Source of the DNA: Nitrospiraceae bacterium
Lineage (GTDB): Bacteria > Nitrospirota > Nitrospiria > Nitrospirales > Nitrospiraceae
Direction of reading: 5' to 3'
Assembly: GCA_023248355.1 (NCBI GenBank)
Contig: JAHFES010000008.1
Location: forward strand, 1-45,338
Length of the DNA stretch: 45,338 bases
Positions 1 through 45,338 of the stretch are shown in pieces. The notes under the pieces were generated by a model. The model was given only the letters and a program-made list of their open reading frames with translations, had not been told where the DNA came from and made no database searches. Each line of letters begins with the position of its first letter. Position 1 is the first letter of the stretch. A program made the translations under genes and the position numbers.

Positions 1-72
1 GACAAAATAGAACCAATCGCCGACGATCAGTCCGATGAACAACACCGCTGCAAAGAGACCAGCCAACATCAT
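1..72 (-). CDS. Start of an unidentified membrane protein, cut by the left edge
   Basis: Reading leftward from ATG at 72 (a second ATG at 69), the frame stays open to the window edge for 24 codons. It encodes a strongly hydrophobic stretch (MMLAGLFAAVLFIGLIVGDW, then FYFV), which looks like an N-terminal transmembrane segment. A weak purine-rich stretch lies upstream. The gene points away from the methyltransferase at 334, so the two would share the region 73-333. Too little is present to name a family, and the start is only probable. Confidence 0.4.
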   Translation of the reverse strand, partial: MMLAGLFAAVLFIGLIVGDWFYFV

Positions 73-333
73 CGCGCGTACCTATCCCACAGGGGCCAAC
101 TCCGAATCAAGCCGTGTGTGAACGGGCACATTGTGCGAGGGCTCGAACAAATTGTTGACTCATCCCAGTGACTTGGCTACAGTAACCCCCGTTTACGGTT
201 CGGGCGGGCATCTCGCATCATTCAGGCTTCCCGCCTTCCGGTTTCCCCCCTTGGTATGTCAGCGTCAACCTATTCCCCGGATGCTTGGGGTGTGCTGGCT
301 GCAACTTCTGTGGGGCTCAGAGGAGAGACACAC

Positions 334-1065
334 ATGGATCTGAAGAAAGTTGAACGCGTCTACACATCGTACGCTGGCGTCTACGATCAGATTTTTGGGA
401 AAGTGTTCCACGAAGGTCGGGAATCGGCCATTCGCAACCTGGATGTTCAGCCTAACGAGAACATCCTCGAGGTCGGGGTGGGAACCGGGCTCGCGCTCCC
501 GATGTACCCCCGTCATTGCCGCATTGTTGGCATCGATCTCTCTGAAGGCATGTTGGCTAAAGCCAAAGAGCGGGCCGAAACCCACCAGCTCGCCCATGTG
601 CAACTCCACCGCATGGATGCCGGCGCCATGGAATTCGGAGATGATAGTTTTGATACGGTGGTCGCAGCCTATGTGGTGACCGCAGTGCCCGACCATCGGA
701 AGGTCGTCAACGAAATGATCCGTGTCTGCCGTCCCGGCGGGCGGATCATCATGCTGAACCACTTCAGTAACGGCAACAAGATCATCGCGGCCATGGAGAA
801 AGTCATTTCTCCACTGACCAAACATCTCGGCTGGCGAACCGATCTGTCGCTGAGTACCGTCTTGGAAGGCACGACCCTGCACGTGGCCCGCAAGCAGAAC
901 GTCAACCCGCTCCGGTTCTGGGTGCTCGTCGAGTGCGTCAACGCCAAGAACGGTCACGTGGTGAAGAACGGACACGGCCCGACGGGATATGTGAACGGCA
1001 ACGGCACGGCAAGCTTCGCACACGGGAACGGCAACGGGCACTACGCCAACGGCCACTCTCACTAG
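334..1065 (+). CDS. Class I SAM-dependent methyltransferase, PmtA-like, with Asn/Gly/His-rich C-terminal tail
   Basis: The ATG at 334 follows AGGAGAG at 321-327; an open stretch back to 256 has no comparable ribosome site. The 243-residue product has a class I methyltransferase fold: motif I ILEVGVGTGLALP at about 44-56, an acidic SAM-binding strand VGIDLS at 65-70, DSFDTVVAAYVV at 104-115 and RPGGRII at 133-139. The N-terminal YDQIFGKVFHEGR and the later LNHFSN resemble bacterial phosphatidylethanolamine N-methyltransferases (PmtA), which convert PE to phosphatidylcholine in the membrane. The substrate is inferred and other small-molecule methylations are possible. Residues 203-243 form an unusual tail rich in Asn, Gly and His with four NGH units, not part of the catalytic fold. 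The gene stands alone. Confidence 0.8.
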   Translation: MDLKKVERVYTSYAGVYDQIFGKVFHEGRESAIRNLDVQPNENILEVGVGTGLALPMYPRHCRIVGIDLSEGMLAKAKERAETHQLAHVQLHRMDAGAMEFGDDSFDTVVAAYVVTAVPDHRKVVNEMIRVCRPGGRIIMLNHFSNGNKIIAAMEKVISPLTKHLGWRTDLSLSTVLEGTTLHVARKQNVNPLRFWVLVECVNAKNGHVVKNGHGPTGYVNGNGTASFAHGNGNGHYANGHSH

Positions 1066-1157
1066 CGGCTTTTCTTCACAGTTGGCTACGGAGTCAGTTT
1101 CCCTTTCGGTCTATCTGACGCTCGACAACCCCTCGTCTGGTCGTTATTCGTGGAGTA

Positions 1158-1217
1158 TTTCCCGTGAATCGTCTCTGAAGAGTTGCGTTTCACGAGAGAC
1201 GAACGACGCTTCACGAG
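1158..1217. repeat. Low-complexity repeat with two TTCACGAG copies and a short hairpin
   Basis: The interval between two convergent genes contains two near-identical copies of an 11-12 base motif ending TTCACGAG (1185-1196 and 1207-1217). The outer bases CGTCTCT and AGAGACG can pair. The composition (TTCACGAG/CGTCTC words) differs from the coding sequence around it and resembles degenerate dispersed intergenic repeats. It could also help end transcription of one or both flanking genes. No T-run follows, so a terminator role is unproven. Confidence 0.4.
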
Positions 1218-1227
1218 CAACGAGATC

Positions 1228-2034
1228 TTATGCGTGTCCGTCATGGGCACGCCACTGTTCCCATTCCCGTCCAGGAATGATTGTGGTCCCCACGAGGCAC
1301 GTGCCGGCATAGCGCTGCGTGATCTGGTCCGCCAGAATCGTCAACACCTGACAGCCGCGACGGTCCTGCGCACCGAGGACCCGCAACACCATGCCGAACC
1401 CCTCCCCGTCCAGCGCGCGATAAGCCATCACCCGAACCGAATGCAGCGGGCCATCGGCTGACTCGCCGGATGGAATCAGATCCCCCTCCCACCGCACCAC
1501 CGAATCGGCCACGCGCCGTTTCTTCGCTAGACGCCACGTGCATGGCATTCCGGCCTGATCGAGTTCGGCCAGCAACCACTCCATACTGGGGCCGTCAGCC
1601 GTGTGTCCCTGAAACGTCCAACGGGCCAGGTCTGCAATCGGTTGGGTCTCCAAAGCAGGCGTGGCGACTTCTTCCAGGTGGGCTTCTTCGCACACGATAT
1701 AGAGTTCCCCTTGCGGATCGAACCAGAAACGCAGCCGTCCCGCGCTATGCTCGGCATGGATCACACCAAGCGACGAACAATCGGCGCCCTCCTGCTCAAA
1801 CACGGAGAAGTCGGTCACGCCCGTCATTTTGAGTTTCGCCACCCGGACCACGCCGCGCACGAGATAGCGGACTGTCACCGAGACGGTCGTATCGGCCAAC
1901 ACGTCACACCCCGTTTCCTCATCGAACAGGCGGCGCTTCGACATCTGCACATCCGTGACATAGCCGCCGCTGAATCCTCCCGTGTGGGCGATCAACCAGC
2001 GGAGATCCTCAACCGTCTTGATCGTGTGTTGCAT
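1228..2034 (-). CDS. Conserved-looking hypothetical protein, 268 aa
   Basis: I do not recognise the family. The product is soluble, with no signal peptide or membrane segment, and reads as a compact mixed alpha/beta protein. It begins MQHTIKTVEDLRWLIAHTGG, has two aromatic strands around residues 100-115 (GRLRFWFDPQGELYIV) and a C-terminal region with VLRVLGAQDRRG. The gene lies 9 bases downstream of the methyltransferase-like gene at 2044-2946 on the same strand, so the two are probably co-transcribed. Codon use and the lack of an alternative long frame support real coding. The start at 2034 has no clear Shine-Dalgarno sequence. Confidence 0.6.
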   Translation of the reverse strand: MQHTIKTVEDLRWLIAHTGGFSGGYVTDVQMSKRRLFDEETGCDVLADTTVSVTVRYLVRGVVRVAKLKMTGVTDFSVFEQEGADCSSLGVIHAEHSAGRLRFWFDPQGELYIVCEEAHLEEVATPALETQPIADLARWTFQGHTADGPSMEWLLAELDQAGMPCTWRLAKKRRVADSVVRWEGDLIPSGESADGPLHSVRVMAYRALDGEGFGMVLRVLGAQDRRGCQVLTILADQITQRYAGTCLVGTTIIPGREWEQWRAHDGHA

Positions 2035-2043
2035 GGCAAGATT

Positions 2044-2946
2044 CTAGCGCAGGCGCGACGGAAACGGCCAGGGACTTCGTCGTGAGGGCGCTTGAATAAT
2101 CCCTCGCCGCCAGCAGGAGATCACCGGTGAAACCAGACGGGAACGGAGGGACCGTTTGATGCGAGTCGATCCCGCATTGTCCAGCCCTACCGCTCGACAC
2201 AGCGCGGCCGCAATGTCCGCCTCGGCCTGGTTGTGGTTGACCATGACAAACACCCCGTTCACATGGAGATTCGCCATAATGGACCGGATCAGAGACTCGG
2301 GGGCATACATCGAGAGCGGTAAACGCCAGGCGAGTAACGGTCCCGGGGTGATGAATGGAAACCAGGCGGTGATCACGTCGGCGCGCTGCCGGACCCGCAC
2401 GTAGTCCTCCACCTGAAACGTGGCATTGGGAAGCCCGCGCAGATACCCGCGGGCATAGTCCCATCGACTATGCCCGTTGCGGTAGAGGCGGTAGCCGTCG
2501 ACTTCCACGCCGATCAATTGTTTCGGGCGAAAGAATGCCTGTATGGCCCGCGCGTACCAGAAATTGGCGCTTCCCACATCGCACACGATGCCGTGCGAGG
2601 GACGAGAAAGATTCCAATCCGTCCATGCCTGATCGAGCAAGTCGAGATAATCATAATTCCTGAGAGCGGTGTCGGCATTCAGATACGCCTCGAATTTCAT
2701 GCCGTAGCGGCGTTGCAGGACGGCCACACGAGACCGCTGTTCCATCGTCAGATCGAGCAGATGATCGGCGGGCAGCTCGCAGTGCTCCCCCAAGGACCAG
2801 CGCAGGCCGTTCGAGAGACGATACCGTACGGCATGGTACCCGGAACGCAACCGCTGATGAATCGAGTAACCGGGCGGAGGGACATCTATGGCGGCGGGAA
2901 GCGACCCTTCGTGCTCGCCAATCAGACATGCAGCTTCGGAAAGCAT
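2044..2946 (-). CDS. Putative SAM-dependent methyltransferase-like protein, 300 aa
   Basis: The middle of the product reads GIVCDVGSANFWYARAIQ at about 139-156 and then LIGVEVDGYRLY. This is the usual order of a glycine-containing SAM loop and an acidic residue closing the second strand of a Rossmann-like methyltransferase. Further on, ADVITAWFPF and GVFVMVNHNQAEAD fit later strands of that fold. The glycine loop is not canonical (GSANF, not GxGxG), so activity and substrate are uncertain. There is no signal peptide. AAGTAGGA stands just before the ATG at 2946. It is the first gene of a likely two-gene unit with 1228-2034. Confidence 0.55.
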   Translation of the reverse strand: MLSEAACLIGEHEGSLPAAIDVPPPGYSIHQRLRSGYHAVRYRLSNGLRWSLGEHCELPADHLLDLTMEQRSRVAVLQRRYGMKFEAYLNADTALRNYDYLDLLDQAWTDWNLSRPSHGIVCDVGSANFWYARAIQAFFRPKQLIGVEVDGYRLYRNGHSRWDYARGYLRGLPNATFQVEDYVRVRQRADVITAWFPFITPGPLLAWRLPLSMYAPESLIRSIMANLHVNGVFVMVNHNQAEADIAAALCRAVGLDNAGSTRIKRSLRSRLVSPVISCWRRGIIQAPSRRSPWPFPSRLR

Positions 2947-2995
2947 ATCCTACTTTTCGGACGATACGGGACGAAGCTGAAGTGGGAATGAGGCT

Positions 2996-3184
2996 TCAGC
3001 GAGCCGATCGCTTTTCCCGTGCGCACTTGACGACCAACCAGTCGAACTCTTGAAGCTGTTGGATCAAAGGCTGTGTTTGAGAACGGTTCCTGGAACTGTT
3101 TTCTTGCTTGGAACTGTTTTCTTGCTTCACATCCAGCGGCCCTTTGGCCTCGAACACCTGATTCCAGTGTTGTTGACGATTCAT
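2996..3184 (-). pseudogene. Short remnant with a methyltransferase-like N-terminus and an internal duplication
   Basis: The 62-residue frame begins MNRQQHWNQVFEAKGPLDV, which resembles the opening of a common class I methyltransferase group (HW..VF..K.P..V). The rest of that enzyme, including the SAM loop, is absent. The sequence instead passes into two tandem KQENSS units and a basic tail. I read it as the front of a gene fused by deletion to other sequence, or a small protein derived from one. It has no convincing ribosome site. It could also be a non-coding open frame. Confidence 0.35.
3092..3127. repeat. Two perfect tandem copies of an 18-bp unit
   Basis: The unit GGAACTGTTTTCTTGCTT occurs at 3092-3109 and again at 3110-3127 without mismatch. 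Read on the minus strand, it keeps frame and encodes the doubled KQENSS within the remnant at 2996-3184. Perfect identity suggests a recent slippage or duplication. Confidence 0.85.
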
Positions 3185-3240
3185 GCGTTCATGCGACTCA
3201 GGCCGAGTTATCTAACGTGTGCCGCTACGTTGTGGGTGCG

Positions 3241-3570
3241 TCAGCGTCGTCCCTTGGAACCGTTTGTGTGGCGAGACAGTCTCGTTGACAGCCACTTTTC
3301 AAGGGACGCTTGGCTTTCACCGGATGCTTGCCCGAGCAGCAAATTCTCGACGCTGATATCCTCGTCAAGGTCTTGCCAATGAATCCCGTAGCCTTTTCCA
3401 ATCACTCGCCAGTTGTTCCGTTCCTTTTTTGTTCCATGCAGCAACCGGGGATACCACGCTAGGGGCGCAGAAATGGTTCGTCCATCGCTGAGGTCGACAC
3501 TCAGCGCGTCGTCGGTCACGACAGCCTTCTGAACAACGGGCACTTCTGCCTCAACCGTTGAAATACGCAT
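3241..3570 (-). CDS. DUF2442 family protein, possible antitoxin partner
   Basis: The 109-residue product carries the DUF2442 pattern: a strand region VTDDALSVDLSDGRTISAPL followed by AWYPRLL and, later, GIHWQDLDEDISVENLLLG. DUF2442 proteins are small and often sit directly after DUF4160 genes. These pairs have been proposed as toxin-antitoxin modules, with DUF2442 usually seen as the antitoxin-like or DNA-binding partner. Here the gene overlaps the preceding DUF4160 gene by 20 bases, which indicates translational coupling. The C-terminus is basic (RLSRHTNGSKGRR). Family assignment is fairly secure; the toxin-antitoxin role is an inference. Confidence 0.75.
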   Translation of the reverse strand: MRISTVEAEVPVVQKAVVTDDALSVDLSDGRTISAPLAWYPRLLHGTKKERNNWRVIGKGYGIHWQDLDEDISVENLLLGQASGESQASLEKWLSTRLSRHTNGSKGRR

Positions 3571-3787
3571 CCCAGGCCTCCTTCAGTTCCTCGGCATGAT
3601 CGGCGACCAGTTTGTGAATCCGTCGGATCTCGATTCGTGAAAAGCCGCCGCTTGTATGCAATCGTACCGGTTCCAACCAAAACTTCGCAACGTTTTCATC
3701 GCGTTCAACATGAACATGAATCGGCTCTTCTCGGTCACCGGCGTAGAAGAAAAAGCGATATGGGCCCTTTCTTTGTATCGTCGGCAC
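3551..3787 (-). CDS. DUF4160 family protein, possible toxin partner
   Basis: The 78-residue product has the DUF4160 signature: GPYRFFFYAGDREEPIHVHV near residues 8-27, then KFWLEP and a helical C-terminus with EELKEAWDAYFNG. It starts with GTG at 3785-3787, preceded by AAGGGG at a good distance. No hydrophobic segment is present. It is the first gene of the pair with DUF2442, overlapping it by 20 bases. In known pairs this protein is the proposed toxin-like member, but its biochemical activity is not established. The pair sits in an accessory stretch beside a degraded gene, as mobile toxin-antitoxin modules often do. Confidence 0.75.
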   Translation of the reverse strand: MPTIQRKGPYRFFFYAGDREEPIHVHVERDENVAKFWLEPVRLHTSGGFSRIEIRRIHKLVADHAEELKEAWDAYFNG

Positions 3788-3898
3788 TGTATCCCCTTGC
3801 CGGTAGTCACACCCACCTGCCTTGCAGCCACTCCCTGAATCGCGGTATGTCTTTGAACTGCTTCAGCCGCAGCCTAATTCGATTGCCTTAAGGTGTCA

Positions 3899-4582
3899 AT
3901 GCGCGCTGTTTGTCTCCAACATGTCTCCTTCGAAGGCCCCGGCGCTTTTGCGACGGCCCTGACAAATCGAGGCGTCAGCCTTGATCACTACCTCGTTCCC
4001 CACGATGGCTTACCAAAAGACTCTGGCGACCTGCTGATCGTGATGGGCGGGCCGATGTCGGTGAATGATTCGGATGGGTGGATCGCCGAAGAGACAGCTT
4101 TCATTCGATCCGCACTGCGCGCCGGCAAGCCGGTGATCGGGGTCTGCCTGGGCAGTCAGTTCATGGCGAAATCGCTCGGTGCCACGGTGCGACCGGGCAA
4201 GGCCTTGGAAATCGGGATGACGCGCATCCGCTTGACCGGGGAGGGGAAAAAGGACCCGGTGTTCGGCAGCTTTCCCGAAGCCCTCTCGGTCTTCCAGTGG
4301 CACGGAGAAGTCTTCGACCTGCCTCAAGATTGTGTCTGGCTCGCGGAATCCGACGTCGCCCCCATCCAAGCCTTTCGGTACGGCTCCCGCGCCTATGGAC
4401 TGCTATTCCACTTGGAGGTGGAACCAGACGGGATCGACGCCCTCTGTCGGGAATGCGCACCGGATCTCGCTCGTGCACAGTTGACGGCGCAGCGGGTCCT
4501 GATCGACGCACTCCCGCACTTATGGCTTTCTCACCAAGTCGTCGATCGGCTGATTGGCCATGTGCTCGTCCCACCACGTTGA
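3899..4582 (+). CDS. Class I glutamine amidotransferase-like protein
   Basis: The product is a single GATase1 domain of 227 residues. The nucleophile elbow is GVCLGSQ with Cys83, and the catalytic His-Glu pair is FHLEVE (His171, Glu173). An oxyanion-side motif MGGPMSV lies at about 49-55. Such stand-alone domains (GuaA-like, YfeJ-like) hydrolyse glutamine or gamma-glutamyl compounds, or have unknown substrates. There is no synthetase domain or partner next to it, so the acceptor is unknown. The ATG at 3899 is preferred because TAAGG lies five bases upstream; a GTG at 3893 overlaps that site. Confidence 0.8.
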   Translation: MRAVCLQHVSFEGPGAFATALTNRGVSLDHYLVPHDGLPKDSGDLLIVMGGPMSVNDSDGWIAEETAFIRSALRAGKPVIGVCLGSQFMAKSLGATVRPGKALEIGMTRIRLTGEGKKDPVFGSFPEALSVFQWHGEVFDLPQDCVWLAESDVAPIQAFRYGSRAYGLLFHLEVEPDGIDALCRECAPDLARAQLTAQRVLIDALPHLWLSHQVVDRLIGHVLVPPR

Positions 4583-4630
4583 TTGCGATCCCAAGTCTGC
4601 AGTAACCTAGCAGCCCTAGTTTGAAAGCGT

Positions 4631-4668
4631 AAAAGTTCGAAAGTTCCTCCCTGAACTTTTCAACTTTT
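4631..4668 (+). terminator. A/T-rich stem-loop after the amidotransferase gene
   Basis: Two 16-base arms (4631-4646 and 4653-4668) pair with one mismatch and one G-T pair around a six-base loop. The descending arm is itself T-rich. It lies 48 bases after the amidotransferase stop and 35 before the dapL start, so it may end upstream transcription. A dispersed palindromic repeat is the alternative. Confidence 0.45.
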
Positions 4669-4703
4669 TAACTTTGGAATACATCTCGAAAGGAGCCCGA
4701 GGA

Positions 4704-5879
4704 ATGTCCGGTTTCCCGATTGAAGTCGCAACTCGAATCAAGACCCTTCCCCCTTACCTGTTCGCCGCCATCGATGAGATGAAACAGAAGGCGATTGCGA
4801 AGGGCGTCGATATCATCAACCTCGGCATCGGCGATCCGGATCTGCCGACGCCGGCTCCGATCGTCGAGAGCCTTGGACAAGCCGCCAAGAATCCGAAGCA
4901 TCATCAATATCCTTCCTACGAAGGCATGCTGTCGTTTCGCAAAGCGGTGGCCGACTGGTACAAGCGCCGTTTCAATGTGACGCTCGATCCGGCCAACGAA
5001 GTGCTGGCGTTGATCGGCTCGAAAGAAGGGATCGGCCACATTCCGCTCGCCTTTGTCGATCCGGGAGACATCGTCCTCGTGCCCAGCCCCGGCTACCCGG
5101 TGTATCCGGTAGGAACCAGCTTTGCCGGCGGCCTGTCACACATCATGCCGCTCACGAAGCAGAACGGATTCCTGCCGGACTTGAAAGCGATTCCGAAGGA
5201 CATCGCGAAAAAAGCCAAGATGATGTTCCTGAATTCGCCCAATAACCCGACCTCTGTCATCATGACGAAGGACTACTTTAAGCGTGTCGTCGAGTTCGCG
5301 CAGGAGAATCAGGTCATTGTCTGTCACGATGCCGCTTACTCGGAGATCTTCTACGACGGCAAGCGCCCCGCGAGCTTTCTGGAAGTGGACGGCGCGAAGG
5401 ATGTGGGCATCGAGTTCCACTCGCTGTCGAAGACTTACAACATGACCGGCTGGCGCATCGGCTTCGCCGTGGGGCACAAACAAGTCTTGGCAGGCCTCGG
5501 CAAGGTGAAGAGCAATCTGGACTCAGGCTGTTTCCAGGCGATCCAAGAGGCCGGCATCACCGCGCTCAACCTTGATGAGTCCGTCACCGACGGCTTGCGG
5601 AAGATTTATCAGGAACGGCGCGACACTCTCGTGCCTGGTCTCAAGAAACTGGGATTGGAGGTCGCCCCGCCTCCTGCCGCCTTCTACGTCTGGGTTACCG
5701 TGCCGAAAGGCTATACCTCGACATCCTTCACGGCTCACTTGCTGGAAAAGGCGGGAATCGTGACGACGCCGGGCATCGGATTCGGCGCGCCGGGCGAAGG
5801 CTACGTTCGCATGACGGTCTGTACGACCAAGGAACGCCTGGCGGAAGCGGTGGAGCGGATTAAAAAAGCGGGATTCTAA
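4704..5879 (+). CDS. dapL: LL-diaminopimelate aminotransferase
   Basis: This 391-residue class I/II PLP aminotransferase shows NLGIGDPDLPTP at 39-50, SPNNPTS at 178-184 and the PLP-lysine motif SLSKTYNMTGWRIG with Lys243. The overall wording matches the DapL type that converts tetrahydrodipicolinate directly to LL-diaminopimelate with glutamate as amino donor, bypassing DapD, DapC and DapE. The finding of dapA, dapB and lysA in the same window supports that reading. The ATG at 4704 follows AGGAG at 4691-4695; an upstream in-frame ATG at 4674 has no such site. Another aminotransferase specificity (aspartate or alanine type) is possible but less likely. Confidence 0.85.
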   Translation: MSGFPIEVATRIKTLPPYLFAAIDEMKQKAIAKGVDIINLGIGDPDLPTPAPIVESLGQAAKNPKHHQYPSYEGMLSFRKAVADWYKRRFNVTLDPANEVLALIGSKEGIGHIPLAFVDPGDIVLVPSPGYPVYPVGTSFAGGLSHIMPLTKQNGFLPDLKAIPKDIAKKAKMMFLNSPNNPTSVIMTKDYFKRVVEFAQENQVIVCHDAAYSEIFYDGKRPASFLEVDGAKDVGIEFHSLSKTYNMTGWRIGFAVGHKQVLAGLGKVKSNLDSGCFQAIQEAGITALNLDESVTDGLRKIYQERRDTLVPGLKKLGLEVAPPPAAFYVWVTVPKGYTSTSFTAHLLEKAGIVTTPGIGFGAPGEGYVRMTVCTTKERLAEAVERIKKAGF

Positions 5880-5885
5880 AGAGCC

Positions 5886-5963
5886 GTGATGCGTGATGAG
5901 TGACGGGTGATGAGCGCTGGAGCGGCCTCGTTTCCTCATCACTCATCACCGATCACCCATCAC
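5886..5963. repeat. Long imperfect inverted repeat between dapL and folK
   Basis: A 29-base arm built of GTGATG/GTGATGAG words (5886-5914) pairs with a 29-base arm of CTCATCAC words (5935-5963), with about five mismatches and a 20-base loop. It fills nearly the whole dapL-folK gap and stops one base before the folK ATG. In RNA it would form a strong hairpin. Its word-like composition suggests a dispersed intergenic palindrome, though it may also attenuate transcription or shield the folK start. Confidence 0.65.
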
Positions 5964-5964
5964 T

Positions 5965-6519
5965 ATGAGAGAGACTGTCTTCATCGGCTTCGGGTCGAAC
6001 GTCGGCGATCGGGTCGATTTCTGCGATCGAGCCGTGACGCTGCTGAGTTTGCTCCCGCACTCTCAAGTCGTGGGTGTGTCGCTCCTCTATGAAACGGAAC
6101 CGCTCCATGACCATGCCCAGCCAGGAAACAACTGGTTTCTCAACGGGGTCGTCCAGATTGAAACCGATGTTGCTCCGCGTAGCCTCCTGATGGTCCTCCG
6201 TGAGATTGAGCGCTCGCTTGGACGGGATGAAGATAATCGATCGGGGCCCAGAACCATCGATCTGGACATCCTCTTCTACGGCCAACTGGTCATCGACGAG
6301 CCCGACCTCGCGGTGCCGCATCCTCGGCTGCATCAACGCCGATTCGTCCTCATGCCCTTGAGCGAACTCGATCCGCTCTGGATGCATCCGTCACGGCATC
6401 GTACGATTACCCAGTTGCTGGCCGAGGTCCAAGATCGGTCGGAAATCCGCCTGCTGCTTCCCCAGCCATCGACCCGATACGGATCACGCCCGACTTGTAG
6501 CCCACCCCCAGGATTATGA
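5965..6519 (+). CDS. folK: 2-amino-4-hydroxy-6-hydroxymethyldihydropteridine pyrophosphokinase
   Basis: HPPK transfers pyrophosphate from ATP to 6-hydroxymethyl-dihydropterin in folate synthesis. The 184-residue product has the family signatures: FIGFGSNVGDR at the N-terminus, SLLYETEPL, NGVVQIET, and the conserved GPRTIDLDILFYG followed by VPHPRLHQRRFVLMPL. These supply the catalytic Asp pair and the substrate-binding His/Arg. There is no Shine-Dalgarno sequence before the ATG at 5965; instead a long hairpin ends one base upstream. It overlaps panC by ATGA, so folate and pantothenate genes are translationally coupled. The last 20 residues are not conserved-looking. Confidence 0.93.
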   Translation: MRETVFIGFGSNVGDRVDFCDRAVTLLSLLPHSQVVGVSLLYETEPLHDHAQPGNNWFLNGVVQIETDVAPRSLLMVLREIERSLGRDEDNRSGPRTIDLDILFYGQLVIDEPDLAVPHPRLHQRRFVLMPLSELDPLWMHPSRHRTITQLLAEVQDRSEIRLLLPQPSTRYGSRPTCSPPPGL

Positions 6520-7376
6520 AGATCGTCCGTTCTCCAGAGGCGATGACAGCTTGGAGCGATCAGCTCCGGCGCGAGGGCGTCACGATCGGCTTCGTCCCCA
6601 CGATGGGCGCGCTGCATGACGGCCATCGCACGCTGATTCGCGCTGCGCGGTTGAAATGCGATGCCCTCGTCGTCAGCATCTTCGTCAATCCCACGCAATT
6701 TGGTCCCAAGGAAGATCTGGCCAAGTATCCACGCCCCATCGCCAAGGACCGCGCCCTCTGCCGAGCAGAAGGAGTCGACGTCTGTTTTGAGCCGACGGCG
6801 AAGGCCATGTACCCCGACGGATTTCAGACCACGGTGTCGCTCCCCTCGCTTGCGCGTCGGTGGGAAGGGGAAGCCCGGCCTCATCATTTCTCCGGGGTCG
6901 CTACGGTGGTAACGAAGCTGTTCGGCATCGTCCGTCCCTGTCTCGCGCTGTTCGGGCAGAAAGATTTCCAGCAGGCCGCGCTGATCCAGCAGCTCGTGAA
7001 AGATCTCAATCTCGGCGTGAAGATCGTCATCCGTCCGACCGTACGCGATCCGGACGGGTTGGCGATGAGTTCGCGCAACGTGTATCTCTCGCCGCACGAG
7101 CGGGCGGTCGCTACCACGTTGTACAAAAGTCTGCAGGCTGGCGCTGATGCGATTCGGCAGGGCGTCGCCGATGGACAAGCGATTCACACGGTCATGACAC
7201 GGATCGTCCAAAAAGAACCGGCCATGACGATCGATTACCTGGCAGTCTGCGACCCTCGCACGCTGGAACTGCTTTCTTCGGTGACGTCACGCGCCGTCCT
7301 GCTCGCCGCAGTTCGACTCGGCGCCGTGCGCCTCATCGACAATCTTGTCGTGGCCGTTCCTGCCAAGCGGGCCTAG
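6516..7376 (+). CDS. panC: Pantothenate synthetase (pantoate--beta-alanine ligase)
   Basis: PanC joins pantoate and beta-alanine using ATP, through pantoyl-adenylate, to make vitamin B5. The 286-residue product has the HIGH-like motif VPTMGALHDGH at 27-37, FVNPTQFGPKEDLAKYPR, GQKDFQQAALIQQLV, and the KMSKS-like MSSRNVYLS. Length and motif order are typical. Its ATG overlaps the folK stop as ATGA at 6516-6519. It ends convergently 29 bases from the PilZ gene at 7406. Confidence 0.96.
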   Translation: MKIVRSPEAMTAWSDQLRREGVTIGFVPTMGALHDGHRTLIRAARLKCDALVVSIFVNPTQFGPKEDLAKYPRPIAKDRALCRAEGVDVCFEPTAKAMYPDGFQTTVSLPSLARRWEGEARPHHFSGVATVVTKLFGIVRPCLALFGQKDFQQAALIQQLVKDLNLGVKIVIRPTVRDPDGLAMSSRNVYLSPHERAVATTLYKSLQAGADAIRQGVADGQAIHTVMTRIVQKEPAMTIDYLAVCDPRTLELLSSVTSRAVLLAAVRLGAVRLIDNLVVAVPAKRA

Positions 7377-7405
7377 CAGTCGCACGGACGGATCAGGCGC
7401 GATGT

Positions 7406-7921
7406 TCAGGAAAAGAGATTGGGATGGCCGCTTTGCCCGACGAGCAAGCTGAGGATCACGTGGCTGAGACGCTGTTTGTCGCTCGTCTGAAATTCGAGGA
7501 ATCGCACGCCCATCGATTCCGGCCGGACGGAGCACACCATGGCCGTGTCGACCTTGATCGCTTCCTCATCCGAGGCCGGCTTGATCATGAGTTCGAGAAA
7601 GGTCCCTCGCGGAAGGGCCGCAGCGGTTTCAAGCGTACAGCCGCCCATCGAGATATCCGTCACTCGATCGTCGGTCCGCAGGGCATTGTCCGCAAGCAGG
7701 TTGGCGTGAAATGACGCCGGCAATCGTTTGAACTCCCGGCGATCGACCTCCCGCGTCGCATTAGTAGGCGACCCGGTCCAAACGGCGCGAAACCGCGTCG
7801 TGCAGAGCTGGCAACGGAATGGAAACACCTTCACGCGGTTCAACATGCGCTCGACGGTCCCTTCCTGATAGGTCACTCGCACGAACGGCGTTCCACAGCT
7901 GGGGCAGTGAAGATTTTTCAT
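7406..7921 (-). CDS. Zinc-ribbon and PilZ domain protein
   Basis: The first 50 residues contain a four-cysteine zinc ribbon (Cys6, Cys9, Cys37, Cys40; CPSCG and CQLC). A PilZ domain follows, with the c-di-GMP contact motif RREFKR at 61-66 and DISMGGC at 89-95. PilZ domains bind cyclic di-GMP and relay it to motility, exopolysaccharide or transcription. Pairing a zinc ribbon with PilZ in one small soluble protein suggests an adaptor or nucleic-acid contact, which is inference. It overlaps the MazG-type gene upstream by ATGA. A second PilZ gene lies at 37313-37708. Confidence 0.82.
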   Translation of the reverse strand: MKNLHCPSCGTPFVRVTYQEGTVERMLNRVKVFPFRCQLCTTRFRAVWTGSPTNATREVDRREFKRLPASFHANLLADNALRTDDRVTDISMGGCTLETAAALPRGTFLELMIKPASDEEAIKVDTAMVCSVRPESMGVRFLEFQTSDKQRLSHVILSLLVGQSGHPNLFS

Positions 7922-8352
7922 GGATTGTGCTGCGGCTCCCGTGAGACGGCCATGGCGGAGCGTTCGCCGGCCAGTCCTTGCTCTCGCTGCGCGTCCAGAA
8001 TCGGTTCAAGGCTGGCCGGCGAGTATGTCGGCGGCTTCACCCATTTCCCGTCCGCTCGCTTGCACCCTCCGACCTTACTCAGATTGGACCGATGAACTTC
8101 TTGAAACACCGGCTCCATATCGATCCCATAGGAGACAGCTGTGCCATAGACCACATACAATAAATCAGCCATCTCCTTGGCTAACGCGACGAGATTCTCC
8201 TGGGCCAGGGCTTCTTTGAGCTCATCGAACTCTTCCTGAATCAATCGCACACGAAGTTCTTTGGTGGACCCATTCGGAATGGTCGGGCTCGCTTGCACGA
8301 GGATGTCGAACTTGCGATGAAATTCCTCAACCATGGCCTGCTCGTCAGTCAT
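7918..8352 (-). CDS. MazG-type nucleotide pyrophosphohydrolase
   Basis: The 144-residue product has the all-alpha NTP-pyrophosphatase pattern: IQEEFDELKEAL (EExxE) and then KEMADLLYVVYG (ExxD), the acidic residues that hold Mg2+. Such enzymes hydrolyse (d)NTPs or phosphoribosyl-ATP to monophosphate and pyrophosphate. The tail CKRADGKWVKPPTYSPASLEPIL is typical of a subgroup of stand-alone MazG-like proteins. The start at 8352 is chosen because AAAGGAGATGGC precedes it; the frame runs on upstream but into rmuC. It lies 10 bases after rmuC and overlaps the PilZ gene by 4. Confidence 0.82.
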   Translation of the reverse strand: MTDEQAMVEEFHRKFDILVQASPTIPNGSTKELRVRLIQEEFDELKEALAQENLVALAKEMADLLYVVYGTAVSYGIDMEPVFQEVHRSNLSKVGGCKRADGKWVKPPTYSPASLEPILDAQREQGLAGERSAMAVSREPQHNP

Positions 8353-8362
8353 GCCATCTCCT

Positions 8363-9721
8363 TTACTCCGTCTCAAACGGCAATGTCCTGCGCGGAACGA
8401 GTTCCGCCGGTTCAAGCAGCGGAATGTCTTTATCAGACGCGACGCCCAATTCCTTGAACCGGCGCGCCGCGGGAAGAATACGCGTCTCCAACGAACCCAC
8501 CGCGCGGTTATAGGCCACCACACTCTTGCCGAGGGCCTGCCCCACGTCGTTCACATGTTCCGCCAGCACCGCCATGCGCTCGTAGAGATCTTTCCCCAGC
8601 CGGCCAGCCTCTTCGGCATGCGCGTTCATTTGCTCTTGCCGCCAACCGTAGGCGACGGCACGCAGCAGCGCAATGAGCGTCGTCGGAGTCGCCAGCACCA
8701 CGCCGCGGGCAAAACCCTCTTCGATTAATCGTGGGTCCTGATCCAGCGCCGCACCCAGGAATTGTTCGCCCGGCAAAAACAGCACCACAAATTCCGGCGC
8801 GCGATCGAACTGCGTCCAGTAGGCCTTCAAGGACAATTCATCCATGCGGCTCCGGACTTGCTCGGCGTGGCGGCGCAGGGCCTCAGCCCGTTGCGCATCG
8901 TCCTGCGCTTCATGCGCATCGAGATAGGCCGCGAGCACCGTCTTGGCATCCACGATGATCTGTCGCCCGCCCGGCAGCCGGACCACCATGTCGGGCCGAA
9001 AGCGACCGTCCTCACCGGTGACGGATTGTTGCTCGACGAAATCGCAATGATCGACCATCCCGGCCAGTTCGGCCACACGCTTCAGCGTAATTTCCCCCCA
9101 CTGGCCGCGCACGGTCGGGGCGCGCAACGCTTTGACCAGATTGCCGGTCTCCTGCTGCAGCCGCTGGTGCGACTCCGCCAATGACTTCAAGTGCTGATCG
9201 AGCCCGCCATAGGCCGACTGGCGTGATTGCTCCAACAGGCGCATCTGCTCATCGTAGCGCTGAAGAGATTCCTGCAGTGGGCGCACGAGCCCATCGATCG
9301 CTTGCTGCCGTTGAGCCAGATTGCCTTCAGCTTTGACATGCAGCGCTTCGAATGAGACGGCAGCCAGCTTCAGGAACGCATCGTTATTCTGTTTGAGGGC
9401 TTCGCCCGAGAGCGCTTGGAACGAACCCATGAGTTCCTGTCGCGCTTGGTCAAGCAGGTCTTTTTGGTTGGCGAGCTGCCTGTTGGTTTCTTCGATCCTG
9501 GTTTCCGCAGCGACTCGTGCTTGTTGGGCTTCGGCAAGTTCTCGGCGAGCTAGAGTTTCCTCCTGCCGTTGAAGATCCAGTTGTTTTCGCAGCTCATCGA
9601 CAGTCGCCTCGGCCCGCTGTGACTGGGCGCGCAAGCGAGCGGTGACCCACAGACCAGCCAGCACCCCCCCGAGGAGAACCCCGGTCCCAAGACCGACCGC
9701 AAGGAGGATCGTGTCACTCAT
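8363..9721 (-). CDS. rmuC: DNA recombination protein RmuC
   Basis: The 452-residue product has an N-terminal membrane segment (about residues 4-27), then a long coiled coil rich in Gln, Glu and Arg to about residue 190. The RmuC domain follows, with RAPTVRGQWGEITLKRVAELAGM, DGRFRPDMVVRLPGG and IIVDAKTVLAAYLDA. RmuC limits inversions between short inverted repeats; its restriction-enzyme-like core suggests nuclease activity. GGAGAGG precedes the ATG at 9721. It is followed closely by the MazG-type and PilZ genes. The 171-base gap upstream separates it from the PEP-utilising gene and holds only a short CCTAGG-based inverted repeat. Confidence 0.92.
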   Translation of the reverse strand: MSDTILLAVGLGTGVLLGGVLAGLWVTARLRAQSQRAEATVDELRKQLDLQRQEETLARRELAEAQQARVAAETRIEETNRQLANQKDLLDQARQELMGSFQALSGEALKQNNDAFLKLAAVSFEALHVKAEGNLAQRQQAIDGLVRPLQESLQRYDEQMRLLEQSRQSAYGGLDQHLKSLAESHQRLQQETGNLVKALRAPTVRGQWGEITLKRVAELAGMVDHCDFVEQQSVTGEDGRFRPDMVVRLPGGRQIIVDAKTVLAAYLDAHEAQDDAQRAEALRRHAEQVRSRMDELSLKAYWTQFDRAPEFVVLFLPGEQFLGAALDQDPRLIEEGFARGVVLATPTTLIALLRAVAYGWRQEQMNAHAEEAGRLGKDLYERMAVLAEHVNDVGQALGKSVVAYNRAVGSLETRILPAARRFKELGVASDKDIPLLEPAELVPRRTLPFETE

Positions 9722-9892
9722 AGACTGACCTCTCCGCCAGGGCACCGACTCACGACTCTTGTTCTGTGTTGCAGTGGTGAAAAATTTAAGGGTGAGTTCC
9801 TGTTTGAAGAGTACGCAAATGGTTGTAAAAGGTCAAGAAGTGGGAAGCCCTAGGTTCAATCGGCCCTAGGCACTCATGCACGGAGTTGCACA

Positions 9893-12523
9893 TCAGCTTG
9901 TCGCTTCCAGACGGATCGTTCCCGCTCCCGCATCCAGCGTCACCCGCTGCCCTTCCTGAAGGCGTGTCATTGCCCGCTCAACGTTCGCCACCGTCGGCAG
10001 TCCATACTCGCGCGCGATGATCGCCCCATGCGACAGCGTACCGCCCATCTCGACAATCAATCCTCCGACGATACCAAACAATGGCGCCATGCCGGGATCG
10101 ATCACCGGAGCCACGAGGATGTCACCGGGGACGACCTTGCCCCAGTCGGCGATGTTTCGAATGTGTCGAATGGGCCCAACCACGGAACCTGCGCTGATGG
10201 GCAGGCCTCGCAGCAATTCCTCTGTCTCAGATCGTCCTGTTTCAGCGTTCCCTTCACTAACAGACTCCCAATCGCGAATCGTGTCTGGAACGTCGATCGT
10301 GGCATGACGCTCTCTCTCGGCCCGGCGAGTCTGGACCAGCGTTCGCCAGTCACGCCGTCCTCCGTTGACCAGTTCAGCCCGCTCCTCAAACGTGATAAAA
10401 AAGATATCCTCGCGCGACTCGAATACGCCTCGCACGACCAGCATCTCGCCGAGGCGCAACAGCAGATGGCGCACCGCCGTCGAGTAGTACATCAGATGGT
10501 GCCGGTTCGCTTCGCGCAGCGCGAAGAAGCGACAGAGTCGTCGATACCACCAGGAGAAGAGCGCCCATCGATGGAGGCGCCAGCCGCATCTCCGTTTGAT
10601 CTCCGCAAGGGCCTCCGTTCTTGTTCGCACCTGGCGAGCCCTGATCGTGTCGAGTGCGGGCGACGTCGAGAGCACTTGCATATATAAGACGGCCAGAATC
10701 GATTCTGGGTGATCGGCAAGGCGCGGGGACATCACGTCCGACTCCCCCACCCCGCGATGGCCGTAGTCCTCCACGTACGCATCAAAGGCGCGCAGGAAGG
10801 CAGTTTCCTTGAGGATCGCGCGAAACCCCATCGGATCCCATGGCTCCGCGGTGAAGAACTGCCTGGCAATCGGTTCACTCCGGGCAAAGTCCGTGATCTC
10901 CGCCAATCGAATAATTTGTTGGGCGCTGATCACCGTGCCCTGTCCCTGCAGTGCCGCATTCAGCAGCGCTCTCCATTCCACGCCCAACCAACGGGGCAGC
11001 AGCGTACTTAAGACGTCCAGAGATTGCGCCACTCCACCGGCAATGCCGAATGTCACTTCGCGCGCATCCAGCCATCGTTCCATGGCACCGAGTCGACCGG
11101 TCACCTCTTCACAGGACACTGTCGCGAGACGCTCAGGCTGATTGGCGATGGCCATCTGTTTCATCTCTGCAAACCAGATGGGCCCATAAGTAGCGACCCG
11201 TCTCATTTCGATGAGCATGAGGATGCCGGCACGTATCAAGGCGATCCAGCCCAGTGGCCGCACAACCGGCGCCGCAGCGATCGATTCACCCCCCATGTGT
11301 TCCGACAAGAGCGCCGGGTTGCCGCGCAGCTGCGCCACGAGTAAATGGAATAGGGTCACGTTGAGATAGGGACGTCCGTGCAGAACGCGAGCGGAGGACA
11401 GCCCCTCAGGAATCCGACAACCGAGCCGACGATAGGGAGCAATGATGTACGCCTCCATGAAACGTTCGAGAAACGACAATCCCACGGGGCTCGGCAGTTC
11501 GGGCATCGTTTCTTTGAAATTCGTTCTGGACCACTCACAGTCATCGTTGGTCAGGTCTGATGAGGCGTGCACACCGGTGATGGGACGTGCTTGCAGCACC
11601 CAGAGCCCGTTGGCATCAACCGCCCATTCGAGATCGACGGGATGGTGGAAGGCCTGCGCGATCTTCTTCGCCATGTGCCCGAGTCCAAAGAGTTGTTCGT
11701 CAGACAGTGTTGACTGATGACGCTTCGCCTCAGCAATCTCTTCCGTGCGTAGTCCCTCCTCCGTCACCACCACGCGCTGTTGCTTCTGGGCGATGGTGCG
11801 TCTTCGAACCCTGACCGCCTGCTGATCGGCACCCATCTCCACCACATACTGGTCGGGCATGACTTGCCCATCGACCAGAGGTGCGGCTAAGCCTGGGATC
11901 GCATTGACTACCACATGGGACGAACGACCCGTCACAGGATGGATCGAATACGCCACTCCAGAGACCTGGGCATTGAGCATCGGCTGAATCACCACGGCCA
12001 TGGCTGGGATGGCATGACCGAGACCCCGTTGGAGCATGTACTGCACAACCGGCTCATGCCAGAGCGAGGCCCAGAGATCTTTGATGGAGGCGTCGATCTG
12101 CGAAAGGGATACGCCAAGATGCGTGCGATAGAGACCGGCAAAGCTGGTCTGACCGGTGTCTTCGTTGGTGGCCGATGAGCGAACGGCCCAGCGCGTGTTC
12201 GTTGGGCGGTCAAGCGTCTGAAGGCCCGCCATCCATTGCGCAGCGAGATGGGAGACGTCCGCCTGGCGAATGCGCGACTGACGGTCCGACAGGACCAGCT
12301 CTCGCTTCTCTCCGGACAAGCCACTGGCGTTCTGCCACTCGTCTTTTGGAGAGAACGCCAGCGTCTGCAGACCTTGAACGTACGCCTCGGTCGTCACACA
12401 GATGCCAGGTGGAACAGGAAACCCAGCGGCCAAGAGACGAGCCAGTCCGAGCGCCTTTCCTCCGACAAGACTGGGATCAGCACAGAGCGCCAACGGAAGA
12501 ATGAGGGGAGGTGCCATTGGCAC
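9893..12523 (-). CDS. PEP-utilising phosphotransferase with rifampin-phosphotransferase-like domain order
   Basis: The N-terminal third is a pyruvate-phosphate-dikinase ATP-binding domain: VGGKALGLARLLAAGFPVPPG at about 20-40, WAVRSSATNEDTGQTSFAGL at 112-131, and LEWAVDANGLWVLQARPIT. About 450 residues of family-specific sequence follow. The phosphohistidine swivelling domain is at the very C-terminus, GGTLSHGAIIAREYGLPTV with His832. The C-terminal TIM barrel of PEP synthase is missing. This order (ATP domain, substrate domain, His domain, 876 aa) is that of rifampin phosphotransferase and related enzymes that phosphorylate small molecules with the beta-phosphate of ATP. The substrate cannot be read from sequence. 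It starts 9 bases after the glycerate 2-kinase stop. GTG at 12523 or ATG at 12517 may be used. Confidence 0.8.
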   Translation of the reverse strand: MPMAPPLILPLALCADPSLVGGKALGLARLLAAGFPVPPGICVTTEAYVQGLQTLAFSPKDEWQNASGLSGEKRELVLSDRQSRIRQADVSHLAAQWMAGLQTLDRPTNTRWAVRSSATNEDTGQTSFAGLYRTHLGVSLSQIDASIKDLWASLWHEPVVQYMLQRGLGHAIPAMAVVIQPMLNAQVSGVAYSIHPVTGRSSHVVVNAIPGLAAPLVDGQVMPDQYVVEMGADQQAVRVRRRTIAQKQQRVVVTEEGLRTEEIAEAKRHQSTLSDEQLFGLGHMAKKIAQAFHHPVDLEWAVDANGLWVLQARPITGVHASSDLTNDDCEWSRTNFKETMPELPSPVGLSFLERFMEAYIIAPYRRLGCRIPEGLSSARVLHGRPYLNVTLFHLLVAQLRGNPALLSEHMGGESIAAAPVVRPLGWIALIRAGILMLIEMRRVATYGPIWFAEMKQMAIANQPERLATVSCEEVTGRLGAMERWLDAREVTFGIAGGVAQSLDVLSTLLPRWLGVEWRALLNAALQGQGTVISAQQIIRLAEITDFARSEPIARQFFTAEPWDPMGFRAILKETAFLRAFDAYVEDYGHRGVGESDVMSPRLADHPESILAVLYMQVLSTSPALDTIRARQVRTRTEALAEIKRRCGWRLHRWALFSWWYRRLCRFFALREANRHHLMYYSTAVRHLLLRLGEMLVVRGVFESREDIFFITFEERAELVNGGRRDWRTLVQTRRAERERHATIDVPDTIRDWESVSEGNAETGRSETEELLRGLPISAGSVVGPIRHIRNIADWGKVVPGDILVAPVIDPGMAPLFGIVGGLIVEMGGTLSHGAIIAREYGLPTVANVERAMTRLQEGQRVTLDAGAGTIRLEATS

Positions 12524-12532
12524 GAATACTAA

Positions 12533-13870
12533 CTAGAGGACGAAGGCGAGGTAAAGGTCATTCACATTCGTCCCGGTCGGACCGGTGCGGATATGGGATC
12601 GCAGAGTCTTTAAGGCTGGATAGGTGTCGTGTCGTTTCAATGCCGAATGGAGATCGACCCCGAGTTGTTTTGCCCGTGCCACGGTCTCCCCGCTGACGAC
12701 CGCTCCGGCGACATCAGTGGGCCCATCGGTTCCATCGGACCCAACGGCTGCGATCCAGACATTCTGGAGCCCGGCGATCTCCAACGCCGCCGACACGGCA
12801 AACTCCTGTGCCCGTCCACCCTTCCCTCGCCCTGTCACTGTGACCGTCGTTTCACCTCCGGCAACGACACAGCAGGGCTTCCGCAACACATCCATTCCAC
12901 TCACCATACAACGTGCGAGGGATCCCAACTGCGTAGCAGCTTGGCGCGCCTCGCCTGTTATGGCAGTGGAAAGGAGTACGGTGCGAAGTCCGGCTTCTCT
13001 GGCAACACGTGTGACTACCCCAAGCATCCCACTATTGTTACCGATGATCTCGTGGTGGACACGACGCAGCCGCCGAGTACCTGGTTTCAGCGTCTCAGGC
13101 ACAGCACCCCGCCGACCTTGCAGTAGATGATGGCGCACGGGTTCAGGAACAAGGCGCCAGATCTTGTACCGTTGCAACACTTCGATGGCGTCAGCGAAGG
13201 TCGTGGGATCGGGGGCTGTCGGCCCAGACCCGATTGAGCCGAGATCGTCGCCAATCACGTCTGAAAGAATGAGCGTCGCGATCGTCGCCTGTGTGGAAGC
13301 GGCAAGCCCCCCTCCTTTCAGCCGGGAGAGATGCTTGCGGACCACATTCATCTCTTGAATGGTCGCGCCGCTTCTGAAGAGGAGCCGCGTCGTGCGTTGT
13401 TTATTCGCGAGGGTGATACCCGGAGCGGGGGCCGGCAAGAGACTCGACGCGCCTCCTGACAACAGCACGAACAGGAGATCTCGTGGCGTCAGACCCGCGA
13501 TCACGTCACGAATGTGGTTGGCGGCCCGGAGCCCTGCACGATCCGGAATTGGATGGCCGGCCTCGATTATCCTGATCCGTCTGGTTGGAACGCTGTGGCC
13601 GGTCTTCACCACAACCAGTCCTCCTTCCAATCTGGCCCCCAGCACTAGCTCCAGCGCCTGTGCCATCCGGGCAGAAGCTTTGCCCGCACCGACGGCAAGC
13701 ACCCGGTCATATCGTCTTAGATCGTAGGTACGACGGCCCACCCGTAAGGAGTGTCCGACGAGTGAGACTGTGCGCAGTAGACTGTGATAGGGGTCAGCAG
13801 CCTGCAACCCGGCAGCGATCATCTTCCGTAGAAGCGATGACACGCGGGAGGCAGGCAGGAGAACGCGCAT
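12533..13870 (-). CDS. Glycerate 2-kinase (DUF4147/MOFRL family)
   Basis: This 445-residue protein matches the GckA/TtuD type of glycerate kinase, which makes 2-phosphoglycerate from D-glycerate and ATP. Key segments are VLAVGAGKASARMAQALE, LLSGGASSLLPAPAPG, NVVRKHLSRLKGGGLA and LSDVIGDDLGSIGSGPTAPD in the N-terminal domain. The C-terminal MOFRL domain has VAGGETTVTVTGRGKGGRAQEFA and AVGSDGTDGPTDVAGA. It lies between the lytic transglycosylase gene (11-base gap) and the PEP-utilising gene (9-base gap), so all three are probably one transcript. Pairing with a PEP-related enzyme suggests a glycerate-to-PEP branch, but the partner's reaction is unproven. Confidence 0.9.
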   Translation of the reverse strand: MRVLLPASRVSSLLRKMIAAGLQAADPYHSLLRTVSLVGHSLRVGRRTYDLRRYDRVLAVGAGKASARMAQALELVLGARLEGGLVVVKTGHSVPTRRIRIIEAGHPIPDRAGLRAANHIRDVIAGLTPRDLLFVLLSGGASSLLPAPAPGITLANKQRTTRLLFRSGATIQEMNVVRKHLSRLKGGGLAASTQATIATLILSDVIGDDLGSIGSGPTAPDPTTFADAIEVLQRYKIWRLVPEPVRHHLLQGRRGAVPETLKPGTRRLRRVHHEIIGNNSGMLGVVTRVAREAGLRTVLLSTAITGEARQAATQLGSLARCMVSGMDVLRKPCCVVAGGETTVTVTGRGKGGRAQEFAVSAALEIAGLQNVWIAAVGSDGTDGPTDVAGAVVSGETVARAKQLGVDLHSALKRHDTYPALKTLRSHIRTGPTGTNVNDLYLAFVL

Positions 13871-13881
13871 CGTCGTTGAGG

Positions 13882-14934
13882 CTAGGGTGTCTTGCCCTGC
13901 TTGAAACAGCGGTTAGGGCACGTTTGCCGAGGCACTTTGAGTTGATAGATGCCCCGCGGAAGGATATCTTTCTTCAATTCAGGATTCAGCATGCGGAGTT
14001 CCAGATAATAGGTCCCAAATTCTTCCGCCACCGATGTCAGGGCGCGCTGCGCTTCTTTGATATTGATCGTCACCGTTTCCGTTTCGACCGGCATATAGAG
14101 ATCTTTCTTCGTCAGGCCCAGATACTTCTCCGGCTGTGAATAGATCTCCTTCGCCGCGATAATACGCGGGACATAGCGCATCGTTTCACGCGGGCCATGC
14201 ATCTTCCAGTAATCGGCAATCTTTTGCTCCTTGAGTAATTTGCGAACCCGTTCCTCGCCGGCATTGTATGAGGCCATCGCCATGAACCAATCGTTCTGCT
14301 TAAAATCTTTGAGATAGCGCAAATACTTGACCGCGGCTTCTGTCGACATTTCCAGATTGCGGCGCTCGTCAAGGACGGCATCGCTCTTGAGACGATAGCG
14401 TCGCCCGGTGGAAGGAATGAACTGCCAGGGGCCGGACGCCTTGGCGCGAGAATAGGCAGCGGCAACGCACTTGCTCTCGACAAGGAGCATATATTTGAGG
14501 TCATCCGGCAACCCAGCCTCGGCAAGCTGTTTTTCGGCGGGCGGGAAACATCGCCCGGTTCGCTTGGCGAGGATGATGCTTTCCCCTTGGTCTTCCAAAA
14601 ACTGATAGAACTCGTACTCGATCCGTTCACGCACCTGCCAGTTATCCAAAGGCACAGGCTGTCCGGCAAAGGTCAGTTTGTCTGGCAATTTGAACGAGCT
14701 CAGAAAATACCGCTCACCCTCGCGCTTGATCTCGGGGAGAATGACGAGACGGTCTTCTGGCTCCAGAAGTCCCTCCAATTGTTCGGGTAACACTAGATCT
14801 TTCTCCGCCTCACCCTTTGCGGCTTCCTTACTCTCAGATGAAATGGGTGTTGGCTGGGCCTCTCCCTGGATGGGGAGGGCCGATCCCAGCAGCGCAATCG
14901 CACACATCGTCAGTCGCATCGCTACACCAGTCAT
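13882..14934 (-). CDS. Periplasmic lytic transglycosylase, MltD-like SLT domain
   Basis: After a signal peptide (MTGVAMRLTMCAIALLGSAL, then PIQGEAQ) the 350-residue protein has an SLT domain. Catalytic Glu153 is in LLVESKC, followed by AKASGPWQFIPSTGRRY and MASYNAGEERVRK. The final segment, PNRCFKQGKTP, follows a stretch that could be a divergent LysM-like region, but no clear LysM repeat is seen. The enzyme cleaves peptidoglycan glycan strands with formation of 1,6-anhydro ends. The start at 14934 is chosen because AGAGGAG lies eight bases upstream and a signal sequence begins there; longer in-frame starts up to 15015 would bury the signal. It leads the transcript with glycerate kinase. Confidence 0.88.
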   Translation of the reverse strand: MTGVAMRLTMCAIALLGSALPIQGEAQPTPISSESKEAAKGEAEKDLVLPEQLEGLLEPEDRLVILPEIKREGERYFLSSFKLPDKLTFAGQPVPLDNWQVRERIEYEFYQFLEDQGESIILAKRTGRCFPPAEKQLAEAGLPDDLKYMLLVESKCVAAAYSRAKASGPWQFIPSTGRRYRLKSDAVLDERRNLEMSTEAAVKYLRYLKDFKQNDWFMAMASYNAGEERVRKLLKEQKIADYWKMHGPRETMRYVPRIIAAKEIYSQPEKYLGLTKKDLYMPVETETVTINIKEAQRALTSVAEEFGTYYLELRMLNPELKKDILPRGIYQLKVPRQTCPNRCFKQGKTP

Positions 14935-15056
14935 TCGCTCGGCTCCTCTACGCATTGAGACTCTCGCATTCATGAGTTTCGACGTCATGCTAGCAGCTAG
15001 CCGAAGGGCCAGCAAGCGGGAACAACTTTCATGTTCATGCTACACTGGCAACGCGC

Positions 15057-15755
15057 ATGCGGACTCTCACCGTCTTGAACCAGCAGATCACCGGCTGCAC
15101 AGCTTGCTCCCGACTGGTCGCCTATCGACAGGCCATCGCCCAGACCAAGCGCCGACAATTCATGGATTGGACCTATTGGGGACGGCCGGTTCCAGGCTTC
15201 GGCGACCCGCACGCTCGACTCTATGTACTCGGCCTCGCCCCGGCAGCCCATGGGGGTAATCGCACAGGGCGTGTCTTCACCGGCGATCGGAGCGGGGACT
15301 GGCTCTACGAGGCACTCCATCGATACGGATTCGCGAACCAACCGTCTTCGACGCACCGGGATGATGGATTGGCGCTGTCGGATTGTTACATCGGAGCCAC
15401 CGTGCGCTGCGCGCCGCCGGGAAACAAACCCACACCCGTTGAGTTTGAGCACTGTCGCCGGTTCTTGCGAGACGAACTGAAGCTTCTCAAACAGAAACGT
15501 GTGGTGATCGCGCTGGGGAAGATTGCATTCGATCACTATCTGAAAACTTGTCGGGCGGAAGGATTGACGATCCCCTCCCCAACCCCCAAGTTTGGACACG
15601 GGGTGGCATATCGCCTGCCGTGGGAAGTGCTGCTGCTCGGTTCCTACCACCCCAGTCAGCAAAACACCTTTACCGGCAAACTGACTCGCCCTATGTTCCA
15701 CGCGGTATTTGCTCGGGCTCGCCGCGAGCTCAGCCGCAAAAGCCTCAGCTCCTAA
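15057..15755 (+). CDS. Uracil-DNA glycosylase, family 5 (UDGb type)
   Basis: The enzyme removes uracil and some other damaged bases from DNA as the first step of base excision repair. Motif A is GLAPAAHGGNRTGRVFTGD at 59-77 and motif B is GSYHPSQQNTFTGKLT; the Ala in the GLAPAAHG segment is the mark of family 5 rather than family 4. Four cysteines (Cys14, Cys17, Cys118, Cys133) fit the iron-sulfur cluster of this group. Its 232 residues are the usual length. It is transcribed away from the lytic transglycosylase gene and converges on the transaldolase gene. Confidence 0.92.
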   Translation: MRTLTVLNQQITGCTACSRLVAYRQAIAQTKRRQFMDWTYWGRPVPGFGDPHARLYVLGLAPAAHGGNRTGRVFTGDRSGDWLYEALHRYGFANQPSSTHRDDGLALSDCYIGATVRCAPPGNKPTPVEFEHCRRFLRDELKLLKQKRVVIALGKIAFDHYLKTCRAEGLTIPSPTPKFGHGVAYRLPWEVLLLGSYHPSQQNTFTGKLTRPMFHAVFARARRELSRKSLSS

Positions 15756-15763
15756 CTCTCCAG

Positions 15764-16411
15764 CTATTTCTTGGCTTGGGCATCCCAGTCGGCCAGGAAC
15801 TTCTTGAGTCCGCTATCGGTCAACGGATGCTTGACCAATTGTTGGAAGATAGTAAAGGGCATCGTACAGATGTGCCCACCAGCTAAGGCCGCTTCCACTA
15901 CGTGCTGCGGATGGCGCACGCTCGCGACCAGCACGTACGTCTTGTAATCATAGTTTTTGTATATGGTCAAGATTTGACGGATGAGCTCCATGCCGTTTGA
16001 GCTGATGTCGTCGAGCCGTCCGATGAAGGGCGACACACACCAGGCGCCCGCCTTCGCTGCCAACAACGCCTGCGTGGGAGAGAAACAGAGCGTCACATTG
16101 ACCTTGATCCCCTCAGCCGCCATGCGCTTCGTGGCTTTCAGCCCTTCCGGAATCAAGGGAACCTTGACCACAATATTCTTGTGAATCTTGGCGAGTTCCT
16201 TCCCCTCTTTCACCATCGCATCGGCTTCGATGCTGACCACTTCGGCGCTGATCGGCCCATCCACGATATTGCAGATCTCGACGAGCATGTCTCTGAAGCT
16301 CCGACCCTCCTTCGCAACGAGCGAAGGGTTTGTCGTCACGCCGTCGAGCAATCCGAGGCTAGCGGCTTCCTGAATTTCCTTCACGTTGGCTGTATCAAGA
16401 TAGAATTTCAT
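15764..16411 (-). CDS. Small transaldolase / fructose-6-phosphate aldolase family
   Basis: The 215-residue product is a single TIM barrel of the TalC/FSA group: [42 protein letters not shown] with Schiff-base Lys83, [19 protein letters not shown], and [10 protein letters not shown]. It moves a dihydroxyacetone unit between sugar phosphates in the non-oxidative pentose phosphate pathway, or acts as a fructose-6-phosphate aldolase; sequence alone does not separate these. AAAGGA precedes the ATG at 16411. The gene is alone on its strand. Confidence 0.93.
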
Positions 16412-16612
16412 GTTCGGGTCCTTTCATGTCTAATGACTCAGCACGAGTGCTAACGTGCTTATCGGTTATTCTATGGAGAACTCAATCTCGCTGCAATGTG
16501 TCCGACGCTGGTTTGACAGTCCTCAGAGTGGCGGTTAGAATTCGGCCGTCAACCGAACACACCGGTGAGCGTTGACATCGGCATATTCGGCATATCATGA
16601 GGAGATTTCACG

Positions 16613-16924
16613 ATGCGACGATCTGCTTGGCTACTGTGTATTTTCCTCGCGCTTACGGCTTGTGGAGGAAGCAATCCCTACCTTGAGGCTTCGCTGAAAC
16701 CGGCCGAACTCCAAGGAAAAGACAAAGCCTGGTTTGAGAAGAACTGGGGCGCTCCAGATGGCAAAGCCTCTCGATTCTTCGGCGGCGAGACCTGGACGTA
16801 CTATCGGATCGCTGGAGGAAAATCAGGCCCACCTCTGTTCAACTTCTCTCCCAATCAATGTCAGATCACACTTAAGTTCGACAAAGAAGAAAAACTCTCC
16901 GACTATAGCTATTCCGGCTGCTAA
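16613..16924 (+). CDS. Small lipoprotein, BamE/SmpA-like
   Basis: A signal sequence ends in the lipobox LTAC (Cys17), so the mature protein is lipid-anchored. The 103-residue product then has DKAWFEKNWGAPDGKASRFFGGETWTYY, a pattern like the BamE/SmpA fold (turn-helix, G.P, then W.Y strands), and ends in CQITLKFDKEEKLSDYSYSGC. Its role may be in outer-membrane assembly, but many small lipoproteins share this fold. GAGGAG stands at good spacing before the ATG. Its stop codon overlaps that of the convergent YHS gene by four bases. Confidence 0.72.
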   Translation: MRRSAWLLCIFLALTACGGSNPYLEASLKPAELQGKDKAWFEKNWGAPDGKASRFFGGETWTYYRIAGGKSGPPLFNFSPNQCQITLKFDKEEKLSDYSYSGC

Positions 16925-17175
16925 CCGGACTGCTGTTTCTGAAACGCCGCCGCACACTGCCTGCTGCAGAAGCAGTACATCTGCCCCCCAATATTCTCAC
17001 TGAAGGCAATCCGCCGCGGCACAAAGGCGTGACATACCGGATCTTGAACCATTTGATCCTGGTCAACCGACACTCCCCGATCGTCCAGATTCCTATTCAT
17101 AAATCTTCGAAACGCTTGCCGCAGCATGAAATAGAGGACAATGAGGAGTCCGATGATGAGTAAGATTCTATACAT
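16921..17175 (-). CDS. Small membrane-anchored YHS-domain protein
   Basis: The 84-residue product begins with one membrane helix (about residues 3-19), then a short basic linker and a YHS/TRASH-type metal-binding region. That region is DPVCHAFVPRRIAF with Cys48, followed by MYCFCSRQCAAAF with Cys68, Cys70 and Cys74. Such domains bind transition metals and are found in metal transporters, sensors and chaperones. Length and layout fit the stand-alone membrane YHS proteins. The ATG at 17175 is chosen; a TTG at 17202 would add nine residues but lacks a clear ribosome site. It converges with the BamE-like gene with overlapping stop codons. Confidence 0.72.
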   Translation of the reverse strand: MYRILLIIGLLIVLYFMLRQAFRRFMNRNLDDRGVSVDQDQMVQDPVCHAFVPRRIAFSENIGGQMYCFCSRQCAAAFQKQQSG

Positions 17176-17381
17176 AGTGGTCCACCAGCTGACGGACCAC
17201 AATCCTATGGGACAGGGGGGGGCCTGTCAAGGGAGAGGATAGCCTTTCTCCTCCTGATAGCGATACTGCAGGCCAACGACCAAACGACCTATTGATATTG
17301 GAAACCACCGGGACTCTTTCCCCTCCTATCCAGTACTTCAGGAGGATATGCTTCCATTTTGAAGAGTGTTATAGTTCAAGG

Positions 17382-17534
17382 ATGAAGACATGTGATAAAT
17401 GCCAGGGTGCGATGTTACCGGAACGGGCAGTTGATTTGAATGCAGGACTTGCGATCACGGTGTTTGCATGTTTGAATTGTGGTCGTCGGAAAGCAGCGGA
17501 TCAGGAACCTCGGCCCATTACGGCTCGACATTAA
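17382..17534 (+). CDS. Small zinc-ribbon protein, 50 aa
   Basis: Starting at ATG 17382, the product MKTCDKCQGAMLPERAVD (first 18 residues) continues to FACLNCGRRK, giving two CxxC pairs 27 residues apart. That is a small zinc ribbon. AAGG lies immediately before the ATG, which is rather close. The frame is open back to 17292 without a better start. It is probably a real small gene because both Cys pairs are ideally formed, but its function is unknown. It is followed 7 bases later by another small gene. Confidence 0.55.
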   Translation: MKTCDKCQGAMLPERAVDLNAGLAITVFACLNCGRRKAADQEPRPITARH

Positions 17535-17541
17535 CCCTACG

Positions 17542-17745
17542 ATGGCAGAACCAAAACCGTTGACCTACGATGAGCAGAAGGCTGCGGAAGCGGCTTTTAC
17601 GTTTGCTCCATCTAACCCCAAGTGGACGGAGTCGGCACAATTGCTTTATGTCAGACTCTCTGCCGCGATGAGCGCACGCGGACAAGGGATGAGCCAGCAC
17701 GATCTCGCGTCAAACGACAAGGACCTTAGTAGAAGCCGACGCTGA
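17542..17745 (+). CDS. Hypothetical protein, 67 aa
   Basis: The frame from ATG 17542 encodes MAEPKPLTYDEQKAAEAAF and then SNPKWTESAQLLYVRLSAAM, which reads like a small helical protein. It ends in a less ordered basic tail. I do not recognise a named family. It follows the small zinc-ribbon gene at once, so the two may form an operon. There is no clear Shine-Dalgarno sequence. Confidence rests on the ordered helical N-terminal half. Confidence 0.45.
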   Translation: MAEPKPLTYDEQKAAEAAFTFAPSNPKWTESAQLLYVRLSAAMSARGQGMSQHDLASNDKDLSRSRR

Positions 17746-18043
17746 AACCGTTTCTGCATAAGTAAGATTGTTGGCCTGTCCCGAACCGCCCTGCTCTGCT
17801 GTCCATCCTGCTACCGCATCATCAGCTACACCAGAGGCCACAGCCTGATTTCCTGTTTGTTCTGTGGGATCTCTCTTCCCACAGCATCTCACACCGAACC
17901 ATAGCCACCAGCCTCAACAGTTCGCTCCCTACATGCAGGTAGCGTTTGCCCCCTCCACACGACTTGAGCAAAGGCCTGTCACGAATCACTGCGGGGCTAC
18001 CGTTTGTTGCAGAGGGTGAAGTTGCCGATGGTGGAGTATGTGT
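17746..18043. other. Intergenic stretch with no convincing gene
   Basis: Between the small plus-strand gene and the end of dapB I see no gene I can support. A GTG-started minus-strand frame at 17710-17892 (rich in Ala, Ser, Gly) overlaps the plus-strand gene and has no ribosome site. No terminator-like hairpin with a T-run is apparent after dapB. Confidence 0.4.
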
Positions 18044-18847
18044 CTACCGAAGACCTAAGACATCCATCATGTCGTAGAGGCCAGGAGGCTGGCGAACAAC
18101 CCACCGCGCAGCGCGCAACGCTCCAAGGGCAAAGGTATCACGGCTGCTGGCTCGATGTGTGACCTCGATCCGCTCGCCCATGCCACCGAACAGAATGGTG
18201 TGATCGCCCACAATATCGCCAGCCCGGATGGTCTGAATCCCGATCTCGCCTTTGGTTCTCTCGCCGATCAAACCCTTGCGTGCATACACGCCAACCTGGT
18301 TCAGGTCACGGTTCACCGCCTGCGCAAGCACTTCGGCAATCTTGAGGGCTGTCCCGCTCGGTGCATCTTTCTTGAGCCGGTGATGGGCCTCGATCACTTC
18401 AATGTCGTAATCGTCGCCGAGTATTTTGGCCATCTCGCTGATAACCTTGTAGATCAGATTAACCCCGACGCTCATGTTAGGGGAGAAGACGCAGGGTATC
18501 TGGCGAGCGAACGACTTCAGCTCGTCAAGCTCGGAAGCAGACAACCCTGTCGTCCCGATCACCATCGCCCGTCGATGTGTGGCCACAATCCGCAAATGTT
18601 CTAAGGTCGCTTCGGGAGCAGAAAAGTCGATGACGACCTCTCCACGTTCCATGAGCGCTGGCAGATCGTCGGTAACGATGATACCGGCGCGTCCCGATCC
18701 GGCAGTTTCCCCAGCATCTTCACCAAGAGCGTGGTGCCCCTTTCCTTCCAGGGCCCCCGCAAGCGTCAAGGCAGTCGAATCCCGAATCAATGACACCAAA
18801 CGGCAGCCCATTCGACCTGCGGCCCCTGCAACGACAACCTTGATCAT
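18044..18847 (-). CDS. dapB: 4-hydroxy-tetrahydrodipicolinate reductase
   Basis: DapB reduces the DapA product with NAD(P)H in lysine and cell-wall diaminopimelate synthesis. The product (267 residues from ATG 18847) begins MIKVVVAGAAGRMG, the nucleotide-binding loop. It then has VIGTTGLS and SPNMSVGVNLIY. The catalytic segment is EAHHRLKKDAPSGTALK, with the His pair and Lys, and is followed by GIQTIRAGDIVGDHTILF. An in-frame ATG at 18868 would add seven residues; the shorter form starts exactly where the family does. The gene is last in the arg-lys series, 30 bases after dapA. Confidence 0.95.
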   Translation of the reverse strand: MIKVVVAGAAGRMGCRLVSLIRDSTALTLAGALEGKGHHALGEDAGETAGSGRAGIIVTDDLPALMERGEVVIDFSAPEATLEHLRIVATHRRAMVIGTTGLSASELDELKSFARQIPCVFSPNMSVGVNLIYKVISEMAKILGDDYDIEVIEAHHRLKKDAPSGTALKIAEVLAQAVNRDLNQVGVYARKGLIGERTKGEIGIQTIRAGDIVGDHTILFGGMGERIEVTHRASSRDTFALGALRAARWVVRQPPGLYDMMDVLGLR

Positions 18848-18877
18848 CGCGTCATTCACCCCTGGCATCGCTTGGGG

Positions 18878-19750
18878 TTAGATCAACTCCGCGTCTTTTA
18901 ATACGCGGACCAGCTTTTCTCGTGTGTCCTGTGCCATAGGGCACAGCGGCAGGCGCAACTCAGGATCGATCTTGCCCATCATCCCCAGCGCTTCTTTCAC
19001 CGGAATAGGGTTTGTCTCGAAAAACAACGCTGCAAACAAAGGCGAGAGTTTGAAATGAATCCGTCGCGCCTCGTCAACTTTCCCATCGGCAAAGGCCTTC
19101 ACCAGGTTGGCCATGTCGGTCGGCACCAAATTGGCTGTCACGGTAATCACGCCCTTGGCCCCAACCGCCATCATTGGCAGGGTCAAGGAATCATCGCCGG
19201 CTAAGACCGTTAATCGGTCGCCGCACATCTGCACAACGTCCGACGCTTGCTGGACCGACCCGCTCCCTTCCTTGACGCCGACAATCGTCTTAATCGTCGA
19301 GAGCCGCGCAATGGTAGCCGGCAGCATATTGACGCCGGTGCGCCCAGGAATGTTGTACAAGACCAACGGAAGATCCACGGACTCTGCCACCGCTTTGTAG
19401 TGCCGGTACAGCCCTTCTTGCGTGGGCTTGTTGTAGTACGGCGTAATGAGTAACGCCCCGTCGGCCCCCGCCTCTTTTGCATGTCTGGTAAGAGTGATGG
19501 CTTCATCGGTACTGTTTGAACCGGTTCCGGCAATCACGGGAACCCGGCGGTTGACAACCTCCACCGTCAGCTCAATGACCCGGTTGTGCTCCTCATGAGA
19601 GAGCGTGGCCGACTCCCCGGTGGTGCCACAGGGAACAATGCCATTGGTGCCCTTGGCAATCTGCCACTCGATCAACTCGGCCAGAGCCCGCTCGTCAACC
19701 TTGCCTTTTCGAAAAGGCGTGACGATTGCAACCAGAGAGCCGGTAAACAT
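18878..19750 (-). CDS. dapA: 4-hydroxy-tetrahydrodipicolinate synthase
   Basis: DapA condenses pyruvate with aspartate semialdehyde, the first committed step to lysine. The 290-residue TIM barrel shows GTTGESATLSHEEH at 42-55, TPYYNKPTQEGLY at 103-115, and LYNIPGRTGVN with Tyr132. The Schiff-base Lys160 is in TIVGVKEGSG. AGAGGAG lies just before the ATG at 19750; the frame runs on to 19765 but the family begins MFTGSLVAIVTPF. It is 11 bases after lysA. Confidence 0.97.
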   Translation of the reverse strand: MFTGSLVAIVTPFRKGKVDERALAELIEWQIAKGTNGIVPCGTTGESATLSHEEHNRVIELTVEVVNRRVPVIAGTGSNSTDEAITLTRHAKEAGADGALLITPYYNKPTQEGLYRHYKAVAESVDLPLVLYNIPGRTGVNMLPATIARLSTIKTIVGVKEGSGSVQQASDVVQMCGDRLTVLAGDDSLTLPMMAVGAKGVITVTANLVPTDMANLVKAFADGKVDEARRIHFKLSPLFAALFFETNPIPVKEALGMMGKIDPELRLPLCPMAQDTREKLVRVLKDAELI

Positions 19751-19761
19751 AGTCGCTCCTC

Positions 19762-21024
19762 TCACTTCAAAAACGAAGGAATCGTCTCGCCCCGCACCAA
19801 GTCATCATATGTTTCTCGTGCGCGGATGACATGGATCTCTCCATCCTTGATGAGGGCTTCAGGGACACGGGGACGAGAATTGTAATTCGACGACATGACG
19901 AAACCATATGCCCCCGCACTCATCACCGCCAGCATTTCCCCCGGCTTCACCTCCGCCATCGCCCGATCCTTGGCTAAAAAGTCTCCGGACTCGCAGACCG
20001 GCCCGACAATGTCCACTTGATGCTTGGCCCGATGACCGGCTTCTTCTTTCAGCGGACGGATTTCATGGTAGGCCCCATAGAGACTGGGACGAATCAAATC
20101 GTTCATGGCAGCATCGACAATCACAAAACGCTTGGCCTCTCCTGCTTTCAAATAGAGCGCCTGTGTCACGAGAATGCCCGCGTTTCCGACGATGACCCGG
20201 CCCGGCTCCATAATGAGCGTGACCTTCATATCCCGCACGAGCGGGAAGATCGCATCCGCCAGGTCTTGTGGCAGCGGGGGGGTTTCGTCGGCATAGGTAA
20301 TCCCCAGCCCTCCGCCGATATTGATGTATTGAATGCCGATGCCATCGCGTTTGAGCGACTCGACCAACGTGAGAATCTTCTTCATCGCTTCGACGAATGG
20401 CGTGACCTCAGTTAGTTGGGAGCCTATATGCTTATGCACGCCGACGACATCGATATGACTCAGTGATGACGCTATCTTGAACTCTTCCAGCGCCCGATCT
20501 GCCGCAATGCCAAACTTACTTTTCTTGAGTCCGGTCGAAATGTAGGGATGTGTCTTCGGATCAATGTCTGGATTGATCCGAAGCGCCACGCGCGCCTTCT
20601 TCCCGACCGACCCCGCAACCTCATTGATCGCTTGCAGCTCAGCCGGCGACTCTACATTGAACATCAGGATGTCCGCCTTGAGCGCATCACGGATTTCGTC
20701 GGCCTTTTTCCCTACCCCGGCGAACACAATCTTGGAGGCAGGAACACCAGCCTTCAACGCACGGAACAGCTCGCCGCCCGACACGATATCCACCCCGCTG
20801 CCTTCCTTCGCCATCAATCGCACAATGGCGAGATTGGAGTTCGCTTTCATCGCGAAGGCAATCACGTGGGGAATGTCTTTGAACGCACCATCGTACGCCC
20901 GGAAATGACGGACAAGCGTGGCATGGCTATAGACATAACAGGGCGTGCCGAGTTCTTTCGCGATCCGGCTGACCGGCACCTGCTCGCAATACAGCTCGCC
21001 CTCGCGATACTCGAAATCATGCAT
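19762..21024 (-). CDS. lysA: Diaminopimelate decarboxylase
   Basis: LysA is the last lysine enzyme, decarboxylating meso-diaminopimelate with PLP. The 420-residue product has Lys60 in FAMKANSN, GVDIVSGGELFRALKAG, VGVHKHIGSQ, INIGGGLGITY, IMEPGRVIVGNAG, and PVCESGDFLAKDR with the catalytic Cys from the partner subunit. It ends GAYGFVMSSNYNSRPR, which is fully typical. The ATG at 21024 is chosen over upstream starts since the family begins here and GAGG lies eight bases before it. The start lies inside the end of the radical SAM gene (8-base overlap). Confidence 0.96.
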   Translation of the reverse strand: MHDFEYREGELYCEQVPVSRIAKELGTPCYVYSHATLVRHFRAYDGAFKDIPHVIAFAMKANSNLAIVRLMAKEGSGVDIVSGGELFRALKAGVPASKIVFAGVGKKADEIRDALKADILMFNVESPAELQAINEVAGSVGKKARVALRINPDIDPKTHPYISTGLKKSKFGIAADRALEEFKIASSLSHIDVVGVHKHIGSQLTEVTPFVEAMKKILTLVESLKRDGIGIQYINIGGGLGITYADETPPLPQDLADAIFPLVRDMKVTLIMEPGRVIVGNAGILVTQALYLKAGEAKRFVIVDAAMNDLIRPSLYGAYHEIRPLKEEAGHRAKHQVDIVGPVCESGDFLAKDRAMAEVKPGEMLAVMSAGAYGFVMSSNYNSRPRVPEALIKDGEIHVIRARETYDDLVRGETIPSFLK

Positions 21025-22927
21025 CTTGGAAATCCTCACGCAAGAATTCAATCCCTGAAAGCGACAGCCCCTGCAACGACTCCTCGAACGCATCCTTGAA
21101 CTTGCGGTATCGGATCTTCACGTGCGGGAGCGCCGCCGTAATGGCGTCCGAATCGACGAGCGCCTTGAGTGCATCAGGCGTGGCCTGCTTGAGATGCTCA
21201 AAATTGATGATCACGTCCATCCGGGCTTTGTCCGACGCGTCCTTGAGGCGCTGCAATAATTCCTGGGCATTGAGGCGATCCAACGCGCCTTCCAGATCGA
21301 CAAAGAGTGCCGCAAACTTGTCGTGCCGCTTCGCCTTGATGGTCAGCACCAAGTTTTGGGCTGCCGGCTTCTGATCCAGCCGCTGCTTGATGGCATGCAA
21401 CGCGCTTGGCATGAGGTGCTCCGTATCAAACGTCGGCAGCTTTGCCTGGAGATTCTTGAGAACCTTGGCCAGTGGAGACAGCTTCCCTTTGGGACAAGCC
21501 CGCTTCACCAATTTGCGGAACTCACGATTCATTTCCCATCGAGCGATCAACCGCTGCTGGGTGCCGGACAGGCGACGCCAGATGTTCGGCAAGGAATAGA
21601 ACTGGTGATTGGCCCAGTTGAACCCTGCTTGTAATTGCTCCGGCGTCATCCGGCTGGGATGGAAGACGACGTGCTTGCCGTCATACTTGGACCAGTCACG
21701 ATCGAAAATGCGTCCAGCCTTATTGTACCGATCGAAGAGCGCGGTCCCCGGCAACGGGGTGAGCACATTGAAATAGGCCAGCTCCACCTGATTCTTCGTC
21801 AAGAACTCGACGGCCCGCTCAAACACGGATTCATCGTCACTGTCGAATCCGAAGACGATCCCAGGATTCACCATGATGCCGTGATCGTGGAACATTTTGA
21901 TCTCTTGCGAGAACTTCTGTACGCGGTTGAACGGTTTATTCGTTTCTTCGAGGCTGTCTTCGTCGAGCGACTCCATGCCCACGAACACCGACACGCAGCC
22001 GCTATCGGCCGCCAACTTGACCATCTCTTCATCGTCACCCAGGAAGAGGGTGGACTGGCAGCCCCACTTAATCTTGAGCGGCTTCAGCGCAGCCCAGAGT
22101 TCCCGGCAGTACGCGCGATTGCTGTTATGGAGATCGTCGACGAAAGCGACAATACCGCCATCGTCAATGCCGACCCGAATCCGCAAACCGGTTTTGAACG
22201 CCTGCCAGAGCGGCTCGGTTGAAATTCGTTCGATCAGCTCGCTACGCACCCACCGTTGCACTTGCACGATTTCCTTGACCACTTCCTGGACCGGACGCCG
22301 CCTGGTGGTCTTGCCGTTGAACGGCGACACGCTGCAAAACTCGCAGTCGAAGTGGCAGCCGCGGGTCGTAAAACTGCACTGCCTGGTCATGTAGGCATCG
22401 GGGCTGAGCAATTCGACGCGCGGACTCTTGTAGTTTTCCAATGACGGGAACGACGTCATCCGATACTCACGCTTCATGTGGCCCGCTTCATAATCCGCCA
22501 CGAGCTCGGGCCAGAGATCCTCCGCCTCTCCGCAGACAATCGCATCGCAATGTTGCAACGCTTCTTCCGGACAATATGTGGGATGAACACCGCCCATCAC
22601 AATGGTCTTCCCCCGTTTCCGAAACTCCGTGGCAATCTCATAGGCGCGCGGTGCGTAGCAGGTCATGATGGACAGGCCGACCATCTCGCAGGGATCGTCG
22701 AAGTCGATATCCTCCACTGCCTCATCGACCAAATCGACTTCCCATGAATCCGGCGTATAGGCGGCGATCGTCGGCAAACTCAGCTTCGGGAACCACACCG
22801 CACGGCGTTCTGCCGCAGTGAGATGGTACGGATTGTTCCGAGGATACGGATCGACCAATAACAAGCGTCGTTTGACTGCGACTCGTCCCTGTTCCTGTAC
22901 ACCCCGTGCCGGCTGGATTAGTTGCAT
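21017..22927 (-). CDS. B12-binding radical SAM protein with a C-terminal STAS-like domain
   Basis: A cobalamin-binding-like domain fills about residues 20-150 (RLLLVDPYP, VGLSIMTCYAPRAYEIA, IVMGGVHPTYCPEEAL, IVCGEAEDLWPELV). The radical SAM core has TTRGCHFDCEFCSVSPFNG, the CxxxCxxC cluster Cys191, Cys195, Cys198. Between the cluster and the FVDD strand lies an extra segment of about 34 residues (225-258) that ordinary members lack. Residues 526-636 read as a STAS-like fold (FVDLEGALDRLNAQELL, MDVIINFEHLKQATPDAL). Relatives include hopanoid methylases and other methyltransferases or ring-forming enzymes, but the reaction here is unknown. AGGAGGG precedes the ATG at 22927. It overlaps lysA by 8 bases. 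Confidence 0.85.
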   Translation of the reverse strand: MQLIQPARGVQEQGRVAVKRRLLLVDPYPRNNPYHLTAAERRAVWFPKLSLPTIAAYTPDSWEVDLVDEAVEDIDFDDPCEMVGLSIMTCYAPRAYEIATEFRKRGKTIVMGGVHPTYCPEEALQHCDAIVCGEAEDLWPELVADYEAGHMKREYRMTSFPSLENYKSPRVELLSPDAYMTRQCSFTTRGCHFDCEFCSVSPFNGKTTRRRPVQEVVKEIVQVQRWVRSELIERISTEPLWQAFKTGLRIRVGIDDGGIVAFVDDLHNSNRAYCRELWAALKPLKIKWGCQSTLFLGDDEEMVKLAADSGCVSVFVGMESLDEDSLEETNKPFNRVQKFSQEIKMFHDHGIMVNPGIVFGFDSDDESVFERAVEFLTKNQVELAYFNVLTPLPGTALFDRYNKAGRIFDRDWSKYDGKHVVFHPSRMTPEQLQAGFNWANHQFYSLPNIWRRLSGTQQRLIARWEMNREFRKLVKRACPKGKLSPLAKVLKNLQAKLPTFDTEHLMPSALHAIKQRLDQKPAAQNLVLTIKAKRHDKFAALFVDLEGALDRLNAQELLQRLKDASDKARMDVIINFEHLKQATPDALKALVDSDAITAALPHVKIRYRKFKDAFEESLQGLSLSGIEFLREDFQDA

Positions 22928-23019
22928 CTAGCATCCCTCCTGCTTGAACGACGAGCCTTTCATCTGAGTGCTCTTCGCTCGGCGCTGATGTGGTCCCACA
23001 TGTCCGTTCCGTCTCATGC

Positions 23020-23283
23020 TTATCTGGTCCCGACCGGCCTGAGCGGAGGCAACTCTTCGTCTTGCCCCCGCGGCTCGACCAACTCGGGCACTTCACCCTG
23101 CGTACTCTCAATCACACGTCGTTCTTGGGCTGCTTGTTTTGCATGCTGCTTCTTCTGCATTTCAATGATCGGTGTCACACCCACATTCTCCGGCGCAATC
23201 GGCGGCCCGGCTACTCCACACGCAACGATGACCCCCAGCACGACCCAGAGTGTCAGAAGACCTGGCAATCGTGTTGTCCTCAC
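23020..23283 (-). CDS. Small lipoprotein, LptM (YifL)-like
   Basis: The 87-residue product starts with GTG at 23283, inside the argH stop (GTGA overlap). It has a signal sequence with lipobox IVAC (Cys22). After the cysteine comes GVAGPPIAPENVGVTP, close to the CG..GP.. opening of LptM/YifL lipoproteins. In proteobacteria those lie beside lysA and help mature the LPS translocon LptD/E. The Gln/Lys/Glu-rich middle and acidic C-terminus (GQDEELPPLRP) are poorly conserved in this group. The assignment rests on the lipobox, the short motif and the argH-lysA neighbourhood, so the function is likely but not certain. Confidence 0.65.
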   Translation of the reverse strand: MRTTRLPGLLTLWVVLGVIVACGVAGPPIAPENVGVTPIIEMQKKQHAKQAAQERRVIESTQGEVPELVEPRGQDEELPPLRPVGTR

Positions 23284-24677
23284 GCAAGCGCCTTTACCCA
23301 CTCCCGGAGACGCCGATCTACTTGTTTGTAGGCCGTTCCGCCGACTTGAGCCTTCCGTTCGATCGCGCCTTGTACTGTCAGACGTTGCACAACCGACGAG
23401 TCGAACTTCTTTGAAAATTTTCGCAACTCCTCGACTGAAAGTTCGGTGAGTTCCTGCCCTTGGTCCAGCGCCCACCGGACGATGCGCCCCGTGATGCTAT
23501 GCGCCTCGCGGAAGGGAACGCCTTTGGTCACGAGATAGTCGGCGAGTTCCGTCGCCAACATCCCTCCCCCGCTGAGAGCTCTGGTCAGCGCTTCTCGATC
23601 GACCGTCAGCCGACGCATCAGTTCGGTCATCACCTCGACAGAGCTCTCGGCTGTATCGAGCGCATCGAACAGCGCCGGCTTGTCTTCCTGGAGATCTCGA
23701 TTATAACTCAACGGCAGGCCTTTCAGTGTGGTCAGCAATCCGATCAGATGCCCGTAGACCCGGCCGGTTTTCCCCCGAACAAGTTCGGGAACATCGGGAT
23801 TCTTCTTCTGCGGCATCATGCTGCTGCCGGTGCAAAAGGCATCGGGCAACTCGACAAAATGAAATTCCTGGGACGACCAGACAATCAACTCCTCGCTCAT
23901 GCGCGACAGGTGCATCATCACGACGGCCAGCGCCGACGCGACTTCAATCATGAAGTCCCGGTCCGACACCGCGTCCAAGCTGTTCTGCGTCACTGAAGGA
24001 AAGCCCAGCAGCGAGGCAGCATACTGGCGATCCACCGGATAGTTTGTCCCGGCCAGGGCGCCCGATCCCAGCGGCATCACATTCAGCCTGGTTCGACCGT
24101 CTCGCAGCCGCCCCTTATCCCGCTCAAACATTTCGACGTACGCGAGGAGGTGATGGGCGAACAGCACCGGCTGCGCCCGCTGCAGATGCGTGTACCCCGG
24201 CATCGGCACGTCGCGATGGGCCTTCCCCTGCTGCACCAGCACTCGCTGAAATTCTTCGAGCCGGCTGATGAGCGCCGCCAGTCGATCACGCAGATACAGC
24301 CGCACGTCCAGCGCCACCTGATCGTTTCGGCTTCGCCCCGTGTGGAGCTTGCCTCCAAGCGAGCCGATGAGCTCGGTCAGCCGCCGCTCGATCGCCATGT
24401 GGATGTCCTCATCCTCCGGCAAAAACTTAAATCGTTCCCGCTCCAGCTCGTGCAGCACGAGCTGCAACCCCCGAATGATCGTCGCCGTCTCACGCCGACT
24501 CAGTACACGCGCTTTCGCCAGCGTCTGACAGTGCGCGATGCTCCCCTGAATATCGTGCGCATAGAGCCGGCGATCGACCTCAATCGACCTCGTGAAGGTC
24601 TCTACCAACCGATCCGTTCGTTCACGAAATCGGCCGGCCCAGGCTTTTTCCCCTCCAGAACGGGGCCGCTGTGCCAT
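23280..24677 (-). CDS. argH: Argininosuccinate lyase
   Basis: ArgH splits argininosuccinate into arginine and fumarate, the last step of arginine synthesis. The 465-residue product belongs to the fumarase/aspartase superfamily: KAWAGRFRERTDRLVE near the start, HTGRSRNDQVALDVRLYLRD, GYTHLQRAQPVLFAHHLLAY, and the signature GSSMMPQKKNPDVPELVRG. The flexible loop with GSSMM carries the catalytic Ser. Its ATG shares one base with the argG stop (TGATG) and its end overlaps the lptM-like gene by four bases. Confidence 0.98.
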   Translation of the reverse strand: MAQRPRSGGEKAWAGRFRERTDRLVETFTRSIEVDRRLYAHDIQGSIAHCQTLAKARVLSRRETATIIRGLQLVLHELERERFKFLPEDEDIHMAIERRLTELIGSLGGKLHTGRSRNDQVALDVRLYLRDRLAALISRLEEFQRVLVQQGKAHRDVPMPGYTHLQRAQPVLFAHHLLAYVEMFERDKGRLRDGRTRLNVMPLGSGALAGTNYPVDRQYAASLLGFPSVTQNSLDAVSDRDFMIEVASALAVVMMHLSRMSEELIVWSSQEFHFVELPDAFCTGSSMMPQKKNPDVPELVRGKTGRVYGHLIGLLTTLKGLPLSYNRDLQEDKPALFDALDTAESSVEVMTELMRRLTVDREALTRALSGGGMLATELADYLVTKGVPFREAHSITGRIVRWALDQGQELTELSVEELRKFSKKFDSSVVQRLTVQGAIERKAQVGGTAYKQVDRRLREWVKALA

Positions 24678-25891
24678 CAGGACGAGGCCTTCTTCCGTTG
24701 GGCACGGATCTTCAACCGCAACGCGCTCAAGCGGATAAAACCCTCGGCGTCTTTCTGGTTATAGACTTCATCTTCTTCGAACGTGGCGATGTCGAGCCGA
24801 TAGAGCGAGTTCTTCGACTTCCGCCCCGCCAAGGTGCAACTCCCTTTGTATAGTTTCACCCGCGCGGTGCCGGCCACATCTTTTTGCGCCTCGTCGATCG
24901 CCGTCTGCAGCATCTCCCGTTCGGGACTGAACCAATAGCCGTTGTAGATCAGTTCGGCAAATCGCGGAATCAAACTGTCTCTCAGATGCAGCACTTCCCG
25001 ATCCATGGTCAACGATTCAAGCCCGCGATGCGCGACATGCAAAATCGTCCCGCCCGGCGTCTCGTAGACCCCGCGCGACTTCATGCCGACATAGCGATTC
25101 TCGACCAGATCGACACGCCCGATCCCGTGCGCGCCACCCAGCTTATTGAGGTGGGCCAGGAGCGTGGCCGGACTCATCCTCTTGCCATCAACGGCCACCG
25201 GGTTTCCACTAATGTAGTCGATCTCCACTTCGAGCGGCTTGTTCGGCGCCTTCTCCGGCGACACCGTCATCTGAAAGATCTCATCCGGCGGCGACTCCCA
25301 CGGATCCTCAAGAATGCCTCCCTCGTAGCTGACGTGAAAGAGATTCAGATCCATACTGTAGGGCTTCGCCTTGGTTGCCGTCACTGGAATCCCGTGGCGA
25401 TCAGCGTATTCGATCAACTCCCGCCGCGACCGCATCGTCCACTCACGCCAAGGAGCAATGATTTTGAGGTTAGGTGCCAGCGCGGTATAGGTCACTTCAA
25501 ACCGAACTTGATCGTTGCCCTTCCCCGTCGCCCCATGCGACACCGCCTCGGCCCCTTCTTTGAGCGCAATCTCAGCCTGCCGGCGCGCGATCAGCGGCCG
25601 CGCGATCGATGTCCCCAGCAGGTAGCAGCCTTCGTACAGCGCGTTGCCGCGCAGCATCGGAAACACATAGTCTTTGACGAACGTCTCGCGCAGATCTTCG
25701 ACATAGACCTTTTTCACGCCAAGCGACTGCGCCTTCGCCTTGATCGCTTGGAGATCCTCTCCTTGCCCAAGATCGGCGCAAAACGCAATGATCTCGGCCT
25801 GGTAGGTTTCTTGGAGCCATTTCAGAATGACGGAGGTGTCGAGTCCACCCGAATACGCCAGCACGATTTTCTTGATCGGTTTCTGCTTCAT
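24677..25891 (-). CDS. argG: Argininosuccinate synthase
   Basis: ArgG joins citrulline and aspartate with ATP. The 404-residue product has the PP-loop [18 protein letters not shown] near the N-terminus, [32 protein letters not shown], and SVEEASL-like binding residues replaced by the usual family strand [18 protein letters not shown]. Length and motif order are normal. The last residues ([12 protein letters not shown]) are a basic tail. It is 10 bases downstream of argF and touches argH. Confidence 0.98.
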
Positions 25892-25901
25892 GATGAGCTG
25901 C

Positions 25902-26879
25902 TTACTTCATACCTTTCTTACTCGAAAGAAGTTGAACTAAAATCGCTTTCTGCATGTGCAGGCGATTCTCTGCCTGGTCGATGACGACGGATTGCGGCCC
26001 TTCAAGCACGTCTGCGGTGATCTCTTCCCCCCGATGAGCCGGCAAACAGTGCATCACAATGGCATCCGGCTTGGCGCGTTGCAACAGTCGGCCATTCAAT
26101 TGGTAGGGCGCCAGTGTCTTCAACCGCCGCGCCTGCTCCCGTTCGCGCCCCATGCTGATCCAGACGTCGGTATACACCACGTCCGCTTCCTTCACGGCCA
26201 CCTGCGGATTCTCCAGCACTTCGATCGCCGCACCGGTACGTTCCGCCTCAATGCGCGCGCGATCGATCACGTGCTGATCCGGCTGATAGCCAACCGGGCA
26301 TCCGATCGCAATCCGCATCCCCATCTTCGCCGCGGCCTCGATGAGAGAATTGGTGACGTTGTTCCCATCTCCAACATAGGCGAGACTGAGCCCTTTCAGC
26401 CGACCTTTGATTTCGTGGATCGTCAGCAGATCGGACAGAGCCTGACAGGGATGGCTGTGGTCGGTCAGTCCGTTAATCACCGGCATCGTGGCTTCCTGTG
26501 CCCATTCCTCGACGATGGCATGATCATAGGTTCGAATGACGATGCCATCCAAATAGCGGGACAAGACACGCGCCGTGTCAGCCACAGTTTCTCCACGTGA
26601 GAGCTGAATGTCTCCTACGGGAAGACCCAGTGCATGACCGCCCAATTGATTCATTCCCGCTTCAAACGAGACGCGCGTGCGCGTGGACGGCTTTTGAAAC
26701 AGCATTCCCAGCGTTTTGCCAGGTAACAGCCAATGTGGGGTTCCTTGTCGCTGTTTCGCCTTCAACGAGGCAGCGAGCCGCAACAAGGCATCGACCTGTG
26801 CGCGCGGCATGGCCGCCACATCCAGAAGATCCTTGGCATAGGCGATGGAGCGAGCTGTCCGAGGGGCTTTCCCTGCCAT
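25902..26879 (-). CDS. argF: Ornithine carbamoyltransferase
   Basis: ArgF makes citrulline from ornithine and carbamoyl phosphate. The 325-residue product shows the carbamoyl-phosphate motif [32 protein letters not shown], the [16 protein letters not shown] segment, [16 protein letters not shown], and the ornithine-binding and catalytic [18 protein letters not shown] at 26877-26881 joins its start to the argD stop with one shared base. It is on the same transcript as argG and argH. Confidence 0.97.
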
Positions 26880-28096
26880 TAGTGGTGGGCGTCCTTTTCG
26901 GTGACCACTTGATGATTGAAGATCGCCGACAACGTCTCGATCAATTTATCGATCTCTCGCTGGGCAATGATCAGCGGCGGCACAAAACGGAGTACGCGCT
27001 CGCTCGTCGCGTTCACGAGGACGCCGCGGGCCAGACAATCGCCGACCACCGCTTTGGCGTCGATCTCCAACTCCAATCCCTGTAAAAGTCCAAGACCTCG
27101 CACTTCCCGCACCACTCGATGGCGGTCTTTACAGTCGGCCAATCCCTTCGCCAAATACTCACCCATCCGCTTGGCCTGATCCAACACACGCCCTTCCAGC
27201 AGCACCCGACACACCGCTAAGGCGGCCGCACAGGCCAGTGGGTTGCCGCCAAACGTCGAGGCATGCGTCCCAGGCGTGAACACCGCCGCGACAGATTCTT
27301 TCGCAAGACAGGCGCCGATCGGCATTCCCCCGCCAAGCCCCTTGGCCAGCGTCATGATGTCCGGCTCCACGCCCAGCTGCTCATAGGCGAAGAGCGTTCC
27401 GGTCCGGCCCATGCCCGTCTGGACTTCGTCGAAGATCAGGAGAATGTCTTGCTGCGTACAAAGTTCGCGCAGGTTCTTCAGATATTCCCGATCCGCCACA
27501 TGGACGCCGCCTTCACCCTGAATCGGCTCCAGCATGATCGCGGACGTCTTGTTGCTGACCATGCCGGCGATGGTTTCAAAATCGTTAAAGGGCGCATAGG
27601 CAAACCCCGGCACCAGAGGCTCGAACCCCTTCTGGACCTTCTCCTGCCCCGTCGCGGCGATTGTCGCCAGCGTCCGGCCATGGAACGAATTCTTCATCGT
27701 AATAATTTCAAACCGCTCGGCCCCGTGCTTCTCATGGCCATAGCGCCGGGCCAGCTTGATCGCCGCTTCGTTTGCTTCCGCCCCGCTGTTACAGAAGAAC
27801 GCCCGATCGGCAAATGAATGGTCCACCAGCATTTGCGCCAGTTTCACTTGCGGCTCGGTGTAGTACAGATTCGAGACATGGATGAGCTGTGCGGCCTGCC
27901 GCTGAATGGCCTGGATTAAATCCGGATGACCGTGGCCCAGGATATTGACCGCGATGCCACCGACAAAGTCGATGTACTCCCGGCCTTCCATATCGTAGAC
28001 CTTTGCCCCACGCCCCCGCACGATCGAAATCGGCTGGCGCGCGTAGGTCTGCATCAAGTACTTGGCGGCACCATCTCTCAGTTCTTCAGTCGGCAT
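26879..28096 (-). CDS. argD: Acetylornithine aminotransferase
   Basis: This 405-residue class III PLP aminotransferase converts N-acetylglutamate semialdehyde to acetylornithine, and in many bacteria also serves lysine synthesis. Motifs include FVGGIAVNILGHGHPDL, FCNSGAEANEAAIKLAR, NSFHGRTLATIAATGQ, LIFDEVQTGMGRTG with the PLP-binding Asp, and the PLP-lysine segment TLAKGLGGGMPIGA. The neighbouring argF-argG-argH confirms the arginine assignment. It is first in the series. There is no strong Shine-Dalgarno sequence before ATG 28096. Confidence 0.95.
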   Translation of the reverse strand: MPTEELRDGAAKYLMQTYARQPISIVRGRGAKVYDMEGREYIDFVGGIAVNILGHGHPDLIQAIQRQAAQLIHVSNLYYTEPQVKLAQMLVDHSFADRAFFCNSGAEANEAAIKLARRYGHEKHGAERFEIITMKNSFHGRTLATIAATGQEKVQKGFEPLVPGFAYAPFNDFETIAGMVSNKTSAIMLEPIQGEGGVHVADREYLKNLRELCTQQDILLIFDEVQTGMGRTGTLFAYEQLGVEPDIMTLAKGLGGGMPIGACLAKESVAAVFTPGTHASTFGGNPLACAAALAVCRVLLEGRVLDQAKRMGEYLAKGLADCKDRHRVVREVRGLGLLQGLELEIDAKAVVGDCLARGVLVNATSERVLRFVPPLIIAQREIDKLIETLSAIFNHQVVTEKDAHH

Positions 28097-28271
28097 AGCA
28101 AACGTATCCCATTAGAAAGAAAGGGAAGTTAGCACAGGGTCGACATGAAAGCAATAAGCGCAAGGTCGAAACAAGGTATCGCAACGCGCACTTCGGTCTC
28201 AACTCGTCACAGACAAGAAGTCATTGATCTTTCATTCCATCCGTTTCTCTTTATCCTGCCATCCGCCATAT

Positions 28272-28311
28272 GCCATCAGCTCTCCGTCTTCTGTTATTCG
28301 CCATCAGCTCT
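28272..28311. repeat. Direct repeat of a 12-base GCCATCAGCTCT unit
   Basis: The region between argD and the zinc-ribbon membrane gene (28097-28339) holds two exact copies of GCCATCAGCTCT at 28272-28283 and 28300-28311, 28 bases apart. Related CCATC/GCCAT words lie around them. The 243-base interval should carry the promoters of both divergent genes, but I cannot pick out a clear -35/-10 pair. No other gene is supported there. Confidence 0.6.
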
Positions 28312-28339
28312 TACTCGGACTGTGATAAGCTGCCCCGCA

Positions 28340-28990
28340 ATGAAGGCCTGCAGTCAGTGCAACCAACAGAATCCCGACGACGCCCACTTCTGTCATCAGT
28401 GCGGGGCCTCTCTTGCCCCCACCGCCGTGACAGCCGATGCGGCCACTGACATCCCCAATCTCGCGCCAATGCAAAACGATGAGGCACTCTGGCGTCAATT
28501 CATCGGCCCGTACGCCGATCAGTACCTGGCACAGTTTAAGAAGTTCTCTTCGAACGGGCAGCCCAAGTTCGCGCTCAGCTGGAACTGGCCGGCGTTTCTC
28601 TTTATCTCCTTCCTCTGGTTTCTCTACCGCAAGATGTACCTCCACGCCTTCGTGTATGCAGTCGGCCCCATGATCTCGACGTACCTCACCGGCGAGCTCT
28701 CCGTCGGCATCGTCTGGAGCATCATGGCCGGTGCCACGGCCAATTATCTGTATTATTGGCACTGCAAGGAACAGATTGCGGAGATCAAGAAAACGGGATG
28801 GATGAATCAAGCCGTGCAAGAAGCGGCCTTGAAAGAAGCAGGCGGTGTGCAACCTTACGTCATCTGGGTCGGCGTCGTGTTCTACATCATCTTCCTCGCG
28901 ACACTGTTCAAGATGGTCCAGGAAGTCCCGCCGGATTCAGAGAAGCTGCCGACGAGACCAGCGAAGCCGGCCTCAGTTACCAGCACATGA
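28340..28990 (+). CDS. Zinc-ribbon membrane protein with DUF2628-like region
   Basis: The product (216 residues from ATG 28340) opens with a zinc ribbon, MKACSQCNQQNPDDAHFCHQ with Cys4, Cys7, Cys18 and Cys21. A soluble linker follows, then a membrane region: WNWPAFLFISFLWFLYRKMY, a segment around AVGPMISTYLTGELSVGIVW, and a C-terminal helix VIWVGVVFYIIFLATLF. The WNW.AFLF..FWF.YRKMY pattern is that of DUF2628 proteins, found in the membrane with unknown function. An upstream open stretch to 28145 is not coding-like and contains repeats. It is divergent from argD. Confidence 0.78.
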   Translation: MKACSQCNQQNPDDAHFCHQCGASLAPTAVTADAATDIPNLAPMQNDEALWRQFIGPYADQYLAQFKKFSSNGQPKFALSWNWPAFLFISFLWFLYRKMYLHAFVYAVGPMISTYLTGELSVGIVWSIMAGATANYLYYWHCKEQIAEIKKTGWMNQAVQEAALKEAGGVQPYVIWVGVVFYIIFLATLFKMVQEVPPDSEKLPTRPAKPASVTST

Positions 28991-29006
28991 CCTTCAGAAC
29001 AAAGAT

Positions 29007-29831
29007 CTATCTTCCCCGCTGCCACGTCATCCAGGCCTGAAACCATCCAAAGTCCTGTTCGTAGGCGGCACCGCCAGAATCAGTCGTTTCCTGCTTCTGT
29101 TCCAACTGCTGGTAGGTGCGCGGCCAGTTCTTCTGCCACCAGGACTTGAGTTCGTCGGGGCTGTAGGCCTGGCCGTTCTGATTGAGAATGCCAGCCGCGG
29201 TGCAGAGGGGCGCGACGAGCGGCCAGTAGCGATCCTTCCCAAGACCGAGGCTGCGGAAATGTTCGCGCAGCAGAAACACCACCCACAGTTCGGCACTGTG
29301 TTTCTTGTTGTGCTTGAACGGTTGCGTCTGCCGAAGCGGCACTGGATCGAACGCCTTCACGATGGACGTATAGTCCGGCCCGCCATAGCTACCGGCGGCT
29401 TCGGCAATGCCTTCAACGACATTGGCCAGCTCGAGTTCCACGACCGGTGATTGGCTGATACTCCTACCTGGTGACGGTTCAGCCAGTGGGCTAGGGGCCG
29501 TGAGGAGTTCGATCAACGGCTTGAGCTCGCGCAGGCGCACAGCAGCCGCCTTCAGAATGTGCTCCGACTCGATCCAGTAATCCAGATCGTTCTTGGTCAA
29601 TCGTTCGCGTCCTGGCGGCGGCAGGACCGTCGGCACCCAGTAGCGCATGAGCACGAAAAGGACGTAGTCCACCTGCCCGCCGACTTGGCCAATTCGATCT
29701 AAGAGATTCCCTGTTTGAACCCCTTTGAAGAACGCCTGGGCTCGGTCAGCGACGTGGACACGCTCGCTCATGCCAGTCCACCATGATTCGAGCGCACGCC
29801 AGTTCATGTCGGGAGAAGGCACGGTTGTCAT
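29007..29831 (-). CDS. Hypothetical protein, 274 aa
   Basis: I do not recognise this family. The product appears soluble and mostly helical, with many aromatic residues (MNWRALESWWTGM, DYVLFVLMRYWVP, ELWVVFLLREHF, WWQKNWPRTYQQLE, WFQAWMTWQRG). A proline-rich linker with low order lies around residues 110-125. There is no signal peptide and no recognisable catalytic motif. It converges on the zinc-ribbon membrane gene and is divergent from gpmA. Long uninterrupted frame and consistent codon use support coding. Confidence 0.6.
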   Translation of the reverse strand: MTTVPSPDMNWRALESWWTGMSERVHVADRAQAFFKGVQTGNLLDRIGQVGGQVDYVLFVLMRYWVPTVLPPPGRERLTKNDLDYWIESEHILKAAAVRLRELKPLIELLTAPSPLAEPSPGRSISQSPVVELELANVVEGIAEAAGSYGGPDYTSIVKAFDPVPLRQTQPFKHNKKHSAELWVVFLLREHFRSLGLGKDRYWPLVAPLCTAAGILNQNGQAYSPDELKSWWQKNWPRTYQQLEQKQETTDSGGAAYEQDFGWFQAWMTWQRGR

Positions 29832-29977
29832 AACGAGGCTGCGTCCTGCGTGAAGATGTGAAGAATTGGGCGGATGGTACTGCTGCCTTTCAATGAAAGC
29901 AACCGCTTGACTTGAAGCGCCGATCCAGTATTCTTGGGCCTGGGTCAGTATTCATTCACGATCGAGAGGAGCAATTG

Positions 29978-30583
29978 ATGGCTCGTTTAGTGCTGCTGCG
30001 TCACGGCGAATCGCAATGGAATCTGGAGAACCGCTTCACCGGCTGGGTCGATGTGCCGCTCTCCCCGCGAGGGATTCAAGAAGCGAAGAATGCCGGCGAT
30101 AAACTCCGCGGCTTCACCTTCGATCGCGCGTTTACCTCTGTCCTCGTTCGGGCCAACGAGACGCTACGACTCGCGCTGGAAGCCATCGGCCAAACGAACA
30201 TCCCTATCGAAAAAGACAAGGCGCTCAACGAGCGCATGTACGGCGAACTGCAGGGATTGAACAAGGCCGAGACGGCCAAGAAGTACGGCGAGGATCAGGT
30301 GAAGATCTGGCGTCGGAGCTACGATGTCCGGCCGCCGGGCGGAGAAAGCTTAAAGGACACGGCGGATCGTGTGCTGCCCTACTACGAGAGCAAGATCAAA
30401 CCCTGCGTGCTGAAGGGTGAAACCATTCTGATCGCAGCGCACGGCAACAGTCTCCGCGCGTTGGTGATGCAGCTGGAACAGTTGTCAAAGGAACAGGTGT
30501 TGGAGCTGAACATTCCAACCGGCGCGCCGTTGCTTTATGAGCTCGACAACAACGGGAATGAGCTGTCTCATCGGTATCTGTAG
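29978..30583 (+). CDS. gpmA: 2,3-bisphosphoglycerate-dependent phosphoglycerate mutase
   Basis: The enzyme interconverts 3- and 2-phosphoglycerate in glycolysis and gluconeogenesis. The phosphohistidine motif [12 protein letters not shown] (His9) opens the protein, followed by [48 protein letters not shown], and the second catalytic region [13 protein letters not shown]. At 201 residues it is shorter than E. coli GpmA (about 250) but all active-site residues are present. GAGAGGAG precedes the ATG at 29978. Confidence 0.93.
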
Positions 30584-30596
30584 AAGACTCAGACTG

Positions 30597-31079
30597 CTAC
30601 CCCATATCGTCGAGCAGCTTGCCATACTGAGCAGCCGGCGCGTAATCGATCAAAAGGACCAGCAGCTTGTGCCGATCCTCTGGGGGTACGATCCCTTGAT
30701 CCTCGATCAGAGACGCCGCCTCGGCACTGACCGCCATGTGACTCATCCCTTCCTGATCGACCAAGCGTCCATACTCGGCGCGCCGCTCGTTTAACTCTTT
30801 CTGATAGTCTTCCCACGTACCCTCCCCGAGTTGCCCCGAATCCCACCAGTGCATCCTGATCGTCTCGAACAGCGTCTCACTGATCGCAGCCCGATACTTG
30901 AGCGGAATGTGCGCGTCGATCGCGGCCAAGATCCAATACAGATTCAAAGTCAGAATTTCTCGGGCGACCTGCTGTGCGTTTGATTCAGGAACTTCGATTC
31001 CATATTCTTCGAGCTGCGCGACCGATACCGGCTGCGGCATCGTGTTAACCAGTCCAGCGGCAGCTTGTGCGGGAGTCAT
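30597..31079 (-). CDS. Hypothetical protein, 160 aa
   Basis: The product is soluble and largely helical, beginning MTPAQAAAGLVNTMPQPVSV, with an acidic C-terminal half (WEDYQKELNERRAEYGRLVD, LLVLLIDYAPAAQYGKLLDD). There is no known motif. AAAGGAAG lies nine bases before the ATG at 31079, which supports the start. It converges on gpmA and is divergent from the beta-barrel gene. Confidence 0.6.
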   Translation of the reverse strand: MTPAQAAAGLVNTMPQPVSVAQLEEYGIEVPESNAQQVAREILTLNLYWILAAIDAHIPLKYRAAISETLFETIRMHWWDSGQLGEGTWEDYQKELNERRAEYGRLVDQEGMSHMAVSAEAASLIEDQGIVPPEDRHKLLVLLIDYAPAAQYGKLLDDMG

Positions 31080-31212
31080 GCGCTGTCTTCCTTTCGTGTG
31101 TCGTTGCCGGCGCAGAATACTGCACTGTCGGTCCAGTCCTCAAGCGGCTTGTCCACCCTGCAACGCTGTGCTAGAGTCCGATCTTCCTTCATCTCATAGA
31201 GAGGATTCAACG

Positions 31213-31758
31213 ATGCGCCGATTTCTTCGACACGTTCTGACGATGACACTGGTGAGCCTGCTCTGGGTCTCCTTCACAGCTCCGGCCCAGGCAGAGGACA
31301 ACCATTGGGGCTTCGGCTCGGACCTGGGTCTGACCACCGGCACCGTCAATGGCACCGTGTTCAATCTCGGATTCAATCTGGACTATTACGTCGATCGGAA
31401 TTTTTCGTTCGGCCCGATGGTGCAGATCACTCCCATGGGCGATCTGTTCCAGATTGCCATGGCGGGAGTCGGGAAATTCCACTTGCGCTTCAACAATGGG
31501 ATCAACCTCGTCCCGTTTACCGGCATGGGGTTTATTCATGCGAGTCTTGACCGCGGCACCGGCCCTGCGCGCATCGACCGAAGCGACACCAGTTGGTATA
31601 TCCCGATCGGGGTCTCACTGGAATATCAAGTCGTCCACAACATCGCGATCTCCTCGACTCTTATTGTGAATCTGCACGACATCAGTCTGTCTCCGTCCCT
31701 TCCCGAGAAAGACCAAACCAGCGTCGCGCTGCTCTTCGGCTTCCGCTGGGGTCCCTAG
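31213..31758 (+). CDS. Outer-membrane beta-barrel protein
   Basis: A clear signal peptide (MRRFLRHVLTMTLVSLLWVS, cleavage likely after AQA at residue 27) precedes alternating strands of aromatic and small residues: NHWGFGSDLGLTTGTVNGTV, FNLGFNLDYYVDRNFSFGP, VGKFHLRF, WYIPIGVSLEYQVV, and the terminal VALLFGFRWGP. The C-terminal aromatic residue pattern fits outer-membrane insertion. It resembles small eight-stranded barrel (OmpW/OmpX-like) proteins, but I cannot name a family. GAGGA lies before the ATG at 31213. Confidence 0.75.
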   Translation: MRRFLRHVLTMTLVSLLWVSFTAPAQAEDNHWGFGSDLGLTTGTVNGTVFNLGFNLDYYVDRNFSFGPMVQITPMGDLFQIAMAGVGKFHLRFNNGINLVPFTGMGFIHASLDRGTGPARIDRSDTSWYIPIGVSLEYQVVHNIAISSTLIVNLHDISLSPSLPEKDQTSVALLFGFRWGP

Positions 31759-32065
31759 CTCATCACCCTCTGTTCGCTCGATTTATTAGTCGCTAAGTCC
31801 TGCTGCATCCTCTTCCTTAGTCCTTCCGTTATTGTAAGACTGATCCTCTTTCACTCAAAGAGACAGTTACAATGACTGTTCCTGGAGCGATCGTGCTGAG
31901 CTTTTTCTTATTGCAGAGCCGGTGTTCGCCAATATGGGCTATATGGCGAACCGGCTTTCAGGGATTCTGCTGAAGCATCTGAAGATGGAAGCGCCAAAAC
32001 ACACGGCTGAAGGACCGTGACGTCCTTCAGCCGTGGCCTGGATACTTCTTCAACCGTCTTACCTG
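31759..32065. other. Gene-free interval between convergent genes, with two hairpins
   Basis: No gene is supported here. It holds an imperfect hairpin at 31917-31956 (arms AGCCGG..TTCGCCA and TGGCGAACCGGCT, two-base bulge) and a perfect one at 32002-32035. The first is followed by TTCAGG only, so it is a weak terminator for the plus-strand beta-barrel gene; either could be a dispersed palindrome. Confidence 0.55.
32002..32035 (-). terminator. Perfect 14-bp stem-loop ending the ATP-grasp/peptidase transcript
   Basis: Arms CACGGCTGAAGGAC (32002-32015) and GTCCTTCAGCCGTG (32022-32035) pair perfectly round a six-base loop. Read on the minus strand, the stem is followed by TTTTGGC, so it is a credible intrinsic terminator 31 bases past the ATP-grasp gene. 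Confidence 0.7.
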
Positions 32066-33088
32066 TTACGCTACTTTCGCCTGCCGCCAGCGGAGGCCTA
32101 CGTTCAGCAATTCCTGCAGTAGCTCTTTGTAGTGGTAGCTGGATTTTCCCGCCGAGTCGGCGAAATCTTCATCGTGCGCGATTTGCGGATTTGGATTGGC
32201 TTCCAGGATATAGAGCTGTCCCTCTCCATCCATCCGCATGTCGATCCGCGCGTACCCGCTGAGTCCGAGCGCCCGATACACCCGTTTCGCCAGGTGCTGA
32301 ATCTCTTCGGCCTTTCCCTCTGGAAGATTCTCGGCTTCCCGCGAGGTGATGCCATACTTCACCTGATACTTCCGACTCCATTTCACTCGTTCGGTCGCAA
32401 TCCGCTTGGCATCATCCGGGAGCTTATCCATGATGAGCTCCCACACAGGGAGTACGTGTAAGTGCCCATTCCCGATGACTCCGACATAGAACTCCCGGCC
32501 CTCAATATAGCGCTCAATCAATGCCCCGCTCCCGACACTGTTGTGGATGAATGCCACGCGTTCTTTGAGCTTGTCATCATCTTCCACAATCGAAGCTTGT
32601 GAGATTCCGAGGGACGCTTCTTCACTGACCGATTTGACGATGAGCGGAAACCTGAGCCATTTTGGCCGCTTCACCGCTCGCCCCTGCGGCACCTCAATGA
32701 ACTCTGGATAGAGAATCCGGTGAAATGAGAGCACCTTCTTGGCCAGTGCTTTATCACGCGCCAGCATCAACCCACGTGGGTTGCAACCGGTATAGGGCAT
32801 GTGCAGGAGTTCGAGATACGACACCACGTGTTGGTCGTAGACAGCTTCCCCGTCAAACTCTTCCAGTAAGTTAAAGGCGATATGCGGCTTCCACTCGTCG
32901 ATCGCGGAACGGATGACGCCCAGATCATTCTTCACACCGAGCGGCTGCACTTCGTGCCCCAGCTTCCTCAGCGTCGACACGACATCGTACTCCGTCCGCC
33001 ACTCCACGCTCTTCAGGTCGTGGCCGTTCAGGTGGTCCGGCGGAACGAGGTCTTCATGCATGAGGACGAGCACACGCAGTCGCTTCAT
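32066..33088 (-). CDS. ATP-grasp ligase, D-Ala-D-Ala-ligase-like
   Basis: The 340-residue product has the D-Ala--D-Ala ligase architecture: a Rossmann-like N-terminal domain (RVLVLMHEDL, AFNLLEEFDGEAVYDQH, LHMPYTGCNPRGLMLARDKA), then the ATP-grasp region (FPLIVKSVSEEASLGISQAS, ALIERYIEGREFYVGVIGN). The metal-binding end is GYARIDMRMDGEGQLYILEA, followed by NPNPQIAH. True Ddl enzymes end this motif EVNTxPGMT, so NPNPQI points to a different amino-acid or peptide substrate. It overlaps the metallopeptidase gene by ATGA, so the two proteins are made together. The product of the ligation is unknown. Confidence 0.85.
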   Translation of the reverse strand: MKRLRVLVLMHEDLVPPDHLNGHDLKSVEWRTEYDVVSTLRKLGHEVQPLGVKNDLGVIRSAIDEWKPHIAFNLLEEFDGEAVYDQHVVSYLELLHMPYTGCNPRGLMLARDKALAKKVLSFHRILYPEFIEVPQGRAVKRPKWLRFPLIVKSVSEEASLGISQASIVEDDDKLKERVAFIHNSVGSGALIERYIEGREFYVGVIGNGHLHVLPVWELIMDKLPDDAKRIATERVKWSRKYQVKYGITSREAENLPEGKAEEIQHLAKRVYRALGLSGYARIDMRMDGEGQLYILEANPNPQIAHDEDFADSAGKSSYHYKELLQELLNVGLRWRQAKVA

Positions 33089-34146
33089 AACGCCACCCGA
33101 TGCCGGCCGCTTCTCAAGAAATTCATCGTGTGCACGGTCAGAAGAATGGTGAAATCGAGTTTGGCTTGTTCCTCTGCCACCGGCACTCGAAGATTTAATT
33201 CACGTGATCGACGGATCATGTCTTCTAACACCTGATCGATGGTGTACTGATATTCTCCGGTCCAACTGGCGACTTTCCGCCGAACTTCTCGCCGAAAATG
33301 ATTCAGAAATGTCGCCGCACTTGGCTTGCCGGCGTGGTTCGGCAAGTTCGAGAACAGGCGCTTCAAATCTGGGTCATAGAGCGACTGCCGCTCGACTCCA
33401 TAATGACTTCGCTTGTGCTCGTAGTGTTCTCGGAGGGTCTTCTTCAAGCTGGGGAGCGAATCAATTTCTTCGCGGGTCGTCACGGAGGGCGTGGCCCCCA
33501 CGAGCTCTTTCATCAGTCCATCGACATACTTGAGTTTCTTCAGGACCGGCCAGCCTCTGTACCGCTCTTCCCACAACGAATCCGGCGTCAACCACACGGC
33601 AAAGGTCTCCGCAAAATCCTCGTCCGGATGACTCTGCGCATACCACAAGTCCAAGTGACGCACGAAGCTTCGGCTATAGGGCCGCGGCGTGTAATACATC
33701 GGATAGCGCTGCGAAGACCGGCCGAACATCTGCTGGCGGGTCTTGCGACGGCGAATCTTGTAGGCGTTCTCAATGGCATGGCCGGCTTCATGACGCAGGA
33801 TGCGCAAACACCACTCCGGCGTGCCGCCCTCCACTTCCAACATCTGGGCCAGTTCGAGTTTCGCGAGGCGAGGATGGGCGAGATAGAACGGCACCGCAAT
33901 CCCAGGGACTCCATCGGGGGTGAACCACTCGTTCGAAATCCAGAAGTGTGGGCGGAAGAGCAGGCGACGTTCTTCAAGTTCTTTGGTCAGTTCGGCAATC
34001 GGTTCTTCGAGAAATCCCCCTTTGACTTCCAACTGCAGATCACACATCGGGAGTTCCAAGAGCGCCTCATCCGACCACGACACCCATTTGTGTTCCCCTT
34101 GTCCGACAACCGGCGTCTTGAGTGCATCTAACCCTGTGCGTGGCAT
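33085..34146 (-). CDS. Putative zinc metallopeptidase with HEAGH motif
   Basis: The 353-residue product has the zincin motif LRHEAGHAIENAY (His119, Glu120, His123) and, about 55 residues on, PDEDFAETFAVWL, which offers the third zinc ligand (Glu177 or Glu180). There is no signal peptide, so it should be cytoplasmic. The C-terminal half is helical and basic, with no other domain I know. It resembles the group called putative zinc-binding metallopeptidases. It is the first gene of a two-gene unit; ATGA overlap with the ATP-grasp gene ties their synthesis together. It may trim or release a peptide made by the ligase, or regulate it; neither is shown. Confidence 0.8.
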   Translation of the reverse strand: MPRTGLDALKTPVVGQGEHKWVSWSDEALLELPMCDLQLEVKGGFLEEPIAELTKELEERRLLFRPHFWISNEWFTPDGVPGIAVPFYLAHPRLAKLELAQMLEVEGGTPEWCLRILRHEAGHAIENAYKIRRRKTRQQMFGRSSQRYPMYYTPRPYSRSFVRHLDLWYAQSHPDEDFAETFAVWLTPDSLWEERYRGWPVLKKLKYVDGLMKELVGATPSVTTREEIDSLPSLKKTLREHYEHKRSHYGVERQSLYDPDLKRLFSNLPNHAGKPSAATFLNHFRREVRRKVASWTGEYQYTIDQVLEDMIRRSRELNLRVPVAEEQAKLDFTILLTVHTMNFLRSGRHRVAL

Positions 34147-34316
34147 ACAACGTCTGGATTTCCTGTTTCTTTCTAGCCTTCAAGAAAAATATAGCACGCA
34201 TCTTTCAATGTGCATGGTGAAGGCCAGTGGGAAGAGGGTAGAGAGACAAGAAGTGGAAAAAATTGTTCCGAAAAGTTCAAGATTGAACTGAAACGGACGT
34301 TGGAACGGTCACTTGC

Positions 34317-34790
34317 TCATAGAAAGTGTGGCAATCGTGCCACCAGTGCGGGTGCAGCGCCCCAGATGTGATCGACCACAGACTCGACATAGGCGCGCGC
34401 AGCTTCCATGTCGTGCTCCCAATTGGGAAGGGCTTCGTGCAAATCGAGAATCGGAACCTCCATCCCGAACGACACTTGGTTAAAGAGTGGGACCTTGCAA
34501 CCGAATCGCTGTTGAATCCATTCGCGATGGTCATGTCCCATGGCAATGATCAGATCGACTCTGTCGATCAGTTCTTGCGTCAGCTTCCGTTGGACGTGCT
34601 CAACAGGGTCGATGCCTTTTTGGACAAGTCGCGCGCGGATCACGGGATGGATTATTTGGGGCTTGGCTTCAATGCCGGCAGACTCGACTCGATATGGATG
34701 ACCCGTTCCGAACTGCGCATGCAGCGCATACTCCGCCACCATGCTCCGAAAAATATTTCCTGTGCAGACAAAGAGAATCGATTGTGTCAT
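34317..34790 (-). CDS. Low-molecular-weight protein tyrosine phosphatase-like protein
   Basis: The P-loop VCTGNIFRSMVAEY (Cys9 to Arg15) fits the Cx5R signature of LMW phosphatases and arsenate reductases. The usual Cys after the Ile is Phe here. The C-terminal region reads PILDLHEALPNWEHDMEAAR; a typical DP acid pair (VPDP) is not obvious, so the general acid is uncertain. At 157 residues its length is normal. A purine-rich AAAGGAGG lies upstream of ATG 34790 but some 14 bases away. It is divergent from ttcA. Phosphatase activity is likely; its target is unknown. Confidence 0.8.
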   Translation of the reverse strand: MTQSILFVCTGNIFRSMVAEYALHAQFGTGHPYRVESAGIEAKPQIIHPVIRARLVQKGIDPVEHVQRKLTQELIDRVDLIIAMGHDHREWIQQRFGCKVPLFNQVSFGMEVPILDLHEALPNWEHDMEAARAYVESVVDHIWGAAPALVARLPHFL

Positions 34791-34860
34791 AGGTTGCTCG
34801 TTCGCCTCCTTTAAAACCCGCCGTCGACAGGACGACGATTGAGCGGGTACAATCTCCCCC

Positions 34861-35733
34861 ATGCATGTCCCGACAACCCAGACAATTCCTCCTTCCAAGC
34901 TGGATGAGGAGACTGAAAAACTCCAAACCCGGCTGTGTCGACTTGTCGGGCAGGCCATTGCCGACTACCATCTCATTGAGGATGGAGACAAGGTCATGGT
35001 CTGCCTCTCCGGTGGCAAAGATAGTTATGGCTTACTCGATATCTTGCTCGTTCTGCAACGGCGGGCTCCCATTCGTTTCGACCTCGTCGCCGTGAACCTC
35101 GACCAAAAGCAGCCGGGCTTCCCAGCTCATGTCCTGCCCGAGTACCTTACAAGTCGAGGCATCCCCTTTCATATCGACGCACGCGACACCTACTCAATCG
35201 TGAAGCGACTCATCCCTGAGGGACAGACGACGTGTTCGCTCTGTTCACGTCTGCGACGTGGACACCTCTATCGCATTGCCACTGAATTGGGCGCCACAAA
35301 GATCGCTCTCGGACATCACCGTGATGATATCGTCGAAACATTGTTTCTGAACCTTTTCTACACAGGTAAGCTGAAGGCGATCCCGCCCAAGCTACGGTCT
35401 AAGGACGGACGCCATCTTGTGATCCGACCGCTGGCGTTTGTGAAGGAAGCGGACTTGGCCCGGTACGCAGACCTGCGGGCATTCCCCATCATTCCCTGTG
35501 ATCTCTGTGGGTCGCAGGAAGATCTGAAGCGGAAAAAAGTGAAGGCGTTTCTCCGCGAGTGGGAACAGGGGTCACCGGGATGCTCCGATAGTGTCGCGGC
35601 CGCTCTCGCAAACGTTGCCCCGTCGCTGTTAATGGACTCCCGACTCTTTGACTTCAGCTCGCTTGACAAGACAAGAGAATGCTCGCTTGACGGAGACGGT
35701 TGGCTCGATCAAGAGCCGGCTAGTGCACACTGA
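34861..35733 (+). CDS. ttcA: tRNA 2-thiocytidine(32) synthetase TtcA
   Basis: TtcA thiolates cytidine 32 of some tRNAs using ATP and a [4Fe-4S] cluster. The PP-loop is [13 protein letters not shown] (SGGKDS at 50-55); the cluster cysteines are in [12 protein letters not shown] (Cys125, Cys128) and IPCDLCGSQ (Cys213, Cys216). [17 protein letters not shown] is also typical. The 290-residue length is normal. It is divergent from the phosphatase-like gene. The ribosome site before ATG 34861 is poor. Confidence 0.93.
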
Positions 35734-35804
35734 CTGCCGCAGCCCGTTTCCGAATGAACCGTGTGCTCGTCGCACACCCTGCCTGACAACCTCCCGTTGA
35801 AGAC

Positions 35805-36239
35805 ATGAGCGTAGGATCGACTCCAAACGAGACCAGTCATACCGAGCCTCCGCTCTGGTCGATTGGTCTCGCGGTAGTCGTCATCTTGATCGCTCCACTC
35901 ATTTTGTATTCTCTTGCCCCAACCGGGCCTCTTCGCGAAAGCGACACGGTCTTTTCAGACGGCCAACAGCGCGTGCAACTCATGAAGCCCGCTGCCGGAT
36001 CGGCACTTCAGCAACAGGACACCTGTCTTCTTGATCCAGGCAATCCGCTGATCATCATCCAGCGACCAATTGACCGATCAGACGGAACGATCCTGGCTCA
36101 GGTCCAAGGCAACCCGTCTATCGAATGGCCCTTCTGCCCTCCGCATGCCGAGGTGCTACTCAAAACCCATCAGATCTTTCAGAAGCCCGCGATCCTCAGC
36201 GGTGTTAGGGAGATGCTGACCAGGTTAACCGGTCGATAA
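35805..36239 (+). CDS. Hypothetical single-pass membrane protein
   Basis: One transmembrane helix (about residues 17-39, LWSIGLAVVVILIAPLILYS) follows a short polar N-terminus; the remaining 100 residues should be outside the membrane and include two cysteines (CLLDPG, FCPPH). I do not recognise a family. It lies between ttcA and the convergent msrA. The reading frame is the only long one here. No strong ribosome site is seen. Confidence 0.55.
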   Translation: MSVGSTPNETSHTEPPLWSIGLAVVVILIAPLILYSLAPTGPLRESDTVFSDGQQRVQLMKPAAGSALQQQDTCLLDPGNPLIIIQRPIDRSDGTILAQVQGNPSIEWPFCPPHAEVLLKTHQIFQKPAILSGVREMLTRLTGR

Positions 36240-36253
36240 CATGGAGCGTGCGG

Positions 36254-36817
36254 CTAGGCTTTGAGTCGGGCTGCAAACTGCTTCCGAAACTTCGCAACTT
36301 TAGGACCCACCACAAACTGGCAGTAGCCCTGCAGGGGATTTTGCACAAAATATTCTTGATGGTGGGCTTCCGCCTCGTACCACTCAATGGCTGACGCGAG
36401 CTGGGTGACGATCGGGTTAGGATATAGCTTCTCCTGATTGAATGTCTTGATCAGCGACTCGGCAATCTGCTGCTGCGCCGGTGTGTAATAAAAGATCGCC
36501 GAGCGATACTGCGTCCCCATATCGTTGCCTTGACGATTGAGGGTGGTCGGATCGTGGACGACAAAGAATATTTCGAGCAGCTCCTGGTAGGAGATGACGT
36601 GCGGATCAAAGGTAATCCGAACGGCTTCGGCATGACCGGTGTGACCGCCACACACCGCTTCGTATGTAGGATCTTCGACGGCCCCACCCATGTAGCCCGA
36701 CTCGACCGATACAACCCCTCGGATCTGATCATAGACAGCCTCGAGACACCAAAAGCAGCCACCAGCCAGGGTGGCTACTTCTTGTCCTGACTGTATCGGT
36801 CGTGACGCAGTTTCCAT
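36254..36817 (-). CDS. msrA: Peptide methionine sulfoxide reductase MsrA
   Basis: MsrA repairs the S-form of oxidised methionine in proteins. Its 187 residues contain the catalytic GGCFWCLEAVYDQIRGV (Cys21), GYMGGAVEDPTYEAVCGGHT, HAEAVRITFDP, FFVVHDPTTLNRQGNDMGTQYRSAIF and HQEYFVQNPLQGYCQFVV. All positions are typical. No MsrB domain is fused. It stands alone. Confidence 0.96.
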   Translation of the reverse strand: METASRPIQSGQEVATLAGGCFWCLEAVYDQIRGVVSVESGYMGGAVEDPTYEAVCGGHTGHAEAVRITFDPHVISYQELLEIFFVVHDPTTLNRQGNDMGTQYRSAIFYYTPAQQQIAESLIKTFNQEKLYPNPIVTQLASAIEWYEAEAHHQEYFVQNPLQGYCQFVVGPKVAKFRKQFAARLKA

Positions 36818-36880
36818 CGTGCCCTACTCTTCGAACAAGCCTCTGTATTCTTACGCCAGAATCACAGACTGAAGCTGGGG

Positions 36881-37042
36881 TTACCCTTCTTCTTCCTCTT
36901 CGATATCCTCAATCCCCTCATAACTCATTTCAGGAAATGAAGCTGCCGCTTTTTCACACGAGGTTTCGACCATCTCTTCGGCATCCTCTGCCGAATCGGC
37001 ACTCACCAAAAACTTCACCGTGATTGCATACCGTTGTTCCAC
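36881..37042 (-). CDS. Small acidic-tailed protein, 53 aa
   Basis: From GTG at 37042 the frame reads (M)EQRYAITVKFLVSADSAED and continues to an acidic end, EDIEEEEEG, stopping at 36881-36883. AAAGGAG lies six bases before the GTG, an excellent ribosome site. The order strand-then-helix (YAITVKFLVSA, DAEEMVETSCEKAA) reads like a small folded protein. The same frame stays open about 68 codons further upstream without ATG, GTG or TTG, so the true product could be longer or the remnant of something longer. The family is not recognised. It is downstream of the second PilZ gene. Confidence 0.6.
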   Translation of the reverse strand: MEQRYAITVKFLVSADSAEDAEEMVETSCEKAAASFPEMSYEGIEDIEEEEEG

Positions 37043-37312
37043 TCCAGACTCCTTTCCCTGTTGTGCATACTTTAAGGTTTGCTCGATACTGAGCCGCTCA
37101 CGTTTCTCGTATTTCCGTTGCCTGCCGAAAAGGCGAATGTTTCGCTCCCGGTGCCAAGTGAGGCCGTACTTTCTGACAGTGGCAGTCGCTGTGTCAACCG
37201 TGTTTTGTTGCGGGTGTTGGCGGAGAGAGAACCAGCGGGATACGAATCCTAAGCAAGCGACTCATTGGGGGCGCGGAAAGTTAGCTGGATGTTGAACCGA
37301 GCAAGCGGCGGG

Positions 37313-37708
37313 TCACTCATCTTGATCAAGATTCGCGAGGACGGTCTTGAGTTTCGTGAGCTCTTCAGGGCGTACGCCGGAAAACGCGAGCCCAAACGTA
37401 TTGCCCTCTACCCATCGCACCATGGCTTCATCGATTCGGATCGGCCAGTCTAGTCCAGGAACATGGAGCCGACATTCGAAGGTGTTTCCCTGCGCAACCT
37501 TCATATCGCTTTCGATCTTGCACCCGCCAATAGAGATGTCCAGTGTCCGACCTTGGCCCTCCTCGTTACGTCCAGAGAACGTACTGCGGAATTGTGTCGT
37601 GAAGCGAGGTTGAATGCGTCGCTCTTGCTCCTGAGCCTTACTTGGAGCCTGCTCCGCGGTCTCTGGTTTAAAGAGGGAGGTGAGTTTCTTCATACCCACA
37701 GAAGGCAT
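37313..37708 (-). CDS. PilZ domain protein
   Basis: The 131-residue product has the c-di-GMP-binding signature RRIQPR at 30-35 and DISIGGC at 57-63, and the strand LDWPIRIDEAMVRWVEGNTF common in PilZ barrels. No other domain is present, so it is probably an adaptor that responds to cyclic di-GMP. GGAG lies before ATG 37708; an in-frame ATG at 37693 is the alternative. It is about 110 bases downstream of pal on the same strand, separated by a hairpin. Confidence 0.82.
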   Translation of the reverse strand: MPSVGMKKLTSLFKPETAEQAPSKAQEQERRIQPRFTTQFRSTFSGRNEEGQGRTLDISIGGCKIESDMKVAQGNTFECRLHVPGLDWPIRIDEAMVRWVEGNTFGLAFSGVRPEELTKLKTVLANLDQDE

Positions 37709-37746
37709 CCGTCTCTCCAACATCCATGTAGAAGCGTTGAACTCAA

Positions 37747-37791
37747 TTGACAGACTCTCCCTGCACTTTTTCCCAGGGAGTAGTCTGTCAA
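37747..37791. terminator. Long stem-loop between pal and the PilZ gene
   Basis: A 17-base arm (37747-37763) pairs with 37774-37791, with one bulged base and a 10-base loop. It lies 31 bases after the pal stop. No T-run follows on the minus strand, so it may act as an RNA-stabilising or partial-termination hairpin. Confidence 0.5.
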
Positions 37792-37821
37792 ATCAGCATG
37801 AGACACGCATCATCATGACGA

Positions 37822-38493
37822 TTATTTTTTCTTCGTCTCAAGAAGCATGTGACCGCGGCGATTCTGTTGATAGCACGACTCTTCGTGATCAAAGCAGAAC
37901 GGACGCTCTTTGCCGAAAGACACAATCGCAACCTGCTTTGGGCTCACACCGGTCTCGATGAGATAGCTACGCGCGTTCCTCGCCCGTTTATCCCCCAGCA
38001 CCACATTATAGTCGCTAGTACCACGCTCATCACAGTGGCCCTCTATTTTCAAGATCGCCTCTGGATGGTCTTTGAGATGGCTGGCGTCACGGTTAAGCGA
38101 TTCCATTCCCGCGTTGGATACAGTCCATTGGTCATATCCGAAGAAGACATCCTGAAGACCAGCCTCAAGCGCAGCTTTTTCTTCCTTCGTCAATTCGGCC
38201 CGCCGCCGCGCACTCAGATCAGAGGGAGTCAGTGACGTCACAAAACCACTCTGCGCTTGCGCAAGACGTTCTTCTGATGGATTCTGCGAGAATCCGCTCA
38301 ACTCTCCGCTTGAACCTCCGCGCGAGATCCCCGGGAAGTTCGAACTGGCGCCACCGGATTTGGAGCCAGATGCAGCAGAACCGGGTTCGCTCTCTCCCCC
38401 GGATTGCAGCCATTTCATGCCACAACCCTGGCTGGCTAAAAGAATCATCCCCATTGACACAACAATTCCAGCTCTCACAACCGTTCTGCTCAT
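37822..38493 (-). CDS. pal: Peptidoglycan-associated lipoprotein Pal
   Basis: The signal sequence ends at the lipobox-like LLASQGC (Cys24). The mature protein has a disordered Gly/Ser-rich linker (to about residue 85). An OmpA-like domain follows, with FFGYDQWTVSNAGMESLNRD, KIEGHCDERGTSDYNVVLGD and RARNARSYLIETGV. These include the peptidoglycan-contacting Asp/Arg residues. Pal anchors the outer membrane to the wall with the Tol system. GGAGAGGAG precedes ATG 38493. No tol genes are in the window. The 223-residue length is a little above the usual. Confidence 0.95.
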   Translation of the reverse strand: MSRTVVRAGIVVSMGMILLASQGCGMKWLQSGGESEPGSAASGSKSGGASSNFPGISRGGSSGELSGFSQNPSEERLAQAQSGFVTSLTPSDLSARRRAELTKEEKAALEAGLQDVFFGYDQWTVSNAGMESLNRDASHLKDHPEAILKIEGHCDERGTSDYNVVLGDKRARNARSYLIETGVSPKQVAIVSFGKERPFCFDHEESCYQQNRRGHMLLETKKK

Positions 38494-38944
38494 GACTCCT
38501 CTCCTCTGTGTAACTTGCCGCACCGGTGGATATGCATCCCCCCCATGATCAGCGCTTTGCGCAGTCTAGACGGAGTGCTGTCTCTCTCAACCTTTCAGAA
38601 TAAATATAGCACCAGCCCTGAAAATGGCTTTGTAATAGCCAATTATCCACAGCTCAAGTCTACACGTACTTGAAATATCAATGAGTTATCTATGTTGCTG
38701 TCCATGATCTTCCAAAACCGATACCACCGGCAGGATCAGCATGAGGAGGAATGATGCCAGAATCCGAGGAGCGCTAGAGCAAGTTCAACTAGAAAGACTT
38801 CGACTATCTTGTTCGTGATAGAGATTGATCTGAAGATAAAAGGGGAGGGAAGAAGTTGTCGCCCCTTGCTGTGTAGAGAAACACTCACTTGGTAGAGAAC
38901 GATACAACGATACGAGGTGTACGAAGGATACAAACCTACAACAC
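38494..38944. other. 451-base interval without a supported gene
   Basis: The sequence upstream of pal is A/T-richer than its surroundings (for instance ATAAATATAGC at 38601-38611), as expected for a promoter region, but I cannot assign -35/-10 boxes with confidence. A minus-strand frame at 38736-38933 has no ribosome site and reads unlike a protein. A short AGGAGGAATGATG at 38743-38755 is followed by only a few codons. Confidence 0.4.
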
Positions 38945-39085
38945 TTAGCGGTTCGCCTTTCGGTCAGACCAACGCGCTGGTCTCAGAACCGCTCCTAAGC
39001 CGGCTACCGCACAAATGAACACCAGCATAGCAAGTGCTACCACCAGGAAAAATCCGGCTTTCATATCGTGCAATACAGGGACCAT
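38945..39085 (-). CDS. Small single-pass membrane protein, 46 aa
   Basis: ATG at 39085 follows AGGAGGG eight bases upstream, an excellent site. The product is MVPVLHDMKAGFFLVVALAM, then LVFICAVAGLGAVLRPARWSD and RKANR. This is one transmembrane helix (about residues 11-35) with a basic cytoplasmic tail. Its family is unknown. It lies 24 bases after the small zinc-ribbon gene on the same strand, so the two are probably one unit. Very small size lowers confidence, but the ribosome site and ordered hydrophobicity support it. Confidence 0.6.
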   Translation of the reverse strand: MVPVLHDMKAGFFLVVALAMLVFICAVAGLGAVLRPARWSDRKANR

Positions 39086-39109
39086 GGTACTTCCCTCCTC
39101 TTGCTCTCT

Positions 39110-39277
39110 TTACCCACTCTGCCACCCACACGCACAAGCCCATGGACTCATGGGATCTGTCTTCTGAAGAGCTCTCCCGCAACAGGGGCATTGGCGAGTC
39201 CAGGCACACCGAACAGCCCTTTTAACTTTACCAGGTTTAGACCCCGCCTGCATCCTCTCTCGGCTCAAGTCCCACAT
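39110..39277 (-). CDS. Small zinc-ribbon protein, 55 aa
   Basis: From ATG 39277 the product is basic at first (MWDLSRERMQAGSKPGK), then ends in CPCCGRALQKTDPMSPWACA and CGWQSG. The pairs CPCC and CACG are spaced like a small zinc ribbon. GAGGGGG lies upstream at a usable distance. The frame is open to 39463, but those upstream codons run into the tRNA-proximal region and look non-coding. It probably pairs with the small membrane protein downstream. Its role is unknown. Confidence 0.55.
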   Translation of the reverse strand: MWDLSRERMQAGSKPGKVKRAVRCAWTRQCPCCGRALQKTDPMSPWACACGWQSG

Positions 39278-39463
39278 AAGATAACCCCCTCTTTCCTCTA
39301 TCTGAGATAAATCTAGATCAAGATTGAGCAGAGATCTATGCAGCTTTGGTGGGGGATGAGGTCGGCAGTTCAAACCCATCAACTCGGAAATATTATTGAA
39401 CGAGTTGATATTCCATGTGTTTTGAGTAAGTGCGGTACAAGCAATACAAGAAGCAATAAACAA

Positions 39464-39540
<77 letters not shown>

Positions 39541-39619
39541 ACTTATGGTAGTTCAATCACTTTGGGAGAAGACTTGTCAAGGATACGACCGGCTTCACTT
39601 GAAAGAACATGTACCGGCT

Positions 39620-40120
39620 CTAAAACCGGGCCAGAATTTCATCGGCAATCTGCACGATTGACCGGCCATCGGTCGCAATCACATGGTTAGCCGCCGCCTG
39701 GTACTTAGGAATTCGCTCGATTAAGACATCCTGGATCTCTTCGACGAAAGACTTGGTCCCCGTCAACGAAGGACGTTGTGTGTCTCGACCAATGCGTTTG
39801 GCAATTGTGTCAACCGATGCTGTCAGCCAAAAAATGGTGCCGGTCTTCTTCAGCACATCGACATTCTGCGAACGGAGGATTGCCCCACCGCCAGTGTCAA
39901 TCACCAGTCCGTCTCGATCTGCGAACTCCTGACAGACCTGGGACTCAAGGTCACGAAAGTGGTCCCACCCGTGCTGGGCCACGATCTCAGAAATCGTATG
40001 CCCGGCCCGCTTCACAATCTCTGCATCAGTCGACACCACGGTTCGGCCAAGGCGCGCCGCCACGACCTTCCCCACGGTGCTCTTCCCTGTTCCTCGATAT
40101 CCGATGAGAACGACGTTCAT
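39620..40120 (-). CDS. aroK: Shikimate kinase
   Basis: AroK phosphorylates shikimate in the pathway to chorismate and aromatic amino acids. The 166-residue product has the Walker A loop LIGYRGTGKSTVGK, the shikimate-binding STDAEIVKRAGHTISEI and DHFRDLE, and VIDTGGGAILR. RDTQRPSL is the lid region. Length is normal. It overlaps aroE by ATGA and is transcribed toward the tRNA. Confidence 0.95.
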   Translation of the reverse strand: MNVVLIGYRGTGKSTVGKVVAARLGRTVVSTDAEIVKRAGHTISEIVAQHGWDHFRDLESQVCQEFADRDGLVIDTGGGAILRSQNVDVLKKTGTIFWLTASVDTIAKRIGRDTQRPSLTGTKSFVEEIQDVLIERIPKYQAAANHVIATDGRSIVQIADEILARF

Positions 40121-40971
40121 TGGAAGCGAGACTCTAGCACGGTGCGCATCACATCAACCGGAGCCGGCTGACCGGTCCAGAGCTCAAATTGGGCTACGGC
40201 CTGATTGAGGAACATTTCGAGACCTGGAATCGTCTTGCAACCGGCCAGCCTGGCATCTTTGAGCAACTTGGTTTCTCGTGGATTGTAGACAATGTCCATG
40301 ACGGCCAGACCAGGGTGGAGGAACGAGGCAGGAACACAAGTGGCGTCAATCTTGGGAGACATGCCAATGGGAGTGCAGTGGATCAGCACCTGCGCCCCAG
40401 GCAGTGTCTTGCCAAGCGCGGCTTCATCGAGATGGAGCTCATCAACGGCCAACGCAGTCCTGGATCGTACGTCCGCCGCCAAGGTTGACCGTTCTTTGTC
40501 GTCGACACCGAGCAAGCTCAGCTTGGCTGCCCCGGATTCAGCCGCCAACGCGAAGGTAATGGCCCGAGCCGCTCCACCAGAACCCAGAATGACGATGTGC
40601 CTCCCCTTGAGCTCCGCGCCCCCTTTTTGCAACGCACGCAAGGCACCGGTGGCGTCAGTATTGTACCCGGTCAGCTGGCCCTTACCTGCGACAATAGTAT
40701 TGATCGCGCCAATGTGCCGTGCCGTCGGTTCCACATGATCAAGAAACGGCATCGCTGACACTTTGTGCGGGATTGTCACACTGGCGCCGCGGAAGTTACC
40801 CAGCGCGCGAAGACCTTTGATCGCATCGCCAATCGCTTCGACCTTCCACGCAAGGTAGACACAATTCAGCCCAAGATTTTGGAACGCCGCGTTATGGATC
40901 GCCGGCGAGAGGGAATGCTCGACGGGATTACCGATGACTCCGCAAAACTGAGTATGCGCGTTGATTTCCAT
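40117..40971 (-). CDS. aroE: Shikimate dehydrogenase
   Basis: AroE reduces 3-dehydroshikimate with NADPH. The 284-residue product shows GVIGNPVEHSLSPAIHNAAF, VTIPHKVSAMPFLD with the catalytic Lys, INTIVAGKGQLTGYNTDATG with the Asp, and the NADPH loop ILGSGGAARAITFAL. The C-terminal GLEMFLNQAVAQFELW is also typical. ATG 40971 is chosen because the family starts there; an upstream ATG at 41028 adds a basic stretch that reads unlike protein. It overlaps aroK by four bases, and lies about 60 bases from the SDR gene. Confidence 0.95.
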   Translation of the reverse strand: MEINAHTQFCGVIGNPVEHSLSPAIHNAAFQNLGLNCVYLAWKVEAIGDAIKGLRALGNFRGASVTIPHKVSAMPFLDHVEPTARHIGAINTIVAGKGQLTGYNTDATGALRALQKGGAELKGRHIVILGSGGAARAITFALAAESGAAKLSLLGVDDKERSTLAADVRSRTALAVDELHLDEAALGKTLPGAQVLIHCTPIGMSPKIDATCVPASFLHPGLAVMDIVYNPRETKLLKDARLAGCKTIPGLEMFLNQAVAQFELWTGQPAPVDVMRTVLESRFQ

Positions 40972-41034
40972 GAGTACTAACGATCCATCAACCCTAACGC
41001 GACGGGCATGTGTGCGGTGAGGCCGCACGACGCT

Positions 41035-41790
41035 TCACCATGCCGTCATGCCCCCATCAATCGCGAACGTTCCTCCGGTTACCCAAGCAGCCTCGTCCGA
41101 TGCGAGGTACAGAACCATGTTTGCCACTTCCTCCGGCTTGCCCGGTCTACGGATCGGATAGTGGGATAGGATCGGATCAAGCTGATCCGGATTGGCCATG
41201 AGTGGCGCCGCCATCGGCGTCGCGATGAGGCCGGGATTGACGACGTTGCACCGGATGCCGTCCTTGGCATAGTCGATGGCAATAGCACGAGTCAGCGCAT
41301 CGAGCGCGCCTTTGGACGCTGCATACGCAGGCAGCGTGGGAATGCCAACCAGACTGGCGATCGATGAAATGTTCACAATCGATCCCCGGCCTCGCTTCAA
41401 CATTTCCGACACCGCGGCGCGTGTCATCCGAAACACGCCGGTCAGATTGACATCGAGGACCCGCGCCCACGTCTCATCATCCAGTTCATGAATCCGGCGA
41501 CCAAACTCACCGATTCCCGCATTGTTGACAAGGATGTCGAGTGCGCCGAATCGCCGGATGGCCTGATCCACGGCCGCTCGCGCATGCGCCTCATCCGTCA
41601 CGGAACCGGCCACAGCAATACATCGTCCGTTCTGCTGACCAATCTCTTCCACCACTCGGTCCAACTCATTCTTACGGCGACCGGTGATCACCATGGCCGC
41701 CCCTTCTCGGACAAACGCCTTCGCGATAGCTTCACCAATCCCCGCATTGCCGCCGGTTACCAGCGCCACTTTTCCAGCCAGCCGACTCAT
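41035..41790 (-). CDS. Short-chain dehydrogenase/reductase
   Basis: The 251-residue product is a classical SDR: nucleotide loop VTGGNAGIGEAIAKAF, ILVNNAGIGEFG, the catalytic Ser in VNISSIASLVG, and the YAASKGAL motif with Tyr and Lys. It ends TGGTFAIDGGMTAW. The residue run TGRRKNE after the second strand favours NADP(H). Substrates of this family cannot be read from sequence; FabG-like 3-oxoacyl reduction or glucose-type alcohols are both possible. It overlaps the tRNA methyltransferase gene by four bases. Confidence 0.9.
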   Translation of the reverse strand: MSRLAGKVALVTGGNAGIGEAIAKAFVREGAAMVITGRRKNELDRVVEEIGQQNGRCIAVAGSVTDEAHARAAVDQAIRRFGALDILVNNAGIGEFGRRIHELDDETWARVLDVNLTGVFRMTRAAVSEMLKRGRGSIVNISSIASLVGIPTLPAYAASKGALDALTRAIAIDYAKDGIRCNVVNPGLIATPMAAPLMANPDQLDPILSHYPIRRPGKPEEVANMVLYLASDEAAWVTGGTFAIDGGMTAW

Positions 41791-42674
41791 TGACTCTGCT
41801 CCCCTTCCACATCATCGGACGCATCATCTCCTGGTCCCCCATCAACACATCCCGACTCACCGGCAGTACTCAGAAGACCCGGCTCAACCTTTCTGGCAAC
41901 GGTAATAAATCCGGAGTGGGCCACCATCCGATGATCCGGCCGCACGCTCCGTCCTTGAACAGACCAGGTGCGCAGGAGTGTTTCAAAGGTCTCCACCATG
42001 CCGAAAACGGTGGCGCGCTCGAGTGCTTCAACTGTTTGAACGATCTGGGGCACCGTGGGGACAAAACTCAAATAGATCCCGCCGGATCGAAGGGCCTTCG
42101 CGGCGTGGGGAACAACTTGCCACGGTTCAGGAAGATCAAGGATGACGCGATCGAACGGCACCCCGTCCTCGAGCAACTCGATGCCCTCATAGGCATTCCT
42201 GCGCAACGACACCAAATTGGGCATGGACCCCATGTAGCGATCAATATTCGTGAGCGCCGTGCGCGCGAAGTCCTCTCGCATCTCATAGGTCACGACCAAG
42301 CCCCGTGGTCCCACGGCTCGCAACAGGGCCATCGTCAAGGCACCTGAGCCGGTCCCCGCTTCGAACACTCTCGCACCGGGGTACACGTCCGCCCACATCG
42401 GCATGAGTGCGAGATCTTTTGGATAGAGCACCTGTGCGCCCCGCGGCATCTTGAGGACATAGTCCCCAAAGGTCGGACGGAGCGCCAACATCTTCTTCCC
42501 ACCGGAGAGCGTGACCACCGTCCCATCCGGCCGTCCGATGATCACATCGTGTGCAATCTTTTGACCACTAAACTGGTAGATCTCGCCAGCCTTCAGCGTA
42601 AGGGCATACTGCCGCCCTTTTTTGTCGACGAGATGGATACGTTCGCCATTCGAGAGTTGCAACATGGCGCGCAT
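41787..42674 (-). CDS. trmI: tRNA (adenine-58-N1)-methyltransferase TrmI
   Basis: TrmI methylates A58 in the T loop of tRNAs. The product (295 residues) has an N-terminal beta domain (LVDKKGRQYALTLKAGE) and the TrmI-type catalytic domain. That domain shows VLYPKDLALMPMWADVYPGA, VFEAGTGSGALTMALLRAVG, VVTYEMREDFARTALTNID and VILDLPEPWQVVPHAAKALR. The C-terminal 30 residues are acidic and look unstructured. The start is either 42674 or the ATG at 42665; neither has a strong ribosome site. The frame to 42749 lacks support. It is divergent from nfeD. Confidence 0.9.
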   Translation of the reverse strand: MRAMLQLSNGERIHLVDKKGRQYALTLKAGEIYQFSGQKIAHDVIIGRPDGTVVTLSGGKKMLALRPTFGDYVLKMPRGAQVLYPKDLALMPMWADVYPGARVFEAGTGSGALTMALLRAVGPRGLVVTYEMREDFARTALTNIDRYMGSMPNLVSLRRNAYEGIELLEDGVPFDRVILDLPEPWQVVPHAAKALRSGGIYLSFVPTVPQIVQTVEALERATVFGMVETFETLLRTWSVQGRSVRPDHRMVAHSGFITVARKVEPGLLSTAGESGCVDGGPGDDASDDVEGEQSQ

Positions 42675-42781
42675 TCTAGGTGGTTCGTTCCGTCGTTTGC
42701 AACCAACGGCGGTTCCTTGACAGGGTAGTAAGTGGGTCGTAAGATTCACTCACTCTTCACACCGCTACACACATTCCGCGC

Positions 42782-44146
42782 ATGGAGTTCACGATGTGTG
42801 GCCGTTACTCACAGAACGTACTCCCCGTTATCCATAAGCTCATGATGCCCATGCTCGGCGTGGCTCTCGCCCTGTGGCCAATCATCACAGACGTTCACGC
42901 AGCGCAGGCCGGTGAGTTCGTCGTCGCCACCTATGAAGGGGTGATCAATCCTGTCGCAGCAGAATATCTGCACGATGCCCTCGCCTCCGCCCAGTCATCT
43001 GGGGCCCACGGCTTGATTGTAAAACTCGACACGCCCGGAGGGTTGGACACCTCGATGCGGCTCATTGTCAAAGATATCACCGGCTCCTCCATACCCGTGA
43101 TCGTCTTTGTCGCGCCGTCCGGAGGCCGCGCCGCCTCTGCAGGAGTGTTCATCACTATGGCCGCGCATGTCGCCGCCATGGCACCTGGGACAAACATCGG
43201 CGCTGCACACCCGGTCGCCATGGGGGGCGGTGAGATGGACAAGATGATGAAGGAGAAGGTGGAGAACGACTCAGTAGCCTATATCAAGAGCATCGCGGAG
43301 CAACATGGAAGGAATGTGTCATGGGCCGAAGATGCAGTCCGGAAAAGCGTCTCCGTCACGGAGCAGGAGGCCTTGAAACTCAAGATCGTCGAGCTGATTG
43401 CGGAGGACATCCCCGCGCTCTTGAAACAGCTGAATGGGAGGAAGATCGCCGTACCAATTGGATCGGTGACTCTGACGACTGAGGCCGCAACCATCCGTGA
43501 GTTCCCCATGGGGGTCCGGTTGGAACTGTTGAAGGCCTTGAGCGATCCCAATATCGCTTATCTGCTGATGACCATCGGTACGATCGGCATTCTGGCCGAA
43601 CTCTACAATCCAGGCGCAATCCTTCCCGGCATCGTCGGGGCCATCAGTTTGATCTTGGCGTTCTATTCGTTGCAGTCGCTGCCGATCAACTATGCGGGCG
43701 TGTTGCTGCTCATTCTTGGGATCGTCTTCTTTATCCTCGAAGCCACAGTCACCAGTTATGGCCTCTTGGCGATCGGCGGCGTGGCCTCTATGACATTCGG
43801 CTCGTTAATGCTCATCAAGTCGGATGCGGAATTCTTCCAGATTTCGTGGGCCGTGATCATCCCGGTCATCCTCACCACGGCAACGGTGTCGTTGTTCATC
43901 GTCGGGATGGGAGTCCACGCGATGCGCCGTCCCCCACAGACCGGAAACGAGGGCATGATTGGTTCCATCGGCATAGCCAAGACCGCCCTACGCCCAGACG
44001 GCAAACTTGCGATTCATGGAGAACTGTGGGACGCCGTCAGCGACGCCCCCGCAGAACCGGGAACGTCCGCGAAAGTACTTCGAGTCGAGGGACTCACGCT
44101 GTATGTGACTCCAGTCCTTCAGAAGAAAGAGGCCTCACCATGTTGA
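42782..44146 (+). CDS. NfeD1b-type membrane serine protease
   Basis: The 454-residue product has a signal sequence (about residues 1-43) and a ClpP-like domain. That domain includes [37 protein letters not shown] with the catalytic Ser119, and [20 protein letters not shown] with the catalytic Lys. Four or more membrane helices follow ([52 protein letters not shown]-rich segment), then a C-terminal OB-like NfeD domain ([32 protein letters not shown]). Family members act with stomatin-like proteins to cleave membrane proteins. A second start at 42794 has GGAG upstream and may be the true one. It overlaps the slipin gene by 7 bases. Confidence 0.92.
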
Positions 44147-44904
44147 TCAGCCCCATCAGTCTCCTCGTCCTCCTCCTCGTCATCGTGTTTCTCGGTTTCA
44201 AAGTCCTGCCGGAGTACGAACGCGCAGTGATCTTCCGGTGGGGACGACTTGCTCGCGGCATCGTCGGAGGAAACGGGCCTGGTGTCATCATCATTCTTCC
44301 GCTGATCGACAGGATGGTCCGCGTCAGCATGCGCACGGTCACGATGGATGTCCCTCCGCAGGACGTCATTACGCGAGACAACGTAACCGTCAAGGTCAAC
44401 GCCGTGGTGTATTTTCGCGTGGTGGATCCGCAACGCGCGATTGTGCAGGTCGAGGACTATCTTTATGCCACCTCCATGATGGCCCAGACGACTTTGCGCA
44501 GTGTTCTGGGGCAAAGTCAGCTCGACGACCTGCTGTCGAAGCGCGAACAGATCAACGCAGATCTGCAGAGGATCATCGACCAACAGACCGAGCCCTGGGG
44601 TGTCAAAGTGTCAGCGGTTGAGGTCAAGAATGTCGACCTCCCACAGGAAATGCAGCGGGCCATCGCGCGCCAGGCCGAAGCCGAACGGGAACGGCGGGCA
44701 AAAGTCATCCATGCCGAAGGTGAATTTGAAGCCTCTCAGCGCTTGGCCGACGCTGCCGATGTGATCAGCCGAAATCCTGCTGCGCTTCAGTTGCGTTATC
44801 TCCAAACGCTGGTGGAAATTGCAGCGGAGAAAAACTCGACGACCATTTTCCCTATACCGATCGATACGCTCGCCCCCTTCATCAAGGGCCTGCTAAATAA
44901 ATAG
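44140..44904 (+). CDS. Slipin (stomatin/prohibitin family, SPFH domain)
   Basis: The 254-residue protein has an N-terminal membrane helix ([20 protein letters not shown]) and an SPFH domain: [81 protein letters not shown] helical region [20 protein letters not shown] follows. Slipins organise lipid domains and are the usual substrates or partners of the NfeD protease. The ATG at 44140 lies inside the nfeD stop. Length and order are typical. Confidence 0.93.
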
Positions 44905-45139
44905 TGTGGCAAATAAGCCTTCCCCCTGGTGCCGGTCATACATAGTTGCCGCAGAACTGAGACACGGACTTCCCATTTTCCTCATTAAGCCACTCTAATC
45001 TTCTTGGAAATTCCTACGGATTACGCCACCCATTCCTCATCTTCAATCCAGCATCCGTTTTGCTTCGTAGAGAGAGACAGAACGCGTTGATCTCGTTGAA
45101 TCCTCTGCGCCCCATCAGGCTCTAAATAGGAGTGAACAG

Positions 45140-45338
45140 ATGAAAAACCACCAGAGGAAAGGTGATCCCATGAATGATGAAGAGCTTCGTTCGACTGACG
45201 AAGTCGAGGACCATACTGTCGCCACAGATGTCGACGCCGATGATTCGCAGGCCAGCGGCATACTGGAAGTAATCGGTCGTGATGGCGCGCGAGAATCGCT
45301 CCCAGAGGAAAAGTCACAGCCGGCGCTGCGCACGAGCC
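45140..45338 (+). CDS. Start of an unidentified acidic protein, cut by the right edge
   Basis: ATG at 45140 follows TAGGAG at a good distance, and the frame stays open to the end of the window (66 codons). A second ATG at 45170 has GAGGAAAGG upstream and is also possible. The visible product is strongly acidic and polar (MNDEELRSTDEVEDHTVATD, VDADDSQASGILEVIGRDG) and looks intrinsically disordered. No family can be named from this part. The 235 bases before it show no gene or clear terminator. Confidence 0.55.
   Translation, partial: MKNHQRKGDPMNDEELRSTDEVEDHTVATDVDADDSQASGILEVIGRDGARESLPEEKSQPALRTS

Follow-up and report, generated by a model that had tools for sequence, protein, structure and literature searches.

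A conserved fusion of a B12-binding radical SAM enzyme with a STAS domain in the arginine and lysine gene cluster of Nitrospirota

STAS domains are known mainly from bacterial regulators and transporters, and the occurrence of one at the end of a predicted radical SAM enzyme raises the question of what such a protein acts on and what its STAS domain contributes. The gene at issue lies on the reverse strand, at positions 21017 to 22927, of a 45,338-nucleotide stretch of Nitrospiraceae DNA (contig JAHFES010000008.1), the whole of which is called the window below. It begins with ATG, has its stop at 21017 and encodes 636 amino acids. Among the papers searched, none joins radical SAM, STAS domain and cobalamin; one, PMC7159879, contains the terms radical SAM and STAS domain, and a broader search brought up nothing pertinent among the matches listed. 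Similarly, a search on Nitrospira, radical SAM, cobalamin and arginine biosynthesis returned nothing relevant among the matches listed.

Domain architecture and the identity of the C-terminal domain

The two enzymatic parts proposed in a preliminary description of this DNA, a cobalamin-like domain and a radical SAM core with Cys191, Cys195 and Cys198, are both borne out. Residues 47 to 142 (22502 to 22789, reverse strand, as for all features below) match the B12-binding family PF02310 with 46.4 bits against a cut-off of 32.1 (E 4.3e-12), and residues 187 to 375 (21803 to 22369) match Radical_SAM, PF04055, above its cut-off (E 4e-13). A weak Pfam match to DUF4070 was also seen. In the alignment of the family (A5), the three cysteines of the CxxxCxxC [4Fe-4S] motif (22334 to 22357) are invariant in 60 of 60 rows, as are G112, G113 and H115 of the B12-binding domain. 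A structure model built from 60 alignment rows reached a pLDDT of 86.2 and a pTM of 0.85, where 10 close homologues alone had given a pLDDT of 53, and a structure search with the whole model matched its core to AprD4, MgmA, CysS, OxsB and TsrM. By its CxxxCxxC motif, its PF04055 barrel and its fold, the protein is a member of the radical SAM superfamily. Its N-terminal domain assigns it, as judged from sequence, to the B12-binding subfamily, and the use of cobalamin is predicted.

Recognition of the C-terminal region (residues 526 to 636; 21020 to 21352), which the preliminary description had read as a STAS domain, depends on the family more than on the single protein. In a whole-protein search the window protein matches STAS_2 over residues 543 to 594 with an E of 0.076, below the Pfam cut-off; cut out alone, the tail gives E values of 0.015 and 0.03, with PF01740 at 14.5 bits against a cut-off of 22.6. 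Among 10 close homologues searched at E values up to 10, STAS_2 appears in nine (best 7.8e-5) and STAS in five (best 2.1e-5), and when 28 tails were cut out and searched at E<=0.1, PF01740 was matched by 25 and STAS_2 by 14. In a subset of 10 of these tails, three score above the PF01740 cut-off (25.7, 23.7 and 28.3 against 22.6 bits), the best match covering 4 to 97 of the 106 profile positions, and two have no match at 0.01. The anti-sigma factor antagonist model TIGR00377 matches one distant member at 1.5e-5, below its cut-off. When a profile of the tail was run against 177635 PDB sequences, SpoIIAA ranked top (E 5.5e-4), two further SpoIIAA proteins followed (0.0083 and 0.0086), and unrelated eIF2B chains appeared from an E of 0.085 onward.

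The structure prediction is in keeping with the assignment. The modeled tail consists of strands at 527 to 534 and 540 to 549, a helix at 551 to 568, a strand at 571 to 582, helices at 584 to 591 and 593 to 599, a strand at 605 to 608 and a helix at 610 to 618, with block pLDDT values of 73 to 91 for residues 531 to 600, and this predicted order is compatible with a STAS fold. However, the best 50 rows of the whole-model search were filled by the core and did not cover the STAS domain. Such scant structural coverage, the subthreshold scores of the window protein and the two tails lacking a match are what one might expect of an unrelated alpha/beta tail that resembles STAS by chance. The tails above the PF01740 cut-off, the top rank of SpoIIAA in the reverse search and the fitting order of strands and helices speak against a chance resemblance, which we consider very improbable. 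At the level of the family, profile searches confirm the C-terminal domain as STAS, even though the window protein by itself falls below the cut-off.

The preliminary description suggested a regulatory or partner-binding role for this domain, and the site at which SpoIIAA-type proteins are phosphorylated helps to separate the two. When a relative was aligned to SpoIIAA through the DSSG motif, the phospho-acceptor serine, by which we mean the serine of that motif that is phosphorylated in SpoIIAA, fell opposite Pro584. Proline occupies this position in all 47 STAS-bearing rows, and the preceding residue, aspartate in DSSG, is threonine in 41, alanine in four and serine in two of them. Because the phospho-serine is proline throughout, the classic phosphorylation switch is absent, and partner binding is a better fit than regulation by phosphorylation. 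A phospho-regulated on/off switch like those of anti-anti-sigma factors or stressosomes could still draw on the SpoIIAA proteins being the closest solved structures by profile and on the single TIGR00377 match. Given the substituted serine and aspartate, and annotated neighbors that include no kinase or phosphatase gene, a switch of this kind seems highly unlikely.

Conservation, the insert and gene context

The fusion is found across several families of Nitrospirota. A contig scan with two exact peptide patterns, which diverged relatives in other phyla would escape, yielded 79 loci, all from Nitrospirota by title except two records labeled Nitrospinaceae or Nitrospinota; the other searches were made within Nitrospirota. 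There, 56 of 295 sampled genomes match at E<=1e-70, a count that includes relatives without STAS. A search with the tail alone matched 13 of 61 genomes at E<=0.01. Since 12 of these matches lie within fusion genes, and the 13th is a frame of 85 residues whose contig also carries part of the radical SAM region, no free-standing copy of the STAS tail was seen among the 61 genomes. Within the genus of the window, represented by 79 genomes, the full-length gene is present in four, including N. moscoviensis (NZ_CP011801.1), only a shorter or weaker relative in 35, and neither in 40. Presence in distant families together with clean absence from many Nitrospira points to repeated loss. Mutual exclusion between the fusion and its shorter STAS-less relative was also considered, but the finding of both in none of the 79 genomes has a probability of 0.09 by chance, and no claim is made.

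A segment of about 32 residues net (225 to 258; 22154 to 22255), noted earlier as an insertion after the cluster, proves to be a shared trait of one part of the family. The region from 224 to 259 holds 36 residues in the window protein and 31 relatives, whereas it holds four in 15 STAS-bearing relatives outside the clade of the window and three to 20 in 13 relatives without STAS. Its recurrence in numerous assemblies made independently, among them the complete genome of N. moscoviensis (L038), shows that the insert is no assembly fault. It is modeled as a hairpin of two helices, 213 to 237 and 240 to 251, with block pLDDT values of 78 to 83 for residues 221 to 250 and 65 for 251 to 260. Mean identity to the window protein is 0.46 in the insert, 0.74 and 0.81 in the flanking core and 0.54 in the STAS domain, so the insert varies faster than the core.

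A quick tree of the 60 rows, from which the insert and STAS columns were left out, offers a likely order of events. Sequences with insert and STAS (32), with STAS only (15) and with neither (13) are each set apart by a single branch, the supports being 100, 91 and 86, and the tree needs the fewest possible changes for both traits. The simplest reading is that a single STAS fusion came first and a single insertion later, with the placement of the STAS-less rows unsure because their branches are long.

The gene is embedded in a run of amino acid biosynthesis genes, all on the same strand. Its upstream neighbors are argD (26879 to 28096; TIGR00707, E 2e-165), argF (25902 to 26879; NF001986, E 1.8e-130), argG (24677 to 25891; NF001770, E 2.5e-191) and argH (23280 to 24677; TIGR00838, E 3e-188), followed by a small lipoprotein-like ORF of 87 amino acids (23020 to 23283) whose GTG start overlaps the argH stop and which has no significant Pfam match. 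Downstream lie lysA, encoding diaminopimelate decarboxylase (19762 to 21024; TIGR01048, E 4.5e-162), dapA (18878 to 19765; TIGR00674, E 3.6e-115) and dapB (18044 to 18868; TIGR00036, E 1.1e-93). The stop of the fusion gene and the start of lysA share the 8-nucleotide overlap ATGCATGA (21017 to 21024). No Rfam match was found over positions 18000 to 29900, and promoter and terminator scans gave scores at chance level.

This arrangement is strongly conserved. Of the 79 loci, 69 have at least 1.5 kb of sequence upstream and could be tested for argH, which lies within 3 kb in every one; those with at least 1.3 kb downstream could be tested for lysA, and it lies within 0.6 kb in 70 of 71. In 15 distant loci the corresponding counts are 13 of 13 and seven of 14. 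Where lysA was matched, at 76 loci, its start overlaps the stop by 8 nucleotides in 63. The fusion gene is thus fixed downstream of argH wherever this could be tested. The region was also taken from 27 relatives that do not carry the gene. In two of these a contig end interrupts it; the other 25 span the argH-lysA junction and in every case have 219 to 466 nucleotides there, holding only the lipoprotein-like ORF. One more region, L174, served a different purpose and does not enter this count.

Two second copies of the gene sit elsewhere. The one at locus L057, which is the single exception to the lysA count, adjoins an MlaC/HpnM-family gene, and the one at L252 has an internal stop and lies between two Band_7 genes. 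Loci of related MlaC genes in other genomes contain no radical SAM gene, and all that they have in common is a gene upstream at two of the loci and a short ORF. With no informative common neighbors at the MlaC loci, the second copies are treated as anecdote and not as a clue to function.

Candidate substrates and the role of the STAS domain

Our best explanation, to which we give about an even chance, is that the protein is a cobalamin-superfamily radical SAM enzyme expressed from the arginine and lysine cluster, in which STAS is a fixed module where a partner or a carried substrate docks, and not a phospho-switch. The [4Fe-4S] cluster would cleave SAM reductively to generate a 5'-deoxyadenosyl radical, cobalamin would be the likely methyl carrier, and an unactivated carbon would be modified, most likely by C-methylation. 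The STAS domain might bring the substrate, or a carrier or partner protein, to the active site, and the helical insert might provide an extra, lineage-specific contact. Methylation is not assured, because the best structural match is AprD4, a dehydratase that is not known to use cobalamin.

Hints regarding the substrate come from the closest relatives without STAS, which are 38 to 42% identical. One of these (L237) has as neighbors two ketoacyl synthases, LolA, a TIGR04072 protein (371.8, above the cut-off of 360) and one more B12-radical SAM gene, and others (L233 and L234) belong to a row of genes that includes two CrtI-like oxidoreductases, a thioesterase (4HBT in L233) and three other B12-radical SAM genes. 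Similarly, the FASII gene clusters of anammox bacteria that have been put forward for ladderanes hold radical SAM and phytoene-desaturase-like enzymes along with fabF paralogs (PMC2649909). Neighbors of this kind hint at acyl-chain chemistry, and the analogy favors acyl-type substrates for some of the STAS-less sister genes. Further relatives are found upstream of argD and beside a polysaccharide deacetylase (L218 and L219) or, in several Nitrospira, near pyruvate kinase; those next to DNA gyrase A (L236) or to ATP-grasp and SPASM radical SAM genes (L235) are not informative on function. In addition, there is a solved structure of acyl carrier protein with the STAS domain from a bacterial SLC26 transporter, to judge by the title of Babu 2010, a reference in PMC6147952. 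Our single best guess, offered tentatively, is that the enzyme acts on an acyl chain, which may be carried on acyl carrier protein. It is rather unlikely that the fuller proposal holds as a whole, namely that an acyl-modifying enzyme uses STAS as built-in docking for acyl carrier protein or lipid and is translationally tied to the arginine and lysine cluster. The acyl reading is weakened by the fusion gene's own neighbors, which are arginine and lysine genes, with none for lipids, and by the other settings in which STAS-less relatives are found, such as those with gyrase A, ATP-grasp and SPASM radical SAM, or pyruvate kinase genes.

Those neighbors are the main argument for an amino-acid-derived substrate, such as arginine, lysine, diaminopimelate or one of their products, which would explain why the gene is locked between argH and lysA with the conservation and overlap described above. 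However, the cluster with its lipoprotein-like ORF is equally intact at all 25 junctions from which the gene is missing, so the arginine and lysine pathways do not need it, and the gene may merely ride in a housekeeping cluster. Most STAS-less relatives also sit elsewhere, the group immediately upstream of argD being an exception. We regard an amino-acid-derived substrate as possible but doubtful, and both kinds of substrate are kept, with a slight lean toward the acyl chain. A more specific product, 11-methyl-hexadecanoic acid, a marker lipid of N. moscoviensis, was made attractive by the Nitrospira lipid literature (PMC5516240 and PMC3660363). In the tables consulted from PMC3660363, this acid is no marker lipid of N. 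defluvii and N. marina (Table 3), but N. marina 295 has 0.8% of it on a tentative reading of the columns (Table 1), which counts against the proposal. N. moscoviensis has both the gene and the lipid, and the 79 named loci include none from N. defluvii or N. marina. Nevertheless, conservation of the gene extends well outside Nitrospira, and N. moscoviensis carries two strong homologs (E 8.9e-89 and 2.5e-87) of CMAS (PF02353), an enzyme type known for mid-chain methylation. Because of these homologs the lipid is disfavored as the product, and we find it scarcely credible.

What stands out regardless of the substrate is a conserved fusion of STAS with a radical enzyme, its phospho-site lost, fixed behind argH across several Nitrospirota families. 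Such conservation suggests that STAS has been put to metabolic use here, as a docking part, and that nitrifying bacteria and their relatives carry out a modification not yet assigned. If the acyl-docking reading were true, the protein would be a soluble enzyme of metabolism with STAS as its means of delivering cargo. Nitrospira genomes with the gene and those that naturally and cleanly lack it form ready-made pairs for metabolite comparison.

Comparison with known enzymes and STAS proteins

Among the NCBIfam matches listed, none reaches its cut-off for the fusion protein. The highest score is to BchE (TIGR02026), with 90.4 bits against 481.35, followed by TIGR04013 (84.9 against 251), HpnJ (TIGR03471) as the third (65.4 against 577.6) and the lipid biosynthesis B12-binding/radical SAM protein TIGR04072 (60.6 against 360), a member of which lies about 1.8 kb from the STAS-less relative in L237. 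The best match to the core structure is the radical SAM 1,2-diol dehydratase AprD4 (6fd2; Z 31.9, rmsd 2.8 over 400 residues). Yet identity is 20%, the AprD4 family model NF033070 gives 40.2 bits against 500, the spacing of the cluster cysteines looks different in the alignment, and the match spans model residues 18 to 491, ending before the STAS domain. MgmA, the methyl-coenzyme M reductase glutamine C-methylase (9ccb), ranks second by structure (Z 25.6 over 364 residues) and is the top PDB sequence match of the fusion family profile (E 3e-11), but TIGR04014 scores 54.7 bits against 360 and the structural match, spanning model residues 21 to 479, likewise ends before the STAS domain. Anti-anti-sigma factors of the SpoIIAA type (TIGR00377) have a phosphorylatable serine after an aspartate, which the fusion tail lacks. 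The C-terminal domain is homologous to SpoIIAA and other STAS domains (PF01740) and, unlike SpoIIAA, is joined to a radical SAM enzyme.

Second copies of the fusion gene

Additional copies of the gene encoding the B12-binding, radical SAM and STAS domains were observed at two loci in other genomes. In Nitrospira sp. HEB_FP_1_bin.25, the second copy lies outside the arg-lys cluster and immediately 3' of a gene of the MlaC/HpnM family, with the two together occupying positions 110-676 and 788-2695 of locus L057. The other second copy (L252:6003-7856) carries an internal stop codon and is flanked on both sides by Band_7/SPFH genes.

Gene runs at loci of STAS-less relatives

Loci carrying relatives of the fusion protein that lack STAS, all from Nitrospirota, include runs of B12-radical SAM genes. 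Four such genes, two CrtI-like oxidoreductase genes and a 4HBT thioesterase gene form one run at L233:762-10837, and also at L234, in a different family of the same phylum; this run has the appearance of a gene cluster for lipids or polyenes. At L237:958-8279, genes for LolA, two FabF-like ketoacyl synthases and three B12-radical SAM proteins are consecutive, and one radical SAM protein of this locus scores above the cut-off for TIGR04072, a lipid family.

Other genes of the window

The interval 32066-34146 (minus strand) holds two adjacent genes: one for an ATP-grasp ligase, a relative of D-Ala-D-Ala ligase, and one for a putative zinc metallopeptidase-family protein, whose family score is only slightly above the cut-off. 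A 274-aa protein (29007-29831, minus strand), with homologues close to argD in many related loci, gave no match in Pfam and NCBIfam searches.

Between argH and lysA, a small ORF (23020-23283, minus strand), lipoprotein-like by sequence, is kept at the same interval in relatives. A Pfam search of this ORF returned no significant match. Its product contains an ACGxxGPPxAPExVGV-type motif and, as judged by eye, appears similar to LptM.
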